From Conexibacter sp. CPCC 206217 (GTDB lineage Bacteria > Actinomycetota > Thermoleophilia > Solirubrobacterales > Solirubrobacteraceae): a DNA stretch of 64,000 nucleotides. A model generated the notes under the pieces. That model saw only the letters and a program-made list of their open reading frames with translations, made no database searches and was not told where the DNA came from. Within the stretch, counting starts at the first letter, position 1, and every line of letters starts with the position of its first letter. Shown here piece after piece: positions 1 through 64,000 of the stretch. Made by a program: the position numbers and the translations under genes. The DNA is taken from positions 310,001-374,000 of the forward strand of contig NZ_JAUTDO010000004.1 in the NCBI RefSeq assembly GCF_030646165.1, written 5' to 3'.

Positions 1-1920
1 ATGGCGGCGGAGCTGGTCGAGACATCGCGGCTGTGGGGACGGGTCGTCGCGCGGATAGAGCCGGAGTGGGTCGAGGGGCTCGCGGAGCACCTCGTCAGAC
101 GCACGCACTCCGAGCCGCGCTGGGAGAAGAGACGCTCGGAGGTCGTCGCGACCGAACGCGTCACGCTCTACGGCCTGCCGATCGTCGCCGGTCGTACGGT
201 CTCCTACTCGTCGATCGATCCGGTGCTCGCACGCGAGCTGTTCATCCGCCGCGCGCTCGTGGAGGAGGACTGGCACACGCGCCACCACTTCTTCCACGAC
301 AACCGCCAGCTGATCGACGAGCTCGCCGACCTCGAGCACAGAGCCCGCCGCCGCGACATCCTCGCCGGCGACGACGTCCTGTTCGCCTTCTACGACAACC
401 GCGTCCCGGCCGACGTCGTCTCCGGCGCGCACTTCGACAGATGGTGGAGACGCACGCGCCAGCGCGAGCCGAGACTGCTGACGTTCACCAGGGAGCTGCT
501 GATCGACAGCGCCGCCGCGGCCGGCGCGCTGGACGAGCGGGCGCGGCCGGAGTCGTGGCGCCAGGGAACGCTGGAGCTGCCGCTGACGTACTACTTCGAG
601 CCGGGCGCCGAGCACGACGGCGTGACCGCGCACGTGCCGCTCGCCGCGCTCGCCGGGCTGCGCGAGCAGGGCTTCGAGTGGCTCGTGCCGGCGTTCCGGC
701 TGGAGCTGATCACGACGCTGATCCGCTCGCTGCCGAAGGAGCTGCGGCGGCCGCTCGTGCCGGTGCCCGACGTCGCCGCCGCGGTGCTCGCGTCGCTGAC
801 GCCGGAGCAGGTCGCCAGAGCGCCGCTGCTCGAAACGATCGCGGCCGCGATCGGGCGGCTGCGCGGCGTGCGCGTCGCGGCGACCGACTTCGACCGCTCG
901 CGCCTGCCGGCATGGCTGAGAATGCGCTTCCGGATCGAGGACGAGCGCGGCGCGCTGATCGCCGAGGGCGACGACCTCGAGGCGCTGCGCGCCCGCGTGC
1001 GCCCGCGGCTGCAGGCGCAGCTGACGAGAAGCGCCGGCTCGTCGCTGGAGAGACGAGGCCTCAGAGCGTGGACGCTCGGGACGCTGCCGAAAAGCATCGA
1101 GCTGCCGGGCAGCGGCGGGATGGCGAAGGCGTATCCGGCGCTGGTCGACGAGGGCGCGAGCGTCGGCGTGAGGGTCTTCGACTCGCCCGGCGAGCAGTGG
1201 GTCGCGATGCGCGCAGGCACGCGGCGGCTGCTGCTGCTGTCGGTCCCGGAGGCGACGTTGAAGCACGTCCAGCAGCGGCTCGGCGCGCCCGTCGCGCTCG
1301 CGCTGGCGGCGGCGCCGGGCGGTGCGAGCGCGGTGCTCGACGACGCCCTCACCGGGGCGGTCGACGTCCTGACCGCGGAGGCCGGCGGCCCGGCGTGGGA
1401 CGCCGCGTCGTTCCAGCGCCTGCGCGATCACGTCGCAGGCAATCTCAGCGATCGCACGCTCGCGCTGATCACGCAGGTGTCGCGGATCCTCGAGCTGCAG
1501 CGCCAGGTGATGGACCGCATCGTCGCGCTGTCGGCGCCGCAGTTCGAGGCGGTCCGGCTCGACGTCGCGCGCCAGCTCGGCCGGCTCGTCTACCCCGGCT
1601 TCGTGACCACCACCGGCGTCGCGCGTCTGGACGACGTCGAGCGCTACCTGAAGGGCGCGCTCTACCGCCTCGAACGGGTGCCCGACCATCGCGCCGCCGA
1701 CGCCGACCGCATGAAGGCCGTCCACGAGCTGGAGGAGGCGGTCCGCCAGCGGCGCGAGTCATGGCCCCCCGGCCGCCCGATGCCGGCCGCCCTGTTCGAG
1801 GTCGGCTGGCTGATCGAGGAGCTGCGCATCAGCCACTTCGCGCAGGGCCTGGGCGTCAGAGGCCAGGTCTCGTCCAAGCGGATCCGCAGACTGCTGGCGG
1901 AGGCGTGGGCGGCGGCATAG
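1..1920 (+). CDS. hrpA: ATP-dependent RNA helicase HrpA, C-terminal part (5' end outside window)
   Basis: The 639 codons match the C-terminal third of the long HrpA DEAH-box RNA helicases (about 1300 aa), the region called DUF3418. None of the helicase motifs I-VI is present, so those lie upstream of the window. Recognisable blocks are WEKRRSEVVATERVTLYGLP near residue 41, ALVEEDW near residue 86 and the family-typical ending around IEELRISHFAQGLG. The ATG at base 1 is therefore an internal methionine and not the start. HrpA acts in the cytoplasm in RNA and ribonucleoprotein remodelling. The next gene lies about 260 bp downstream. The identification is firm; only the true 5' end is missing. 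Confidence 0.9.
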   Translation: MAAELVETSRLWGRVVARIEPEWVEGLAEHLVRRTHSEPRWEKRRSEVVATERVTLYGLPIVAGRTVSYSSIDPVLARELFIRRALVEEDWHTRHHFFHDNRQLIDELADLEHRARRRDILAGDDVLFAFYDNRVPADVVSGAHFDRWWRRTRQREPRLLTFTRELLIDSAAAAGALDERARPESWRQGTLELPLTYYFEPGAEHDGVTAHVPLAALAGLREQGFEWLVPAFRLELITTLIRSLPKELRRPLVPVPDVAAAVLASLTPEQVARAPLLETIAAAIGRLRGVRVAATDFDRSRLPAWLRMRFRIEDERGALIAEGDDLEALRARVRPRLQAQLTRSAGSSLERRGLRAWTLGTLPKSIELPGSGGMAKAYPALVDEGASVGVRVFDSPGEQWVAMRAGTRRLLLLSVPEATLKHVQQRLGAPVALALAAAPGGASAVLDDALTGAVDVLTAEAGGPAWDAASFQRLRDHVAGNLSDRTLALITQVSRILELQRQVMDRIVALSAPQFEAVRLDVARQLGRLVYPGFVTTTGVARLDDVERYLKGALYRLERVPDHRAADADRMKAVHELEEAVRQRRESWPPGRPMPAALFEVGWLIEELRISHFAQGLGVRGQVSSKRIRRLLAEAWAAA

Positions 1921-2052
1921 CGTCGGCGAGGCGCACGCGCTCACGCGCGACGATTCGCTCGCGCGGCGCGGTTCGCCTCCTCCCGCTCAGCTCCACAGCC
2001 CGCTGAGCGGGATCGCCCGGATGCGGTCGCTCAGCGACAACGTCGTACCGAT

Positions 2053-2088
2053 CTCGCAGATCTGTGGAGTCGGTGCTCGCAGATCTGT
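2053..2088 (+). promoter_or_regulatory. Paired 13-bp direct repeat, operator-like, upstream of the DDN-family gene
   Basis: CTCGCAGATCTGT occurs at 2053-2065 and again, identical, at 2076-2088. The two copies are offset by 23 bp, about two helical turns, and each contains the palindrome CAGATCTG. A looser GAGATCTC follows near 2145. The repeats lie about 90-125 bp before the ATG at 2180 in a spacer that is otherwise empty of genes. The arrangement looks like two binding sites for a dimeric regulator on one DNA face; this is inferred from spacing alone. Confidence 0.45.
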
Positions 2089-2179
2089 ACCTTTGCGGGA
2101 TTTTCGCCGGTCGCTGCGCGGGGTCGGGTAAAACGGTTGCAACGAGATCTCTCGACCACCACGACGAGGAGGCAGCGAC

Positions 2180-2581
2180 ATGCTGTTCGGCAAGGAGCAC
2201 GTTGAGCGCTACGAGGCGACTGACGGTGAAGAGGGGCACGACTGGCAGAACACGACGACGCTGATCCTCACGACGAGAGGGCGCAAGTCTGGCGAGCTGC
2301 GCAGAACGCCGCTGATCTACCAGCCCGATGGCGACAACCTGCTGATCTGCGCGTCCAGAGGCGGTGCACCGGAGCCGCCGGCGTGGTACCTCAACCTGCT
2401 CGACGAGCCCGAGGTCGGGCTGCAGGTGAGAGGCGACAGATTCACCGCCCACGCCCGCGTCGCGACCCCGGAGGAGAAGCCGGCGATGTGGCGCAAGATG
2501 GCCGCCACCTGGCCGGACTACGACGAGTATCAGAAGAGAACCGATCGCGAGATTCCGATCGTCGTGCTCGAGCGGGCCTGA
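2180..2581 (+). CDS. Deazaflavin (F420)-dependent nitroreductase-family (DDN-like) protein
   Basis: This 133-aa protein has the compact split-barrel fold of the DDN/DUF385 family. Family features are TTRGRKSGELRRTPLIY (about residues 28-44), which usually contacts the F420 phosphates, then a run ending in WYLNLLDEPEV. Members use reduced F420 for quinone or xenobiotic reduction, or bind other flavins. The start is well set: AGGAGG lies about eight bases before the ATG. The gene stands alone and ends just before a strong hairpin. Substrate unknown; F420 use is inferred from the family. Confidence 0.82.
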   Translation: MLFGKEHVERYEATDGEEGHDWQNTTTLILTTRGRKSGELRRTPLIYQPDGDNLLICASRGGAPEPPAWYLNLLDEPEVGLQVRGDRFTAHARVATPEEKPAMWRKMAATWPDYDEYQKRTDREIPIVVLERA

Positions 2582-2587
2582 ACGCGC

Positions 2588-2618
2588 GAGGGGCGCGGCC
2601 ATGTCGGCCGCGCCCCTC
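2588..2618. terminator. 13-bp perfect hairpin between convergent genes
   Basis: A 13-bp arm at 2588-2600 (GAGGGGCGCGGCC) and its exact complement at 2606-2618 enclose a 5-nt loop. It lies 7 bp after the DDN-like stop and about 50 bp after the end of the oppositely oriented hydrolase. There is no clear T-tract, so termination may need help. The arms are nearly identical to those of the hairpin at 5241-5274. Confidence 0.65.
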
Positions 2619-2671
2619 TGCGTGCACTGCGGTGCTCGCGCGCCGTGGCGCTGAGCTGAACTGCTGCGCTG

Positions 2672-5065
2672 CTACTTCACCTTCAGGAACTTGACGGGCA
2701 GCGTCTTCAGGTTGCCCGAGCGGTCGAAGGTGGAGACGGCGACGCGGTACGTGCCCTTCGGCAGCTTCGCGGTCGCGACGCTGACGCTCCAGCTTCCCTT
2801 GCCCTTCGCCGAGATCGCGATCCCGCCGTCGATCGGGAGCGCCTTGCTGAGCGTGCCCTTGGCATTCAGGAAGCGGGCCTTTCTCTTGCCGCTCAGTCTG
2901 TAGACCGAGACGAGCGTGCGCTGCACGCCGCCGGCGGCGATGCCCTTGCCCGTCGGGCAGCCGCTGTCAGACGCGACGCCGGTCACGACCAGCTTCGACT
3001 TCGTCGTCGCCAGACGCGCGACCTTCACGCTCGGCTTCGAGGTGTCGAGGCAGACCTTCGCGGTCGCGGCCGTCGGCGCGACGGCCGGCGGGTTGACGAT
3101 CGGACCGGGCGGCGGCGACGGCGGGCCGTCGGGGCCGGGGTAGACCGGGTCGACGTCGGCGACGCCCGCACCCGGGGCGGCGCCCGGAGCAGCCGCCTGC
3201 GGCGTCTCCTGGAACATCAGGTCGGCGAGCTGGATCGAGCCCAGCGCCGGCTGGCCGAAGCCGAGCTGGACCGAGACGATTCTCGTCAGGTCGACGCCCG
3301 TGAACGTGTTCAGCGGGATGCGGATGCCGTTCAGCACGATGTGTCTGTACTGGTTGCCGATCGACGGCTCCAGCGACGTCGTCCATCTCGCCGCGCGCGT
3401 CGTCGCTCTCGCGCCGCTCGCGTCGGTCAGCGTGACGCCGAAGTCCTGCGTCACGAGGTTCGGCGTGTAGCCGTCGCCCGCCGGGTTGCGCGGGTCGTTG
3501 CGGTTCATCGCGGCGCGCATGTCCAGCACGCCGTATCTCGACACGTCGACCGGCGCACCGGCACGCGCGAGGTACGCCGTCAGCGACGCCGGCTGATCCC
3601 ACGCGATCGTGAACTGGTTGCCCTTGGAGCGGTTGTTGGCGCCGTCGGGGCAGAGCGGGTAGGCCGTCGGGAACGTCGGGCCCTGACGGTAGGCGATGTC
3701 GTTCGGGTTGCAGACCTGGAAGGTCGTCAGCCCCTGCGTCGTGATCGGGCCACCGGAGGCGGTCGTCGTCGTCAGCGTCGCGTCGAACGGGGTCGGCAGG
3801 CCGACGGCCGGGTCGGGCTGCGGATCCGGGATCGGCGTCGGCTTCAGCACGTCGAAGCGCGTGACGGCGGGCGCGACGTAGGAGGTCTTGACCTCCTCGG
3901 CGAGACCCTTGCCGCTCTCCAGCGGAGCAGCCGACTCGGGCAGCGTGACCTGACCGGTCATGATCGGGTCGAACGCCTTCTCACCGCCGACGTAGCGACG
4001 CATGAACGAGTTCATCAGGCCGGCGCCGACACGGCGCTGGTCGCCCGGCGTCAGGCGTGCCGTCGTGGCGGTACCGCGCGAGCAGGCCGGGTCCGTCGCC
4101 GAGGAGAAGTCGTCACCGGTCCAGACCGTGTTGAAGAAGTTGTGGTCCGTGCCCTGCACGTACCACTGCACCTTCGCGAACGTGTCCGGGCTGCCGGTCG
4201 GGTACTTCGAGTTCTCGAAGAAGCGCGCGCCCTGCAGCGTCGAGACGTCGCCGTCGCAGGCCGGCAGCAGCACCGCGTAGTTGGTCCCGTACGGCATCTT
4301 GTACGCCGTGTAGTTGACCGGTGCCAGCGCGAGCACGCCCGCGAGCGTGATTCTCTGGAAGCCGCTTCTGACTCTGTAGTTGCGCGTGTAGCCGATGAAG
4401 TCGGTGACGGCGTCACCACCGCGCGAGTGGCCCATGATGCCGATGCCGTCGGCGAAGTTCAGTCTGCCGGTGAGCTTGGTGCCGACGGTGTGGTCGGGCT
4501 CGCCGGGGACGTAGGGGCCGGCGCCGTTGTTCCAGCGGAACAGCAGCTCGAGGTTGGCCTGGATGATCTGCGAACGCGCGTTGGCGCCGCCGTCTCTCCA
4601 GTTGTTGTCGAAGTTCGAGGTGTTGGCCTCGAGGCTCATCACGGTGTAGCCGTGGCTGGCGAGGTTCTTCGCCATGTAGTCGTAACCCGCGTAGGAGCGG
4701 ATGTCCGTCTGCGTCGGCGTGCCGTCCTCGTCGGCGACGTCGTCGCAGATCAGTCTGTCCGGCGACGGCGAGCCGATGCAGACACCATGACGGCCGTGCA
4801 CGAAGACGACGATCTTCGCGAAGTCGACGTCGTCGGCGTACGTGATCGAGCCGCGCAGCGGGACCTGCGTCGTGCTGACGCCGTCAGCCAGCGTCATCAG
4901 CATGTTGCCGGCTTCGTAGTCGATCTTCTTGACCGGGTGCGGACCCATCGCAAGCGGGTCTGGCACGTCGGCGGCAGATGCGGCCGAAGCCGTCATCGTG
5001 AGCGCCACGAGCGCGCCGGTCGCAGCGGCGAACAACCGCGACCGTCTGAGGGAGATCCTTCTCAA
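2672..5065 (-). CDS. Exported alpha/beta hydrolase (lipase/cutinase-like), copy A of a tandem pair
   Basis: This 797-aa protein begins with a signal peptide (residues 1-31, hydrophobic core then ASA). The catalytic domain has an oxyanion-type HGRHG around residue 90, the nucleophile elbow GHSRGG with Ser214, a CDGDV acid site (Asp271 or Asp273) and His308 in GTDHNF, giving a complete triad. The C-terminal ~130 residues, after a Pro-rich linker, look like an Ig-like beta domain ending FDRSGNLK. I chose the TTG at 5065: the reading frame is open upstream, but the same TTG, context and signal peptide occur in the sister gene at 7688. Many Arg codons are AGA. Substrate (ester, polyester or lipid) cannot be told from sequence. 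Confidence 0.75.
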   Translation of the reverse strand: MRRISLRRSRLFAAATGALVALTMTASAASAADVPDPLAMGPHPVKKIDYEAGNMLMTLADGVSTTQVPLRGSITYADDVDFAKIVVFVHGRHGVCIGSPSPDRLICDDVADEDGTPTQTDIRSYAGYDYMAKNLASHGYTVMSLEANTSNFDNNWRDGGANARSQIIQANLELLFRWNNGAGPYVPGEPDHTVGTKLTGRLNFADGIGIMGHSRGGDAVTDFIGYTRNYRVRSGFQRITLAGVLALAPVNYTAYKMPYGTNYAVLLPACDGDVSTLQGARFFENSKYPTGSPDTFAKVQWYVQGTDHNFFNTVWTGDDFSSATDPACSRGTATTARLTPGDQRRVGAGLMNSFMRRYVGGEKAFDPIMTGQVTLPESAAPLESGKGLAEEVKTSYVAPAVTRFDVLKPTPIPDPQPDPAVGLPTPFDATLTTTTASGGPITTQGLTTFQVCNPNDIAYRQGPTFPTAYPLCPDGANNRSKGNQFTIAWDQPASLTAYLARAGAPVDVSRYGVLDMRAAMNRNDPRNPAGDGYTPNLVTQDFGVTLTDASGARATTRAARWTTSLEPSIGNQYRHIVLNGIRIPLNTFTGVDLTRIVSVQLGFGQPALGSIQLADLMFQETPQAAAPGAAPGAGVADVDPVYPGPDGPPSPPPGPIVNPPAVAPTAATAKVCLDTSKPSVKVARLATTKSKLVVTGVASDSGCPTGKGIAAGGVQRTLVSVYRLSGKRKARFLNAKGTLSKALPIDGGIAISAKGKGSWSVSVATAKLPKGTYRVAVSTFDRSGNLKTLPVKFLKVK

Positions 5066-5217
5066 GGGGGGTGCCTTTCTCGGAACGGGGAAGACTTTCT
5101 TAACCCTCAGTAAGCGGATGTGCAAAACCTCCATTCCAAGTTTGGACCGGCGGTCGGTGCCGTCACGCGCGGGTTCTGGCAGACGGTCCATAGCGGCCGG
5201 CGGCGCTACGTGATTGA
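5066..5217. repeat. Duplicated upstream region, copy A
   Basis: This spacer is clearly similar, with small changes, to 7689-7842. Shared stretches include TTCTTAACCC, a GGACCGGC...GTCGGTGC block, ACGGTCCAT and CTACGTGATTG. The tandem duplication that made the two exported hydrolases therefore also copied about 150 bp of promoter and leader DNA, so both copies may share regulation. Confidence 0.75.
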
Positions 5218-5240
5218 CCACTCCGAAGCGATGTGCAAAG

Positions 5241-5274
5241 AAGAGGGGCGCGGCCTGCAGGCCGCGCCCCTCTT
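5241..5274 (-). terminator. 15-bp perfect hairpin downstream of hydrolase copy B
   Basis: The arms at 5241-5255 and 5260-5274 are exact complements with a TGCA loop; on the minus strand the stem is followed by a short T-rich run. It separates the two tandem hydrolase genes, ending the transcript of the 5319-7688 gene before the promoter of the 2672-5065 gene. Confidence 0.7.
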
Positions 5275-5318
5275 TCAACCGACGTGTCGTGTCACCGTGA
5301 CACGAATCGCGCTGGGTG

Positions 5319-7688
5319 CTACTTCACCTTGAGCGTGCGCACCCCGAGCGTCTTGAGGTTGCCGGAGCGGTCGAACGTCGAGACGCTGACGCGGTAGGAG
5401 CCCTTCGGCAGCTTCGCCGTCGGGACGCTGACCGACCAGCTGTCCTTGCCTCTCGCGGCGATCGCGATGCCGCCGGCCAGCGGAACCGCCTTGCTGAGCT
5501 TGCCCTTCGCCGTGACGAAGCGGCCCTTTCTCTTGCCGGCGAGTCTGAAGACCTCGACGAGCGTCTTCTGCACGCCGCCCGCGGCGACGCCTCTGCCGTC
5601 GGCGCAACCGGCGTCGGTCGCGACGCCGGAGACGGTCAGCTTCGACTTCTGCACGGCCAGGCGCGACACCGTCACGCTCGGCTTGAGCGTGTCGAGGCAG
5701 GCCGCCTTGGCCGTCGGGGTCGTCGTCGTGGCGCTCGTCGGCGCCGTCGCCGGCGGGTCGACGATCGGTCCGGGCGGGATCGACGGCGGCCCGTCGGGAC
5801 CGGGGTAGATCGGCTCGACGTCGGTCACGCCGGCGCCCGGAGGGGCGGTCGGAGCGGCCGACTGCGGCGTCTCCTGGAACATCAGGTCCGACAGCTGGAT
5901 CGAGCCCAGCGCCGGCGAGCTGAAGCCGAGCTGAACCGAGACGATTCTCGTCAGGTCGACGCCCGCGAAGCCCCACAGCGGGATGCGGATGCCGTTGAGG
6001 ACGATGTGTCTGTACGTCGTGCCGATCGACGGCTCCAGCGACGTCGTCCATCTCGCGGCACGCGTCGTGGCTCTTCTGCCGGACGCGTCGATCAGCGTCA
6101 CGTCGAAGTCCTGCGTGGCGGAGTTCGGCGTGTAGCTGTCGCCCGCCGGGTTGCGCGGGTCGTTGCGGTTCATCGCGGCGCGCATGTCCAGCACGCCGTA
6201 TCTCGACACGTCGACCGGCGCACCGGCACGGCCGAGGTACGCCGTCAGCGACGCCGGCTGATCCCACGCGATCGTGTACTGCGTGTTGATCGAGCGGTTG
6301 TTGCCTCTGTCGGGGCAGAGCGGGTAGAGCGAGACGCTCGCGGTGCAGACCTGGAAGGTCGTCAGCCCGTTCGTCGTGATCGGGCCGCCGGAGGCGGTCG
6401 TCGTCGTCAGCAGCGGGTCGACCGGGGTCATCGGGTCCGGCTGCGGATCGATGATCGACGGCGGCTTCAGCACGTCGAAGCGGGCCGCGGCCGGCGCGAT
6501 GTAGGAGGTCTTGACCTCCTCCGCGAGGCCCTTGCCGCTCTCCAGCGGAGCAGCCGACTCGGGCAGCGTCACAGCCCCGGTCATGATCGGGTCGAACGCC
6601 TTCTCACCGCCGACGTAGCGGCGCATGAACGAGTTCATCAGCGCCGCGCCGACGCGACGCTGGTCGCCCGGCGTCAGGCGGGCGCTCGTGTCCGTGCCGC
6701 GGGTGCAGGCCGGGTCGCCGGCGCGCGAGAAGTCGTCGCCGGTCCAGACCGTGTTGAAGAAGTTGTGGTCGGTGCCCTGCGTGTACCACTGGATCTTCGC
6801 GAACGTGTCCGGCGCGTCGGTCGGGTAGCGCGAGTTCTGGTAGAAGCGCGCGCCGTTGAGGCTGGAGACGTCACCGTCGCAGGCCGGCAGCAGCACGGCG
6901 TAGTTGGTGCCGTACGGCATCTTGTAGGCGCTGGAGCTGATCGGCGCCAGCGCGAGCACGCCGTCGAGCACGATTCTCTGGAAGCCGCTTCTGACTCTCA
7001 GGTTACGCGTGTAGCCGATGAAGTCGGTGACGGCGTCACCACCGCGCGAGTGACCCATCATGCCGATGCCGTCGGCGAAGTCGAGTCTGCCGGTCAGCTT
7101 CGTGCCGACGGTGTGGTCGGGTTCGCCGGGGACGTACGGTCCGGCGCCGTTGTTCCAGCGGAACAGCAATTCGAGGTTGGCCTGGATGATCTGCGAACGC
7201 GCGTTGGCGCCGGCATCTCTGAAGGCGTTGTCGAAGTTGGTCGTGTTCGCCTCGACGCTCATGACCGTGTAGCCGTGGCTGGCGAGGTTCTTCGCCATGT
7301 AGTCGTAACCCGCGTAGGAGCGGATGTCCGTCTGCGTCGGGGTGCCGTCTTCGTCGTAGACGTCGTCGCACACTCTTCTGTCGGGTGACGGCGAGCCGAT
7401 GCAGACGCCGTGGCGGCCGTGCACGAAGACGACGATGCGCGCGAAGTCGACGTCGTCGGCATACGTGATCGAGCCTCGCAGCGGGACTCTGGTGGTGCTG
7501 ACGCCGTCGGCCAGCGTCATCAGCAGCGAGCCGGCTTCGTAGTCGATCTTCTTGACCGGGTGCGGACCCGACGCCAGCGGGTCCGGGACGTCGGCGGCGG
7601 TGGCCGCCGAGGCCGTCATCGTGAGCGCGACGACGGCGCCGGTCGCGGCGGCGAACAGCCGCGACCGTCTGAACGAGATCCTGCGCAA
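5319..7688 (-). CDS. Exported alpha/beta hydrolase (lipase/cutinase-like), copy B of a tandem pair
   Basis: This 789-aa protein is co-linear with its neighbour at 2672-5065 and mostly identical: signal peptide 1-31, HGRHG near 90, nucleophile Ser214 in GHSRGG, acid Asp271/273 and His308. Length differences are confined to the linker near residues 440-520 and the Pro/Thr-rich stretch before the C-terminal Ig-like domain. The start is TTG at 7688 preceded by AAAGG; no ATG lies in the right place. Separate hairpins follow each copy, so the two are probably independent transcription units. The divergent neighbour is glpD. Confidence 0.75.
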   Translation of the reverse strand: MRRISFRRSRLFAAATGAVVALTMTASAATAADVPDPLASGPHPVKKIDYEAGSLLMTLADGVSTTRVPLRGSITYADDVDFARIVVFVHGRHGVCIGSPSPDRRVCDDVYDEDGTPTQTDIRSYAGYDYMAKNLASHGYTVMSVEANTTNFDNAFRDAGANARSQIIQANLELLFRWNNGAGPYVPGEPDHTVGTKLTGRLDFADGIGMMGHSRGGDAVTDFIGYTRNLRVRSGFQRIVLDGVLALAPISSSAYKMPYGTNYAVLLPACDGDVSSLNGARFYQNSRYPTDAPDTFAKIQWYTQGTDHNFFNTVWTGDDFSRAGDPACTRGTDTSARLTPGDQRRVGAALMNSFMRRYVGGEKAFDPIMTGAVTLPESAAPLESGKGLAEEVKTSYIAPAAARFDVLKPPSIIDPQPDPMTPVDPLLTTTTASGGPITTNGLTTFQVCTASVSLYPLCPDRGNNRSINTQYTIAWDQPASLTAYLGRAGAPVDVSRYGVLDMRAAMNRNDPRNPAGDSYTPNSATQDFDVTLIDASGRRATTRAARWTTSLEPSIGTTYRHIVLNGIRIPLWGFAGVDLTRIVSVQLGFSSPALGSIQLSDLMFQETPQSAAPTAPPGAGVTDVEPIYPGPDGPPSIPPGPIVDPPATAPTSATTTTPTAKAACLDTLKPSVTVSRLAVQKSKLTVSGVATDAGCADGRGVAAGGVQKTLVEVFRLAGKRKGRFVTAKGKLSKAVPLAGGIAIAARGKDSWSVSVPTAKLPKGSYRVSVSTFDRSGNLKTLGVRTLKVK

Positions 7689-7842
7689 AGGAGAGCCTTT
7701 CTCGGACGAGGGATCGCTTTCTTAACCCCCACTAAGCCGATGTGCCAAGACATTGATCCAAGTTCGGACCGGCTGTCGGTGCTGGCACGTCTGCGTTGTT
7801 GCACACGGTCCATTGCGGCGCGTCGGCCTACGTGATTGCCCG
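7689..7842. repeat. Duplicated upstream region, copy B
   Basis: This is the counterpart of 5066-5217. Similarity stops at about 7842, just before the glpD coding region, which places the boundary of the duplicated unit and argues that glpD starts downstream of this point. Confidence 0.75.
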
Positions 7843-7849
7843 TCCGCGC

Positions 7850-9601
7850 ATGGGTACCTTGAGTGAGACCCCCTCTCGAGACGAGCCGCCCGTGACCGAC
7901 CTCAGCATCCTCAACTCCCAGCAGCGCGACGCCGCCCTGCAGCGGATGGCGGACGAGACGTTCGAGGTCGTCGTGATCGGCGGCGGCGTCGTCGGCACCG
8001 GCGCGGCGCTCGACGCGGCCTCGCGCGGGCTGTCGGTCGCGCTCGTGGAGGCGCGTGACTTCGCCGCCGGCACGTCGAGCCGCTCCAGCAAGCTGATCCA
8101 CGGCGGCCTGCGCTATCTCGAGCAGCTCGACTTCAGACTCGTGCGCGAGGCGCTGCGAGAGCGCAGACTGCTGCTCAACACGCTCGCGCCGCACCTCGTC
8201 AAACCGGTCCCGTTCCTCTACCCGCTGGAGCACCACGTGTGGGAGCGCGGCTACGTCGGCGCCGGCATGCTGCTCTACGACGAGCTGGCCGGCCACGACG
8301 GCGTGCCGAGACACCGGCACCTGACCAAGCGCCAGGCGCTGCGGATCGCGCCGGGGTTGAAGCCGGATTCGCTGATAGGCGGGATCCAGTACTACGACGG
8401 CAGAGTCGACGACGCGCGCCACACGCTGACGGTCGCGCGCACCGCCGCCCACTACGGCGCCGCGGTCGCCAACAACGCGGCCGTCGTCAGCTTCCTGCGC
8501 GAGGGCGAGCGCGTGACGGGCGTGCGCGTGCGCGACGTCGTCAGCGGCAGAGAGATCGACGTGCGCGCGCAGCAGGTCGTCAACTCGACCGGCGTCTGGA
8601 CCGACGACCTGCAACACCTCGTCGGCGAGCGCGGCAAGTTCAGAGTGCGCGCCTCCAAGGGCGTCCACCTCGTCGTCCCGAGAGATCGCATCCAGCTCGA
8701 CACCGGGCTGATCCTCAGAACCGAGAAGAGCGTGCTGTTCGTGATCCCGTGGGGCCGCCACTGGATCGTCGGCACGACCGACACCGACTGGGAGCTGAGC
8801 AAGGCACACCCCGCCGCCAGCAGGACCGACATCGACTACGTGCTGGAGCACGCCAACAGAGCGCTCGCGCAGCCGCTCACGCACGCCGACGTCGAGGGCG
8901 TCTACGCGGGCCTGCGGCCGCTGCTGTCGGGCGAGTCGGAGTCGACCTCGCAGCTGAGCCGCGAGCACAGCGTCGCGGTGCCGGTGCCCGGCCTCGTCGC
9001 GGTCGCGGGCGGCAAGTACACGACCTACCGCGTGATGGGCAAGGACGCGATCGACGCCGCCGCGCGCGGGATCGACCGCTCCGTGCCGCCGTCGGCGACG
9101 CACCACACGGAGCTGCTGGGCGCCGAGGGCTACTGGGCGCTGTGGAACGGCCGCCACCGGATCGCGGCCGAGAGCGGCCTGCACATCGCGCGCGTCGAGC
9201 ACCTGCTGAACCGCTACGGCTCCCGCATCGACGAGCTGCTGGCGCTGATCGCCGAGCGCCCCGAGCTGGCCGAGCCGCTGCCGGGCGCCGACGACTACCT
9301 GCAGGTCGAGGCCGTCCACGCCGCCTCGCACGAGGGCGCGCGCCATCTCGACGACGTGCTCGCGCGCCGCACGCGGATCTCGATCGAGACGTTCCACCGC
9401 GGTGTCGAGACCGCGCCGACCGCGGCGGCGCTGATGGGCAGGGTGCTCGGCTGGAGCAGAGCCGAGATCAGAACAGAGGTCGACACCTACACGGCCCGCG
9501 TCGAGGCCGAGCGACGCTCTCAGGAGCAGCCCGACGACAAGGCCGCCGACGAGGTCCGCACCGCGGCGCCGGACCTGCTGGCCGGCGTGACGGAGAGCTG
9601 A
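7850..9601 (+). CDS. glpD: Glycerol-3-phosphate dehydrogenase (FAD-dependent, aerobic)
   Basis: This 583-aa flavoprotein oxidises sn-glycerol 3-phosphate to dihydroxyacetone phosphate at the membrane, passing electrons to quinone. The dinucleotide-binding motif IGGGVVGTG lies near residues 43-51, followed by the family signature SSRSSKLIHGGLRYLEQ. A DAO-type core and the C-terminal helical domain (residues ~400-560) are complete. Start uncertain: ATG 7850 is used because the duplicated promoter DNA of the divergent gene ends at 7842; GTG 7892 is an alternative, and neither has a good ribosome site. No glpF or glpK is adjacent. Confidence 0.9.
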   Translation: MGTLSETPSRDEPPVTDLSILNSQQRDAALQRMADETFEVVVIGGGVVGTGAALDAASRGLSVALVEARDFAAGTSSRSSKLIHGGLRYLEQLDFRLVREALRERRLLLNTLAPHLVKPVPFLYPLEHHVWERGYVGAGMLLYDELAGHDGVPRHRHLTKRQALRIAPGLKPDSLIGGIQYYDGRVDDARHTLTVARTAAHYGAAVANNAAVVSFLREGERVTGVRVRDVVSGREIDVRAQQVVNSTGVWTDDLQHLVGERGKFRVRASKGVHLVVPRDRIQLDTGLILRTEKSVLFVIPWGRHWIVGTTDTDWELSKAHPAASRTDIDYVLEHANRALAQPLTHADVEGVYAGLRPLLSGESESTSQLSREHSVAVPVPGLVAVAGGKYTTYRVMGKDAIDAAARGIDRSVPPSATHHTELLGAEGYWALWNGRHRIAAESGLHIARVEHLLNRYGSRIDELLALIAERPELAEPLPGADDYLQVEAVHAASHEGARHLDDVLARRTRISIETFHRGVETAPTAAALMGRVLGWSRAEIRTEVDTYTARVEAERRSQEQPDDKAADEVRTAAPDLLAGVTES

Positions 9602-9649
9602 GCGGGGCACAGGCGCGCGTCGCGGGCGCGCCGCTCGGCACCACGGCTC

Positions 9650-10306
9650 TCAGCGCCGCGGCGGCGCCTTCCAGTCCGCCATCGCGACGTCGAGCTGCGC
9701 CTCGTCGAGCGCGGCGACGGGGAGCTGGCTGTGGCCGTCGCGGCGGGCGCGCAGGCCGTCGAGCACGATCGCGAGGTAGCGCCGCCACAGCTCGGGCTCG
9801 ATCTCGCGCGAGAAGTCGAGCACGGTGCCGAGCATCAGCTGCAGCAGCGGCGTGTCGCGGCCCTCGACGTCGTCGCGCAGCCTGCCGGCGGCGCGGGCGC
9901 GGTCGACCAACTCGACCACGATCGGCGCCATCGTGTCGCGCGCGTGGGCGACGCGGTGCTGGCCGTGCGCGGTGTCGAACAACAGCTCCTTCAGGCCGCG
10001 ATCCTCCGCCTGGGCGATCAGCGTCTGCTCCATGAACCAGACGAGGCCGTCCCAGGCGTCGTCGTACGCGAGGCCCTGACGCGCGAGCTCCGCCATCGCC
10101 TCGATGCGGTCCTCGAAGAGCGCGTCGATCAGCTCCTCCTTGTTGGCGAAGCGGCGGTAGACCGTGCCGACGCCGACGCCGGCGTGGTGCGCGACGTCGT
10201 CCATCGTGACGCCGAGGCCGCGCGCGGCGAAGACCTCGCGCGCGGCGTCGAGGATGCGGCGCAGGTTGCGCTCGGCGTCGCGCCGCAACGGCTTGGCATC
10301 GCTCAT
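9650..10306 (-). CDS. TetR-family regulator, divergent from DHA2 efflux pump
   Basis: This 218-aa protein has the N-terminal TetR helix-turn-helix (about residues 12-58; DDVAHHAGVGVGTVYRRF) and a variable ligand-binding helical domain. The chosen start is the ATG at 10306, giving the usual short arm before the first helix; the frame is open further upstream but that part reads as intergenic. It is divergent from the drug-efflux-like MFS gene at 10428, a layout in which TetR proteins normally repress the pump and themselves. Ligand unknown. Confidence 0.85.
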   Translation of the reverse strand: MSDAKPLRRDAERNLRRILDAAREVFAARGLGVTMDDVAHHAGVGVGTVYRRFANKEELIDALFEDRIEAMAELARQGLAYDDAWDGLVWFMEQTLIAQAEDRGLKELLFDTAHGQHRVAHARDTMAPIVVELVDRARAAGRLRDDVEGRDTPLLQLMLGTVLDFSREIEPELWRRYLAIVLDGLRARRDGHSQLPVAALDEAQLDVAMADWKAPPRR

Positions 10307-10314
10307 CCGTCCAT

Positions 10315-10354
10315 CGTAGCGAAATCGGAGGATACTTCTCCACTTTGCTGCTAC
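10315..10354. promoter_or_regulatory. Imperfect palindrome in TetR/MFS intergenic region
   Basis: Between the divergent starts there is an imperfect dyad: CGTAGC and GCTACG as outer arms around GGAGGATACTTCTCC, which is itself partly self-complementary. The stretch is less GC-rich than its surroundings. It is a plausible TetR operator overlapping the tetR promoter, but symmetry is weak. Confidence 0.35.
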
Positions 10355-10427
10355 GCTGCGCGTCACCAAAGTTGAGTAACCACCTCCGCTTCTCACCGGA
10401 TTGTCGTGGGGAGCCGTGAAAGGCACG

Positions 10428-11891
10428 ATGTCCGCTCCCCCCGTCTCCACCAACCCGCATCACGAACGCCGCTGGCTGATCCTCGCGATCATCGGCATCG
10501 CGCAGCTGATGGTCGTGCTCGACGCGACGATCGTGAACATCGCGCTGCCGTCGGCCCAGGACGCGCTCGGCTTCACCGACGCCAACCGCCAGTGGGTCGT
10601 GACCGCTTATGCCCTGTCGTTCGGCTCGCTGCTGCTGCTCGGCGGGCGCATCGGCGACCTGATCGGGCGCAAGCGCGTCTTCGTCGTCGGCCTGATCGGC
10701 TTCGCCGTCGCCTCCGCGATCGGCGGCGCGGCGCAGAGCTTCGGCATGCTCGTCTTCGCACGTGCGCTGCAGGGCGCGTTCGGCGCGCTGCTGGCACCCG
10801 CCGCGCTGTCGCTGCTGACGACGACCTTCACCGACCCGAACGAGCGCGGCAGAGCGTTCGGCGTCTTCGGCGCGATCGCCGGCTCCGGCGCGGCGATCGG
10901 CCTGCTGCTCGGCGGCCTGCTGACCGAGTACCTGTCGTGGCGCTGGTGCCTCTACGTCAACCTGCTGTTCGCGATTCCGACCGCGTTCGCCGGGCTCGCG
11001 CTGCTGCACGACGTCGCCGATCCGAGCAAGCCGCGGCTCGACATCCCGGGCACGCTCGCCTCGGGCCTCGGCCTCTTCTCGCTCGTGTTCGGCTTCGCGA
11101 AGGCCGAGAGCGACGGCTGGGGCGCGCCGATCACGATCGGCTTCCTCGTCGCCGCCGTCGTGCTGCTGGGCCTGTTCGTCGCGCTGCAGTCGCGCGTCGA
11201 GCACCCGCTGCTGCCGCTGCGCGTCGTCAAGGACCGCGACCGCGGCGGCGCCTACATCGCGATGGGGATCACCGGCGCCGGCATGTTCGGCGTCTTCCTC
11301 TTCCTGACGTACTACCTGCAGCAGACGCTCGGCTTCTCGCCGGTCGAGACCGGCCTCGCGTTCCTGCCGCTGAGCTTCGCGATCATGTTGTCGGCGACGA
11401 GCGCGACGGCGAAGCTGATGCCGCGTTTCGGCCACAAGCCGCTGATCGTCCCGGGCATGGCGATGGCCGCCGTGGCGATGGTGCTGCTGACGCAGATCGG
11501 CGCCGACTCCAGCTACGCCGCGCACGTGCTGCCGGCGCTGCTGATCATGGGCCTCGGCCTCGGCCTCGTCTTCGCGCCGGCGATGAGCGTCGCGACGATC
11601 GGCGTCGACCGCCACGACGCGGGCATCGCCTCGGCGCTCGTCAACACCGCTCAGCAGGTCGGCGGCTCGGTCGGCACCGCGCTGCTGTCGACGCTGTTCG
11701 CCAGCGCCGTCAGCGGCTTCGTCGCCGACAACGGCGCGGGCTCAGCGGCCGACGCCGCCGTGCACGGTTACACGACCGCGTTCTGGTGGTCCGCCGCGAT
11801 CTTCGCCGCGGGCGCGCTGATCTCACTGCTGCTGCTGAAGCCGGGCGTCGTGCAGGTGGACCCGGAGGCCGAGCCGGTGATGGCCCACTAG
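10428..11891 (+). CDS. DHA2-family (EmrB/QacA-like) MFS efflux transporter
   Basis: This 487-aa membrane protein has about 14 predicted transmembrane segments. Motif D1 LDATIVNIALPSAQ near residues 30-43 and the loop 2-3 motif GGRIGDLIGRKR mark the DHA2 group of drug:H+ antiporters. The start ATG 10428 is preceded by GAAAGG. It ends at a TAG that overlaps the stop of the convergent small gene (shared CTAG). The divergent TetR gene probably controls it; substrates unknown. Confidence 0.88.
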   Translation: MSAPPVSTNPHHERRWLILAIIGIAQLMVVLDATIVNIALPSAQDALGFTDANRQWVVTAYALSFGSLLLLGGRIGDLIGRKRVFVVGLIGFAVASAIGGAAQSFGMLVFARALQGAFGALLAPAALSLLTTTFTDPNERGRAFGVFGAIAGSGAAIGLLLGGLLTEYLSWRWCLYVNLLFAIPTAFAGLALLHDVADPSKPRLDIPGTLASGLGLFSLVFGFAKAESDGWGAPITIGFLVAAVVLLGLFVALQSRVEHPLLPLRVVKDRDRGGAYIAMGITGAGMFGVFLFLTYYLQQTLGFSPVETGLAFLPLSFAIMLSATSATAKLMPRFGHKPLIVPGMAMAAVAMVLLTQIGADSSYAAHVLPALLIMGLGLGLVFAPAMSVATIGVDRHDAGIASALVNTAQQVGGSVGTALLSTLFASAVSGFVADNGAGSAADAAVHGYTTAFWWSAAIFAAGALISLLLLKPGVVQVDPEAEPVMAH

Positions 11892-12163
11892 GCAGCGGGC
11901 GCGCCGCCCGGGGTCGTCCCGGTCGACGGGGCGGTGTCGTGCGGCAGCTCGCCGGGCGAGGCGCCGCCGCTGGGCGCACCGATGTTGGAGGCCTGCGGCG
12001 GGCCGAGCGGGTAGGCGTCGGAGTCGGCGTGCCAGATGCCGAGGACCGTCGCCGTGCCGCTGGCGGGGTCGCCCGCGGGCGCGATCGGCGCGGCGACGAG
12101 CGCCGAGACGAGTGTCAGCGCGACGCTCTTCGCACGGGCAGACCGTGCGATTGTGCGGTGCAT
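11888..12163 (-). CDS. Small exported hypothetical protein
   Basis: This 91-aa protein has a basic N-terminus (MHRTIARSARAKS), a hydrophobic core (VALTLVSALVAAPIAP) and a low-complexity Gly/Pro/Ser/Ala tail, so it is probably secreted. GGGA lies six bases before the ATG. I recognise no domain. Its stop overlaps that of the MFS gene. It could be spurious, but the signal peptide and ribosome site together support a real gene. Confidence 0.5.
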   Translation of the reverse strand: MHRTIARSARAKSVALTLVSALVAAPIAPAGDPASGTATVLGIWHADSDAYPLGPPQASNIGAPSGGASPGELPHDTAPSTGTTPGGAPAA

Positions 12164-12199
12164 TCGGTCCCTTCAGACGAGCGACGAGGCGAGCGGGCG

Positions 12200-12231
12200 G
12201 CGGGAGCGTAGCTGCCGCTCCGCGCTCCCGC
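12200..12231 (-). terminator. 9-bp hairpin after arsR
   Basis: GCGGGAGCG at 12200-12208 is complementary to CGCTCCCGC at 12223-12231. It lies immediately after the arsR stop and before the small exported gene, so it probably ends the SRPBCC-arsR transcript. No T-tract. Confidence 0.4.
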
Positions 12232-12254
12232 ACGCCTCGCACGCGACCTTGCAG

Positions 12255-12584
12255 CTACGCCTCCTCCGCCAGCCGCTTGATCGCGGCCAGGCGGCGGTCC
12301 CATGCGGCGGCCAGCTCGTCCATCTGGCGGGCGGTCGCCTCGAGCCGCTGCGGGCGCACGCGGTAGCGCACCTCGCGGCCGGCGCGGCGCCGCTCGACGA
12401 GCCCGGCTCTGTCGAGCACGACGAGGTGCTTGATCACCGCCGGGCGACTGACGGGCAGCTGCCCGGCGAGCGTCGTCGCCGTGCCCTCGCCCTGTTCGGC
12501 GAGCGTGCCGAGCAGGCGCCAGCGGGTCGGGTCGGCGAGCGCGGCGAAGACCTCCGGTGCCGGGTCGGCGACCGCTGCGCTCAT
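12255..12584 (-). CDS. ArsR/SmtB-family repressor
   Basis: This 109-aa winged-helix protein has the recognition helix region LPVSRPAVIKHLVVLDRAGL (about 44-63) and the wing ERRRAGREVRYRV. The CxC metal site of ArsR/SmtB is absent, so it is of the non-metal type often found with SRPBCC proteins. Its ATG overlaps the TGA of the upstream SRPBCC gene (ATGA), showing translational coupling. It probably autoregulates the two-gene operon through the palindrome at 13068. Confidence 0.88.
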   Translation of the reverse strand: MSAAVADPAPEVFAALADPTRWRLLGTLAEQGEGTATTLAGQLPVSRPAVIKHLVVLDRAGLVERRRAGREVRYRVRPQRLEATARQMDELAAAWDRRLAAIKRLAEEA

Positions 12585-13042
12585 CGGCTGACCACCGCCT
12601 GTTGCGCGTAGGCGATCAGGTCGTCCAGCTCCAGCTGCCAGCCGCGCACGTTGCCGTCGCGGTTCTCGGCGCGCTGCTCGTCGGCCATGTCGAGCGACGC
12701 GAAGCCGGTCTCGACGACGCGCAGCCGCGTCGCCTCGCCCTCGCGGACGAGCGTGAACTCGACGAGCGTCGAGTTGCCCGGCACCGGCTCGGCCTCGTCC
12801 CGCGGTCCGAACGGTGCCCAGCGGTAGGCGAAGCGGTGCGGCGGCTCGACGGTCTCGACGCGCCCGCGCGTCGTGCCGTGCTTGGTCCAGCTGAAGCGCA
12901 TCGCCCCACCTGGTCGCAGGTCGATCTCGGCGCCCGCGTCGCCGAACCAGGTGCCGACGTGCTCGGCCTCGGTCAGCAGCTCCCACACGCGCTCGACGGG
13001 TGCCTGGATCAGGACGTCGCGTTCGATCTGGTCGGCCACCAT
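12581..13042 (-). CDS. SRPBCC (AHSA1/START-like) domain protein
   Basis: This 153-aa single-domain protein shows the AHSA1 pattern: an N-terminal strand IERDVLIQAPVERVWELLT, a mid-domain GAMRFSW and a C-terminal helix around NVRGWQLELDDLIAYA. The fold binds hydrophobic ligands in a deep pocket. The start ATG at 13042 has an excellent GGAGGT five bases upstream. It is first in an operon with arsR (4-nt overlap). Such pairs are common in actinobacteria; ligand and role unknown. Confidence 0.85.
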   Translation of the reverse strand: MVADQIERDVLIQAPVERVWELLTEAEHVGTWFGDAGAEIDLRPGGAMRFSWTKHGTTRGRVETVEPPHRFAYRWAPFGPRDEAEPVPGNSTLVEFTLVREGEATRLRVVETGFASLDMADEQRAENRDGNVRGWQLELDDLIAYAQQAVVSR

Positions 13043-13067
13043 GGCATACCTCCAACGGATTGATTGC

Positions 13068-13083
13068 GTAACTCGCAGGTTAC
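13068..13083 (-). promoter_or_regulatory. Operator-like palindrome upstream of SRPBCC-arsR
   Basis: GTAAC at 13068-13072 and GTTAC at 13079-13083 form a perfect 5+5 dyad with a 6-bp spacer, about 26 bp before the SRPBCC start. The position and AT-richer composition fit an ArsR-family operator overlapping the promoter. Confidence 0.55.
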
Positions 13084-13197
13084 ACATCCGACACCGGAGA
13101 CGCAACCCCGCGGTTACTCCTCGTCAGGGAACTGCGGGGGAAGCACAGGGGAGCTCCCTCATGTGGCGTGGGCAAATCGATCCGTACGGTGGAGTGC

Positions 13198-14616
13198 ATG
13201 CACCGCCATCCGCTGCTTCTCGCCTGCCTCTGCGCCGTCCTGCTGCTCCCCTCGGCCGCGTCCGCCTCGACCACGCTCGGCACCAGCCCGGAGGTCGCGC
13301 TGCCGACGACGCCGCTCGCCGGCTGCGCCCCCGCGCTCGCCTGCACCGTCGCCCAGGAGCGCCTCGCCAACCTCGACCTGAACGTGCCGGACACGGGCGT
13401 CGTCGTGCGGTGGCGGGTGCACGGCAGCGCCGGACAGGTGCGGCTGCGGCGCGTCGGCGGCGGTGCGACCGCGCCTGCGGCGCTGCCGGCGAGCGCCGGC
13501 GCGGTCGAGCAGACGGCGCAGTTGCCGGTGCGGTCGGGCGACCTGCTCGCGCTCGACCTGCTCGACGGCGCGCAGGTCTCGCGCGAGCCCTCGCCGTTCA
13601 TCAGCGGCGCGGACATGACCAGCACCTGGACGCCGCCGCTCGCCGACGGCGAGACGCGCGCGCCGTCGGCGAGCTTCGAGGGCTATTGGCTGTTCGAGGC
13701 GGAGATCGAACCCGACGCGGACGGCGACGGCCGCGGCGACGAGACCCAGGACCCCGACCACGGCATGCCGCCCGGGCAACCGAGCAACCCGGTCCCGCCC
13801 ACCCCGCCGGCGCCTCCGACGGCTCCATCGCCGCCGACGCCCGATCTGTACGCCGGCCTGCCGGCCGCCGGCCCAGCGCTGAAGCTCGCCGCCACGGCCG
13901 CCGCGACGAGACAGGGCGTCGTCACGGTCTCGCTCGCGAACCCGTACGCGTTCAAGCTGACCGGCAGAGCGACGCTGAGACAGGGGCGCAGCAACGCTGC
14001 CACGACGAAGGTGACGCTGGCGGCCGCCAGCACCCGCTTGCTGAGACTGCGGCTGGCGAAGGCGGCGGCACGCACGCTCGCGCGCAGACGGACGCTGAAG
14101 CTGATCCTCGCCGTCACGCTCAGAGCACCGGTCGGCAAGGCGCGCACGACGACGCGAGCGGTCGTCGTCAAGCTCGGCGCCGTGGCGAGAAGAGCGCCGC
14201 CGAGAAGCGGCGGCGGCACCGGCGGCGGCAGCAGAGGCGACGCCCCCAGCGGCGGTGGAGCCGGCTTCGACGGCACCTACCGCGCGCCCGACGGGCAGAC
14301 GATGGTCGTCGCGAACGGGTTCGTGACGACCTTCAACGGCGACCTGACGCTCTACTGCACCAAGAGCGGGCGGCAGACGAGAACGTCCTACGCGATGATC
14401 GCCGACGACCCCGACCCGAAGGTCGCCGCCGACGGCAGCTTCACGTGGGAGGCGACGAGAGGCTACGGCTTCGAGAAGCTCAGATTCGACGGCCGCATCC
14501 AGGGCGACGCCGTGACCGGCAGACTGATGGTCGAGGATCGTTCCCCGCTGCTCGGAGGCGACCGGATCGAGTTCGACTACTGCTTCGCGGGCAAGCAGTT
14601 CCGCCTCACGCGCTGA
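13198..14616 (+). CDS. Exported protein with Ca-binding-like Asp repeat and Pro-rich linker
   Basis: This 472-aa protein starts at an ATG preceded by GGAG. A signal peptide ends near residue 23. The N-terminal ~170 residues look like a beta-rich domain. DADGDGRGDETQDPD (about 180-194) resembles the calcium loops of thrombospondin type-3 repeats. A Pro/Thr-rich linker (~200-220) and a beta-strand domain follow, then a Gly/Ser linker and a C-terminal domain beginning FDGTYRAPDGQ. I do not recognise a catalytic site. Surface or matrix function is inferred from architecture. AGA arginine codons are frequent. Confidence 0.7.
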   Translation: MHRHPLLLACLCAVLLLPSAASASTTLGTSPEVALPTTPLAGCAPALACTVAQERLANLDLNVPDTGVVVRWRVHGSAGQVRLRRVGGGATAPAALPASAGAVEQTAQLPVRSGDLLALDLLDGAQVSREPSPFISGADMTSTWTPPLADGETRAPSASFEGYWLFEAEIEPDADGDGRGDETQDPDHGMPPGQPSNPVPPTPPAPPTAPSPPTPDLYAGLPAAGPALKLAATAAATRQGVVTVSLANPYAFKLTGRATLRQGRSNAATTKVTLAAASTRLLRLRLAKAAARTLARRRTLKLILAVTLRAPVGKARTTTRAVVVKLGAVARRAPPRSGGGTGGGSRGDAPSGGGAGFDGTYRAPDGQTMVVANGFVTTFNGDLTLYCTKSGRQTRTSYAMIADDPDPKVAADGSFTWEATRGYGFEKLRFDGRIQGDAVTGRLMVEDRSPLLGGDRIEFDYCFAGKQFRLTR

Positions 14617-14739
14617 GCCGAGTGGACGAAAACAGTACACCGTGCGGTTTGTGCTCAAGGCCGCTCCACCCATGGCCGATAGTGCGCTCAAGCGTCCGGT
14701 CGGGGCGCATCTGCGAGCAAGGGGAGGGACCGAACGCTG

Positions 14740-15654
14740 ATGAAGCGATTCGCGGGAGTGCTGTTGACCGTCGTGCTGGGGCTGTTGCTGATCGGGGCGC
14801 CCGCACAGGCCGCACCGGCGGCGAAGAAGAAGGCGACGACGTGCGTGGCGAAGAAGGCGAAGAAGGCGAGCAGGGCCGCGGCCACGAAGGCGGCGGCCAG
14901 ACGCGCGAAGTGCGTCGCCGCCAAGAAGAAGGCAAGAGCGAAGCTCAAGCAGGGCAAGACCGGCAGAACCGGCGCGCGCGGCCCTGCCGGGCCGAAGGGC
15001 GACGGCGGCGCGGCGGGCCCCGCGGGGCAGAACGGCGCACCGGGTCCGACGGGCGCCGCCGGGCAGACCGGCGACACCGGCGCCCCGGGTGCTCCAGGTT
15101 CGCGGGGTCCCGAAGGCCCTGAAGGCCCACAGGGTCCCGAGGGCCCGGCCGCACCCCAGGCGAGCATCGTCAGATACGCGATCGCGCCGGGCATCGTCAC
15201 GACCAGACTCACGAGCGGCTACGAGCAGCTCGCGGGCGGACCGGAGGTGACCGTCGTCGTCCCGCAGTCGGGCACGATCCAGGTGACCGCCTCCGCCGAA
15301 GCCGTCGACGAGCCCGACGTCGGCGACGGCGCGGTCTCGCTCTACGAGGACGGCGTCCAGATGCCGGGCCAGGCGAGCGGTCAGGCCGGCGACGGCGTCG
15401 GCCTCTGCTACGGCCCTGACGGGGTTCTCTTCGACATGCCGGGCGGCTTCGCGCTGGCCGGTCCGTTCGGGACGCCGGGAGCGATGGGCTTCAGCGGCTA
15501 CTGCTCGACCGTCGGCGCACCCGGTCCGGTCACGTTCCAGACGACCGGCGGCAGACACACGTACGAGCTGCGCTACGCCTTCGACTGCGCCTGCAGCGGC
15601 GGCGATCACGCGGCGTTCGAGAACCGTCGTCTGTGGGTCAACCCGGTCCCATGA
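14740..15654 (+). CDS. Exported collagen-like (Gly-X-Y) repeat protein
   Basis: This 304-aa protein begins with a clear signal peptide (1-24), then a Lys/Ala-rich basic stretch with Cys35 and Cys58 (about 26-71). About 22 uninterrupted Gly-X-Y triplets follow (residues 72-137), rich in GPE, GPA and GAP. The remaining ~165 residues form a Cys-containing globular domain that may act as the trimerisation head, as in bacterial collagens. GGGAGGG lies upstream of the ATG. Prokaryotes lack prolyl hydroxylase, so stability would rest on charge pairs. Role (adhesion, spore or cell surface) unknown. Confidence 0.82.
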
Positions 15655-15660
15655 CGGAGC

Positions 15661-15695
15661 GCTCGCGCGGCGGCCGGGCCGGTCGCCGCACGAGC
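15661..15695. terminator. Long hairpin between convergent collagen-like and carboxylase genes
   Basis: Outer arms GCTCG/CGAGC and inner arms GCGGCG/CGCCGC with further CCGG pairing form a nearly continuous stem across the 73-bp spacer. It probably terminates both convergent transcripts; no T-tract is visible. Confidence 0.55.
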
Positions 15696-15727
15696 GGGTT
15701 CGTCGCGGCGCCCCGACGGGCGCTGCG

Positions 15728-17260
15728 CTACATCCGGAAGACGCCGTAGCCGACGGGCTGCAGCGGTGCGTTGCCGCACGCGGCGAGCGCGGCGGCGAGC
15801 ACGTCACGGGTGCGACGGGGGTCGATCACGCCGTCGTCCCACAGGCGGGCGGTGGCGTAGATCGGATTGCCCTGGCGCTCGTACTGCTCACGCAACTGGG
15901 CGCCGACCTCGGGCTGACCGACCTCGGTCATCACCGCGCCGGCCTGCTCACCGCCCATCACGCTGATGCGCGCGTTGGGCCACATCCACAGGAAGCGCGG
16001 TGAGTAGGCGCGTCCGCACATGCCGTAGTTGCCGGCGCCGTAGGAGCCGCCGACGATCACCGTCAGCTTCGGCACGCGCGCGCACGAGACCGCGGTGACG
16101 AGCTTGGCGCCGTCCTTCGCGATCCCGCCCGCCTCGTAGTCGCGTCCGACCATGAAGCCGGCGACGTTCTGCACGAACAGCAGCGGGATCCCGCGGCGGT
16201 CGCACAATTCGACGAAGTGCGCACCCTTCAGCGACGACTCGCTGAAGAGCACTCCGTTGTTGGCGACGATCCCGATCGGGTGGCCGTCGACGTGCGCGAA
16301 GGCGCACACCAGCGTCGTCCCGTACAGCGCCTTGAACTCCTGCAGCTCGCCGCCGTCGACGATCCGCGCGAGCAGCTCGCGCACGTCGTAGGGCGTGCGC
16401 GTGTCGAGCGGAACGAGGTCGAAGAGACCGTCGGGGTCGTCGACGTGCGCGGGCGGGCGGGCGGCGATCCGCTCCCACGGCGGATTCCGTTCCCACCCAC
16501 TCGCGGGCAGCGTGCGGACGATGTCGCGGATCCGCTGCAGCGCGTCGGCGTCGTCCTCGGCGAGGTGGTCGACGACGCCGGAGGTGCGCGCGTGCACGTC
16601 GCCGCCGCCCAGCTCCTCAGCCGTCACCTCTTCGCCGGTCGCCGCCTTCACGAGCGGCGGGCCGCCGAGGAAGATCGTCCCCTGCTCGCGCACGATCACG
16701 GTCTCGTCGCTCATCGCCGGGACGTAGGCGCCGCCGGCCGTGCACGAGCCCATCACGGCGCTGATCTGCGCGATCCCGCGCTTGGACATGTTCGCCTGGT
16801 TGAAGAAGATGCGGCCGAAGTGCTCGCGGTCGGGGAAGACCTCGTCCTGCATCGGCAGGAAGGCGCCGCCCGAGTCGACGAGGTAGATGCAGGGCAGTGC
16901 GTTCTCCGCCGCGACCTCCTGCGCACGCAGGTGCTTCTTGACCGTCAGCGGGAAATAGGTGCCGCCCTTCACGGTCGCGTCGTTGGCGACGATCATGCAG
17001 TGACGGCCGTGGACGACGCCGACGCCCGCGACGACGCCCGCGCTCGGCGCCGCGCCGTCGTACAGCTCCTCGGCGGCGAGCGGCGCCAGCTCCAGGAACG
17101 GCGCGCCGGGATCGCAGAGCCGCTCGATCCGCTCACGCGCGGGCAGCTTGCCGCGCGCGACGTGGCGCTCCATCGCCTTCGGCCCGCCCCCGCCGCGGAC
17201 ACGCTCCAGGCGCGCCTCGAGATCGGCGATCAAGGCGAGGTGACCATCGCGGTAGCTCAT
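15728..17260 (-). CDS. mccB: Biotin-dependent acyl-CoA carboxylase beta subunit (methylcrotonyl-CoA carboxylase type)
   Basis: This 510-aa carboxyltransferase has complete N- and C-terminal crotonase-like halves. Motifs include [18 protein letters not shown] near 170-187 and the C-terminal [20 protein letters not shown]. The ending GYGVFRM is typical of 3-methylcrotonyl-CoA carboxylase beta subunits rather than propionyl-CoA ones. It transfers CO2 from carboxybiotin to the acyl-CoA. Its ATG overlaps the TGA of the alpha-subunit gene (ATGA), and both follow an acyl-CoA dehydrogenase, fitting leucine degradation. Another branched or terpenoid acyl-CoA remains possible. Confidence 0.88.
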
Positions 17261-19287
17261 CCGGCATGCACCTCCAGCAGCACCTGTCTGAGCGTCACCT
17301 TGTCACCCGGCTTGACCGTCAGCCCGTCGACGGTGCCGGCATGCGGCGCGCTGACCGACAGCTCCATCTTCATCGACTCCAGCACGACGAGGACCTCGCC
17401 CTGCTGCACCGCGTCGCCGTCCGCGACGTTCACGAGCAGGACCGTTCCCGGCATCGGCGCGGCGAGCGAGTCGCCCGTGGCGCTGAGGTCGCCGCCGCCG
17501 GCACGCGCCGCAGCGATCTCCAGCTGATGACCGTCGCGACCGATCCAGGCGCGCCCGTCGGCGATGTCGCGTGCGAGCACGTAGCGGCGTGCGACACCGT
17601 CGAGCTCGACCGCGACGGCGGAGGCGTCGAGCCGGCGCGCGGCGCCTCGCCAGCTGCTCGCCGCGGCGGCGGCGGGCGCGGGCGCGCCGCGCGGGACGAC
17701 CTCTCGTGTCGTCACCTTCTCGCCTCGCACGGTCAGCTCCGTCGGTGCGCCGTCGGCCACCGTGACGAGCCGTCGCCATGTGCCGGTCGCACCGTCCGAT
17801 CGCCACGAGAACGGGATCGACGTGCGCGCGGCATGGGCCTCGCGGTCGCTCAGCTCAAGCGCGAGGGCGGCGGCGGGGAGCAGGTCGGCGGGTGCCTCGC
17901 CCGTCAGCTCGTCTCCGCCCAGGACGCGTTCCAGCAAGCCTGTGTCGAGCGCGCCGAGGCGAACGTCGTCGCGCGTCAGCAGGGCGCGCGTGAAGGGGGC
18001 GTTCGTCGTGATGCCCAGCAGCTCGGTCTGCGCCAGCGCACGCTCCAGCCGTGCCAACGCGGTCGCGCGGTCGGGGCCGTGCGCGATCACCTTCGCCAGC
18101 ATCGGGTCGTAATGCGTCTGCACCGCCAGCCCCTGCGCCAGCGCGGCGTCGACGCGCACGCCGTCGCCGGCCGGTGCGCGCCAATGGCGCACGACGCCGG
18201 TCGAGGGCAGGAAGCCGGCGGCGGGGTCCTCCGCGTAGAGGCGCGCCTCGACGGCGTGGCCGCGCGGCACCAGCTCGGACTGCCGCAGCGCCAGCTGCTC
18301 GCCCGCGGCGACGCGCAGTTGCTGCTCGACGAGGTCGACGCCGTAGACGAGCTCCGTGACCGGGTGCTCGACCTGCAGCCGCGTGTTCATCTCGAGGAAG
18401 AAGAAGTCGTCGGTCAGCACGCCGTTGGTCGCGCCCGGGACGATCAGCTCGACGGTGCCGGCGCCGACGTACCCGCAGGCACGCGCGAGCTGCACGGCGG
18501 CCGCGCCCATCTCCGCGCGCCAGTCGGGGTCGACGACCGGCGAGGGCGCCTCCTCGACGACCTTCTGGTGGCGCCGCTGCAGCGAGCACTCGCGCTCGCC
18601 GAGGTGCACGACCGCGCCGTGACGGTCCGCCATCAGCTGGACCTCGATGTGGCGCGGGCGCTCGAGGTAGCGCTCGACCAGCACGCGATCGTCGCCGAAC
18701 GCCGCGCGCGCCTCGCGCCGCGCCGCGTCGAGCGCGCCCGCCAGCGCGCCGGCCTCGTGCACGACGCGCATCCCCTTGCCGCCACCGCCCGCGACCGCCT
18801 TCACGACGACCGGGAGGCCGTGCTCGGCGACGAACGCCTCGATCTGCTCCAGCGTCAGGTCGACGCCCTCGACCCCCGGCACGACGGGAACGCCCGCCTC
18901 GCGCGCGAGCTGCTTGGCGCGCGCCTTGTCGCCCATCAGCTCGATCGCCTGCGGCGGCGGGCCGATCCATGTCAGGCCGGCGCCCTGGACCGCCGCAGCG
19001 AACGCGGCGCTCTCGGCGAGGAAGCCGTAGCCGGGGTGGACCGAGCGCGCCCCGCTGATGCGCGCGGCGTCGAGCAGCGCGTCGATCGAGAGGTACGACG
19101 AGCGCGCATCGGCGGGACCGATCCGCACGGCCGCATCGGCCGACTGGACGTGCGGGGCGCCCGCGTCGGCATCGCTGTGGACCGCGACCGACGACAGCCC
19201 CAGCGCTCTCACCGTGCGGCAGATGCGCACCGCGATCTCGCCGCGGTTGGCGACGAGCACCGGGCCGAGCGCGCTCAGCTCAGCCAT
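17257..19287 (-). CDS. mccA: Acyl-CoA carboxylase alpha subunit: biotin carboxylase plus biotin carrier
   Basis: This 676-aa protein carries a biotin carboxylase domain (1-~445: [14 protein letters not shown] at the start, the Gly-rich [11 protein letters not shown] loop, [14 protein letters not shown]), a middle BT-type domain and a C-terminal biotinyl domain in which Lys640 of ESMKM is the attachment site. It makes carboxybiotin from ATP and bicarbonate for the downstream beta subunit. The frame is open far upstream, but ATG 19287 begins the conserved N-terminus, 6 bp after the acyl-CoA dehydrogenase stop. Confidence 0.92.
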
Positions 19288-19292
19288 CGCCG

Positions 19293-20441
19293 CTAGGCCC
19301 CGAGCGCGCGGGCGATGACCATCTGCTGGACCTCGTCGGTACCCTCGCCGATCGTGAGGATCTTCGCGTCGCGGTAGAAGCGGCAGACCGGGTACTCCTC
19401 GATGTAGCCGTAGCCGCCGTGGATCTGCACGGCCTCCTCGCTCGCGCGCACGGCAAGGCGGCCGGTCTTCAGCTTCGCCTGCGCGGCGGTCAGCGAGAAG
19501 TCGCGGCCCTGGTCCTTCAGGAAGGCGGCGTTGTAGGTCAGCAGGCGACCGGCGGCGATCTCGGTCGCGACGTCGGCGAGCTTCGCCTGGATCGCCTGGA
19601 ACTTCGAGATCGGCTGGCCGAACGCCTTGCGCTCCTTCGCGTACCTGAGCGCCTCGTCGAGCGCGCCCTGGGCCAGCCCGACGCCCATCGCGGCGACGCC
19701 GATGCGGCCGATGTCGAGCACGCGCAGGAACTGCTTGAAGCCGGCGCCGCGCGGGCCGACCATGTGGTCGCCGGGGACGCGGCAGTCGGTGAAGGTGAGC
19801 GGCCGCGTGTCCGACGCGTTCCAGCCCATCTTGCGGTAGGGCGCGCCCTGCTCGTAGCCGGGCGTGCCGTTCGGGACGAGGATGTTGGAGATCTCCTTGC
19901 GCCCGTTCGCGTCGACGTCGGTGACGGCGGTGATGACGACGCAGCCGGAGATGTCGGTGCCGGCGTTGGTGATGAACTGCTTGCTGCCGTTGATGACCCA
20001 GTCGCCGTCGTCGAGCATCGCGCGCGTCTGCACGTTGCCGGCGTCGGAGCCGGCCTCGGGCTCGGTCAGCCCGAACGCGCCGAGCTTCTCGCCGGCGGTC
20101 AACTGCGGCAGCCAGTCGCGCTTCTGCTCGTCGTTGCCGAACAGGTAGATCGGCTGGGTGCCGAGCGACGTGTGCGCGCACAGCGTGATCGCGACCGACG
20201 AGTCGACCCGCGCCAGCTCCTCGACGACGATCGCGTAGGCGAGCGTGTCCGCCCCCGCGCCGCCGACCGCCTCGGGAAAGGGGATCCCCATCAGGTTCAG
20301 CTCGCCGAGCCGCTTGACCAGCTCATACGGGAACGCCTTCGTGCGGTCGAGTTCCTCCGCCACGGGCGCGATCTCCTGCTCGGCGAACTCGCGCACCGTG
20401 CTGCGCAGCAGTCGGTGATCGTCTGAGAGGTCGAAGTCCAT
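19293..20441 (-). CDS. Acyl-CoA dehydrogenase (short/branched chain), first gene of the carboxylase operon
   Basis: This 382-aa flavoprotein has all usual blocks: FGLTEPEAGSDAG, the FAD-binding GRIGVAAMGVGLAQ, and the ending IHGGYGYIEEYPVCRFYRD. The operon context suggests isovaleryl-CoA dehydrogenase. However, the C-terminal GEGTDEVQQ places a Glu where butyryl/medium-chain enzymes keep their catalytic base, whereas isovaleryl enzymes use a Glu on another helix. A 2-methylbutyryl, isobutyryl or butyryl substrate is therefore equally possible. ATG 20453 is an alternative start four codons upstream. It is divergent from a TetR gene, with operator-like repeats between. Confidence 0.85.
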   Translation of the reverse strand: MDFDLSDDHRLLRSTVREFAEQEIAPVAEELDRTKAFPYELVKRLGELNLMGIPFPEAVGGAGADTLAYAIVVEELARVDSSVAITLCAHTSLGTQPIYLFGNDEQKRDWLPQLTAGEKLGAFGLTEPEAGSDAGNVQTRAMLDDGDWVINGSKQFITNAGTDISGCVVITAVTDVDANGRKEISNILVPNGTPGYEQGAPYRKMGWNASDTRPLTFTDCRVPGDHMVGPRGAGFKQFLRVLDIGRIGVAAMGVGLAQGALDEALRYAKERKAFGQPISKFQAIQAKLADVATEIAAGRLLTYNAAFLKDQGRDFSLTAAQAKLKTGRLAVRASEEAVQIHGGYGYIEEYPVCRFYRDAKILTIGEGTDEVQQMVIARALGA

Positions 20442-20453
20442 GCCGGCCACCAT

Positions 20454-20531
20454 ACCGAATGAGTGCTCGGATTTCGAGCGGTGGTTCGGTACTGATCTCT
20501 CGTCGCAGCTCGCACCGAGCCGGCATTCGGT
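20454..20531. promoter_or_regulatory. Three related operator-like sites between acyl-CoA dehydrogenase operon and tetR
   Basis: Three 16-bp sites fit CCGAA-N6-GCTCG(G/A): CCGAATGAGTGCTCGG at 20455-20470 on plus, CCGAACCACCGCTCGA on minus (20474-20489) and CCGAATGCCGGCTCGG on minus (20515-20530). Sites 1 and 2 face each other around GATTT and make a 37-bp inverted repeat adjacent to the dehydrogenase start. They are likely binding sites of the TetR protein encoded at 20567. Confidence 0.65.
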
Positions 20532-20566
20532 TTTTCATCCGCGGCGCGGTAAGGTGACCGGCTCCG

Positions 20567-21184
20567 ATGCCCCCGCCACCCCCGACACGACCTGCCCTGC
20601 GCAGACGCTACGACGCCAAGCGCGAGGGGGTCGTGGAGGCGGCGGCGGGGCTGTTCGCGGAGCGCGGGTACCACGCGACGACGATGCAGGACCTGACCGA
20701 TGCGACCGGGCTGACGGCGGGCGGGCTGTACCACTACATCGGCAGCAAGGAGCAGCTGCTGATCGCGATCTGCGACGCGCTGATGGAGCCGCTGCTGGAG
20801 AAGATCGCGGCACTGGAGATCGCGACGCTTGCGCCGGAGCCCGCGCTGCGCGCGCTCGTCGGCGCGTGGGTCGAGCACGTCGCGACGCACCGGCTGCACA
20901 TGATCGTCTTCCTGCAGGAGCGGCACGTGATCGAGCGCGAGCCGCAGTGGAGACACGTCGCCGGCAGCCGCAAGCGGTTCGAGCGCCTGCTGGAGCAGAC
21001 GCTCGCGCGCGTCGAGCACGACGGCGGCGTCCACTTCGCCGATCGCCGCCTGACGACGTTCGCACTGCTCGGCATGGTCAACCACCTGCCGCAGTGGTAC
21101 CGCCCCCGCGGCCGCCTCTCCGTCGAGCAGATCGCGACCGGCTTCTGCGACATGGTGCTCGGGGACGGAGCCGCCGCCGGCTGA
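20567..21184 (+). CDS. TetR-family regulator of acyl-CoA carboxylase operon (probable)
   Basis: This 205-aa protein has an HTH (about 14-60, DLTDATGLTAGGLYHYIGSK) of the type seen in lipid-degradation TetR repressors and a helical effector domain. AAGGTGA precedes the ATG. It is divergent from the acyl-CoA dehydrogenase/carboxylase operon, and three similar operator-like sites fill the 113-bp gap. It probably represses the operon and itself, with an acyl-CoA as a possible inducer (inference). Confidence 0.85.
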   Translation: MPPPPPTRPALRRRYDAKREGVVEAAAGLFAERGYHATTMQDLTDATGLTAGGLYHYIGSKEQLLIAICDALMEPLLEKIAALEIATLAPEPALRALVGAWVEHVATHRLHMIVFLQERHVIEREPQWRHVAGSRKRFERLLEQTLARVEHDGGVHFADRRLTTFALLGMVNHLPQWYRPRGRLSVEQIATGFCDMVLGDGAAAG

Positions 21185-21286
21185 GCGACCTGAGTGCGCG
21201 CGGCTCGCTTGCCTCCGAGGTGAGCGACGCGCGGCGAGCGCGACGCTGGTCCCCGCCGACGCGGCGACCGCGGCGGCGGTGCGGCG

Positions 21287-22099
21287 CTACGCCGCCTGAC
21301 GAGTGCGCGCGACGACGAGCAGGTACTCCAGTTCGTAGCGGGCGCCCTCGCCTCTGCCGGCGGCGAGGTTGGTGCGGCGCGCGAAGTCGATCAGCGCCTC
21401 GTCGAGCGCGGTGAGCGCCTGTGGATCGTCGGCGAGCGCGCGGCAGACGGCGATCACCGGCCCGAAGTTCTCTCTGTAGAAGAGCACGAGATCGGCCGGC
21501 GTCGCGAAGTGGTCGAGCACGACCATGCGGCGCTGCACGCGCAGGTCGGCGATCCCGTCGCCCAGCAACTCGCGCAGGTGCGGCTCGTGGCCCCACAGCG
21601 CAGGCGACTGGAAGTCCGGCGGCGGCGCCGGCATGAACGCCGCGAGTCTCGCGAAGAACTGCCCGCTCCAGCCCTCGGGCGTCCAGTTGAGCAGCCCGAT
21701 CGTGCCGCCGGGCCGGCAGACGCGCAGCAGCTCAGCCGCGGTCGCGCGGTGGTCGGGCGCGAAGATCGCGCCGAACGCGGAGGTGACGACGTCGAACGCG
21801 TCGGCGCCGAACGGCAGCGCCTGTGCGTCCGCCTCGACCCACTCGACGCCGAGTCCCTCCCCCGCCGCCAGTGCACGCCCGGCCGCCAACAGCTCAGGGG
21901 TGATGTCCGACGCGACCACCTCCGCGCCGGCGCGTGCCGCCGGCAGGGCGACGTTTCCAGCCCCCGCGGCGACGTCGAGCAGGCGCTGTCCAGAGTGCAC
22001 GCCGCACGCCTCGACGAGGATGGCTCCCGTACCCGCGATCGTCTCGCGCGCGACCTTCGGGAAGTCGCCCAGCGCCCACACGCCGCTCGGTCCGCTCAT
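21287..22099 (-). CDS. Class I SAM-dependent methyltransferase
   Basis: This 270-aa protein has motif I LLDVAAGAGNVALPAARAGA near residue 35, motif II VVASDITPELL, an acidic loop EADAQALPFGADAFDVV and the post-motif LLRVCRPGGTIGLLNW, typical of UbiE/type-11 methyltransferases. I used the ATG at 22099 (MSGPSG), which gives a normal N-terminal helix; the frame stays open upstream. Substrate unknown. It is divergent from the riboswitch-controlled NlpC/P60 gene. Confidence 0.83.
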   Translation of the reverse strand: MSGPSGVWALGDFPKVARETIAGTGAILVEACGVHSGQRLLDVAAGAGNVALPAARAGAEVVASDITPELLAAGRALAAGEGLGVEWVEADAQALPFGADAFDVVTSAFGAIFAPDHRATAAELLRVCRPGGTIGLLNWTPEGWSGQFFARLAAFMPAPPPDFQSPALWGHEPHLRELLGDGIADLRVQRRMVVLDHFATPADLVLFYRENFGPVIAVCRALADDPQALTALDEALIDFARRTNLAAGRGEGARYELEYLLVVARTRQAA

Positions 22100-22192
22100 C
22101 GACTCAGCATCCCACCTCGCGCGAGCGCCGTCGCGACACTTGCAACGTGCCTTGCAACGTGCAGGAAACCACCTGGTAGGTTCCGACGCCGT

Positions 22193-22336
22193 TACATAGA
22201 GCCGAATCGCGGACCCACTGTGGACCGCGAGCGGGGGACCCAATGGTCTGACATGGACCGGGGGCGAATCGTCGCGCCAGCGACGTAGCGTGGCCACTCA
22301 GTGGCCCTGCGAGCCCGTCAGCTCACCTCGCAGGCT
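22193..22336 (+). promoter_or_regulatory. ydaO/yuaA-type cyclic di-AMP riboswitch
   Basis: The 260-bp leader of the NlpC/P60 gene contains the conserved blocks of this RNA family in order: GCCGAATC at 22201, GCGGGGGACCCAAT at 22231, GGGGGCGAATC near 22260, GACGTAG near 22282, a GGCCACTCAGTGGCC hairpin, and the 3' signature GCCCGTCAGCTCACCTCGCA at 22313. In actinobacteria this riboswitch controls cell-wall hydrolase and resuscitation-factor genes and turns expression off when c-di-AMP is high. The fit in sequence and in position (24 bp before the start) is strong; identity was judged by eye. Confidence 0.85.
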
Positions 22337-22359
22337 TACTGAGACAGGAGCACCCAGCT

Positions 22360-23706
22360 GTGAACCAGGAGCAGCGCGATCTCGCGCTCGATGACCTTTG
22401 GGCGGACTCGCTCGAGCGCTCGCTCGCGCGCCGCGGTGCCCGCACTCGGACCTCCTCGGCGCTGGCGCGCCTGCGTCCGCGCGACCTCGCCGACACCGAG
22501 CACGTCCTCGACTCGCTGTCCTTCGCCCAGCGCCGCCGCGAAGCGGCCGCCACGCAGACGAAGCTCCCCGCTCCCGCCGCCCGCGGCCTGTCGCTGACCG
22601 CGCTGATAGCGGTCACCGCCGGCCCGGCGATCGGCGCGACGGCCGCCTTCACCGGCACCGCCTCGGCCGCCGTCGTCGAGAAGGGCGACAAGGGGCACGA
22701 GGTCAAGCGCCTGCAGCGCGCGCTCGGCGTGCACGCCGACGGGATCTTCGGCCCCGGCACGAAGAAGCAGCTGCGCAAGTTTCAGGCACGCCACCATCTG
22801 CACGTCGACGGCGTCGCCGGCCCGGCGACCTGGTCGGCGCTCAAGCGCGCGCAGGCGAACACCTCGACCGCCTCGACGAAGACCGTCAAGGTCGGCGGCA
22901 AGGCGCGCATCATCGGCCACAGCGTGCGCGCTGTGCAGCACGAGCTCGGGATCCCCGCCGACGGCATCTTCGGCCCGCAGTCGCTGAAGGCGCTGAAGCG
23001 CTTCCAGAGCTCGCACGGACTGACGGCCGACGGGATCGTCGGCCCGTCCACCTGGAGCGCGCTCGTGCGCGACGGCGGTGGCGGCGGCAGCTCCAGCGGG
23101 CGCAACGCGCGCGCCGCGGTCAAGACCGACGGCTCCGGCGTCGAGGCGCTTCAGCGCGCGCTCGGGATCTCCGCCGACGGCGACTTCGGCCCCGGCACCG
23201 AGGCGGCGCTGAAGCGCTGGCAGGCGAGCCGCGGCCTCGAGGCCGACGGCGTCGCCGGTCCTGCGACGCGCTCCGCGCTCGGTCTCGGCGACGGCCCCGT
23301 GCTCAAGCGCGGCGGCAGCAACGACAAGCGCGGCGGCAACAACGGTGACGACGCGAAGATCGCGGCGATGATCGCGGCCGGCAACCGGATAGCGTCGACG
23401 CCGTACGTGTACGGCGGCGGCCACGGCTCGTTCGAGTCCAGCGGCTACGACTGCTCCGGCTCGGTCTCCTACGTGCTGCACGGGGCAGGTCTGCTCGACT
23501 CCCCGCTCTCATCCGGCGGCTTCGAGAGCTGGGGCGAGCCGGGCGAGGGCCGTCGCGTGACGATCTACGCCAACGCCGGCCACGCCTACATGGTGATCGA
23601 CGGCAGACGCTTCGACACCAGCGGCGCGAGCGCGGCCGGCACGCGCTGGCAGCCGGACGACCGCTCCAGCGCCGGCTACGTCGCGGTCCACCCGCCCGGG
23701 CTCTAG
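22360..23706 (+). CDS. Peptidoglycan-binding (x3) NlpC/P60 cell-wall hydrolase
   Basis: This 448-aa protein has a charged N-terminal tail (1-75), a hydrophobic export segment (77-104, ending ASAA), three peptidoglycan-binding type-1 repeats (about 107-162, 180-236, 252-308, each with an ADG-F-GP core), a Gly/Asn/Lys linker and a C-terminal NlpC/P60-like domain. Cys365 in GYDCSG and His408 in AGHAYMV are the catalytic pair. It should cleave peptide bonds in peptidoglycan outside the cell. The start is GTG with AGGAG upstream. It sits behind a c-di-AMP riboswitch. The 75-residue tail before the export segment is unusual. Its stop shares CTAG with the next gene. Confidence 0.9.
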   Translation: MNQEQRDLALDDLWADSLERSLARRGARTRTSSALARLRPRDLADTEHVLDSLSFAQRRREAAATQTKLPAPAARGLSLTALIAVTAGPAIGATAAFTGTASAAVVEKGDKGHEVKRLQRALGVHADGIFGPGTKKQLRKFQARHHLHVDGVAGPATWSALKRAQANTSTASTKTVKVGGKARIIGHSVRAVQHELGIPADGIFGPQSLKALKRFQSSHGLTADGIVGPSTWSALVRDGGGGGSSSGRNARAAVKTDGSGVEALQRALGISADGDFGPGTEAALKRWQASRGLEADGVAGPATRSALGLGDGPVLKRGGSNDKRGGNNGDDAKIAAMIAAGNRIASTPYVYGGGHGSFESSGYDCSGSVSYVLHGAGLLDSPLSSGGFESWGEPGEGRRVTIYANAGHAYMVIDGRRFDTSGASAAGTRWQPDDRSSAGYVAVHPPGL

Positions 23707-24524
23707 GCGCCCGGCTTCGGCGGGCGGCTGTCGGGTCCGTCGCCGGGCGGCGGTCCCGGGGGCGGTGGATCGGGCAGCGACGGTCTGCCGCCTATCGCGT
23801 TGAGGAAGCTCTGCTTGAAGCGGGCGCTGCGGGTGTCCGGCCCGAAGCGCTTGCGCGAGCGCTCCAGCTTCTCCTCGTCGTAGTACTTGCGCGCCCACGG
23901 CGAGTTCGGCGACGCGAGCCGCACGATGGCCCAGCCGGCGGCGACGAACGGCACGAATATCGCGATCATCCCGAGCAGGATGCGGCCTTTGAAGAAGGCG
24001 AGCGCCGCGAGCGTCAGCGTGATCGCGAACCAGGCGGCCGTGCCGAGGATCGAGCCCGCCTCGTCGAGGCCGTAGGGGTTGACGCCGATCACGACGAGGC
24101 CGGCGAAGACGGTCGCCAGCACGACCGCGTCGAGCGACGCGCGCCCCTCTCTCGCCCAGTAGACGTCCTGCAGCCGCACCCACAGCGCGAACTCGTCGAG
24201 CGTGAAGCCGGCGCCGACGCCGAACGCGACCGACAGGATCTGCCACCACGGCGAGTCGAGCTCGGTCGCGAACGCCGCGAAGCCGGACACGAGCAGGAGC
24301 ACGATCCCCCACACCAGGTGGTGCAGGTGGACGCCGCCCTCCGTCTCGACGCCGCCCGGCCACCACGACACGCTGCGCGTCAGCCGCGCGCTCGTGCGGA
24401 TGAAGCCGAACGACAGCAGGAACGCGAGCAGCACGACGAAGGCGGACTCGCGGCCCGGCTCCGCTCTCGTCTGGATCACGTCGACGGAGAAGAGTGCGGC
24501 CGTGTGCAGCAGCGTGGAGGTCAC
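23703..24524 (-). CDS. Conserved integral membrane protein
   Basis: This 273-aa protein has about six hydrophobic segments between residues 27 and 205. A His-rich motif GGVHLHHLVWG follows the first segment, and an FTLDEFALW acidic motif lies in the second half. The cytosolic C-terminus is charged and then Pro-rich. The HLHH/DE pattern could be a metal site, but I do not recognise the family. The start is GTG. Convergent with the NlpC/P60 gene (overlapping stops) and divergent from the M20 peptidase gene. Confidence 0.7.
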   Translation of the reverse strand: MTSTLLHTAALFSVDVIQTRAEPGRESAFVVLLAFLLSFGFIRTSARLTRSVSWWPGGVETEGGVHLHHLVWGIVLLLVSGFAAFATELDSPWWQILSVAFGVGAGFTLDEFALWVRLQDVYWAREGRASLDAVVLATVFAGLVVIGVNPYGLDEAGSILGTAAWFAITLTLAALAFFKGRILLGMIAIFVPFVAAGWAIVRLASPNSPWARKYYDEEKLERSRKRFGPDTRSARFKQSFLNAIGGRPSLPDPPPPGPPPGDGPDSRPPKPGA

Positions 24525-24592
24525 GCGCGGGGTCTTCGCCGCGCGCCGCGCGCATCCTGCGCCAACGTCCGGGTGACTAAGGTGGTCGCTTC

Positions 24593-25792
24593 ATGGATGC
24601 CTGGGTTCAGCAGTCGGCCGAGCAGATCGCCGCGCGCGCGGCGCGCGACCTGGAGGCGCTGGTCGCCGTCTCCTCGCCGTCGGGCGACCGCCACGGCGCG
24701 GAGGACTGCGTCGCCGTCGTGCGCGCGCTCGCGCCGCCGGCCGCGACGGTCGAGCGGATCCCCTGCTCCTCCCCCGGCCATGCCGACGACGTCGTCGTGC
24801 GACTGCGCGGCGAGGGCCGCGGCCGGCTGCTGCTGCTCGGCCACCTCGACACCGTCGTCCCGCACCAGCGCCACGCGTCGCTGAGACGCGAGGACGAGCG
24901 GCTGACCGGCTCCGGCACGATCGACATGAAGGCCGGCGACGTGCTGGCGCTGGGGCTGCTGCGCGCTCTGGCGGACGCCACGGCCGAGCGACGCGCAGAC
25001 GCGGGCGGGCGGCGGGCGAGCGGAGCTGCTGCGGGCGTCGCCGCGCCCTCCTTCGCCGAGGTCGCGCTGCTGCTGGTCGTCGACGAGGAGTGGCGGACGG
25101 GGCCGATGCAGCACGTCGAGCGCTTCGCCGGCTGGGACGGCTGCCTCTGCTTCGAGGCCGGCGAGCTGGCGCCCGACGGCAGCGACGCGGTGATCGTCAG
25201 ACGCAAGGCCGCCGGCACGCTGAGCGTCCATGCCCGCGGGGTCGCCTCGCACGCCGGCGCGGCGCCCGACAGGGGCCGCAACGCGCTGCTGGCACTTGCC
25301 GCCGCGGCGCAGATCGTCGCCGCGGCGCACGCGCCCGACGGCCCCGACCGTCTCACGGCCGTGCCGACGACGCTGCACAGCGGCGACGCGTTCAACGTCG
25401 TGCCCGACGACGGCGAGCTGATCTGCGACCTGCGCTCCGACCGCACCGAGGCGTTCGAGGAGGTGCGCGCGTCGATCCCCCGCGAGCTGGGCGGCGTCGT
25501 GCTCGACGCGCAGCTCGCGCGCGTCTGGCCGGCGATGGATTCGCGCGCCGCGACCGCTCCGTTGTTGGCGGCGGCGTCGGAGCGCCTCGGCCGCCCGCTC
25601 GTCGCCGCCGGTCGCGGCGGCGCCAGCGACGCGAGCCACGTCGCGCCGGCTGTCCCCTTCACCGTCGACGGCCTCGGCCCGCGCGGCGGCCGCGCGCACG
25701 CGCCCGGCGAGTTCGTGCTGGAGGCGTCGCTGCGCCCGCGCGCGGAGGTCGCGCTCGCACTGGCCGCGGCGGTTCTCGCGGCCGCCGACTGA
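24593..25792 (+). CDS. M20-family metallopeptidase (carboxypeptidase G2/ArgE-like)
   Basis: This 399-aa enzyme shows the complete two-zinc site of the family: His84 in GHLDTVV, bridging Asp111 in GTIDMK, catalytic Glu165 with Glu166 in DEEW, Glu188 in CFEAGE and His349 in ASDASHV. The lid/dimerisation domain is inserted at about 205-310. An Ala/Arg-rich insert at ~130-150 is not typical. AAGGTGGT precedes the ATG. M20 enzymes remove a C-terminal amino acid or deacylate; this one is closest to the glutamate-carboxypeptidase group by eye. Cytoplasmic, no signal peptide. Confidence 0.85.
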   Translation: MDAWVQQSAEQIAARAARDLEALVAVSSPSGDRHGAEDCVAVVRALAPPAATVERIPCSSPGHADDVVVRLRGEGRGRLLLLGHLDTVVPHQRHASLRREDERLTGSGTIDMKAGDVLALGLLRALADATAERRADAGGRRASGAAAGVAAPSFAEVALLLVVDEEWRTGPMQHVERFAGWDGCLCFEAGELAPDGSDAVIVRRKAAGTLSVHARGVASHAGAAPDRGRNALLALAAAAQIVAAAHAPDGPDRLTAVPTTLHSGDAFNVVPDDGELICDLRSDRTEAFEEVRASIPRELGGVVLDAQLARVWPAMDSRAATAPLLAAASERLGRPLVAAGRGGASDASHVAPAVPFTVDGLGPRGGRAHAPGEFVLEASLRPRAEVALALAAAVLAAAD

Positions 25793-25806
25793 GCAGCGGC
25801 GACCTT

Positions 25807-25823
25807 TGCCCCATAGCGGGGCA
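25807..25823 (+). terminator. Short GCCCC/GGGGC hairpin after the M20 peptidase
   Basis: TGCCCC at 25807-25812 pairs with GGGGCA at 25818-25823 around a 5-nt loop, 15 bp after the peptidase stop. It is a weak candidate terminator before the PRC-barrel gene. Confidence 0.35.
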
Positions 25824-25877
25824 GAACTCGCCGGTGCTCGGGTGGGGTGGCGCCGCGGCCAGGGTATGCTCGCGCCC

Positions 25878-26240
25878 ATGCCCGACACGCCCGACCTCGG
25901 AGCCCCCACCTCGTACCTGACGCTGCAGCGCGGCGTGGACGTCTACGACGCCGCCGGCGCGCACGTCGGCAAGGTCGACCACGTGCTCGCCGACGCGTCG
26001 ATCGACATCTTCGACGGCATCGTCGTCGACACGCGCAGCGGCTCCGGCGGCCACCGCTTCGCCGACTCCGAGCAGGTCGAGGAGCTGTTCGAGCGCGGCG
26101 TCGTGCTGAACGTGGCCGCCGACGCGCTGCACGACCCCGAACCCGGTCCGGCCGCGCTCGACGTCGACCCGGGCGAGGAGGAGTCCGGGCTGTCCGCGCG
26201 CCTGCGCAGAGCGTGGGACTGGATCAGCGGCAACTACTGA
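25878..26240 (+). CDS. PRC-barrel-like domain protein
   Basis: This 120-aa acidic protein carries one beta-barrel-like domain: YLTLQRGVDVYDAAGAHVGKVD then IFDGIVVDTRSG, and an acidic tail ending in a Trp-rich helix (RRAWDWISGNY). The ATG at 25878 is preferred because upstream codons are intergenic in character. The IFDGIVVDTR core recurs in the gene at 29467, so the two are paralogues. PRC-barrel proteins bind RNA or photosynthetic/respiratory partners; here the role is unknown. Confidence 0.7.
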   Translation: MPDTPDLGAPTSYLTLQRGVDVYDAAGAHVGKVDHVLADASIDIFDGIVVDTRSGSGGHRFADSEQVEELFERGVVLNVAADALHDPEPGPAALDVDPGEEESGLSARLRRAWDWISGNY

Positions 26241-26291
26241 CGCGGCCCGCGAGCGACGGCTGGCGTGCGCCGGCCGGCGCGACGGCTGCGC

Positions 26292-27767
26292 TCACGTCGT
26301 CGCGAATCTGAGCAGGTCCGCGAGCGTGAAGTCGCCTCTTCTGGCGGACGGGAGGGCGACCGCGCCTCTGCCCGGTCTCCAGCCCGGCTCCTGCTTGAGG
26401 AAGCCGCCGGGGTCTGCCTCCAGCAGACCGATCAGCACCTCCGCGACGATCCGGCCGCCGACCGGGCCGAGCTGCGCCGATCTGCCGTGCACCTCGGCCT
26501 CGCGCAGCACGTAGAACCACAGCGGCGTCTCCGCCTCGAATGCTCTGCGCGCCGCGGCCGGCAGTCTCAGTCTGCCGAGCGCCAGATGCGCGGTGCTGAG
26601 CGGCGGGATTCTCGTCACGCTCTGCATCGCGCCGGCGACCGCCTGACCTGACGGCAGCTGGAGCGCTCTGCCGCGCAGCAGGTTCAGGACCGCCAGCGGG
26701 TTGCGCTGCGCGTCGACGCTGATCGGCAGTCTCATCAGCGGCGGCGCGAGGCGGATGTTGATCTTGCGCGAGGGCTGCGGTCTGCGTCTGGTCAGCGGCG
26801 CGAAATGCGACCAGTCGATCGTCCACAGCGACGGCAGGCGGCGGAAGCCGTGCAGGCTCTCGAACGTCCCGGGTCTGTCTCGGCCGGAGAAGATCGGCAC
26901 GCCGGTGACGGTCTCGTTGAGGTCGTAGCCGGGGCGCACCATCGAGTGGCCGAAGCGGTACGCGGCGGCGGAGAACTCGACCGGCATGAACGGCGTGTTC
27001 TCCCAGCTGAAGAATCTGCGCCCGTTCGTCAACACGTCTCTGACGAGCGGCGCGCCGACGATCCGCGTCAGGAAGTCGTGCACGACGACCCACTGGTAGT
27101 GCCACGTGACGAGCCGGCGCGTCTCGTCGAACAGCGCGGCGCCGCCGAGTCTCGTCGCGCTGCGGACGCGGTCGGCGGCGCGGTCGTGCAACTTCAGGAA
27201 GGCGAGCTGCAGCTGCGACACGACGATGTTCTCGTCGTTGCGCGGGTCGCCGATCAGCGCGCGTCCCTGCTCGTTGCGCGGCAGGTCCTGCGGATCGAGC
27301 GGATCGCCGCCCTGCAGCGGATCGGTCGCCGGGTTTCTGCCGACCAGCAGCTTCACGCCCCTGAAGGTCGCGTCGCGCGACTCGTACAGGAACGGGCTCG
27401 CGGTCGGGCCGGCGCCGTAGACGGAGTCGAGGTCGAAGCGCGGCGTGCGAAAGTCGACGAGCGCGTCGGGATCGTTGACGCGCTGCAGCTGGGAGACCGG
27501 ATCAAACGTGATGTCGTGGTCGACGAACTGGCCGAAGTAGGTGTACGCCGACGGGATCGCCGGGTTGTCCGCGGTCGCGCCGACACCGGTCTCCTCCGGC
27601 AGCGCGTCGCCGAGTCTGCGCAGTGCCCCGTCGTCGTGGGCGGGCACCGGCAGCGTCCGGAATATGCGCCCGAAGCGCCCCTCGAACAGCGCCGACTTCG
27701 GTACCGAGTCGAGGCCGCGTGGCGTGATCCCGCCGTGCGTCGTGACTCCAAGCTCGTCCCCGGCCAT
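26292..27767 (-). CDS. Animal-type haem peroxidase family protein
   Basis: This 491-aa protein has the core of the peroxidase-cyclooxygenase superfamily: distal His84 within FGQFVDHDITFDP, with Asp83/Asp85 at the haem-ester position, the RNDENIVVSQLQLAFLKLHD helix (~177-195) with its catalytic-type Arg, Glu264 and proximal His274 in AAYRFGHSMVRP. No signal peptide is visible, so it is probably intracellular or leaves by another route. GGGAG precedes the ATG. The GC content and AGA usage match the neighbours, so there is no sign of recent transfer. Product (hypohalous acid or other oxidised species) unknown. Confidence 0.87.
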   Translation of the reverse strand: MAGDELGVTTHGGITPRGLDSVPKSALFEGRFGRIFRTLPVPAHDDGALRRLGDALPEETGVGATADNPAIPSAYTYFGQFVDHDITFDPVSQLQRVNDPDALVDFRTPRFDLDSVYGAGPTASPFLYESRDATFRGVKLLVGRNPATDPLQGGDPLDPQDLPRNEQGRALIGDPRNDENIVVSQLQLAFLKLHDRAADRVRSATRLGGAALFDETRRLVTWHYQWVVVHDFLTRIVGAPLVRDVLTNGRRFFSWENTPFMPVEFSAAAYRFGHSMVRPGYDLNETVTGVPIFSGRDRPGTFESLHGFRRLPSLWTIDWSHFAPLTRRRPQPSRKINIRLAPPLMRLPISVDAQRNPLAVLNLLRGRALQLPSGQAVAGAMQSVTRIPPLSTAHLALGRLRLPAAARRAFEAETPLWFYVLREAEVHGRSAQLGPVGGRIVAEVLIGLLEADPGGFLKQEPGWRPGRGAVALPSARRGDFTLADLLRFATT

Positions 27768-27943
27768 CGTGCCGCTCCCCGTCTCGCTCTGGAATGTAGT
27801 GCTGATTGCGCCCAGAGCGCGGCGCCCAGGTCAACCCCCGCCGCGACGGGTTGGCACGCGGGCGCGGGCGCCCGACTGCGTTTCTGACGCGCGGATCCCG
27901 GACAGCTTTACGGCCGGAAGCAGGGACGGCGGAGGAGAGAGCG

Positions 27944-29464
27944 ATGAGCAGCGTTCAGACGGGAACGATCAGATCGCAGATCCCGGCACGGCTCGACCGG
28001 CTGCCGTGGTCGCGCTGGCACTGGATGATCGTGATCGGGCTCGGGACCGTCTGGATCCTCGACGGACTCGAGGTCACGATCGTCGGCAACGTCGCCGGCC
28101 GGATCGCCGAACCGGACTCCGGGCTCGACATCAGCGCCGCGCAGATCAGCGGCTTGGCCGCCTCGCTCTACGTCGCCGGCGCCTGTTGCGGCGCGCTCTT
28201 CTTCGGCTGGCTGACGGACCGGCTGGGACGCAAGAAGCTGTTCCTCGTCTCGCTCGGGGTCTATCTGTTCGCGACCGCGCTGACGGCGATCTCGATGGAT
28301 CCGCTGTGGTTCTTCGCCTGCCGCTTCCTGACCGGCTTCGGCATCGGCGGCGAGTACGCGGCGATCAACTCCGCGATCGACGAGCTGATCCCCAGCCGCG
28401 TGCGCGGCCGCGTCGACCTGGTCATCAACGGCAGCTTCTGGATCGGCGCGTTCATCGGCTCGTTCCTGTCCGTCTTCTTCCTCGACGAGAGCATCTTCGC
28501 GGCCAACGTCGGCTGGCGGCTGACGTTCGCGCTCGGGGCGATACTCGCGGTCGTGATCCTGCTGGTCCGCCGGCACGTGCCGGAGAGCCCGCGCTGGCTG
28601 ATGATCCACGGCCGCGAGGAGGAGGCGGAGGCGATCGTCGCCGAAGCCGAGCGGCGCGTGCGCGAGGAGACCGGCGAGGAGCTGCCGGAGCCCGACAGCA
28701 CGATCACGATCCGCCAGCGCCGCTCGATCGGCTTCGGCACGATCGCGAGAACGGTCTTCAAGCTCTATCCGAAGCGGACCGTGCTCGGGCTGTCGCTCTT
28801 CATAGGGCAGGCGTTCCTCTACAACGCGATCACGTTCGGCTACGCGACGATCCTGATCACCTTCTTCGACGTCCCCTCCGGCGACACCGGCTACTACTTC
28901 GCCGCGATCGCGGTCGGCAACTTCGTCGGGCCGCTGCTGCTCGGCCCGCTGTTCGACTCGGTCGGGCGCAAGGTGATGATCTCCGGCACCTACATCGTCT
29001 CCGGCGTGCTGCTGCTGGTGACCGCCTACCTCTTCAAGCAGGAGGTGCTGACCGCGACGACGATGACGCTGTGCTGGTGCGTCGTGCTGTTCTTCGCCTC
29101 GACCGGCGCCAGCTCGGCCTACCTGACCGTCAGCGAGATCTTCCCGATGGAGACGCGCGCGATGGCGATCGCGTTCTTCTACGCCGTCGGCACCGCGGTC
29201 GGCGGCATCACCGGCCCGCAGGTCTTCTCGCGCCTGACGGAGACCGGCAAGGTCAACGACGTCGCGCTCGCGTTCGTGATCGGCGCGATATTGATGATCG
29301 CCGCGGGCCTCGTCGCCGCCTTCCTCGCGGTCAGAGCAGAGCGCCAGAGCCTGGAGAACATCGCCAAGCCGCTGACGGCGGAGGACGCCGAGCAGGAGGC
29401 GGCCGGCTCGGACCGCAAGGGGACGTCGTCGAGCGGGCCGGCCGCGCCGGCGGCGGCGACGTAG
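27944..29464 (+). CDS. MFS transporter, sugar-porter-like
   Basis: This 506-aa membrane protein has 12 predicted segments. Signatures are GWLTDRLGRKK in loop 2-3, RFLTGFGIGGEYAAINSAIDEL in TM4-5 and VPESPRWL before the long central loop, typical of the metabolite/sugar:H+ symporter part of the MFS. GGAGGA lies seven bases before the ATG at 27944. The C-terminal 40 residues are charged and low-complexity. Substrate could be a sugar, aromatic acid or other organic acid; none is favoured by the neighbours. Confidence 0.85.
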   Translation: MSSVQTGTIRSQIPARLDRLPWSRWHWMIVIGLGTVWILDGLEVTIVGNVAGRIAEPDSGLDISAAQISGLAASLYVAGACCGALFFGWLTDRLGRKKLFLVSLGVYLFATALTAISMDPLWFFACRFLTGFGIGGEYAAINSAIDELIPSRVRGRVDLVINGSFWIGAFIGSFLSVFFLDESIFAANVGWRLTFALGAILAVVILLVRRHVPESPRWLMIHGREEEAEAIVAEAERRVREETGEELPEPDSTITIRQRRSIGFGTIARTVFKLYPKRTVLGLSLFIGQAFLYNAITFGYATILITFFDVPSGDTGYYFAAIAVGNFVGPLLLGPLFDSVGRKVMISGTYIVSGVLLLVTAYLFKQEVLTATTMTLCWCVVLFFASTGASSAYLTVSEIFPMETRAMAIAFFYAVGTAVGGITGPQVFSRLTETGKVNDVALAFVIGAILMIAAGLVAAFLAVRAERQSLENIAKPLTAEDAEQEAAGSDRKGTSSSGPAAPAAAT

Positions 29465-29466
29465 GC

Positions 29467-29799
29467 TCAGCGGTCGCGCAGGTCGCGCGCGGTGCGTCTG
29501 GCGCGGCGGACGAGCTTCGCCTGCTCCAGGCGCTGCAGCATCCGCGGTCTCGGGACGGGCAGCATCGCGACCTCGGCGGCGGTGATCGTCAGCGTGACCG
29601 CGCGCTCGGCGATGCGGCCGACCTCGGGCGCGTCGACGAAGCGCTTGCCCTCGCGCGTGTCGACGACGATCCCGTCGAAGATGTTCTCGCGCACGTTGTC
29701 CTGCACGCGCGCGACCTTGCCGATCTCGGCGCCCTCGCTGTCGCGCACGAGCGTCCCGCGCTTGAGCGCCTTGTAGGCGATCGCGTGCCCGTCGTCCAT
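29467..29799 (-). CDS. PRC-barrel-like domain protein, coupled to tetR
   Basis: This 110-aa protein contains GTLVRDSEGAEIGKV and IFDGIVVDTREGKRF, matching the paralogue at 25878, then a basic C-terminal helix (QRLEQAKLVRRARRTARD). Its ATG overlaps the TGA of the upstream TetR gene (TGATG), so translation is probably coupled. Its stop lies 2 bp from the stop of the convergent MFS gene. The basic tail suggests nucleic-acid or membrane contact (inference). Confidence 0.7.
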   Translation of the reverse strand: MDDGHAIAYKALKRGTLVRDSEGAEIGKVARVQDNVRENIFDGIVVDTREGKRFVDAPEVGRIAERAVTLTITAAEVAMLPVPRPRMLQRLEQAKLVRRARRTARDLRDR

Positions 29800-30428
29800 C
29801 AGTCCCTGCGCTCCTTCTTGCGCTTCGCCCGCACGACCCCGTCGAGCAGGATCCGCAGGTACTGGTCGCTGATCCGCTCCAGGTCGGGCTGCTCGCCCGG
29901 GACGTGCCAACGGGCGACCGAGAAGATCGTCTCGCGGATCAGGTGGTAGGCGATCCGCGCGTCCAGCCCGCCGCGGAACTCGCCGTCAGCGATGCCGCGC
30001 TCGAGCACGGTCGTCCACGCCCGCTCGATCGTGCGCTCCGCGTCGGCGAGGTGGGCCAGCCGCGGGAGGGCCGCGAGCTGGCGGCGGTCCTGCTCGTAGA
30101 CGACGGCCGCAGCACGATGGCGCTCCAACGCCATCAACGACGCGTTCGCGAGCGCTTCGAACGCCTCCCGCGGCGGGCCGCCGGCGGCGACGATCGCCTC
30201 GTAGGAGGTCAGCACCTCGCTCAGCAGCGGGCTGATGATCGCGTCGGCGATCGCCTCCTTGGAGGGGAAGTGGTGGTAGAGGCTGCCCGACAGGATCCCC
30301 GCCGCGTCAGCGATGTCGCGCACCGTCGTCGACGCGTAGCCGTCACGCGCGAACAGCTCCGCGGCAAGTCCGAGCACCTCGGCCTTGCGTCTGCCAGGCA
30401 CCGGCGTCCGCTCCAGTCTCTGTGCCAT
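29799..30428 (-). CDS. TetR-family regulator (lipid-catabolism-like)
   Basis: This 209-aa protein has an HTH (about 15-60) with GILSGSLYHHFPSKEAI, a form shared by KstR2/FadR-like TetR repressors, and a long helical effector domain. ATG 30428 is used; GTG 30434 is two codons upstream. A perfect 16-bp palindrome lies 19 bp upstream, so it is very likely autoregulated. It is co-transcribed and coupled with the PRC-barrel gene. Other targets must lie elsewhere, because the divergent gene encodes only a lipoprotein. Confidence 0.83.
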   Translation of the reverse strand: MAQRLERTPVPGRRKAEVLGLAAELFARDGYASTTVRDIADAAGILSGSLYHHFPSKEAIADAIISPLLSEVLTSYEAIVAAGGPPREAFEALANASLMALERHRAAAVVYEQDRRQLAALPRLAHLADAERTIERAWTTVLERGIADGEFRGGLDARIAYHLIRETIFSVARWHVPGEQPDLERISDQYLRILLDGVVRAKRKKERRD

Positions 30429-30446
30429 ATCCACAAGCCTAACTCA

Positions 30447-30462
30447 CCAAGCGCACGCTTGG
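30447..30462. promoter_or_regulatory. Perfect TetR operator-like palindrome CCAAGCG-CA-CGCTTGG
   Basis: Two 7-bp arms that are exact complements, with a 2-bp spacer, lie between the tetR start (30428) and the divergent lipoprotein gene (30497). The CAAG...CTTG core resembles sites of actinobacterial KstR2-like repressors, though with wider spacing. It probably binds the adjacent TetR dimer. Confidence 0.7.
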
Positions 30463-30496
30463 GAGCGAAGGCGCGCCAGGCGTTAGGGTCTGCGAG

Positions 30497-31252
30497 ATGA
30501 AGCGGTCGCCACAGCTGCGGCGTGCGCGTACACGCGCCATGGCTCTGCGCGTGCGCGTGCGCGTTCCGGCACTGGCGCTCGCGACGGTGTCCGCGCTCGT
30601 CCTCGCCGGCTGCGGCGGTGGCGGCGACGACTTCGGCGCGACGATCCCGCACGGGACGACCGCGACGACGCCGGGCGCGCCGAGACGTTGGTCGCCGCCC
30701 GCGCTGCGACTGGAGCGCGGCAGAGGACGTGAGATCGGCGCCGAGGCACGACTGGAGTACGCGGCCTCGGGCCCGGCGCTGCCGACCGGCTTCGTGCCCG
30801 GCGGCGTGCCGGTCGGGACGCGCTCGGGTCCGTGCGTCGTGCCGGAGCCGACCGACGCCCAGCGCACGCAGATCCAGACGACCGCCGAGCGCCAGACGCC
30901 CGACGGCTCCGTCGTGCCGATCGACGACGACCACATCCTGCTCGCGGACTGCGGCGACGAGGGCGTCTGGGCGTTCGTCGCCTGGACGGAGGGGACCGCA
31001 GAGGGCAGACAGACGGTCTGGATAGACGAGTTCCGCTACGACGGCGGCGACCACTGGACCGGCACCGCGAGAGGCGTCCAGCCCGGCTGCCGCATGCCCC
31101 GCGCCGCGGCCGCCGCCTGGCAGATCGACGTGACCGAATGCCCGCCCCCGCCGACCCCGCCGCCACCGACCCCCACGATCCCCGGCCCGACCCCGCAGAT
31201 CCCCTCCCCGAGACCGGACCAGCTCCCGGCTCCGGGCACCTCGCGGGCCTGA
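30497..31252 (+). CDS. Putative lipoprotein, unknown function
   Basis: This 251-aa protein has a long basic N-terminus, a hydrophobic stretch (ALALATVSALV) and a lipobox LAGC with Cys39, followed by Gly and Asp residues. The mature part has three more Cys and no domain I know. It ends in a Pro-rich tail (PPPPTPPPPTPTIPGPTP) that may cross the cell wall. ATG 30539 is an alternative start that would still keep the lipobox. It is divergent from the TetR gene and may share its operator. Confidence 0.65.
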   Translation: MKRSPQLRRARTRAMALRVRVRVPALALATVSALVLAGCGGGGDDFGATIPHGTTATTPGAPRRWSPPALRLERGRGREIGAEARLEYAASGPALPTGFVPGGVPVGTRSGPCVVPEPTDAQRTQIQTTAERQTPDGSVVPIDDDHILLADCGDEGVWAFVAWTEGTAEGRQTVWIDEFRYDGGDHWTGTARGVQPGCRMPRAAAAAWQIDVTECPPPPTPPPPTPTIPGPTPQIPSPRPDQLPAPGTSRA

Positions 31253-31407
31253 CGGATCCGGGATCGCCAGACTCGTGGAGACCGGCCGCGTCCGCTGGAG
31301 CGGGTGTAAGCCGGTGCTCCCCAGCCGGTCGCTCTCAGCGGCGCGGGACCGAGCGCGGCGGAGATCGTGATCGCGGACCGCGGACCGGAATGACGCTGTA
31401 CCTAGCT

Positions 31408-31425
31408 GCCGGAGCCGGCTCCGGC
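31408..31425. repeat. 18-bp perfect palindrome in the 31253-31493 spacer
   Basis: GCCGGAGCC followed by its exact complement GGCTCCGGC forms a spacer-less palindrome. The surrounding 240-bp gap holds no convincing gene; stops occur in all frames. It could be a binding site or part of the lipoprotein terminator. Confidence 0.4.
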
Positions 31426-31493
31426 GACTCGCCCGTAGCCGGCGTGCTGCGCCGCGCGCCGGCGCGGCTTGGAGGCACGCCTATCCTCCCTCC

Positions 31494-32816
31494 ATGACGG
31501 CGGCCCCGTATCTGGTGATCGGCGAGGGGACGCTCGCGGACGGGGTACGGAGCGCGCTGGAGGCGGCGGGGCAGAACGTGCGGCTGCTGCGACGGCCAGC
31601 CGATCGCGAGCTGCGGCGCACGCTCGTGCACGACACGCAGGCGGCGGTCGTGATCAACCGCGACGACATCCGCGCGCTGCGCGACGCGCTGCTGATCGAG
31701 TACCTGCGGCCGGGCGTGCGGCTGGTCGTGACGATCTTCGACCGCACCGTCGCCGACCAGCTGATCCGCGCGATCCCCAACTGCAACGTCGTCTCGATGG
31801 CGGACGCGTCGGTCGGCGCGATCGTCGGGCCGTGCGTCGATCCCTCGCTGGTCGCGCTGCACCGCACCGACGGCGACGAGCTGATCGGCGTGCGCGACGG
31901 TGCCGACGAACGGCCGCACGTCGCGCCCTACCCGCACCACCGGCCGAGCGCGGCGCGGCGGATCGAGCGCAGGCTGCGGGCGCAGTTCCGCCCGCCCGAC
32001 CGCGCCTCCTACCTGCTGCTCGTCTCGCTCTTCGGCCTGCTCGGGCTCGCGCTGCTGGAGACGCTGCTCGCGCTCGCGACCGACCACGAGACGCTCGTCG
32101 CCGCGCTCTACGAGGCGACGAAGGCGATCACGACGGTCGGGCCGAGCGGCTTCTTCGAGCACGGCTCGGTCTGGGCGCAGCTGTACGGGATCGCGTCGAT
32201 GACGCTCGCGCTGGTGCTGACGGCCGTCTTCACGGCGGCGCTCGTGAACCGGGTGCTCAACCGCCGCCTGACCGGGATCTTCGGCACGCGCACGATCCCG
32301 CGCACCGACCACGTGATCGTCGCCGGCCTCGGGCAGGTCGGCTTCCGTCTCTGCCTCGAGCTGCGCGCGCTCGGGATCGACACCGTCGCCGTCGAGCAGG
32401 ATCCGAACGCCCCGAACGTCGCGCTCGCGCGCGGGCTGAAGCTGCCGGTCGTGATCGGTCGCGGCGGCGACCGCTACGTGCTGGAGCGACTCTCGCTCGG
32501 CCGCGCGCGGGCGCTCGCGGCGGTCACAAGCGACGAGCTGGCCAACATCTCGATCAGCGTCGCCGCGCTCGCCGTCGAGCCGGGGCTGCGGACGGTGCTG
32601 CGCGCGGGCTCAAACGAGGTCACGCGCGAGACCGCCGCGCTGTTCCCGATCGGCGTCGCGCAGGACCTCGACCGCGTCGCGGCCGCCGCCGTCGCCGCGA
32701 CCGCGATCGGCCACGAGCTGGCGCACGCCTTCATCCACCTCGGCGAGACCTACATCGAGACGACCGGCGGCGGGATCGAACGCTTCCCGCCGCCCGCCGC
32801 TGCCGCCCAGGCCTGA
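31494..32816 (+). CDS. TrkA-N/RCK protein with two transmembrane helices and a degenerate K+ channel pore
   Basis: This 440-aa protein has an N-terminal Rossmann-like TrkA-N domain (about 5-145), a membrane segment (172-194), a re-entrant pore-like stretch (203-221), a second segment (228-252) and a second TrkA-N/RCK domain (272-~410) with GLGQVG as dinucleotide site. The pore reads TTVGPSGFF where potassium channels have TVGYGD, so classical K+ selectivity is doubtful. The order RCK-TM-P-TM-RCK resembles castor/pollux-like or dual-RCK channels more than Trk peripheral subunits. The start is ATG; no neighbour suggests the ion. Confidence 0.8.
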   Translation: MTAAPYLVIGEGTLADGVRSALEAAGQNVRLLRRPADRELRRTLVHDTQAAVVINRDDIRALRDALLIEYLRPGVRLVVTIFDRTVADQLIRAIPNCNVVSMADASVGAIVGPCVDPSLVALHRTDGDELIGVRDGADERPHVAPYPHHRPSAARRIERRLRAQFRPPDRASYLLLVSLFGLLGLALLETLLALATDHETLVAALYEATKAITTVGPSGFFEHGSVWAQLYGIASMTLALVLTAVFTAALVNRVLNRRLTGIFGTRTIPRTDHVIVAGLGQVGFRLCLELRALGIDTVAVEQDPNAPNVALARGLKLPVVIGRGGDRYVLERLSLGRARALAAVTSDELANISISVAALAVEPGLRTVLRAGSNEVTRETAALFPIGVAQDLDRVAAAAVAATAIGHELAHAFIHLGETYIETTGGGIERFPPPAAAAQA

Positions 32817-32858
32817 CGTTCGCCGCTCAGGCCGTCGAGCGCGGCGCCCGCGTCGCGC

Positions 32859-34433
32859 TCAGACGTGAACCGCGACGCCGTCGGCGGCGCCGTGGCCGCG
32901 TCTGACGAGCAGCGCGATCCCGGCGCTCATCAACGCCAGCACGGCGCTGACGTACATCGCCGTGTGAAGCCCGCTCATGAACGCGTTGAGCGACGCGTCG
33001 GTGATCTGGCGCGACAGCTCGGCGGGCATGTCCGGCGTGACCGGCGCGACGCCCTGGGCGATCAGCTCGGTCTGACCCTCGACCGCTCTCGCCGCCGCGG
33101 CCGGGACGCCCGCGTCGGAGAGGTTGCCGGCCAGCACCGAGCCGACGCCGGAGACGATCACGGAGCCGAGCACCGCCGTGCCGAGCACGCCGCCGAGCTG
33201 GTTCGCCGTCGACTGCAGGCCGCCCGCGAGGCCGCCGCGCTCGACCGGCGCGTTGCCGACGATCGCCTCCGTCGAGGCGACGATCACGAGCCCCATCGCG
33301 ACGCCGATCAGCAGGTAGAACGGCCACTGGCTGCCGTAGCCGGAGTCGACCTCCAGGCCGGTCAGGGCGAGGAAGCAGCCGGCCAGGATCAGCATCCCGA
33401 GGCAGAGCGGCACGCGCGGGCCGAACCTCTCCGTCAACAGACCGCCGAGCGGGGCGCTGATCGTGAACGTCGCCGTCAGCGGCAACAGCCGCACGCCGGT
33501 CTGCACCGGGCTGTAGCCGTGCACGTTCTGCAGATACAGGCCGACGAAGAAGAGGATCCCGAAGAGCGCGAAGAAGCCCGTCACGACGAGCACGACGCCG
33601 GCCGACAGCGAGCGGTTCTTGAACAGCTCCAGCGGCAGCAGCGGATCGCTCGTGCGCGCCTCCCACAGCACGAACAGCACCAGCACGACCAGCGCCGCGC
33701 CGCAGCAGACGATCACGTACGCCGATCCCCAGCCGTGGTCCTGCGCCTTGATCACGCCCCAGATCAACAGGAACAGCCCGCCCGACAGCAGCCCGACGCC
33801 GGGGATGTCGAAGGAGCCGACGTGCGTCTCGTCCTTCGACTCGCGCACCCACCGCAGCGTCACCGTCGCCGCGATCAGGCCGAGCGGCAGGTTCAGCAGG
33901 AAGATCGACTCCCACGAGACGTGCTCGACGAGCAGGCCGCCGACGATCGGGCCGGACGCGACGGCGAGCGCGCTCGCGCCGCCCCAGATGCCGACCGCGC
34001 GGTTCAGCTCGGCCGGCGGGAACGCCGCGCGCAGCAGCGCGAGCGTGTTCGGCATCAGCAGCGCGCCGGCGACGCCCTGCAGCACGCGCGCGGCGACGAG
34101 CACGCCGATCGACGTCGCCAGCGCGCACAGCAGCGAGGTCAGCGCGAAGCCGACGATCCCGGCGAGGAAGACCTTCTTGCGACCGAAGCGGTCGCCGAGC
34201 TTGCCGCCGACGATCAGCAGCACCGCGAGCGCGAGCAGATAGCCGTTGGTGACCCACTGCAGACCAGCCAGCGACGCGTCGAGGTCGGCGGCGATCGTCG
34301 GGTTCGCGACGCCGACGACGGTGCCGTCGAGCGCGACCATCATCACGCCGAGCGCGACGGCGGCGAGCGTGAGCCAAGGATTGTCGCGCCCGCTCGTGCG
34401 CGTGAGCGGAGCCGCGTCGACTGCTGAGTTCAT
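32859..34433 (-). CDS. DHA2-family (EmrB/QacA-like) MFS efflux transporter
   Basis: This 524-aa membrane protein has 14 predicted segments, motif D1 LDGTVVGVANPTIA near 35-48 and GGKLGDRFGRKKVF in loop 2-3. It ends in a short basic cytosolic tail. It is divergent from a TetR gene 80 bp away, the common repressor/pump arrangement, and is a second such pair in this window (compare 10428). Substrates unknown; a drug or lipid-like compound is likely from the family. Confidence 0.88.
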   Translation of the reverse strand: MNSAVDAAPLTRTSGRDNPWLTLAAVALGVMMVALDGTVVGVANPTIAADLDASLAGLQWVTNGYLLALAVLLIVGGKLGDRFGRKKVFLAGIVGFALTSLLCALATSIGVLVAARVLQGVAGALLMPNTLALLRAAFPPAELNRAVGIWGGASALAVASGPIVGGLLVEHVSWESIFLLNLPLGLIAATVTLRWVRESKDETHVGSFDIPGVGLLSGGLFLLIWGVIKAQDHGWGSAYVIVCCGAALVVLVLFVLWEARTSDPLLPLELFKNRSLSAGVVLVVTGFFALFGILFFVGLYLQNVHGYSPVQTGVRLLPLTATFTISAPLGGLLTERFGPRVPLCLGMLILAGCFLALTGLEVDSGYGSQWPFYLLIGVAMGLVIVASTEAIVGNAPVERGGLAGGLQSTANQLGGVLGTAVLGSVIVSGVGSVLAGNLSDAGVPAAAARAVEGQTELIAQGVAPVTPDMPAELSRQITDASLNAFMSGLHTAMYVSAVLALMSAGIALLVRRGHGAADGVAVHV

Positions 34434-34480
34434 GGGGCGACCTGAGATGGTTGGGGGAGAGCGGCGACCGTTCCGCGGAA

Positions 34481-34491
34481 GTGTGACACAC
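34481..34491. promoter_or_regulatory. GTGT-GAC-ACAC dyad between DHA2 pump and tetR
   Basis: An 11-bp dyad (4-bp arms) lies in the 80-bp divergent gap. TGTGACA recurs inverted near 35148, between tetR and the luxR-type gene. This is a possible operator, but the arms are short and chance occurrence is not excluded. Confidence 0.35.
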
Positions 34492-34513
34492 CGTAACGTT
34501 TCGATCCTTCACG

Positions 34514-35122
34514 ATGACGACCGACCCGCCACCACCTCCGTCTGCCCGCGCGGACGCCCGCCGCAACCGCGACGCCGTGATCGCGGCGGCGATGCGCGTG
34601 CTGTCCGCGGATCCGGAGGCCAGCATGCGCGAGGTCGCCGACGCCTCGGGGCTGACGCGCACGACCGTCTACCGCCACTTCCCCAGCCGCGAGGAGCTGC
34701 TGCGCGCGATCTTCGAGCTGGTCGCGCGCGAGGCCGACGCGGCCGCGCGCGAGGCGACCGCCGGCGATCCCGGCCTGGAGCAGGTGATGCGGGCGGTCGC
34801 GCGCAACGCGGTCGCGCTCGGTCAGCGCTTCCGCTTCCTCGCCGGCTACGACCAGACCGTGCTCGGCGAGGCCGCGTTGACGGCCGGCGACGACCCGCTG
34901 CTGCGCTGGATCGAGGTGGCGCAGGCGCGCGGCGAGACGCGCGCGGAGCTGCCGCCGGCGTGGCAGCTGCGGGCGCTGCGCAGCCTCGCCACCGGCGCGA
35001 TCGAGGCGGTCCTCGCCGAGCAGCTCGACGCGGCGGAGGCGCAGCAGCTGCTGGCCGCGACGCTGATCGCGGCGTTCGCGGCGCCGAGCGCGGGTGACAG
35101 AGACGACCCCGCAGTACGCTGA
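34514..35122 (+). CDS. TetR-family regulator, divergent from DHA2 pump
   Basis: This 202-aa protein has an HTH (about 20-65, EVADASGLTRTTVYRHFPSREELL) and an Ala-rich ligand domain. The ATG lies 80 bp from the divergent pump start. It probably represses the pump. The following LuxR-type gene is in the same direction about 85 bp downstream but may have its own promoter. Confidence 0.85.
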   Translation: MTTDPPPPPSARADARRNRDAVIAAAMRVLSADPEASMREVADASGLTRTTVYRHFPSREELLRAIFELVAREADAAAREATAGDPGLEQVMRAVARNAVALGQRFRFLAGYDQTVLGEAALTAGDDPLLRWIEVAQARGETRAELPPAWQLRALRSLATGAIEAVLAEQLDAAEAQQLLAATLIAAFAAPSAGDRDDPAVR

Positions 35123-35206
35123 ACCAGCGCCTGCGCGCCCAAATGTCACACAGGTCTTCAGACCATCGGCAGGTCGCGATCGGTGCCGGTCTACGATGCC
35201 CCGGCG

Positions 35207-36751
35207 ATGGACGGCGGCCCCGCAGGACCCGCGCTGACGGCAGGCAGCGTGGGGCATCAGCGCCTTGCGCATGCGCTCACTGGAACCTGCGGTGCGCCGT
35301 ACGCCGACGCCGTGCGCCAGTTGCGCGAGAGCGCCAGCGCGGCCCTGGCCGCGGCGCGCGAGCAGCGCGCGACGCTGGCCGCCGCGACCGCCCAGGCGCA
35401 GCTTGCCGCCGCGCTCGGCGCCGACGACGACCTCGCCGCGGCGGCGCGCCATCGCGCCAGCGCCACGACGCTGCTGGCGCGCGTCGCGACCGGCCCGCCG
35501 GCCGAGCGGCGCGTCGCGCTGCTGTGGCTGGCGGTCGTCGACTGGTCGGCGCTCGGCGACGTGCGCACGGCGCGCGACCGACTCGCGCGCGCGGCGGTGC
35601 TGGCGGGTGGCGACGAGCCGCCGCAGATCGCGCTGCCCGTGCTGGTGCTGCGCGCGATCGTCTCGACGCTCGCGGGCGACCTCACCGGCGCGGCGAGAAC
35701 CGCCCGCGACGCGCTCGCCCAGGCGCGCGACTGCGGCGACCCGGCGCTGCTGGCGATCGCGCTCGCCGCGCAGGTCCAGCAGCTGAGCGCCCGCGGCGAA
35801 CGCGCTGCTGCGCTGGCAGCGGCGGAGCGACTGTTGGAGCTGCGGGCGCAGGCGGGCGGCGGCGGACGCTCGACCGCGGACGCGCCGACCGATGAAGGCG
35901 CACAGCCCGGCGACGCAACGCCGACGGACGCGAGCGCACGACCGGACGCGAGCGTGGCGCCGACGGACGCGCGCAACGGGGAGCTGCGCGCGACGCTCGA
36001 CGCGATCGCCGCCTGGGCGGCCGGCCCCGCCTTGCTCAACGCCGGCGACGCCGAACGCGGGGCGGCGCTTGTCACGGCCGCGACGACGCCGCAGCGGCTC
36101 GCACGGTTGCTGCCGCAGGCGCGCTCGGTGCTGCTGGACGCGGGCGTGCAGTGCGCGGTCGCACGCGACGACGCCGACGATGCGCACGTGCAGCTGCAGG
36201 CGCTCGAGCAGTTGGCGTTCGCGCAGCGGCCGCTCGGCGCGGCCGTCGCGGGCAGCGCGGCGGCGCTCGTCGCGCTCGCCGACGACCGCCCGATCAACGC
36301 CGAGGCGCGCGCGACCGGCGCCGCCGAGCAGGCGCGGCGGGCGCCGTCGAGGCTCCTGGAGCTACGCGCGACGCTGCTGGCCGGCCGCGCGCAGGCCGCG
36401 CTCGGCGCGCCCGAGGTCGCGGCCGAGCGGTTTGCGGAGGCCGAGGAGGTCGCGCGCGGGCTCGGCGCCCACGCCCGCGCCGAGCAGGCGCTGCGCGAGC
36501 GGCGCGCGCTCGGGGGCCGCGACGACGAGCCGCCCTCGACCGAGGCCTACGGGCTGACGCCGCGCCAGCTGGAGATCGCGCGGCTGGTCGCGGAGGGGGC
36601 GACCAACCGCCAGGTCGCGGGCCAGCTCGGGATCAGCGAGCACACGGTCAACACCCACCTGCGCGTCGCCTTCGCCCGCCTCGGCGTGACCCGCCGCACT
36701 GCTCTCGCAACGGCGCTGGACGAGCGCGCGGGAGGCGAGCGGCACGACTAG
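35207..36751 (+). CDS. LuxR-type transcriptional regulator with TPR-like sensory region
   Basis: This 514-aa protein is dominated by Ala-rich helical pairs resembling tetratricopeptide repeats (about 20-440), with a low-complexity Thr/Asp/Ala insertion near 230-260. The C-terminal LuxR HTH (about 445-500) is textbook: LTPRQLEIARLVAEGATNRQ then LGISEHTVNTHLRVAFARLG. There is no receiver, PAS or P-loop, unlike LAL regulators, which carry an N-terminal ATPase. ATG 35207 is chosen; GTG 35183 is also in frame. Targets and signal unknown. Confidence 0.78.
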   Translation: MDGGPAGPALTAGSVGHQRLAHALTGTCGAPYADAVRQLRESASAALAAAREQRATLAAATAQAQLAAALGADDDLAAAARHRASATTLLARVATGPPAERRVALLWLAVVDWSALGDVRTARDRLARAAVLAGGDEPPQIALPVLVLRAIVSTLAGDLTGAARTARDALAQARDCGDPALLAIALAAQVQQLSARGERAAALAAAERLLELRAQAGGGGRSTADAPTDEGAQPGDATPTDASARPDASVAPTDARNGELRATLDAIAAWAAGPALLNAGDAERGAALVTAATTPQRLARLLPQARSVLLDAGVQCAVARDDADDAHVQLQALEQLAFAQRPLGAAVAGSAAALVALADDRPINAEARATGAAEQARRAPSRLLELRATLLAGRAQAALGAPEVAAERFAEAEEVARGLGAHARAEQALRERRALGGRDDEPPSTEAYGLTPRQLEIARLVAEGATNRQVAGQLGISEHTVNTHLRVAFARLGVTRRTALATALDERAGGERHD

Positions 36752-36786
36752 CCGGCGCCGCTCGACGCCGACCGGCGCGCCGCGCG

Positions 36787-36963
36787 TCAGCGCAGCGACG
36801 CGCCGTTCGATCCGGGCGCCGGCACCTCGGACGCCTCGAACATCCGCGCGAGCGCCTCGCCGACGCGCTCGCGCACGACCAGGGCGCTGCGCTGGACGTG
36901 CGAGCGCATGAAGGCGGCGGCCGCTCGTGGGCCGTTGCGACCGGCATGGTCGCGCCGTGCCAA
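36787..36963 (-). CDS. Possible 58-aa small protein downstream of acetolactate decarboxylase
   Basis: An open frame starts at TTG 36963, four bases after the budA stop, or at ATG 36909, which gives 40 aa. It encodes a basic amphipathic helix (FMRSHVQRSALVVRERVGEA) and a short tail. Third positions are almost all G or C, as in real genes here, and the spacing fits translational coupling. No ribosome site or known family supports it, so this is a low-confidence call. Confidence 0.25.
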   Translation of the reverse strand: MARRDHAGRNGPRAAAAFMRSHVQRSALVVRERVGEALARMFEASEVPAPGSNGASLR

Positions 36964-36967
36964 CTGC

Positions 36968-37756
36968 TCAGCGCGGGTCGTTCTCGAGCCGGTCGAGCGC
37001 CGCGGCGTCGGCCGCGCTCGCACGGCCGTCCGGCAGCTCCACGCCGGGCGGCAGCTCCATGTGCAGGTCGGTGAGCGCGCCGACCTGCAGCACGCCGGGG
37101 CCGACGCGGGCGCCGAGGACGTGGCCGCCGCGGGTGCGATCGGCGGTGATCGCGTGCAGGTGGAAGCCGGCCAGCTCGATCCCGCTCGCGAACGCGGGGA
37201 AGCAGAAGCCGACGAGCGTGCCGTCGCGCTCCTCCAGCATGAAGTCCTGTGCCGACTTCGCCGCCTCGGCAAGCGGCAGGTAGGGCTTGCGCTGGGGCGG
37301 GACCGAGCGGGCGTGGACTGCGGCGAGGCGGCCGTCGAAGCGCAGGCCCTGCATCCGCGAGCCGGGCGGGGCCTGGGCCGTCGCCAGCGCCAGCAGCTGG
37401 TCGTGCGACAGCTCGCGGTCGACCGCGACCGTCGCGTCGGCGCTGAACGGGGTCACGACCGCGAACGGCGTGCACTCGTCGTCGCGCACCGCTTCGATCG
37501 TGCCGTCGACGCGCGCCCGCCAGACCTCGCCGTCGACGACGACCATCTCGCCGTCGAGCGCGTCGAAGGTGCCGAGGCCGAGGTCGCCGTGGCGGCGCAG
37601 CTCGCCGATCGTCAGGTCACCGTCGTAGGCGCCGTCGAGCAGCGCCGCGAGCGTCGAGGTCTGGAACGCGACGTGCGCGGCGCGCTCCTCGCCGAGCGCG
37701 GCGTGGCGAACCGCTTCGAGGTGAAGCAGTTCGATCAGCTGCGGGTCGATCGCCAT
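36968..37756 (-). CDS. budA: Acetolactate decarboxylase
   Basis: This 262-aa protein matches the family over full length: LAALLDGAYDGDLTIGELRR near 37-56, the strand GLGTFDALDGEMVVVDG, and the zinc site His199 and His201 (GFHLH) with His212 (GGHVL). It converts 2-acetolactate to acetoin, draining pyruvate or excess acetolactate. No acetolactate synthase or butanediol dehydrogenase is adjacent, so it probably serves redox/pH balance or regulates branched-chain amino acid precursors. No signal peptide. Confidence 0.92.
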   Translation of the reverse strand: MAIDPQLIELLHLEAVRHAALGEERAAHVAFQTSTLAALLDGAYDGDLTIGELRRHGDLGLGTFDALDGEMVVVDGEVWRARVDGTIEAVRDDECTPFAVVTPFSADATVAVDRELSHDQLLALATAQAPPGSRMQGLRFDGRLAAVHARSVPPQRKPYLPLAEAAKSAQDFMLEERDGTLVGFCFPAFASGIELAGFHLHAITADRTRGGHVLGARVGPGVLQVGALTDLHMELPPGVELPDGRASAADAAALDRLENDPR

Positions 37757-37804
37757 CGCCTGTGATCCTGAACGATCGACCGACCCGCGTGTTGCGATCG
37801 CTGG

Positions 37805-38554
37805 CTAGTTGCCGTTGTCGCCGTTGGGATCGCCCGCGCCGCCGCCGTCCTCGGCGGTGCTGGCCTGCGGCGCGTTGCCGTTGCCGTTGCCGTTGCCGTT
37901 GACCTGCGCGGCCGTGACCGGCGTCTGGCAGATCTGCGCGCCGCCGTTGTTGCACAGCTTGTAGTTCGTGCCGGGATCGACCTGCGTGCGGCTGGTGATC
38001 GTGTACGGCACGCCGGTGGTCGAGGTCTGGCCGACCGTGACGATGTAGTACGCGCCGTCGGTCCAGCTGCCGAAGCCGCCGAGCACCGCCGCGGCGCCCT
38101 GCCTGACGCCCTCGGTCTGCCCGGTCGTGACGCCGACTCTGTCGCCCTGGTCGAAGCCGACCTTCTGGCCCGCTCTCTCGCCCTGCGCCGTGCCGGACTT
38201 CAGCCCCGCGCGCATGCCGCGGACGGTGCCGGCTCTGTAGCCGACGTCGTAGATCGCCTTGTAGCCGTCGGCGCCTCTGGCGTACTGGGCCTGGACCTCG
38301 GCCTGGCCTCTGGAGAAGCCGGCTCTCTCGCCCGCGCTGTAGCCGGCCTGCTGCCCGGACTTGGTGCCCTCGTCGTCGCCGCTGCTGTGTCCGATCAGGT
38401 AACCGCCGACGCCGGCGATCACCAGCACCGCGACGGCGACCGCGGCGAGCACTCCTGCGCCAAAGCTGCGGCCTTCGCCGGCGCCCGGCCCGTTGGGGGA
38501 CTGACCCGCTCCACTGGCCGGCGGCTGCCCGCCCGGCACGCTACTCGTCGACAC
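37805..38554 (-). CDS. Membrane-anchored GX3-repeat protein
   Basis: This 249-aa protein starts at GTG 38554 with a near-ideal TAGGAGG. A Gly/Pro-rich cytosolic N-terminus is followed by one transmembrane helix (32-54) and then a striking periodicity: glycine every fourth residue at 63-83 (six) and at 105-153 (thirteen in a row), interspersed with Ala, Arg and Gln. The pattern resembles the deca-GX3 repeat of Yae1-type proteins and glycine-zipper helices that pack tightly. A Cys pair follows (in CNNGGAQIC), then an NGNGNGNG tail. Function unknown; helix-helix or membrane association is likely. Confidence 0.75.
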   Translation of the reverse strand: MSTSSVPGGQPPASGAGQSPNGPGAGEGRSFGAGVLAAVAVAVLVIAGVGGYLIGHSSGDDEGTKSGQQAGYSAGERAGFSRGQAEVQAQYARGADGYKAIYDVGYRAGTVRGMRAGLKSGTAQGERAGQKVGFDQGDRVGVTTGQTEGVRQGAAAVLGGFGSWTDGAYYIVTVGQTSTTGVPYTITSRTQVDPGTNYKLCNNGGAQICQTPVTAAQVNGNGNGNGNAPQASTAEDGGGAGDPNGDNGN

Positions 38555-38673
38555 GTCGCCTCCTAGAAGTTTTGCCAAGCATCGTGCTGGTAGTCGGCGG
38601 ATCACCGCCCGGACTGAAGGTCTGCGTGCGATCTGCCCTTCAGCACTGACCACCTGCGGCCGATACTCGGGCC

Positions 38674-39405
38674 ATGCGCACCACCAGCAATCCGGCCCTG
38701 AAGGCCTTCGGCCGTGTCGGCAGCGCGGCCAGCGCCGCGGACACCATGACGATCCGCGGCACCGTCGACAAGACGCTCCTGCTGCTGCTGATCGCCTTCA
38801 TCGCGGGGGCGACCGTCTTCGGCGCGGTCGACGGCGACCAGGACGTCGCCGTCACCGTGATGCTGCCGGCGGCGCTGATCGGCCTCGGCGTCGCGATCGC
38901 GACGATCTTCAAGCCGCAGTGGTCGCCGTGGACCGCGCCGATCTACGCGCTCGTCGAAGGCGTCCTGCTCGGCGCGATCACCGCGCTGTTCGAGCAGGAG
39001 TACCCGGGGATCGCCGTGCAGGCGGCCGGTCTGACGTTCGGCGTGGCCGGCGTGATGCTGGTCGTCTACCAGACGAGAATCATCAAGGTGACGGACAAGT
39101 TCCGGCTCGGCGTGGTCGCCGCGACCGGCGCGATCTTCCTCTTCTACCTCGTCTGCATCGTGCTGTCGATCTTCGGCATGGAGGTCTCGCCGCTCAACGA
39201 CGCCTCGCCGCTGGGGATCGGGATCAGCCTCGTGATCGTCGGCGTCGCCGCGCTCAACCTGGTGCTCGACTTCGACTTCATCACGCGCGGCGCGCAAGCC
39301 GGTGCGCCGAAGGTGATGGAGTGGTTCGGCGCCTTCAGCCTGCTCGTGACGCTCGTCTGGCTCTACCTCGAGATGCTGCGCCTGCTCGGCCAGCTGCGTT
39401 CGTAA
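38674..39405 (+). CDS. BAX inhibitor-1/YccA-like membrane protein
   Basis: This 243-aa protein has seven hydrophobic helices, an N-terminal NPALKAF typical of the actinobacterial Bax1-I branch, and the C-terminal VLDFDFITRGAQAGAPKVMEW with the paired acidic residues proposed to sense pH and gate Ca2+ leak in this family. It lies 40 bp before the MMPL gene in the same direction. Physiological role in bacteria is unclear. Confidence 0.87.
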   Translation: MRTTSNPALKAFGRVGSAASAADTMTIRGTVDKTLLLLLIAFIAGATVFGAVDGDQDVAVTVMLPAALIGLGVAIATIFKPQWSPWTAPIYALVEGVLLGAITALFEQEYPGIAVQAAGLTFGVAGVMLVVYQTRIIKVTDKFRLGVVAATGAIFLFYLVCIVLSIFGMEVSPLNDASPLGIGISLVIVGVAALNLVLDFDFITRGAQAGAPKVMEWFGAFSLLVTLVWLYLEMLRLLGQLRS

Positions 39406-39445
39406 CCCGTCCGTCCCAACTCCCCCCGACAGGACATCTCCGCCG

Positions 39446-41836
39446 ATGACCGGATTCCTCTACCGCCTCGGCGGCTTCTGCGCCCGCCACCGCAAGCTCG
39501 TGCTGATCGGCTGGCTCGTCGTCGCCGTCGGGCTCGGCACGCTGGCGGGCAGACTCGGGACGGAGACCAACGACAACGCCTCGCTGCCGGGCACCGGCAG
39601 CCAGTACGCGGCGAACGTGCTCGACCGCGACTTCTCGACCGGTGCGCAGAACGGCACCAACCCGATCGTGCTGCGCGCCGCCGACGGCGCGCGGCTGACC
39701 GATCCCGCCGAGCGCGCCGCGGTCGAGAGACTCGTCGCCGCCTACAAGCGCGACCCCGCCGTGCTGTCGGTGATCAGCCCGCTGGAACCCGCCGGCGCGG
39801 CACAGCTGGCGAGAGACGGGCGGATCGGCTACCTGTCGCTGGCGCTGCGCGACGGCCCGACCGAACTGACGATCGACCAGGCGCAGGCGCTGTTCGACAC
39901 GGCCGAGGCGGTCGCGCGCGAGCACGGGCTCGACGTCGCCGCCGGCGGCTACCTCGGCGCCGACCTGTCGCAGCCCGGCTCGGCCGACTCCGACGCGATC
40001 GGCCTGCTGGCCGCGATCATCGTGCTGCTGTTCACGTTCGGCACCGTCGTCGCGATGGGCCTGCCGATCCTGACCGCGATCCTCGGGCTCGGGACCGGCC
40101 TCTCGCTGATCACGCTCGCGACCCACGTCGTGCAGGTGCCGAGCACCGCGCCGGCGCTGGCGACGATGATCGGGCTCGGCGTCGGGATCGACTACGCGCT
40201 CTTCATCGTCACGCGCCACCGCGAGCAGCTCGCCGACGGCCACGAGCCGCAGGAGTCGGTCGCGCGCGCCGTCGCGACCGCCGGCGGCGCCGTCGTGTTC
40301 GCCGGCGGCACGGTCGTGATCGCGCTCTGCTCGCTGCTGCTGACGGGGATCCCGATCGTCGCGCAGCTCGGCTGCATCGCCGCGATCGCGGTCGTCGTCG
40401 CGGTCGCCGCCGCGATCACGCTGCTGCCGGCCGCGCTCGCGCTCGTCGGCCCGAAGATCGACGCGCTCGCGCTGCCCGGCCGCCGCCGCCACGCCGTCAT
40501 GCACGCCGACGCCGCGATCGAGCAGCGCCCGCGGCTGGGCGAGAGCGACGACCCGGACGCGCCGCTGCCGCACGCCGAGTCCGCCGCGGCGATCGTCAAG
40601 CCCGGCATGTGGCTGCGCTGGGCGCACTTCGTCGCCGACCGCCCGTGGCCGCCGCTGGTGGTCGCGCTGGTCGTGATCGGCGCGCTCGCCTGGCCGCTGA
40701 CGACGCTCGAGCTGGGCCAGAGCGACACCGGCCAGCTGCCGCGCGAGACGACTGCGCGCCAGGCCTACGACCTGCTCGCAGAGGGCTTCGGCCCCGGCGT
40801 GAACGGGCCGCTGCTGGTGGCCGTGGAGCTGCCGGGAGCGGGCGCCGACAGCGCGAGCGGAGCGGCTGGTGCGAGAGGCGCTGCCGCGAGCCCGTTCGAC
40901 GCGCGCACCGCTGCGCAGCTGAGAGCGCTCCAGGACGCGCTCGCCAGAGCACCCGGCGTCGCCGCCGCCAGCCCGCCGCTGCCGTCGCCGAGGGGCGACG
41001 CCGCGCTGCTGACCGTGACGCCGAGAACGGCGCCTTCGGACGAGGCGACCGAGCGGCTCGTGCGCGAGCTGCGCGCCGAGACGATCCCCGGCGTGCTGAG
41101 AGAGAGCGAGCTGAAGGCGTTCGTCGGCGGCCAGACTGCCGGCTTCATCGACCTCTCCGACGAGATCGGCGAGCGCCTGCCGCTCGTGATCGGGATCGTG
41201 CTGCTGCTGTCCTTCCTGCTGCTGACGATGGCGTTCCGCTCGCTGATCGTGCCGCTGAAGGCGGTCGTGATGAACCTGCTCTCGATCGGCGCCGCGTTCG
41301 GCATCGTCTCCTACGTCTTCAGCCACGACTGGAGCGCGCGGCTGCTCGGCGTCGACGGCGCCGCGCCGATCGTCTCGTTCGTGCCGCTGATGATGTTCGC
41401 GATCCTGTTCGGCCTTTCGATGGACTACGAGGTGTTCCTGATGACGCGCGTGCGCGAGCGCTGGCAGGCGACCGGCGACGCGCACCTGTCGGTCGTCGAG
41501 GGGCTCGCCGGGACGGCCCGCGTGATCACCGCGGCGGCGTTGATCATGGTCTCCGTCTTCTGCGCCTTCCTGCTCAACGGCAACCCGACGATCAAGCAGT
41601 TCGGACTCGGGATGGCGGCCGCGGTCGCGGTCGACGCGACGGTCATCCGCTGCCTGCTGGTGCCGGCCGTGATGTCGCTGCTGGGCCCGCGCGCGTGGTG
41701 GTTCCCGGCCAAGGTCGCGCGCTTCGTGCCGCGCTTCTCGATCGAGGGCGAGGCATGGTTCGAGGAGCGCGCCGCGAAGGCCTCGAGCGACGACGCGACG
41801 CCCGCGACGACGCCGCTGCAGGGAGTCTCCGGGTAG
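39446..41836 (+). CDS. MMPL-family RND transporter
   Basis: This 796-aa protein has the RND duplication: TM1 (16-36), an extracytoplasmic loop, TM2-6, a cytosolic linker (~340-390), TM7, a second loop rich in Ala/Gly (~440-560) and TM8-12. Each half has the proton-relay Asp in a conserved helix: GLGVGIDYALFIVTRHRE and FGLSMDYEVFLMTRVRE. The actinobacterial relatives export lipids or siderophores. It overlaps no gene but lies 10 bp before a small membrane-protein gene, so the two are probably co-transcribed. Cargo unknown. Confidence 0.9.
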   Translation: MTGFLYRLGGFCARHRKLVLIGWLVVAVGLGTLAGRLGTETNDNASLPGTGSQYAANVLDRDFSTGAQNGTNPIVLRAADGARLTDPAERAAVERLVAAYKRDPAVLSVISPLEPAGAAQLARDGRIGYLSLALRDGPTELTIDQAQALFDTAEAVAREHGLDVAAGGYLGADLSQPGSADSDAIGLLAAIIVLLFTFGTVVAMGLPILTAILGLGTGLSLITLATHVVQVPSTAPALATMIGLGVGIDYALFIVTRHREQLADGHEPQESVARAVATAGGAVVFAGGTVVIALCSLLLTGIPIVAQLGCIAAIAVVVAVAAAITLLPAALALVGPKIDALALPGRRRHAVMHADAAIEQRPRLGESDDPDAPLPHAESAAAIVKPGMWLRWAHFVADRPWPPLVVALVVIGALAWPLTTLELGQSDTGQLPRETTARQAYDLLAEGFGPGVNGPLLVAVELPGAGADSASGAAGARGAAASPFDARTAAQLRALQDALARAPGVAAASPPLPSPRGDAALLTVTPRTAPSDEATERLVRELRAETIPGVLRESELKAFVGGQTAGFIDLSDEIGERLPLVIGIVLLLSFLLLTMAFRSLIVPLKAVVMNLLSIGAAFGIVSYVFSHDWSARLLGVDGAAPIVSFVPLMMFAILFGLSMDYEVFLMTRVRERWQATGDAHLSVVEGLAGTARVITAAALIMVSVFCAFLLNGNPTIKQFGLGMAAAVAVDATVIRCLLVPAVMSLLGPRAWWFPAKVARFVPRFSIEGEAWFEERAAKASSDDATPATTPLQGVSG

Positions 41837-41846
41837 CCTTTCGGGC

Positions 41847-42185
41847 GTGCAGCGCCTCCCCACCTGGATCGCCGCCGGCGGCTCGCTGCTGCTCGGCTTC
41901 GCGGTCGCCGACGTGACCGGCGTGCGCGCGCTCGGGGGGATCGTGCTGTTCCTCGCCGCGCTCTGGTGCGGGCTGCGCTGGCGGCGCGAGCAGGGGCTCG
42001 CGGTCGGAGTCGCGCTCGTGCTCGCCTACCTCGCCGCGTTCGCGCTGTCGCACCCGCTCGGCAGAGCGATCGGCTCGTGGCCGGCGGTCCTCGTCGTGTC
42101 GGCGTTCGTCGCCGCGATCGTGTGGGCGCGCGTGGACCGGCTGTCGACGCCCGCAACCGGCGTGTCGGCCGCGGCGTCGCGCTAG
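41847..42185 (+). CDS. Small integral membrane protein
   Basis: This 112-aa protein starts at GTG 10 bp after the MMPL stop and has three to four hydrophobic helices separated by short Arg-containing loops (CGLRWRREQG, HPLGRAIG). I recognise no family. Close spacing suggests a shared transcript with the MMPL transporter and perhaps the P450 that follows. Confidence 0.6.
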   Translation: MQRLPTWIAAGGSLLLGFAVADVTGVRALGGIVLFLAALWCGLRWRREQGLAVGVALVLAYLAAFALSHPLGRAIGSWPAVLVVSAFVAAIVWARVDRLSTPATGVSAAASR

Positions 42186-42195
42186 CGTCGCTTCG

Positions 42196-43542
42196 ATCTC
42201 CGCCGCGACGCTCGACACCAGCACGCTCCCGCCGGGCCCCAGCGGCCCGCGGCCGCTGACGGTCGCGCGCTTCCTGCTGCAGCCGGAGACGTTCATCCCG
42301 GAGTGCCGCGAGCGCTACGGCCCGCTCTTCACGATCCGCCTCTCGGCCGAGCGCACCGTCGTCGTCTGCGGCGATCCGGCGGTCGCCAAGGAGGTCTTCA
42401 CGGGCGATCCGGCGCTGCTGCACGCGGGCGCCGGCAACGTCGTGCTGAAGCCGCTGCTGGGACCGCGCTCGGTGCTGCTGCTGGACGGCCCCGAGCACCT
42501 GCGCCAGCGCCGGCTGATGCTGCCCTCCTTCCACGGCGAGCGGATGCGCGGCTACGGCGAGCGGATGCGGGCGATTGCCGAGCAGCACGTCGCGCGCTGG
42601 CCGGTCGGCGAGCCGTTCGCGGTCCACCGCTCGATGCAGGCGATCACGCTCGAGGTGATCCTGCGCGTCGTCTTCGGCGTCGAGGAGCCGGCGCGGATCG
42701 CGCAGCTGTCGGCGCCGCTGCGCGCGCTGCTGGACTCGACGAGCCAGCCGCGGCGGCTGCTGGCGCTGCAGTTCACCAGCTCGCAGGGCGCGCGCCCGCG
42801 CACGCCGTGGGGCCGCGTGCGGCGGCTGCTGGCACCGTGCGACCGAATGGTCTACGAGGAGATCGCGGCCCGCCGCGCGGAGGCCGCCGACGGCAGCCCG
42901 CCGCGCGACGACATCCTCTCGCTGCTGCTGGAGGCGCGCGACGAGGACGGCGCGCCGATGACCGACAGAGAACTGCGCGACGAGCTGATGACGCTGCTGC
43001 TGGCCGGCCACGAGACGACCGCGACGGCGCTGGCGTGGACGCTGGAGCGCGTCACGCGCCACCCCGACGTGCTCGCGCGGCTGCGCGAGGAGGCGGCGGC
43101 CGGCGACGGCGCGGGCGACGCGTACCTCGACGCCGTCATCAAGGAGACGCTGCGGCTGCGGCCCGTCGTGCCGGCGGTCGTGCGCAGACTGCAGGCGCCG
43201 CTGACGTTCGGCGGCTGGGACCTGCCGGCGGGCGTCAACATCGCGCCGAACATCTGGCTGATCCACCGCGATCCCCAGCTGTACCCGGAGCCCGAGGCGT
43301 TCCGACCCGAGCGCTTCCTCGACCGCACGCCCGGCACCTACGAGTGGATACCGTTCGGCGGCGGGATCCGCCGCTGCCTCGGCGCCTCGTTCGCGCTGTA
43401 CGAGATGCGCGTGGTGCTGCAGACGATTCTCGCGCGCGCCGCGCTGGAGCGCACCGACGCGGCGCCCGAACGCGTCACGCGCCGCTTCGTCACGTTCACG
43501 CCCGCCGACGGCGGGGTCGTGCGCGTCGGCAGCACCAGTTGA
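42196..43542 (+). CDS. Cytochrome P450 (start codon uncertain)
   Basis: A complete P450: I-helix LLLAGHETTATALAW, K-helix ExxR in KETLRLRP, meander/PERF-type FRPERFLDRTPGTYEW and the haem loop FGGGIRRCLGASFAL with the thiolate Cys. Coding similarity (TLPPGPSGPRP, then ERYGPLFTIRL) begins near 42210. No ATG, GTG or TTG exists in this frame from the last in-frame stop (41914) to GTG 42442, which would delete about 80 conserved residues. I placed the start at ATC 42196, a rare permitted start; a sequence error or mutated start codon is an alternative. Substrate unknown. Confidence 0.75.
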   Translation: MSAATLDTSTLPPGPSGPRPLTVARFLLQPETFIPECRERYGPLFTIRLSAERTVVVCGDPAVAKEVFTGDPALLHAGAGNVVLKPLLGPRSVLLLDGPEHLRQRRLMLPSFHGERMRGYGERMRAIAEQHVARWPVGEPFAVHRSMQAITLEVILRVVFGVEEPARIAQLSAPLRALLDSTSQPRRLLALQFTSSQGARPRTPWGRVRRLLAPCDRMVYEEIAARRAEAADGSPPRDDILSLLLEARDEDGAPMTDRELRDELMTLLLAGHETTATALAWTLERVTRHPDVLARLREEAAAGDGAGDAYLDAVIKETLRLRPVVPAVVRRLQAPLTFGGWDLPAGVNIAPNIWLIHRDPQLYPEPEAFRPERFLDRTPGTYEWIPFGGGIRRCLGASFALYEMRVVLQTILARAALERTDAAPERVTRRFVTFTPADGGVVRVGSTS

Positions 43543-43607
43543 ACCTTCTTGTCCTTCTGTCCGGTCAACTCTGGACTGTTGCGTAGAGATTCCGCGGTCG
43601 CAGCGGT

Positions 43608-43621
43608 GAATACTCGTTGCA
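43608..43621 (+). promoter_or_regulatory. Candidate -10 element for a leaderless S51 peptidase transcript
   Basis: AATACT at 43609-43614 lies seven bases before the ATG at 43621, and no ribosome-binding sequence precedes that ATG. This spacing would start transcription on the A of the start codon, as in many leaderless actinobacterial mRNAs. It is inferred from spacing only. Confidence 0.35.
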
Positions 43622-44373
43622 TGACGACCATGCGACCCCCAACCATCGTGGCCTTCGGCGGAGGTGGATTCTCGATGGAGGCCGGGAACCCCTTGTTGGA
43701 CGACTATGTGCTGTCGCTCACCGGAGTGAGCCGGCCGCGCGTGTGCTTCGTCCCCACCGCCTCAGGCGACGCGGACCACTATGTGGTGCGCTTCTACCGC
43801 ACGTTCTCGATGACGTGCGACACCTCTCACATCTCGCTGTTCCGCCGCGACCGCGGCAGCGGTGCCGTCGAGGGCGACCTCGAGGAGCACCTGATGAACC
43901 AGGACGTGATCTACGTCGGGGGCGGCAGCGTCGTGTCGCTGCTGGGCGCCTGGCGAGCGCACGGGATCGACCGGATACTGCGCAACGCGTGGCGCAAGGG
44001 CGTCGTGCTGTGCGGGCTCTCGGCCGGCTCGCTGTGCTGGTTCTCGGAGGCGGTCACCGCGTTCCACGGCGCGCCGAGCGTCGTGCGCGGGCTCGGGCTG
44101 CTGCCGTACTCCAACTGCGTCCACTACGACGGCGAGCCGGAGCGGCGCGAGGAGTACAGGCGCTTCATCGGCGACGGCGTGCGGCCCGGCTACGCGGCCG
44201 ACGACGGCGCGGCGCTGCACTTCGAGCACCGCCAGCTGCGCCACGTCGTCAGCTCGCGGCCGAAGGCGCAGGCGTACCGCGTCGAGCCGGCCGACGGCGA
44301 GATCCTCGAGGCGCCGCTGAACGCCCGGTATCTTGGAGAGCGTATGCCGGACATGCTGACGGCCGTAGCGTGA
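43621..44373 (+). CDS. Peptidase S51 (peptidase E/cyanophycinase-like), first of a tandem pair
   Basis: This 250-aa protein has the class-I glutamine-amidotransferase-like fold of peptidase E. Landmarks are AFGGGGFSME, VCFVPTASGD, YVGGGSVVSLL and the nucleophile elbow CGLSAGSLCWF with Ser134, followed by His in NCVHYDGE. These serine peptidases cleave Asp-X or cyanophycin-type bonds. It is cytoplasmic. The TGA overlaps the GTG of the next gene (GTGA), so the paralogues are co-translated. Confidence 0.85.
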   Translation: MTTMRPPTIVAFGGGGFSMEAGNPLLDDYVLSLTGVSRPRVCFVPTASGDADHYVVRFYRTFSMTCDTSHISLFRRDRGSGAVEGDLEEHLMNQDVIYVGGGSVVSLLGAWRAHGIDRILRNAWRKGVVLCGLSAGSLCWFSEAVTAFHGAPSVVRGLGLLPYSNCVHYDGEPERREEYRRFIGDGVRPGYAADDGAALHFEHRQLRHVVSSRPKAQAYRVEPADGEILEAPLNARYLGERMPDMLTAVA

Positions 44374-45161
44374 GGAACCAGCCGACGATTCTCGCGATGG
44401 GCGGGGGCGGCTTCACGATGGAGCCGGACAACCCCGCCCTCGACGACTACATCCTGTCGCTGACGGACGGGCCCGAGCCGAGGGTGCTGTTCCTGCCGAC
44501 CGCCTCCGGCGACCCGACCGCGCAGATCACCTCGTTCTACGGTCGCTTCGGGCGGATGTGCTCGGCGACGCACCTGTCGCTGTTCCGCCGCCACGGCTCC
44601 GCGCGCTCGCTCGCGGACATCGTGCTGGAGCAGGACGTGCTCTACGTCGGCGGCGGCTCGATGCGCAACCTGCTGGCGATCTGGACCGCGCACGGCCTCG
44701 ACGAGCTGCTCGTCGAGGCGTGGAGACGCGGGATCGTGCTCGTCGGCCTCAGCGCCGGCGCGATGTGCTGGTTCCAGGGCGGCATCACGCGCTCCGGCGG
44801 ACCGCCCGAGGTGATCAACGGCATGGGCATGCTGCCCGGCTCCTTCAGCGTCCACGCCGACGGCGAGCCCGAGCGGCTTCCCGTCTGGCTCGCAGCCGTC
44901 AGATCCGGCGAGCTGCCCGGCGGCTGGGCCGCCGACGACGGCGTCGCGCTGCAGTTCGCCGGCACGAAGATGGTCAAGGTCGTGACCTCGCGCCCCGGCA
45001 CGGCGGCCCTGAGGGTCGACGCGGTCGCCGGCCAGCTCGTGCGCCACCGGATCGAGCCGGTGCTGCTCGGCACCGGCGTCTCGAAGAGCCCGATAGACCA
45101 GCCCGTCAGCGACGACATCCGCGAGCTGCGGGATCTGCGCTACGGAATGCGCCGCAACTAG
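44370..45161 (+). CDS. Peptidase S51 (peptidase E-like), second of a tandem pair
   Basis: This 263-aa paralogue of the preceding gene has AMGGGGFTMEPDNPALDDY, FLPTASGD, YVGGGSMRNLL and the elbow GLSAGAMCWF with Ser128. It starts at GTG 44370 inside the stop of the first gene, relying on coupling. Sequence differences around the pocket suggest related but different substrates. Its TAG overlaps the xylB stop on the other strand. Confidence 0.83.
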   Translation: MRNQPTILAMGGGGFTMEPDNPALDDYILSLTDGPEPRVLFLPTASGDPTAQITSFYGRFGRMCSATHLSLFRRHGSARSLADIVLEQDVLYVGGGSMRNLLAIWTAHGLDELLVEAWRRGIVLVGLSAGAMCWFQGGITRSGGPPEVINGMGMLPGSFSVHADGEPERLPVWLAAVRSGELPGGWAADDGVALQFAGTKMVKVVTSRPGTAALRVDAVAGQLVRHRIEPVLLGTGVSKSPIDQPVSDDIRELRDLRYGMRRN

Positions 45162-46672
45162 CCGGGTCGCGTGAGCGAACCACGCTCACGCGACCCGGCA
45201 AGTGGATGGAGTGCCGGATACAGCTCGGCGTAGCGCGCGGCGAGCGGTCCGTAGGTCTCGACCCAGTCGCGGCGCGGCGTGACGGTGCGCTCGAGGCGAA
45301 CGGTTGCGCGGGCGGCGGTGTGGACGTCGGGGAAGAGCCCGGCGGCGACGCCGCCGAGCAGTGCGGCGCCCTGGGCGGCGGCCTCGGTGACGGCGCAGAG
45401 CTCCAGCGGCAGGTCGAGCACGGCGGCGACGATCTCCAGCCACAGCGGCGAGCGAGCGCCGCCGCCGGAGACGCGCGCGACGGTGCGGGTGCGCTGCGGG
45501 TCCACCAGCAGCAGCGACTCGCGCAGCGCGAACGCCACGCCTTCGAGCACGGCGCGCACGAGCTGGCCGCGGCCGTGCTGGAGCGAGAGGCCGACGAAGC
45601 CGCCGCGCACGTCGGGGTCGGGATGCGGCGTACGCTCGCCGGCGAGGTAGGGCGCGAACAGCACGCCGTCGGCCCCGGGCGCGACCGCGGCGGCCTCCTG
45701 CAGCAGCGCCTCGATCGACGCGTCGCCGAGCGCCTGCTGCAGCCACGCGAGCGCACCGCCCGCGGACAGCACGACGCCCATCGTGTGCCAGGTGCCGGGC
45801 AGCGCATGGCAGAACGCGTGCACGCGCCCGTCGGGATCGAAGCGATACGCGTCCTCGCCGCCGAAGACGACGCCGGAGGTGCCGAGGACGAGCGAGAGCG
45901 GACCGCCGGATCCGAGCGCGCCGACGCCGACGGCACCGGCGGCCTGGTCACCAGCACCGGCCGCAACCGGGACGCCGCCCGAGCGGTCATGCCGAGCCGA
46001 GCCGCCTGCGAGCGAGTCCGAGCCGCCCGTGAAGGCGACGCCGCTCACCTCGGCCGACTCCAGCACTCGCGGCAGCCACTCGCGCGGGATCGAGAGCGCA
46101 TCGAGCAGCTCGGCGCTCCAGTCGCGGGCGGCGACGTCGAGCAACAGCGTTCCCGACAGGTCGGCGACGTCGCTGGCGTGCTCGCCGGTGAGGCGCAGCC
46201 GCACGTAGTCCTTCGGCAGCAGGATCGACGCGATCCGCGCGTGGAGATCGGGCTCGTGCTCGGCCATCCACAGCAGCTTCGGCGCGGTGAAGCCGGCGAG
46301 CGCGCGGTTGCCGGTCAGCGCGACGAGCCGCTCGACGCCGACCCGCCGTTCGATCTCCGCGCACTGCGCGCCGGTGCGCGCGTCGTTCCAGAGGATCGCG
46401 GGACGCAGCGAGCGGCCGCCCGCGTCGAGCGCGACGAGGCCGTGCATCTGACCGGCGAGACCGATCGCATCGGCGCGCGGCGCGTCCAGTTCCGCCAGCA
46501 CCGCCTGCGCGGCCTCCCACCACAGCTCGGGATCCTGCTCCGCCCAGCCGGGCCGCGGCGTCGCGACCGGGTAGTCGCGCGACGCCTGCGCGAGCACGCG
46601 CCCCTCCTCGGAGAGCACAAGCCCCTTGAGGGAGGAGGTGCCGACGTCGAGGCCGACGAGGCGGGCGGACAT
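45158..46672 (-). CDS. xylB: Xylulokinase (FGGY carbohydrate kinase)
   Basis: This 504-aa kinase has the FGGY pattern: LDVGTSSLKGLV (8-19), the XylB-type substrate motif GQMHGLVALD (about 73-82), WNDARTG, the catalytic Asp in GAGDQAAGAVG and the C-terminal ATP-site SGGGARSPLW. It phosphorylates D-xylulose for the pentose phosphate pathway. An insert of about 14 residues (GGSDSLAGGSARHD) precedes GVPVAAG. The last 13 codons, GSRERGSLTRPG and stop, lie inside a 17-bp hairpin, so the natural end may once have been earlier. No xylose isomerase or transporter is adjacent. Confidence 0.88.
   Translation of the reverse strand: MSARLVGLDVGTSSLKGLVLSEEGRVLAQASRDYPVATPRPGWAEQDPELWWEAAQAVLAELDAPRADAIGLAGQMHGLVALDAGGRSLRPAILWNDARTGAQCAEIERRVGVERLVALTGNRALAGFTAPKLLWMAEHEPDLHARIASILLPKDYVRLRLTGEHASDVADLSGTLLLDVAARDWSAELLDALSIPREWLPRVLESAEVSGVAFTGGSDSLAGGSARHDRSGGVPVAAGAGDQAAGAVGVGALGSGGPLSLVLGTSGVVFGGEDAYRFDPDGRVHAFCHALPGTWHTMGVVLSAGGALAWLQQALGDASIEALLQEAAAVAPGADGVLFAPYLAGERTPHPDPDVRGGFVGLSLQHGRGQLVRAVLEGVAFALRESLLLVDPQRTRTVARVSGGGARSPLWLEIVAAVLDLPLELCAVTEAAAQGAALLGGVAAGLFPDVHTAARATVRLERTVTPRRDWVETYGPLAARYAELYPALHPLAGSRERGSLTRPG
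45161..45199. terminator. 17-bp perfect hairpin at the S51/xylB convergence
   Basis: Arms at 45161-45177 and 45183-45199 are exact complements with loop AACCA. The hairpin starts at the S51 stop and is translated as the xylB C-terminus. It can serve as a bidirectional terminator, but for xylB it lies before the stop codon, which is unusual. Confidence 0.65.
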
Positions 46673-46747
46673 CAGATCGCCGGGCAGCGGTGGGTCGAGA
46701 CGGCCATCGCGAGGATCTTCGCGGCGAACCGTCCCGTGAGCAAGGTT

Positions 46748-46801
46748 CCTGCTTGAAAGGCTGCTCCTGCGGGGCGGCGCAGGAACAGCCTTTCAAGCAG
46801 G
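46748..46801. repeat. Long hairpin: 23-bp arms with one mismatch
   Basis: The arms 46748-46770 and 46779-46801 pair at 22 of 23 positions with an 8-nt G/C loop. It lies in the 279-bp spacer between xylB and the acyl-CoA dehydrogenase operon, 76 bp upstream of the xylB start. No transposase or coding gene is seen in this spacer. It could terminate read-through from the lipid operon or be a mobile palindromic element. Confidence 0.65.
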
Positions 46802-46814
46802 CGGGGCGAGGGGA

Positions 46815-46939
46815 CGGCCCGGCGCGATCCGCACCACCAGCACGCCGGGCCGCCCTGCCTCGAATGCGAGCGGGGGTGGCACGCCCCACGCTCGCCCTCA
46901 CGCGGCCTGAAAGGGGGCACGCCCCCCGAAAGCCGCGTG
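46815..46939. repeat. Cluster of three more inverted repeats downstream of the lipid operon
   Basis: In order: a 10-bp pair CGGCCCGGCG/CGCCGGGCCG (46815-46852); a GCGAGCG/CGCTCGC pair around GGGG/CCCC (about 46866-46895); and CACGCGGC/GCCGCGTG enclosing GGGGG/CCCCC (46899-46939). The last follows the final dehydrogenase stop by about 13 bp and is the likely operon terminator. Confidence 0.55.
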
Positions 46940-46951
46940 CTTCTCGGCGTC

Positions 46952-48172
46952 CTATCTGAGCTCCGAGGAGCTCTTGCCGAGCAGTTGCCGGGCGATGATC
47001 AGCAGCTGGATCTGCTGGGTGCCCTCGAAGATGTCGAGGATCTTGCCGTCGCGGGCCCACTTCTCCAGCAGCAGCTCCTCGCCGTAGCCGCGGCTGCCCG
47101 CCAGACGCACGCAGCGCAGCGCGACGTCGACGCAGGTGCGCCCCGCCTTCGCCTTCGCGTACGACGCCTGCAGCGAGTTGGGCTTCGAGTTGTCCGCCAT
47201 CCAGGTCGCCGACAGCGTCAGCAGCCGCGCGGCCTCGTAGTCGGCCTCCATCGACAGGTACTCCGCCGCGGCCGCGTGCTGCGACTGCGCGGGCTTGTCG
47301 TAGTCGACCTCGACGCCGGCCTCCGCGAGCAGCTCCTTCGTCTGCTCCAGGCAGGCGCGCGTCAGCCCGACCGCCATCGCGGCGACGAGCGGGCGCGTGT
47401 TGTCGAACGTCTGCATGACGCCCGCGAAGCCTCTCTTGACGTCGACCTCGGGCGAGCCCAGCAGGTTCTCCGGCTTGACGCGGCAGTTCTCCAGCCGGAA
47501 CGCGGCCGTGTCGGAGGCGCGGATGCCGAGCTTGTGCTCCAGCCGGTCGAGGATCATGCCGGGGTTGGAGCGCTCGACGACGAACGACTTGATCGCCGCG
47601 CGGCCGAGGCTGCGGTCGAGCGTCGCCCACACGACGACGAGGTCGGCGCGCTCGCCGGACGTGACGTAGATCTTCTCGCCGTTGAGGACGTACTCGCCGG
47701 TCTCCTCGTCGAGCACGGCGGTCGTGCGGATCGCGGCCGAGTCCGAGCCGGCCTCCGGCTCGGTGATCGCCATCGCGGCCCACTTGCCCCTGAAGCGCTC
47801 CAGCTGCTCGTCGTTGGCGACCGAGGCGATCGCCGAGTTGCCGAGCCCCTGGCGCGGCATCGACAGCAGCAGCCCGACGTCGCCCCAACACAGCTCGATG
47901 ATGCCGAGCGCGGTCGACATGTTGGAGCCGTTGCGGACCTCGCCGTTGCCGCCCTCCTGCCGTCGCACGCCGCCGGCACCGGCGCCGCCGCCCATGTCGG
48001 AGCCGTCGTTCATGCCGTCGAGCAGCGCCGCGAGCATGTCCAGCTCTCTCGGGTAGGCGTGCTCCTCCTGGTCGTACTTGCGCGACACCGGGCGGAAGAT
48101 CTCCTCCGCCACCTGGTGCGCCTGCCCGACCAGCGGGAGGAACTTCTTCGGGACTTCCAGATTCATCGTCAT
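46952..48172 (-). CDS. Acyl-CoA dehydrogenase, catalytic-type (FadE), last gene of lipid operon
   Basis: This 406-aa flavoprotein retains AITEPEAGSDSAAIRT, LNGEKIYVTSG, the GSRGYGEELLLEKWARDGKI stretch and the C-terminal FEGTQQIQ with the catalytic-type Glu. A Gly-rich insert (MGGGAGAGGVRRQEGGNG, about 60-77) precedes NGSNM. TAGGAG lies upstream of ATG 48172. It follows a second, degenerate acyl-CoA dehydrogenase gene by 14 bp; such adjacent pairs in actinobacteria often form alpha2beta2 enzymes. The likely role is fatty- or steroid-acyl-CoA desaturation. Confidence 0.87.
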   Translation of the reverse strand: MTMNLEVPKKFLPLVGQAHQVAEEIFRPVSRKYDQEEHAYPRELDMLAALLDGMNDGSDMGGGAGAGGVRRQEGGNGEVRNGSNMSTALGIIELCWGDVGLLLSMPRQGLGNSAIASVANDEQLERFRGKWAAMAITEPEAGSDSAAIRTTAVLDEETGEYVLNGEKIYVTSGERADLVVVWATLDRSLGRAAIKSFVVERSNPGMILDRLEHKLGIRASDTAAFRLENCRVKPENLLGSPEVDVKRGFAGVMQTFDNTRPLVAAMAVGLTRACLEQTKELLAEAGVEVDYDKPAQSQHAAAAEYLSMEADYEAARLLTLSATWMADNSKPNSLQASYAKAKAGRTCVDVALRCVRLAGSRGYGEELLLEKWARDGKILDIFEGTQQIQLLIIARQLLGKSSSELR

Positions 48173-48186
48173 TGGTCTCAGATCTC

Positions 48187-49503
48187 CTAGACGAGCAGCG
48201 CGCCCTCGACGACGCCGACGGCACGCAGGTCGCGGTACCAGCGCTCGACCGGGTGCTCCTTGATGTAGCCGTGGCCGCCGAGCAGCTGGACGCCCTCGGA
48301 TCCGATCCACGCCCCCTTCTCGCTCGCCAGGTGACGGGCGAGCGCGACCTCGCGCGCGAACTCCTTGTCGAGGTCGGCGCGGGCGGCGGCGCGCAGCGTC
48401 GCCAGGCGCAGCCCCTCCAGCTCGATCGCGATGTTGGAGACCGCGAACGCGACCGACTGGCGGTGCGAGATCGGCTCGCCGAACGCGACGCGCTCGTTGA
48501 CGTACGGGATCACGTAGTCGAGCACCGCTCTGCCGGTGCCGACCGCGAGCGCGCACCACGCGAGCCGCGCGCGGCGGATCGCCTCGGCGTAGACGGCCGG
48601 TGAGCCGTCGCCGAGCAGCGCTCTGGCCGGCACGCGCACGTCCTCCAGCAGCACCTCGCCGAAGGCCGCGGCGCGCACGCCCATCCCGGGCGAGGGCTTC
48701 GCCAGCACGCCGTCGGACTTCGTCTCGACGAGGAACAGGCCCGGACCGTGGCCGGCGATTCTGGCGGCGACGATCAGCAGCTGCGCCTCCGCCGCCCGCG
48801 GCACGAACGACTTGACGCCGGAGAGGACGTAGTCGGCGCCGTCGATGCGCGCCGTCGTCGACAGCTCGAACGGGTCGAACAGCGGTCTCGGCTCGTGCAC
48901 GGCGAACGCCGCGACGGCAACCTCGTCGCCGATCAGCGCGGGCAGGTACGTGCCCTGCTGCTCGGCGTCGCCCCACAGCGACAGCGCGGTCGCGACGCCG
49001 GCCGGCGCGAGCGCCGCGACGGCGAGGCCCATGTCGCCGTGCGCGAGCGCCTCGGCGGCGAGCACGGTCGTGACCGCCGAGCGCTCGCTGACGGCGCCGC
49101 CCAGCTCCTCCGGCACGCCGAGCATCGTCAGGCCCAGCTCGGCCGCCTCGGCCAGCAGCTGCGGCGGCGCGGCGGCTGCCGCGTCGGCGGCGAGCGCGTT
49201 CGGGCGCAGTCTCTCGGCGCCGAACTCGCCGAACGCCTCGCCGAGCATCTGCTGCTCGTCGGACGGGGTCAGATCGAACAGGCCGCTGCCGGAGGGCTTC
49301 AGGCGGGCTGGCTTCTTGCCATTGGGCTGCACCTGCTTGAAGGTGCGGTTGGCGGCGCCGACGGCGCGGAAGCCGTCGCGCGTGGCGCGGTAGACGACGC
49401 CCTCCGCCTGCTTGCGGATGCCCAGTCTGTCGACCAGGTCCAACCCTGCGAAACGGCCGAGGGCGCGCAGCCCCAGGCCCATGCTGCGGTCTGCGACGCT
49501 CAT
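48187..49503 (-). CDS. Acyl-CoA dehydrogenase-like protein, probably non-catalytic partner
   Basis: This 438-aa protein has acyl-CoA dehydrogenase helices and middle beta domain but a ~70-residue extra N-terminus. The substrate-loop motif EPEAGSD is replaced by VHEPRPLFDP, and the end is truncated at VVEGALLV, without the usual EGTxxIQ and final helix. GGHGYIKEHPVERWYRDLRA is kept. It overlaps the MaoC stop by 4 nt. The missing motifs suggest a structural subunit paired with the downstream FadE, as in heterotetrameric FadE enzymes of mycobacteria (inference). Confidence 0.78.
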   Translation of the reverse strand: MSVADRSMGLGLRALGRFAGLDLVDRLGIRKQAEGVVYRATRDGFRAVGAANRTFKQVQPNGKKPARLKPSGSGLFDLTPSDEQQMLGEAFGEFGAERLRPNALAADAAAAAPPQLLAEAAELGLTMLGVPEELGGAVSERSAVTTVLAAEALAHGDMGLAVAALAPAGVATALSLWGDAEQQGTYLPALIGDEVAVAAFAVHEPRPLFDPFELSTTARIDGADYVLSGVKSFVPRAAEAQLLIVAARIAGHGPGLFLVETKSDGVLAKPSPGMGVRAAAFGEVLLEDVRVPARALLGDGSPAVYAEAIRRARLAWCALAVGTGRAVLDYVIPYVNERVAFGEPISHRQSVAFAVSNIAIELEGLRLATLRAAARADLDKEFAREVALARHLASEKGAWIGSEGVQLLGGHGYIKEHPVERWYRDLRAVGVVEGALLV

Positions 49504-50462
49504 GCGGCGATCACGTTCCCTTCCAGATGGATCTTGGTGGTGTCCCTCGGATTGCGGACCGCGAAGCGGCCATCTTCAGCCGCGAACGCGACCTTGCCCG
49601 GCAGCAGGATCGGCCGCTTGAAGGTCACGTCGACCACGTAGGCGCGCGGCAGCGTCGGCTCCAGCGCCGCGAGGCAGCGCGCCTTCGTCCACATGCCGTG
49701 CGCGATCGCGCGCGGGAAGCCGAGCAGCTTCGCGCTGTAGGCGTGCAGGTGGATCGGGTTGCGATCCCCCGACGCCGCGCCGTAACGGCGGCCGAGGTCC
49801 TCCTTCAGCCGCCACTCGGCGACGAAGGGCAATTGGCTGGCGCCAATTGCCTTGGAGATCGGCTGGCGCCGATCTCCCGGCGCGGCGGCATCGGCGTCAG
49901 GGGTGCCGTTGCCGCGCCGCAGCATCGTGCTGGCGTCCTGCCAGACCAGCTCGCCGCCGACGCGGGCTTCGCTGACGATCGTGAAGATCTTGCCCTTCGC
50001 GTGCGGCTGGACCGGCATCGTGTGGACGCGCAGGTCGTAGGTCTCCTCGGCGCGAACCGGGCGCAGCTGCGTGATGCGGTTGCGCAGGTGCACGAGGCCG
50101 ACCGCGCCGAACGGGAACGCGCCGTCGGTCATCAGCGCCATGTGCAGCGGGAACGCCTGCACGTGCAGAAACGTGGAGGGCAGCTCGTCGCGCAGCGTGA
50201 AGCCGCAGACGCGGTCGTAGGCGGCGAGCTGGTCGCGGTCGGTGCTGACGCCGTCGAGCGTCAGCACCGTTCTCGGGATCTTGCCGCCGGCGCCGGCGAC
50301 GAACGGCAGCTGCGAGGCGCCGGGGATCAGCGGCAGCGCGGCCTTCGCGTAGAGGCCGAGCGTGCCGGGCGGCCCGCTCAGTCTGCGCGTGGAGCTGGAA
50401 GAGCGAGCCCCAAGGCGAGTTCTTCCGACGGAATCAAGCCCTTTGGGCGCAGATTTCGCCAT
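49500..50462 (-). CDS. MaoC-family double hot-dog hydratase (HtdX-like)
   Basis: This 320-aa protein has two hot-dog halves; only the second has the hydratase-2 signature (GAASGDRNPIHLHAYSAKLL, then AIAHGMW, about 235-262). It hydrates 2-enoyl-CoA/ACP to (3R)-hydroxyacyl derivatives. The order thiolase-FabG4-MaoC matches the mycobacterial Rv0243-Rv0241c neighbourhood. Residues ~195-212, between the halves, are encoded by two adjacent hairpins and look like an insertion. The ATG lies 1 bp after the fabG stop. Confidence 0.83.
   Translation of the reverse strand: MAKSAPKGLDSVGRTRLGARSSSSTRRLSGPPGTLGLYAKAALPLIPGASQLPFVAGAGGKIPRTVLTLDGVSTDRDQLAAYDRVCGFTLRDELPSTFLHVQAFPLHMALMTDGAFPFGAVGLVHLRNRITQLRPVRAEETYDLRVHTMPVQPHAKGKIFTIVSEARVGGELVWQDASTMLRRGNGTPDADAAAPGDRRQPISKAIGASQLPFVAEWRLKEDLGRRYGAASGDRNPIHLHAYSAKLLGFPRAIAHGMWTKARCLAALEPTLPRAYVVDVTFKRPILLPGKVAFAAEDGRFAVRNPRDTTKIHLEGNVIAA
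49828..49877. repeat. Two adjacent hairpins with identical loop inside the MaoC gene
   Basis: GGCAATTGG-CTGGCG-CCAATTGCC (49828-49851) and GGAGATCGG-CTGGCG-CCGATCTCC (49854-49877) are perfect 9-bp hairpins with the same 6-nt loop, 2 bp apart. They encode part of the linker between the two hot-dog domains without breaking the frame. Confidence 0.7.
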
Positions 50463-50463
50463 C

Positions 50464-51879
50464 CTAGGCTCCCAGCAGGCTCTGGCCGCAGACGCGCACG
50501 GTGTTGCCGGTGACGCCGGTCGAGGCGGGGCTGGCGAAGTAGGCGATCGCCTCCGCCACGTCGACCGGCAGCCCGCCTTGCGAGAGCGAGTTCATGCGCC
50601 GGCCGGCCTCGCGCGTGGCGAACGGGATCTTCGCCGTCATCTGCGTCTCGATGAAGCCCGGGGCGACGGCGTTGATCGTCGCGCCGCGCTGCGCCAGCAG
50701 CGGCGCGTAGGCGTCGACGAGGCCGATCACGCCGGCCTTCGAGGTGGCGTAGTTGGTCTGCCCGAAGTTGCCCGCGATGCCCGCTATCGAGGCGACGCAG
50801 ACGATGCGGCCGCCCTCGTTGAGGACCGCTCTTCTTCTGCCCGCGATCAGCGCGTCGGTGATCCGCTGCACGGCGGCGAGGTTGACCTGGATGACGCTGT
50901 TCCAGCGCTCCTCGTCCATCCGCCCGAGCGTCTTGTCGCGCGTGATGCCGGCGTTGTGGACGACGACGTCGACGCCGCCGTGCTCTCGCTTCAGAGAGGC
51001 GGCGATCTGGTCCGGGGCGTCGTCGGCCGTGATGTCGGCCGTCAGGGACGAGCCGCCGAGCGCGCCCACGACGGCGTTGAGATCGCTCTCCAGCGCCGGC
51101 ACGTCGAGGCCGACGACGTGCGCGCCGTCGCGCGCGAGCGTCGCCGCGATCGCGGCGCCGATGCCGCGCGAGGCGCCGGTCACGAGCGCGACCTTGCCGG
51201 CCAGCGGCTGCTCCCAGTCGAGCGCCGGCACCGCGCCGGCGGGACCGACGTGGATCACCTGGCCGTCGACGTACGCCGACTTCGACGACAGCAGGAAGCG
51301 CAGCGTCGAGGCGAGCTGATCCTCCGCGCCGGGCGCGACGTAGACGAGCTGCGCGGTCGCGCCGGCCTTCAGCTCCTTGGCGGCGGCGCGCGTGAAGCCC
51401 TCCAGCGCGCGCTGCGCGATCTGCTCGGCGGGTGTTCTCGCCTGCGCGGGCGACGTGCCGAGCACGACGAGCCGGCCGCAGCGCTGCACGCGCCGGACCG
51501 TCGGCTTGAAGAAGGCGTGCAGCTCGTCGAGCTGGCCCGGCTCGGTGATGCCGGTCGCGTCGAAGACGAGCGCGCCGTAGCGCTGCGTCTCGGCGGCGGC
51601 GGGCGTCCACGGGCCGGCGTCGAGACCGGCCTCGGCGGCGGCGGCGCGGAGATCCTCGCGCAGCGGCGTCGAGGCCTCGGCGCCGATCTCCGCGACCGTC
51701 TTCGCGAGCGCGCTCGCGAGCCGCCCGCCCGGCGCGCCGCCCAGCAGCACGCGGCCGTCGACAACGGGGTCGCCGGGGCTGAAGCGCTTCAGCGGGACCG
51801 GCGCCGGCAGCCCGACCTGCTTCTGGATGATTCTGCCGATCGGCGTGTTGATGAGGTTCGTGTAGCGGTCAGCTGACAT
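50464..51879 (-). CDS. fabG: High-molecular-weight 3-oxoacyl reductase (FabG4-like SDR)
   Basis: This 471-aa protein has a ~225-residue N-terminal flavodoxin-like domain without a cofactor motif and a C-terminal SDR domain: TGASRGIGAAIA (NADH/NADPH loop), HNAGITRDKTL, Ser in VASIAGIAGN and YATSK with Tyr/Lys. This two-domain form is characteristic of mycobacterial FabG4 (Rv0242c), which reduces 3-oxoacyl-CoA. The neighbours on both sides match that locus. ATG 51879 is 3 bp after the thiolase stop. Confidence 0.9.
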   Translation of the reverse strand: MSADRYTNLINTPIGRIIQKQVGLPAPVPLKRFSPGDPVVDGRVLLGGAPGGRLASALAKTVAEIGAEASTPLREDLRAAAAEAGLDAGPWTPAAAETQRYGALVFDATGITEPGQLDELHAFFKPTVRRVQRCGRLVVLGTSPAQARTPAEQIAQRALEGFTRAAAKELKAGATAQLVYVAPGAEDQLASTLRFLLSSKSAYVDGQVIHVGPAGAVPALDWEQPLAGKVALVTGASRGIGAAIAATLARDGAHVVGLDVPALESDLNAVVGALGGSSLTADITADDAPDQIAASLKREHGGVDVVVHNAGITRDKTLGRMDEERWNSVIQVNLAAVQRITDALIAGRRRAVLNEGGRIVCVASIAGIAGNFGQTNYATSKAGVIGLVDAYAPLLAQRGATINAVAPGFIETQMTAKIPFATREAGRRMNSLSQGGLPVDVAEAIAYFASPASTGVTGNTVRVCGQSLLGA

Positions 51880-51882
51880 GGT

Positions 51883-53163
51883 CTATGCCTCCAGGATCGC
51901 CACGACGCCGATGCCACCGGCCGCGCAGACGCTGATCAGGCCGCGACCGCTGCCGCGCTCGTGCAGGGCCTTCGCGAGGCCGGCGACGATGCGGCCGCCG
52001 GTGGCGGCGAAGGGATGGCCGGCCGCGAGCGAGCCGCCGTTGACGTTGAGCTTGTCGCGGTCGATTGAGCCGAGCGGCCCATCGAGCCCGAGCCGCTGCG
52101 TGCAGAAGGCCGGGTCCTCCCACGCCTTCAGCGTCGACAGCACCTGCGAGGCGAAGGCCTCGTGGATCTCGTAGTAGTCGAAGTCCTGCAGCGTCAGGCC
52201 GTTGCGCTGCAGCAGCCGCGGCACCGCGTAGGCGGGCGCCATCAGCAGGCCCTCGCGGCCGTTGACGTAGTCGACCGCGGCGGTCTCGGCGTCGACGAAG
52301 CGGGCCAGCACCGGCAGTCTGCGCTCGGCCGCCCACTGCTCGCTGCCGAGCAGGACCACGGATGCGCCGTCGGACAGGGGCGTCGAGTTGCCCGCCGTCA
52401 TCGTGCCGTCCTTGCCGCCGAAGACGGGCTTCAGCTTCGCGAGCTTCTCGACGCTCGTGTCCGGACGCAGGTTCTGGTCGCGCTCGAGCCCGAGGTAGGG
52501 GCTGACGAGGTCGTCCTCGAAGCCGCGCTCGTAGGCGGCGGCGAGGTTGTGGTGGCTGCGCTCGGTCAGCTCGTCCTGCGCCTCGCGCGTGATCCCCCAC
52601 TCGGCCGCGGTGCGGGCCTGGTGCTCGCCCATCGAGAGGCCGGTGCGCGGCTCCTCGTTGCGCGGCGGGGCCGGCGCGAGCTGGCCGGGCCGCAGCCGCA
52701 GGAACGGCTTCAGCTTGTCCTGCGTCGAGCGGCCGCGGTTGGCGTCGAGCAGGATCTGGCGCAGGTCCTCGTTGACGGCGATCGGCGCGTCGGAGGTCGT
52801 GTCGACGCCGCCCGCGATGCCGGCGTCGATCTGCCCGAGCGCGATCTTCGCAGCGACGAGGTTGATCGCCTGCAGGCCGGTGCCGCACGCCTGCTGGACG
52901 TCGTACGCGGGCGTCTCGGCGGAGAGGCGGCTGCCGAGGACCGACTCGCGCGTCAGGTTGAAGTCGCGGCTGTGCTTCAGCACCGCACCGGCGACGACTT
53001 CGCCGAGCCGCTCGCCCTCGAGGCCGAAGCGGGTCACGAGACCGTCGAGCGCGGTCGTGAACATGTCCTGGTTGGAGGCCTTCGCGTAGTTGCTGTTGGA
53101 GCGCGCGAAGGGGATGCGGTTGCCGCCGATCACGGCGACGCGACGGGGGGGACCGGCGGTCAT
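51883..53163 (-). CDS. Acetyl-CoA acetyltransferase/thiolase (FadA2-like)
   Basis: This 426-aa thiolase has the acyl-accepting Cys in QQACGTGLQAIN (about 91), the NVNGGSLAAGHPFAATGGR loop with catalytic His, EIHEAFASQ, and the terminal Cys in ISVCAAGGIGVV. A long loop (residues ~140-200) is typical of FadA2-like enzymes. AAGGAG precedes ATG 53163, which overlaps the TetR stop (ATGA). It is first of the enzymatic genes in the lipid operon. Confidence 0.9.
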   Translation of the reverse strand: MTAGPPRRVAVIGGNRIPFARSNSNYAKASNQDMFTTALDGLVTRFGLEGERLGEVVAGAVLKHSRDFNLTRESVLGSRLSAETPAYDVQQACGTGLQAINLVAAKIALGQIDAGIAGGVDTTSDAPIAVNEDLRQILLDANRGRSTQDKLKPFLRLRPGQLAPAPPRNEEPRTGLSMGEHQARTAAEWGITREAQDELTERSHHNLAAAYERGFEDDLVSPYLGLERDQNLRPDTSVEKLAKLKPVFGGKDGTMTAGNSTPLSDGASVVLLGSEQWAAERRLPVLARFVDAETAAVDYVNGREGLLMAPAYAVPRLLQRNGLTLQDFDYYEIHEAFASQVLSTLKAWEDPAFCTQRLGLDGPLGSIDRDKLNVNGGSLAAGHPFAATGGRIVAGLAKALHERGSGRGLISVCAAGGIGVVAILEA

Positions 53164-53849
53164 GATGCTCCTTGGTGTCTGTTCGGGGGTGCGTCTGAAG
53201 CGGTGGGGTGGCCGCTCAGCGCGGCGCGCGCCTGCAGGCCCGGCTCGACGGTCGCGACGAGCAGCTCGGCGGCGTCGCGCGGCGGCATCGCGCCGGTTCG
53301 CAGCCACCAGCGCGCGAGACCTTCCGCCGCGCCCAGCAGCGCGTTGGAGAGCGCCTCGACCTCGGTCGCCGCTCGCTCGCGGTTGGGCGCGGGGATCAGC
53401 GCCAGCTGCGTCTGCGCGACGAGCGCGACGAGCCGCGCGCGGTAGTCGGCGACGGAGCGGCCCAGCTCGCCGCCGGCCGGGAGCGTCTCGTCGAACAGCA
53501 CGCGCCAGGCGTCGCGGTCGCCGTCGACGAAGGCGAAGAACGCCTTGAGGCCGTCGCGCAGCGCCTCGGCCGGGCCGGAGGCGCTGGCGACGGCCGCGCC
53601 GACGGCCGCCAGCATCGCCTCGCCGGCCCGCTCCATGCAGGCGCGATAGAGCCGCTCCTTGTTGCCGAAGTAGGCATACAGCAGGGGCTTGGTGACGCCC
53701 GCCTGCGCGGCGACCTCGTCCATCGTGACGGCGCCGTAGCCGCGCTCGGCGAAGCAGCCGTGCGCGATGTCGAGGAGCTGCAGCTCGCGCTCGGCGCGCG
53801 GCAGTCGGGAGCGGGTCTGCGCTGTGGTCGACTGGACCATGGCGTTCAT
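53160..53849 (-). CDS. TetR-family regulator, first gene of the lipid operon
   Basis: This 229-aa protein has an HTH (about 20-66, DEVAAQAGVTKPLLYAYFGNKE) and a helical ligand domain. It overlaps the thiolase gene by 4 nt and heads a six-gene operon, so it must control its own message; acyl-CoA is a plausible ligand. There is no ribosome site: ATG 53849 or GTG 53858 lies directly after an AT-rich palindrome, which suggests a leaderless transcript. Confidence 0.83.
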   Translation of the reverse strand: MNAMVQSTTAQTRSRLPRAERELQLLDIAHGCFAERGYGAVTMDEVAAQAGVTKPLLYAYFGNKERLYRACMERAGEAMLAAVGAAVASASGPAEALRDGLKAFFAFVDGDRDAWRVLFDETLPAGGELGRSVADYRARLVALVAQTQLALIPAPNRERAATEVEALSNALLGAAEGLARWWLRTGAMPPRDAAELLVATVEPGLQARAALSGHPTASDAPPNRHQGAS

Positions 53850-53859
53850 ATTACCCACG

Positions 53860-53871
53860 TATAAATTTATA
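53860..53871 (-). promoter_or_regulatory. AT-rich palindrome TATAAATTTATA at the lipid-operon start
   Basis: A perfect 12-bp palindrome, conspicuous in this GC-rich DNA, ends 10 bp before the TetR ATG. It contains -10-like hexamers on both strands and could be both promoter and operator. The 250-bp region beyond it, to 54127, holds no gene that I can see. Confidence 0.5.
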
Positions 53872-54127
53872 TGCCAGTAGGAGATGTCGAGCGGGTGCGA
53901 TTTCGCTCTGCGAAATGACTACGACATCGCGTAGTACTTGCCGCGAGGCAAGCTGAAACCACGATCGGTCAGGTTTCTGACCGACGCGTCGAAAGACTTG
54001 CCGGCGGGCCTCTGACACCGGTTGCAGGTCGGCCAACTGGACAGTGCCCGCCGGCTGTGCGCGCGGTTGACTGCCGCCCGAGGACTGACGCTTCCGTCCC
54101 TGCATCCCTCGAGAAGGAGAACTCTTC

Positions 54128-55477
54128 GTGGTCGGCAACCGACGAACCACAGACGTCCGCCTGCTGCTCGCGGCGCTCGTCGCCGCACTCGCGCTGATGG
54201 CGCTGTTCGCAGCCGGCGTTGCGACGCCAGCCGGCGCAACCGGCAAGAAGAAGGCGCATGACGCGCACGACGGTCGCGGCGGCTGGGATCGGCCGGGGCG
54301 CGGCGGGCGCGACGAAGGGCGCGGCCACGACGGCGGGCGCGGCCACGACGGCCACGGGCACCACGGCGGTCACGGCCATGGCGATGGCGGCGGCCACGGC
54401 GGCAGCAGAAGACCCGACGAGATCGCCTATGTGCCGTCGACGCCCGAGAACACGGTGCTCGGCGGCTTCCCGATCGGCAACGCGCCGGTCGAGACCGTCA
54501 GATCGGGACAGATCGTCAAGATCGACACGCTGACGCAGCAGGGCGCTACGAGCGCGACGACCGATCCGGTCACCTACTACGCCAGATTCGGCGTGCCCGC
54601 CAGCGGCGTGCTGCCGGACATGATCGCGTTCCAGAGAAGCCTCGCCGACCGCCCGCGCTACGGCGGCCACATCCTCACCGGCCCGGTCTACGTCGACGGG
54701 GCCGAGCCGGGCGACACGCTCGAGGTGCAGATACTCGACCTCAAGACGCGCGTGCCGTACGGCGTCAACAGCACCTCGCCGACGAGCGGCGTCTTCAGCA
54801 CGACGTATCCCGGTTTCCGGACCGGCGACCTGCCGCTCAACATCCTCCCCGAGGAGGGGGCGAACTTCTACAGAACCGGGATGTTCGGCAACAAGGAGGT
54901 CGCGTTCTTCAACGACGACATCCAGATCCCGCTGCAGAAGTTCATGGGCACGATGGCGGTCGCCTCGCCCGAGGGCGTCTTCGTCGGCAACACGCCCGAC
55001 GCGCCGCCGCCCGCGCTCGGCGTGCAGCCCTCGACACCGCCCGGCCCCTACGGCGGCAACCTCGACACGCGCGACCTGACGATCGGTTCGTCGCTGTTCC
55101 TGCCGGTGTTCCAGTCCGGCGCCCGCTTCTACACGGGCGACCCGCACAGCCTCCAGGGCAACGGCGAGGTCAGCGGCACGGCGATCGAGCAGTCGCTGCA
55201 GGGCACGTTCCGCTTCATCGTGCACAAGGGCGAGGCGATCACCGGGCCGGCCGCGGAGGACAGAGACAACTACATCGTGATGGGGATCGACCACGATCTC
55301 GACCGCGCGATGAAGCTCGCCACGGCCAACATGGTCAGATTCCTGGTGATGGAGAAGGGCTTCACCGAGGCGAAGGCGCTCTCGTTCGCCAGCCTCGCGG
55401 GCGACTTCCAGGTCGCCGAGGTCGTCGACCGCACCCAGGTCGTCGTCGGCAAGGTCCCGAAGTACCTGTTCGACTGA
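54128..55477 (+). CDS. Exported acetamidase/formamidase-family protein with His-rich linker
   Basis: This 449-aa protein starts at GTG with AAGGAGAA upstream. A signal peptide (1-38) is followed by a Gly/His/Asp linker (about 43-93; about ten His, e.g. GHDGHGHHGGHGHG), a likely metal-binding stretch. The enzyme domain (98-449) has family landmarks: PVYVDGAEPGDTLEVQILDL, an NDDIQIPLQKFMGTMAVA segment and DTRDLTIGSSLFLPVF. Most relatives are cytoplasmic, so export is unusual. It releases ammonia from short amides; an ammonium transporter lies 2.7 kb away. Confidence 0.85.
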   Translation: MVGNRRTTDVRLLLAALVAALALMALFAAGVATPAGATGKKKAHDAHDGRGGWDRPGRGGRDEGRGHDGGRGHDGHGHHGGHGHGDGGGHGGSRRPDEIAYVPSTPENTVLGGFPIGNAPVETVRSGQIVKIDTLTQQGATSATTDPVTYYARFGVPASGVLPDMIAFQRSLADRPRYGGHILTGPVYVDGAEPGDTLEVQILDLKTRVPYGVNSTSPTSGVFSTTYPGFRTGDLPLNILPEEGANFYRTGMFGNKEVAFFNDDIQIPLQKFMGTMAVASPEGVFVGNTPDAPPPALGVQPSTPPGPYGGNLDTRDLTIGSSLFLPVFQSGARFYTGDPHSLQGNGEVSGTAIEQSLQGTFRFIVHKGEAITGPAAEDRDNYIVMGIDHDLDRAMKLATANMVRFLVMEKGFTEAKALSFASLAGDFQVAEVVDRTQVVVGKVPKYLFD

Positions 55478-55483
55478 CGCTCA

Positions 55484-55523
55484 CTCGTGCAGCTGCTGCC
55501 CGCACGGGCAGCAGCTGCACGAG
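55484..55523 (+). terminator. 18-bp perfect hairpin after the formamidase gene
   Basis: Arms 55484-55501 and 55506-55523 are exact complements around GCAC, beginning 7 bp after the stop. No T-tract, but the stem is very stable. Confidence 0.7.
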
Positions 55524-55575
55524 CAGCGACCACGTTGCGGCGGTGTGCGGGGCGCGCCGCGCTAGCGTTGCGGCC

Positions 55576-55959
55576 ATGCACCTCGCGCGCTACGACGAGC
55601 TGGAGCCGTACGTCACCGCCGACGGCTCGACGATCCGCGAGTGGGCGGGGCCGGGGTACTCGCCGGCGAGAAATCAGAGCCTTGCGGAGGCGACGCTGCC
55701 GCCCGGCGGCGCGACGATCGCCCACTACCACCCGCAGGCCGAGGAGCTGTACCTGTTCAGATCGGGCCACGGCCGCCTGCGCATCGGCGACGACGAGCGC
55801 GACGTCCAGCCGGGCGACTGCGCCGTGATCCCGCCCGGCGTCGTTCACAAGCTGTGGAACACCGGCACCGCCGACCTCGTGCTCGTCTGCGCCTGCTCCC
55901 CCGCGTACTCCCACGAGGACACGATCCTCGTCGAGCCCGAGCAGCCGCCGGCGGACTGA
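55576..55959 (+). CDS. Cupin-domain protein
   Basis: This 127-aa single cupin has motif 1 HYHPQAEELYLFRSGHGRLR (two His and a Glu as metal ligands) and motif 2 PGDCAVIPPGVVHKLWNTG with the third His. Upstream codons in frame are intergenic, so ATG 55576 is used. Small cupins are sugar isomerases, dioxygenases or sensors; nothing here decides. Convergent with the asparaginase gene, 3 bp between stops. Confidence 0.82.
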   Translation: MHLARYDELEPYVTADGSTIREWAGPGYSPARNQSLAEATLPPGGATIAHYHPQAEELYLFRSGHGRLRIGDDERDVQPGDCAVIPPGVVHKLWNTGTADLVLVCACSPAYSHEDTILVEPEQPPAD

Positions 55960-55962
55960 CCG

Positions 55963-56943
55963 TCAGCCGTCGTCCTGCCGGAAGGCCCAGCGGACCTCCT
56001 CGACGGACAGTCCTGAGGCGACGCAGGCGAGCAGCTTCATGCGGGCCGCCTGGGGGGAGAGGAAACCGACGGGGATGATTCCCGTGTCGCGCAGGTCCTG
56101 CTCGGAGCCGGCGTAGCCGTAGGTGCCCTGCAGCACGACGCCGCGCTCGGGGCGGCAGTAGGCGACGATCGGGATCCGCTCGGCGGCCTCGGCCCACAGC
56201 TCCAGCAGCGGAGGCGCGAGGTGGCCGGCGCCGAGCGTGCCGATCACGACGCCGTCGGGCTCGGTCGCCAGCGCGGCGCGCGCGAGCGTGCCGTCGTCGC
56301 CGGCGCCGGTCGGGACGACGTGGACGCGCTTGTCGAGCGCCGGCGGGTCCAGCGGCGGGTTGCGCGGGAGTCTCGACCAGATCGTCGCGTGGCCCTCGGT
56401 GACGCGGCCGAGCGGGCCGGTCTGCGGCGAGGAGAAGGCGACGAGCGACGTCGTGTCGGTCTTGCGCGCGCAGCGGGCGTGGTGGATCTCGCCGCCGAAG
56501 ACGACGAGCACGCCCATCCCGGACGCTTCCTCGCTGGTCGCGACGGAGACCGCGTCGAGCAGGTTGGCGGGGCCGTCGGCGCCCGCGGCCGTCGCAGGGC
56601 GGATCGCACCGGTGAAGACGATCGGCGCCTCCGCGTCGTGGACGACGTCGCACAGCATCGCCGTCTCCTCCAGCGAATCGGTGCCGTGCGTGACGACGAC
56701 GCCGATCCCGCGCCGCGCGGCGTCGCGCGCCTGGCGGCAGACCTCGAGCTGGTCGGCGAGCGTCAGGTGCGCGCTCGGCTTGTTGACGACGTCGATCGCG
56801 TCGATGCCGTCGCCCCCCAGCTCCGGGATCATCGCGACGAGCGCGGCGGCGGCCAGCTGCGGCGTGGCGGAGTCGCCGCCCATCGCGATCGTGCCGCCGG
56901 CACCGATGATGCGCACGCGACGCGCTGCTCTGGGGCGATCCAT
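55963..56943 (-). CDS. ansA: L-asparaginase (type I/II fold)
   Basis: This 326-aa protein has the N-terminal nucleophile loop GAGGTIAM (Thr18) and the second catalytic block VVTHGTDSLEETA, with FTGAIRPA and ANLLDAV as usual. The C-terminal domain is complete. It has no signal peptide, so it is probably cytoplasmic. It hydrolyses asparagine to aspartate and ammonia. ATG 56943 is preferred over upstream in-frame starts, which add an atypical Arg/Ala tail. Confidence 0.9.
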   Translation of the reverse strand: MDRPRAARRVRIIGAGGTIAMGGDSATPQLAAAALVAMIPELGGDGIDAIDVVNKPSAHLTLADQLEVCRQARDAARRGIGVVVTHGTDSLEETAMLCDVVHDAEAPIVFTGAIRPATAAGADGPANLLDAVSVATSEEASGMGVLVVFGGEIHHARCARKTDTTSLVAFSSPQTGPLGRVTEGHATIWSRLPRNPPLDPPALDKRVHVVPTGAGDDGTLARAALATEPDGVVIGTLGAGHLAPPLLELWAEAAERIPIVAYCRPERGVVLQGTYGYAGSEQDLRDTGIIPVGFLSPQAARMKLLACVASGLSVEEVRWAFRQDDG

Positions 56944-57114
56944 CCCGACAACCCTAGCGACCCGCGTTGCCGGCCCCACGGCTCGCGCGCGGGCCGCCTC
57001 GGCGGCGGCGCCCCGGCGCACGGCGGACTGGCACACCGCCTTCAAGGATCGTGCCCGCGAACCGATCACCGGAAGAGGCCCGTCATCCGCCCAGCGAAGT
57101 GAGAGAACTCCCCG

Positions 57115-58134
57115 GTGCCCGAGCGCGTCGTCCGTCTCGCCGGCGAAGTCAGCGGACTCGCCGGCTCAAAGCTGCGTGAGATCGAGCGTGTCGCCGACAC
57201 GACGAAGATCCTCGCCCTGAATGCCCTCGTGCAGGCCGCGCAGGCCGGCGACCACGGCCGCGGGTTCGCCGTCGTCGCGGAGGAGGTCGGCCGCGTCGCG
57301 ACGAGCGTGCGCGCCCTCTCCGCCGACCTGACCGAGCAGCTGGAGCCGCGCATCGGCGAGCTGAACGCGCTCGGCCGCGACCTCGTCGCGCAGGTGCGCG
57401 GGCAGCGGCTCGCCGACCTCGCCCGCAACGCCGTCGAGCTGATCGACCGCAACCTCTACGAGCGCAGCTGCGACGTGCGCTGGTGGGCGACCGACTCGGC
57501 CGTCGTCGATGCTTGCGACGCCCCGCACGAGCCGGCGCGGACGCGTCACGCGAGCGCGCGGCTGGCGACGATCCTCGCCAGCTACACCGTCTACCTCGAC
57601 CTCTGGATCGCCGACCGCGACGGGCGCGTGATCGCGCACGGGCGGCCCGACCGCTACGCCGGCGTGCTCGGCAGCAGCGTCGCCGACAGCAGCTGGTTCG
57701 CCGCAGCGCTCGCGACAAGCGACGGCGGCGCCTACGCCGTCGACGACATCGCGCGCAACCCGCTGCTGGGCGACGCCCCGGTCGCCACCTACGCGACCGC
57801 CGTCCGTACGGGCGGCGCGCACGACGGCGCGCCGATCGGCGCGCTGGGCGTGTTCTTCGACTGGGGCAGCCAGTCGCAGGCGATCGTCGAAGGCCTGCGA
57901 CTCGCCGACGAGGAGCGCGACCGCACGCGCGCGCTGCTGCTCGACGCGGACGGGCGCGTGATCGCCGCCTCCGATCGCACCGGGCTGCTGAGCGAGCGGA
58001 TCGAATTGCGCACCGAGGGCCGTGAGAGCGGCTTCTACAGCGCCGGCGACGACGTCGTCGGCTTCGCGCGCACGCCGGGCTACGAGACCTACGAGGGCCT
58101 CGGCTGGTACGGCGCGCTCGTGCGGCGCGGCTGA
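57115..58134 (+). CDS. Soluble chemoreceptor-like protein: short MCP signalling tip plus Cache-like sensor
   Basis: This 339-aa protein begins at GTG directly in the MCP signalling hairpin (about 5-70); DTTKILALNALVQAAQAGDH then GRGFAVVAEEVGRVA is the conserved receptor tip. After a helical linker comes a PAS/Cache-like sensor (about 140-335) with WIADRDGRVIAHGRPDRY and SSWFAAAL. There is no transmembrane segment and no HAMP. The order tip-then-sensor is the reverse of normal receptors. No che genes are nearby, so it may signal to a distant array or another kinase. Confidence 0.72.
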   Translation: MPERVVRLAGEVSGLAGSKLREIERVADTTKILALNALVQAAQAGDHGRGFAVVAEEVGRVATSVRALSADLTEQLEPRIGELNALGRDLVAQVRGQRLADLARNAVELIDRNLYERSCDVRWWATDSAVVDACDAPHEPARTRHASARLATILASYTVYLDLWIADRDGRVIAHGRPDRYAGVLGSSVADSSWFAAALATSDGGAYAVDDIARNPLLGDAPVATYATAVRTGGAHDGAPIGALGVFFDWGSQSQAIVEGLRLADEERDRTRALLLDADGRVIAASDRTGLLSERIELRTEGRESGFYSAGDDVVGFARTPGYETYEGLGWYGALVRRG

Positions 58135-58200
58135 GCGCGAGGCAAGGCAGCCGCGGCGGGGCGCGGGCGGGCGATGGGCGGGCGGGCGCCGAGCCGCCGC

Positions 58201-59571
58201 CTACCGCGGCGCGACCGGCTCGTCCGCGAGCGGCGCGTCGAGGCCGACCTCGCCGCCGACGATGAACTGCTCGGGGTAGCCGTACATGCCGTGCTCGACG
58301 ATGTCGAGCCCCTCCTCCTCTTCCGCCTCCGTCACGCGCAGCCCGAAGACGGCCTTGATCGCGGCGAAGGTGACGTAGGAGATCGAGAAGACGAGCGTGA
58401 AAGCGACGACCACGCCGAGCGCCTGCACCCCCAGCTGCTCGAACGAGCCGTTGTAGATCAGCCCCGCCTGGCCCGGCGCGCCGGGCGCGTCGGCGAGCCG
58501 CGGGGCGGCGAAGATGCCGCACGAGAGCGTGCCCCAGATGCCCGCGACGCCGTGCGCAGACAGCGCGCCGACCGGGTCGTCGAGCACGCGGTCGATCGCC
58601 AGCACGGAGATCACGACGATCACGCCCGCGATCAGGCCGATCAGCGGGGCCGCCCACAGCTCGACGAAGCCGCACGGCGCGGTGATCGCGACGAGTGCGC
58701 CGATCGCGCCGTTGCCAAGCATCCCGACGTCGAGCCGGCGCGTCAGCAGCGTCACCGTGATCGCCGCGCCGACGACGCCGGCGGCGGCGGCGATGTTGGT
58801 CGCGAGCGCGATCTCGGCGAAGCGTGCGCCCTCGGTGCTCAGCGTCGAGCCGGCGTTGAAGCCGAACCAGCCGAGCCACAGGATCAGCACGCCGATGCCG
58901 AACATCGGCATCGAGTGGCCGGGGATCGCGCGCGGTCTGCCGTCCGGGCCGTACTTGCCGCGCCGCGGGCCCAGCAGCAGCAGCGCCGCGAGGCCGCCCG
59001 TCGCACCGGTCAGGTGCACGACGGTCGAGCCGGCGAAGTCCTGCATGCCCGATCCGATCTGCCCGAGCAGGCCGCCGCCGAAGATCCAGTGCGCGACGAG
59101 CGGGTAGATCACGGCGGCGAAGACGACCGCGTAGATCGGATAGGCGATGAAGCGGATCCGTTCCAGCGTCGTGCCCCAGACGATCGCGAGCGAGACCGCG
59201 CAGAAGACCATCTGGAACAGCACGTAGCCGGTGTCGGCCGGCGTCACCGGGCCGGCTATCGGGCTGCCGGACGAGAGCGTCTGGCCGACGTGCAGAAAGA
59301 AGCCCGAGTCGCCGAGGAGCAGCCCGCCGCCGCCGAACGCGAGCGCGAAGCCGCATGCCCACCAGGCGAGCGAGGCGATCGAGAAGTTCAGCAGCACCTT
59401 CGCGACGACCGCACCGACGTTCTTGCCGCGCGAGAAGCCGATCTCGACGCACGCGAAGCCGGCCTGCATGAACATCACGAGCACCGCCGCGACGACGATC
59501 CAGAGCGCGTCGAGGTCGATCGTGACGCTGCCGAGCGAGCGGGTCGCGAAGGTCAGCGGCGGCGTCATCAT
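58201..59571 (-). CDS. amt: Ammonium transporter (Amt/MEP)
   Basis: This 456-aa membrane protein has 11 predicted helices and both pore histidines of the twin-His site: FAGSTVVHLTGATGG and SAHGVAGIWGTL. The gate region around GFACVEIGFSRGKN is standard. The cytosolic tail (about 405-456) is longer and more acidic than in AmtB (EAEEEEGLDIVEHGMYGYPEQ). Its ATG overlaps the stop of the GGDEF/EAL gene. No glnK/glnB is adjacent, which is unusual for amt. Confidence 0.92.
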   Translation of the reverse strand: MMTPPLTFATRSLGSVTIDLDALWIVVAAVLVMFMQAGFACVEIGFSRGKNVGAVVAKVLLNFSIASLAWWACGFALAFGGGGLLLGDSGFFLHVGQTLSSGSPIAGPVTPADTGYVLFQMVFCAVSLAIVWGTTLERIRFIAYPIYAVVFAAVIYPLVAHWIFGGGLLGQIGSGMQDFAGSTVVHLTGATGGLAALLLLGPRRGKYGPDGRPRAIPGHSMPMFGIGVLILWLGWFGFNAGSTLSTEGARFAEIALATNIAAAAGVVGAAITVTLLTRRLDVGMLGNGAIGALVAITAPCGFVELWAAPLIGLIAGVIVVISVLAIDRVLDDPVGALSAHGVAGIWGTLSCGIFAAPRLADAPGAPGQAGLIYNGSFEQLGVQALGVVVAFTLVFSISYVTFAAIKAVFGLRVTEAEEEEGLDIVEHGMYGYPEQFIVGGEVGLDAPLADEPVAPR

Positions 59572-61787
59572 GCGGTCACGCGCGCGGGCGAGCGGTCGAG
59601 CTGCTCGGCCGGGACCGGGCGGCCCAGCAGGAAGCCCTGCGCGAGCGGCGCGCCGTGCCGGCGCAATAGCGCGAGCTGCTCGGGGTGCTCGACCCCTTCG
59701 ACGACGGTCGTCATTCCGAGCGCGGCGCCGAGTTCCAGGACGGCCGCGACGATCGCGGTCGAGCCCGGATCCTCGGGCACGCGTCTGAGGAAGGAGCGGT
59801 CGACCTTCAGCACCTGCACCGGCAGGTCGCGCAGACGTGCGAGCGAGGAGTGGCCGCTGCCGAAGTCGTCGATCGCGATCGCCAGGCCGGCCGCGTGCAG
59901 CTCGTCCAGCAGCGAGCTGTCGCGCCGCTCGTCGCTCATCACCGCGCTCTCGGTCAGCTCGGCGCAGAACTGGCCGGCCGGCAGCTCGTAGCGCGCGATC
60001 GCCTGCGCGATCGAGGCGACGAGGTCGGGCTGGCGCAGCTGACGCGGCGAGAGGTTGAAGCAGAGGCGCGGGCGAAAGCCCTCCTTCGCCCAGCGCGCCG
60101 CCTGCTTGCAGAGCGCCTCGACGACCCACGTGCCGATCCCCTCGATCAGCCCGGTCTCCTCGGCGACGGGGATGAAGCCGGCCGGCGGCACGAGCCCGTG
60201 CTCGGGATCCTCCCACCGTACGAGCGCCTCGACGGCGACCAGCTGGCCGTCCTCGACGCGGTAGATCGGCTGGAAGTGCAGGCGCAGCTCGTCGCTCTCG
60301 ATCGCGCGCCGCAGGCGGCTGGTGAGCGACAGCCGGTCGCGCGCCTCGCTCGCCCCGCGCTCGTAGAAGGCGACCGTGCCGCCGCCCGCGCGCTTGGCCT
60401 GGTGCATCGCCATGTCGGCGTGCTTGAAGAGCGACTCGGCGTTGTTGGCATGACCGGGGAACAGCGCGATCCCGATCGCGGCGCCGATGTGGAACTCGGC
60501 GCCCGCGACGGCGAACGGCTGCTCCAGCGCCTCCATGATGCGGTCGCCGGCGAGCTGCGCGACGACCTGCGCGTCCTCCGCGCCGCAGTCCAGCAGCAGC
60601 ATGAACTCGTCGCCGCCCTGGCGCGCGATCACGTCGCCGGCGCGCGTCAGCTCGGCGACGCGCTGCGCCGTCTCGCGCAGGACGGCGTCGCCGGCGCCAT
60701 GGCCGAGCGAGTCGTTGACGAGCTTGAAGTTGTCCAGCCCGACCTGCACGAGCGCGACGGCGCCGCCGGTGCGGCGGGCGCGCGCGAGGTCGCGCTGCAA
60801 CTGCTCCTCCAGCAGCGCGCGGTTGGGCAGGCCGGTGAGGCGGTCGTGGTGCGCGAGGTAGGCGACCTGGGCCTCCGCGCGGCGGCGCTCGGTCACGTCC
60901 TCGCCGGAGCTGAGCACCGACGTGACCGTGCCTCTGGCGTCGCGCACGAGCGCGTTGCGCCAGGCGATCTTGCGCTCCTCGCCGCCCTTCGTCAGCAGGA
61001 ACGTCTCGGCCCGCTCGGGCGGCGGCTCCTCACCGGCCAGCAGTTGCTGGAAGGCCGCGCGCGCCTCCGGACGGTCGCCGGGCGGGATCACGGTCTCGTG
61101 CCAGTCGCGCCCCACCAGCTCGTGCTCGGAGTAGCCGAGCAGCTCGCAGCCCTGGCGGTTGACGAGCTCGACGCAGCCGGCCGCGTCGAGCACGACGACG
61201 AGCGTCGAGGCGACCTCGAGATAGCGCTGCGCGCGATCGCGCTCCTCGCGCAGGCGCTGCGCGCCTTCGACCGAGCCGGTGACGTCGGCGACGGTCGCGA
61301 CGACGCCGCGTCTGTTGGTGCCGTGCGCACCGCCGATCGGACGCGCGAGGATCGTGATCCAGCGCTCGCTGCCGTTTGGCATCGCGCGTCGCAGCGTGGC
61401 CCTGACGGGGGCGCCCTGGCGCAGTGCGCGCTGCGCCGGGTTGTCCTGCGCGGAGAGCGACTTGCCGCTGTCGTAGCGCAGCGTGTCGCGCGCGAACAGC
61501 AGGTCGCGCGCGTCGGCGGCGGCGATCTCGTCGGCGCTGACGCCGAGGATCCGCAGCGCGCTGACGTTCCAGCTGACGGGGCGCAGGCGCGGGTCGAGCA
61601 CGATCACGCCCTCCTCCAGGCCCTCGACGACCGCGCGGCTGAGCCGCTCGGCCGCGCGCAGCGCCTGACGGGCGCGCTGCTGCGGGGCGGCGTCGACGAC
61701 GAGGCCGCGGCTCACCAACGGTCCGCTCCGCTTGCCGTTGCGGATGCGTTCGCCGAAGGGTGCGCTGAAGCTCGGACGAGAGCTCAC
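59568..61787 (-). CDS. PAS-PAS-GGDEF-EAL cyclic di-GMP signalling protein
   Basis: This 739-aa protein has PAS 1 (about 48-170), PAS 2 (188-300), a GGDEF domain (310-475) with intact GGDEF at 391-395 and an inhibitory I-site RAGD (382-385), and an EAL domain (490-735) with intact EAL at 520-522 and IDDFGSGHSSL. No transmembrane segment. Both synthesis and breakdown of c-di-GMP look possible. The start is GTG with GAGGT upstream. Its stop overlaps the amt start by 4 nt, coupling second-messenger control with ammonium uptake. Confidence 0.9.
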   Translation of the reverse strand: MSSRPSFSAPFGERIRNGKRSGPLVSRGLVVDAAPQQRARQALRAAERLSRAVVEGLEEGVIVLDPRLRPVSWNVSALRILGVSADEIAAADARDLLFARDTLRYDSGKSLSAQDNPAQRALRQGAPVRATLRRAMPNGSERWITILARPIGGAHGTNRRGVVATVADVTGSVEGAQRLREERDRAQRYLEVASTLVVVLDAAGCVELVNRQGCELLGYSEHELVGRDWHETVIPPGDRPEARAAFQQLLAGEEPPPERAETFLLTKGGEERKIAWRNALVRDARGTVTSVLSSGEDVTERRRAEAQVAYLAHHDRLTGLPNRALLEEQLQRDLARARRTGGAVALVQVGLDNFKLVNDSLGHGAGDAVLRETAQRVAELTRAGDVIARQGGDEFMLLLDCGAEDAQVVAQLAGDRIMEALEQPFAVAGAEFHIGAAIGIALFPGHANNAESLFKHADMAMHQAKRAGGGTVAFYERGASEARDRLSLTSRLRRAIESDELRLHFQPIYRVEDGQLVAVEALVRWEDPEHGLVPPAGFIPVAEETGLIEGIGTWVVEALCKQAARWAKEGFRPRLCFNLSPRQLRQPDLVASIAQAIARYELPAGQFCAELTESAVMSDERRDSSLLDELHAAGLAIAIDDFGSGHSSLARLRDLPVQVLKVDRSFLRRVPEDPGSTAIVAAVLELGAALGMTTVVEGVEHPEQLALLRRHGAPLAQGFLLGRPVPAEQLDRSPARVTA

Positions 61788-61989
61788 ATCACGGTACCTC
61801 GACAGAAATCCCAGTCACTTGAGGGACGGGCAGCGGCTCGCACGCGGCCCAGCGGCCCTGCAGCCGACAGAACGCCTGCGTGCCATGGGAATGGACACCG
61901 ATGTTTCCGCTATGACCGTCGCGCGAGAGAGTCGCGCCGATCGCGGGTAGCCGGCCGCGAGGCCCACCCAAACTTCAGAGGGAGGAACC

Positions 61990-63675
61990 ATGAGCCCGAG
62001 CCTCAGGGGGAGGCGGCTCGCCGCTGCCTGCACCGGCGTCGTGGCACTCGCCGGCGCGTGCGCGCCGAGCGCCGTGGCGCAGGATCGCCAGCGTCCCGGC
62101 CCGCCGTCCGCGCCGCTGCAGTGGAGCGCGTGCGGCGACGACGACGTCGCCCAGTGCACGACCGCGCCGGTCCCGAAGGACTGGTCCAATCCGCGCCGCG
62201 GCACGATCAGCCTCGCCGTCGCGAGAATCCCCGCGAGAGATCCGAGCAGACGGATCGGCTCCCTGTTCGTGAACTTCGGCGGACCGGGCGGCGACGCCGC
62301 GGCGACCGTCGAGGCGATCGGCGCCGACCTCTTCGCCGGCGTCAACGACCGCTTCGACATCGTCGGGATGGATCCGCGCGGCGTCGGCGAGAGCAGCCCG
62401 TCGATCGACTGCAGATCCAACCAGGAGACCGAGGGCGTCTACGCGCAGCCGTTCGAGACGCCGGACACGCTCGACATCCGCGCGATGGTCCAGCGCGACA
62501 CGTCCTACATCCGCAGATGCCTGACGCTCAACCGCGAGATCCTGCCGTACGTCTCGACCGCGAACGTCGCGCGCGACGTCGACTACCTGCGCGGCGCCGT
62601 CGGCGACAGAAGACTGACCTACCTCGGCTTCTCCTACGGCACCTTCCTCGGCGCCACCTACCAGAGCATGTTCCCCAGCCACGTGCGCGCGATCGTGCTC
62701 GACGGCGCGCTCGATCCCGACCAGTACGTCAACGACCCGCTGTCGAGCCTCGACGAGCAGACCGCCGGCTTCGAGCGCGCGATCGGCCGCTTCCTGCAGG
62801 CCTGCGCCGCGAGACAGGACGCCTGCCTGAACTTCGGCGGCGAGGATCCGTGGTCCGCGCTCGACGAGCTGATCGAGAGAGCGGCCGCGAGCCCGATCCC
62901 GGCGTCCAACGGCGACCCGGTCGACGGCGAGGACGTCGACGCCGCGGTGACGCAGGCGGTCTACTCCAAGAGCCTCTGGCCGGACCTCGCCTACGCCCTC
63001 GCGAGAGCTGAGCAGGACAACGACGGCACGGTCCTGCGCGCGCTCGACGACATCTTCTACGGGAAGCTCGACGACGGCACGTACGATCCGCTGACCGATC
63101 GCTACTTCACGATCAGCGCGCTGGAGCAGCGCTACCCGTCGAATGTCTCGACGTTCGTGCGCGAGGGCCAGCGCTCCTTCAACGACTACGACCACGCGTT
63201 CTGGAACCACGGCTACAGCGAGCTGGCGTGGGGCCTGTACCCGGTCAAGCCCAACAGCGCCTTCTACGGCCCGTTCCGCAACCCGTCCAACGACCCGACG
63301 ACGCTCGTCGTCGGCACGACGTATGACCCAGCGACGCCGTACAAGGAGGCGAAGCGGCTCGTCAGAGAGCTCGGCAACGCGCGCCTGCTGACGATGCGCG
63401 GCGACGGCCACACCGCCTACGGCGGCAACTCCGCCTGCATCGACACGGCCGTCGACGCCTACCTGGAGGACCTGACGCTGCCGGCCGAGGGGACCGTCTG
63501 CAGACAGGAGGTCCCGTTCGAGCAGCCGCCGCCCGAGCCGGCCCCGACCCCGGCCCCGCCGCAGGACGGGCAGACGGTCGCGCCGCAGTCGCTCGCCCAG
63601 CGCAGCGGCCTGGCCGCGCGCCTGCAGCGGATCGAGCGGCTCGCGCCGCACGTGAAGCCGCTCGTGCAGCCGTAG
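61990..63675 (+). CDS. Exported alpha/beta hydrolase, tripeptidyl-aminopeptidase-like
   Basis: This 561-aa protein has a signal peptide (1-30, ending AVA), the oxyanion loop VNFGGPGGD (94-102), the nucleophile elbow GFSYGT with Ser215, Asp446 in GTTYDPATPY and His474 in GDGHTAYG: the full triad of the Streptomyces Tap/SlpD group, including the TAP-like C-terminal domain. GGGAGG lies upstream of the ATG. A Pro-rich linker and a basic helical tail (about 510-561) may anchor it in the wall. It probably removes N-terminal tri- or dipeptides outside the cell. Confidence 0.88.
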   Translation: MSPSLRGRRLAAACTGVVALAGACAPSAVAQDRQRPGPPSAPLQWSACGDDDVAQCTTAPVPKDWSNPRRGTISLAVARIPARDPSRRIGSLFVNFGGPGGDAAATVEAIGADLFAGVNDRFDIVGMDPRGVGESSPSIDCRSNQETEGVYAQPFETPDTLDIRAMVQRDTSYIRRCLTLNREILPYVSTANVARDVDYLRGAVGDRRLTYLGFSYGTFLGATYQSMFPSHVRAIVLDGALDPDQYVNDPLSSLDEQTAGFERAIGRFLQACAARQDACLNFGGEDPWSALDELIERAAASPIPASNGDPVDGEDVDAAVTQAVYSKSLWPDLAYALARAEQDNDGTVLRALDDIFYGKLDDGTYDPLTDRYFTISALEQRYPSNVSTFVREGQRSFNDYDHAFWNHGYSELAWGLYPVKPNSAFYGPFRNPSNDPTTLVVGTTYDPATPYKEAKRLVRELGNARLLTMRGDGHTAYGGNSACIDTAVDAYLEDLTLPAEGTVCRQEVPFEQPPPEPAPTPAPPQDGQTVAPQSLAQRSGLAARLQRIERLAPHVKPLVQP

Positions 63676-63698
63676 CGGCCCAGCTCCCACCCCAGCCT

Positions 63699-63728
63699 GT
63701 CCGCCGCGGTCGTCTGGCCGCGGCGGAC
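63699..63728. terminator. 11-bp hairpin between convergent hydrolase genes
   Basis: GTCCGCCGCGG (63699-63709) and CCGCGGCGGAC (63718-63728) are exact complements with an 8-nt loop, flanked by CCCC/GGGG. It sits 24 bp after the stop of the tripeptidyl-aminopeptidase-like gene and serves both directions. Confidence 0.6.
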
Positions 63729-63812
63729 GGGGGTGGCGCGGGATCCCCCGCGGTTGGGATGCCGCGTCGCCTCACACGCTGTTTCGGTGCGCCGGTGCGC
63801 CGGCGCGCCGGG

Positions 63813-64000
63813 TCAGCCGTCGGCGGCGATGCGCGGCAGCTCGATCGCCGACGGGTGGGCGGCGTCGTGCAGCACCTCGTGCTCGACGGTCACCAGCCGT
63901 GTCGCCGTCTGCGGCGGCTCGCCGGTGCCGGCGTTGCGCGCGTAGCGCGGATGCGCGCCACCGGCGACCAGCACGCGAATCCGGTGGCCCGCGCCGAAAC
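63813..64000 (-). CDS. CocE/NonD-family hydrolase, C-terminal end (5' part outside window)
   Basis: The minus-strand frame open from the window edge to TGA at 63813-63815 encodes about 62 residues that read as the end of the X-Pro dipeptidyl-peptidase C-terminal beta domain: GHRIRVLVAGGAHPRYARN, then RLVTVEHEVLHDAAHPSAI and LPRIAADG. That domain follows an alpha/beta hydrolase core in CocE/NonD esterases and peptidases. No start or catalytic residue is in the window. Confidence 0.72.
   Translation of the reverse strand, partial: FGAGHRIRVLVAGGAHPRYARNAGTGEPPQTATRLVTVEHEVLHDAAHPSAIELPRIAADG

What the first reader, a model, noticed from the sequence alone, without database searches (positions are those of the whole stretch)
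31494..32816. RCK-TM-pore-TM-RCK protein with TVGPSG in place of TVGYGD
The protein keeps the two-helix channel layout and the TTVG of a K+ filter but has Pro-Ser-Gly instead of Tyr-Gly-Asp. It carries one nucleotide-binding TrkA-type domain on each side of the pore. This could be a non-selective or anion-type ligand-gated channel of undescribed specificity.
Basis: partly seen in the sequence, partly recalled or inferred. Interest (0 to 1): 0.6.

Follow-up and report, generated by a model that had tools for sequence, protein, structure and literature searches.

The report
K+-channel relative with proline filter
This gene makes a membrane protein built like a nucleotide-controlled potassium channel, but the part that normally selects potassium has been replaced by a conserved proline motif in a whole bacterial protein family, so it probably passes other ions or is gated in an unusual way.

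Summary
Window 31494-32816 (+) encodes 440 aa with an N-terminal RCK-like domain, TM1, pore loop, TM2 and a C-terminal RCK (TrkA_N) domain. The filter reads TTVGPSG (aa 213-219). It is not a local mutation. None of 80 homologues surveyed has G-Y/F-G. The Pro is invariant in a large core, including Streptomyces and Rhodococcus members.

The pore is homologous to K+ channel pores: its profile finds K2P, NaK and MthK structures, and it aligns with actinobacterial dual-RCK channels that keep TVGYGD.

Loss of YGD coincides with a charge swap. The residue equivalent to KcsA Glu71/MthK Val55 is Lys/Arg in 79 of 80, but never basic in canonical controls. An acidic residue (Glu/Asp, rarely Gln) appears in TM1. 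The filter is the most conserved pore segment, which argues against a decayed pseudo-channel.

Best reading: a tetrameric, adenine-nucleotide-gated cation channel with a non-K+-selective, one-residue-shorter filter. Selectivity, and conduction itself, are inferred. The main rival is a non-conducting RCK sensor; an anion channel is unlikely. AlphaFold runs were too poor to use. Novelty: a new variant of a known kind.

The parts
31494..32816 (+). Gene for the 440-aa RCK-TM-pore-TM-RCK protein (TVGP family)
   Evidence: ORF; orthologues of 74-81% identity in the genus and 41-60% in the order
31509..31868 (+). N-terminal RCK-like (degenerate Rossmann) domain, about aa 6-125
   Evidence: hhalign to the N-terminal RCK of dual-RCK channels, P 1.6e-13; no Pfam hit; lacks the third Gly of GxGxxG
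32007..32072 (+). TM1, about aa 172-193
   Evidence: Hydropathy of the protein and of the family
32058..32060 (+). Glu189 in TM1; E/D/Q in all 80 homologues, S/G/A in canonical relatives
32094..32132 (+). Pore helix, about aa 201-213, with Tyr206 (= MthK Y51 / KcsA W67)
   Evidence: Alignment to K+ channel pores; position map from PMC10274084
32121..32123 (+). Lys210 at the KcsA Glu71 / MthK Val55 position
   Evidence: K/R in 79 of 80 homologues; 0 of 16 canonical relatives and none of the control K+ channels
32133..32147 (+). Filter segment T214-V215-G216-P217-S218 in place of TVGYG(D)
   Evidence: Lowest column entropy of any pore segment, 0.68 bit; Pro217 invariant in 30 of 30 first-set homologues
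32184..32258 (+). TM2 (pore-lining helix), about aa 231-255, conserved FTA[AG]
   Evidence: Hydropathy; A244 invariant in 43, A248 in 41 of 43
32313..32618 (+). C-terminal RCK N-lobe (TrkA_N), aa 274-375
   Evidence: Pfam PF02254 E 1.3e-14
32325..32342 (+). GLGQVG nucleotide motif, aa 278-283, followed by Glu301 (32394-32396)
   Evidence: Sequence; same GxGxxG...D/E motif binds ADP/NAD+ in GsuK (PMC3510474)

Best explanation
The gene encodes a member of a conserved actinobacterial branch of the K+-channel superfamily. Four subunits (inferred) would form a 2TM/P-loop pore, and the two RCK domains of each subunit would form the cytosolic gating ring. The C-terminal RCK, with GLGQVG and Glu301, would bind an adenine nucleotide (NAD+, NADH, ADP or ATP) and open or close the pore; the N-terminal RCK has lost its motif and is likely structural. 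The selectivity filter is not K+-type: it is one residue shorter, ends T-V-G/D-P-N/S, and lacks the Tyr, the second Gly and the Asp. A Lys sits where KcsA has Glu71, probably paired with the acidic residue that appears in TM1. With the outer filter sites lost, the pore most likely passes Na+ and K+ non-selectively, and the Asp-containing subclade may bind divalents, as in NaK, CNG-type filters and NaKTs. Shown here: homology, architecture, conserved filter change, charge swap. Inferred: tetramer, conduction, ion selectivity, ligand, gating direction, salt bridge.
For: Pore homology: the pore profile retrieves K2P (E 2e-4), NaK, MthK and Kv pore structures almost exclusively; hhalign to TVGYGD dual-RCK channels P 5.9e-12; Ion_trans_2 hits in 7 of 16 members. 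Filter constraint: entropy 0.68 bit against 1.5-2.2 in the rest of the pore domain; T214, V215 and P217 nearly invariant. No canonical filter in 80 homologues; the family is one 43-row clade with SH-aLRT 100 (corrected labels). Pro also kept in Streptomyces and Rhodococcus plasmid members. Charge swap: K/R in 79 of 80 against none basic in canonical channels. Extracellular segments net -2.2 on average, as expected for cation entry. C-RCK keeps the motif that binds ADP/NAD+ in GsuK. Precedents: NaKTs, a proline-rich filter that is non-selective; CASTOR, a non-GYG RCK channel that conducts Ca2+.
Against: No function has been measured. No usable structure model was obtained. Some deeper relatives have no Gly in the filter at all (TVA[AG]xP), which is hard to reconcile with a normal ion-binding filter. 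A Lys behind the filter should disfavour cations unless neutralised. NaKTs and CASTOR filters differ in sequence, so they are analogies only. G006, in the same genus, lacks a close copy.
Confidence: 0.52

Rival explanations
1. A non-conducting channel relative: the pore domain is kept only as a membrane anchor and tetramerisation unit, and the RCK domains sense nucleotides or regulate another transporter.
For: The K+ filter chemistry is gone; some deeper relatives lack any filter Gly; Streptomyces relatives have lost the filter altogether (LDLFAINDPA). The genome has other K+ routes: two Ion_trans_2 channels, TrkH and TrkA.
Against: The filter is the most conserved pore segment, with invariant Pro and near-invariant T-V. 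No partner gene is conserved within about 8 kb in 21 loci.
Confidence: 0.27
2. A K+-selective channel that reaches K+ selectivity with an unusual short filter built on one Gly per subunit, as Trk/Ktr/HKT transporters do.
For: T-V-G is kept in 41 of 80, and single-Gly filters select K+ in Trk/Ktr (general knowledge, not tested here). The RCK ligand domains are of K+-channel type.
Against: Gly is replaced by Asp, Ala or Gln in 39 of 80. The outer K+ sites (Tyr-Gly) are gone.
Confidence: 0.1
3. An anion-permeable channel, with the Lys ring behind the filter attracting anions.
For: Lys/Arg at the Glu71 position in 79 of 80.
Against: Turret and post-filter loops are net acidic (mean -2.2). A conserved acidic TM1 residue could neutralise the Lys. 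One subclade has Asp in the filter. I know of no anion channel in this superfamily.
Confidence: 0.05
4. An ordinary K+ channel with a local mutation, frameshift or sequencing error in the filter.
For: None found.
Against: Independent genomes of the genus, order, class and phylum carry the same motif.
Confidence: 0.01

Closest known systems
Actinobacterial dual-RCK channels with canonical filter (about 570-650 aa, e.g. L064, L069, L085)
   Same: RCK before and after a 2TM pore; homologous pore (P 5.9e-12), N-RCK and C-RCK
   Different: They keep TVGYGD/TTGFGD, E/T/V at the Glu71 position, Ser/Gly/Ala in TM1; L064 and L069 also match TrkA_C, which the window protein does not
MthK and GsuK (RCK-gated K+ channels)
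   Same: 2TM pore plus RCK; profile matches; GxGxxG...D/E ligand motif as in GsuK RCK2
   Different: Canonical K+ filter; RCKs only after the pore; Val55 in MthK instead of Lys
NaKTs (Tsukamurella 2TM channel, filter LPMGNGPLSP)
   Same: Actinobacterial, K+-superfamily pore with a proline-containing non-K+ filter; non-selective (PMC5052707)
   Different: Small channel (123 residues cloned), no RCK, different filter sequence; the authors found no others like it
CNG channels and NaK (filters TIGETPPP and TVGDGN)
   Same: Filter departs from TVGYGD right after T-x-G; non-selective cation conduction (sequences quoted in PMC5052707 and PMC9822992)
   Different: No RCK; no Lys at the Glu71 position as far as I know (not tested)
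CASTOR/POLLUX/DMI1
   Same: Non-GYG filter (ADSGNHA) with RCK gating ring; Asp in filter as in the TVDPN subclade (PMC6697748)
   Different: Four TM, RCKs only after the pore, plant nuclear envelope; no sequence link found here

Membership tests
K+-channel superfamily (2TM/P-loop pore) | Two TM helices flanking a pore loop homologous to K+ channel pores | tested here: met
   Hydropathy, PDB profile search, hhalign
K+-channel superfamily (2TM/P-loop pore) | Fourfold (tetrameric) pore with re-entrant filter in a structure | tested here: inconclusive
   AlphaFold models have low confidence; fold search gave nothing significant
K+-selective channels | TxGYG/TxGFG signature | tested here: not met
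   TTVGPSG in the window; 0 of 80 homologues have GYG/GFG
RCK-gated channels (MthK/GsuK type) | RCK (TrkA_N) domain fused to the pore | tested here: met
   Pfam PF02254 E 1.3e-14 after TM2; RCK-like N-domain
RCK-gated channels (MthK/GsuK type) | Ligand-dependent gating | not testable with these tools
   Needs flux or patch recordings
CASTOR/POLLUX | Castor/Pollux-specific domain and AD(S/A)GNHA filter | tested here: not met
   Only TrkA_N matched in Pfam for the window protein; filter TVGPSG
NaKTs | LPMGNGPLSP filter, no RCK | tested here: not met
   Different filter, RCKs present
TVGP family (described here) | RCK-2TM-RCK of about 440 aa, V[G/D]P[N/S] filter, Lys/Arg at the Glu71 position, acidic residue (or Gln) in TM1 | tested here: met

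The most novel reading that the evidence does not exclude
A distinct class of pore in the K+-channel superfamily in which the filter scaffold is charge-reversed: a basic residue behind the filter paired with an acidic TM1 residue supports a short Pro-containing filter with a selectivity not seen before (for example Na+ or divalent-selective, opened by NAD(H) or ADP/ATP as a redox or energy sensor).
Probability: 0.22. Interest if true: 0.8.

Novelty: new variant of a known kind. Interest (0 to 1): 0.55.

Why it matters
The TVGYG filter is one of the best conserved motifs in biology. A bacterial family that has fixed a different filter, together with a charge swap behind it, is a natural experiment on what the K+ filter needs. 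NaKTs was reported as a lone proline-filter case; here the change is shared by a broad family with ligand domains attached, so selectivity and gating can be compared across natural variants (TVGPN, TVDPN, TVAAEP).

Tried and rejected
Foldseek on the pore model gave no hit with E under 4.9. The viral-contig scan found no relative. Gene-neighbourhood clustering in 21 loci found no conserved partner. The first tree run carried wrong group labels through an index slip in my script; one search has the corrected labels on the same tree. dN/dS by region was not informative because synonymous sites are restricted by very high GC. In one search one of the 27 control filters was a false regex match (L135); its true filter carries Val at the position. 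A text search for 'TVGPN' found only an unrelated paper. Local mutation or error was rejected by the homologues.

Full report
What is there. ORF 31494-32816 (+) encodes 440 aa. The window lies in contig 23 of a 5.9-Mb genome; close orthologues are in Conexibacter, so the source is a Conexibacter-like member of the Solirubrobacterales (inference from those names). The filter reads T213-T-V-G-P-S-G219. The protein has two hydrophobic segments, one strong TrkA_N domain after the second (aa 274-375, E 1.3e-14), and an N-terminal domain that Pfam misses but that matches the N-terminal RCK of related channels at P 1.6e-13.

Is it real and conserved? Yes. Orthologues in the genus are 74-81% identical and keep VGPSG. 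Roughly 70 of 201 genomes searched around the window's genome carry a strong relative (E about 1e-41 or better; my count from the table). Full-length members also occur in another family of the class and in one genome of a different class with very large genomes, and on plasmids of Streptomyces nigrescens and Rhodococcus, where the annotated copies are called only 'NAD(P)-binding protein'. Pro217 is present in all 30 members of the first set, in 55 of 80 in the extended set, which includes deeper branches, and in all five plasmid members read. None of the 80 has GYG or GFG.

Is it a channel pore? The pore profile searched against PDB sequences retrieves K2P channels (best E 2.1e-4), K2P10/K2P2, NaK, Kv-type and MthK pores; the only other protein among the 50 rows is Dok-7. 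Against actinobacterial dual-RCK channels with TVGYGD, hhalign gives P 5.9e-12 over 77 columns. Seven of 16 members hit Ion_trans_2 weakly on their own. These support a re-entrant pore by homology. Structure models were too weak to confirm it.

What changed relative to K+ channels. (1) After T-V-G the sequence goes to Pro, then Asn or Ser, and the loop is one residue shorter. (2) Using the published map Y51/W67, V55/E71, D64/D80 for MthK/KcsA (PMC10274084), Tyr206 corresponds to Y51/W67 and is kept, Lys210 corresponds to V55/E71, and the Asp of D64/D80 is gone. Lys/Arg occupies this position in 79 of 80 family members, in none of 16 canonical dual-RCK relatives (E 10, T 5, V 1), and in none of the K+ channel controls from the phylum. 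In the five plasmid members it is Arg in two and Gln in three, so it is strong but not absolute. (3) TM1 residue 189 is Glu 48, Asp 26 or Gln 6 of 80, against Ser, Gly or Ala in canonical relatives. A buried Glu189-Lys210 pair is my inference; no structure shows it.

Constraint. Mean column entropy in the family is lowest in the filter (0.68 bit), then the post-TM2 linker (1.27), TM2 (1.50), pore helix (1.56), TM1 (1.85), post-filter loop (2.0) and turret (2.23). A pore that no longer worked would be expected to lose filter constraint first. The deeper branches are less strict: one clade has TVDPN (Asp in the filter, 15 of 80), and others TVA[AG]xP or TVADxP with no filter Gly. In the tree the whole family is one clade of 43 rows with SH-aLRT 100 and a long stem (1.53); the canonical channels lie outside it, and a third set of large Streptomyces relatives lost GYG on a separate branch. 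The rooting and the deepest joins are weak.

Mechanism. The C-terminal RCK keeps GLGQVG and an acidic residue at the end of the second strand, the motif that binds ADP and NAD+ in GsuK (PMC3510474). The N-terminal RCK is shortened and lacks the third Gly, so it is more likely structural; two RCKs per subunit in a tetramer would give the eight needed for a gating ring (inference from MthK/GsuK). With the Tyr-Gly half of the filter gone, the pore should not offer four K+ sites. Literature precedents for filters that depart after T-x-G or carry prolines are non-selective cation channels: NaK (TVGDGN), CNG-type (TIGETPPP) and NaKTs. CASTOR shows that an RCK channel with a non-GYG, Asp-bearing filter can be Ca2+-selective. 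Net acidic extracellular segments (mean -2.2) fit cations. I therefore favour a nucleotide-gated, non-K+-selective cation channel at 0.52, and a non-conducting sensor at 0.27.

Context. No gene is conserved beside it in 21 loci, so it probably acts alone. In the Rhodococcus plasmids it follows an SDR oxidoreductase gene by 11-14 bp in the two intact annotations, near formate-dehydrogenase-type and nicotinate phosphoribosyltransferase genes, a weak hint at a redox link. The window's genome also has two Ion_trans_2 channels, a TrkH and several TrkA-type genes, so this protein is not its only K+ route.

Limits. Everything on ions, ligand and gating is inference. The 80 sequences are not independent. 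Literature searching covered open-licence papers only; absence of a description there is not proof of novelty.

Noticed in passing
L073, L076, L077, L079, L081-L084 (Streptomyces-like genomes): Large RCK-2TM-RCK relatives (about 650-800-aa open frames) whose filter region reads LDLFA[IV][ND][DE]PA: a separate, complete loss of the K+ filter.
   Followed up: partly
L020, L026, L027, L029, L030, L149-L151 and others: A subclade of the family has Asp in the filter (TVDPN, 15 of 80), which would put four Asp side chains at the pore as in divalent channels.
   Followed up: partly
L052-L058, L166-L183: Deeper branches have no Gly in the filter (TVAAEP, TVAGxP, TVADxP) and Arg rather than Lys at the Glu71 position; Lys goes with Pro (48 of 49) and Arg mostly with non-Pro (23 of 30).
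   Followed up: partly
L188 and L191 (Rhodococcus rhodochrous plasmids), about 7228-9386: The homologue lies 11-14 bp downstream of an SDR oxidoreductase gene, near FdhD/FdhF-type and nicotinate phosphoribosyltransferase genes; possible redox-linked operon.
   Followed up: no
window 27806-29464 (+) and 32859-34433 (-): Two MFS-type transporter ORFs flank the channel region, with TetR-like regulator ORFs near each (29799-30434 - and 34514-35122 +), by eye from the translations.
   Followed up: no
window 30497-31252 (+): A small ORF with a lipoprotein-like signal (LVLAGCGGGG) ends about 240 bp upstream of the channel gene on the same strand; not conserved next to it elsewhere.
   Followed up: partly
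G006 (same genus): One genome of the genus, 98% complete, lacks a close copy (best E 1.7e-5), so the gene is not essential to the genus.
   Followed up: no
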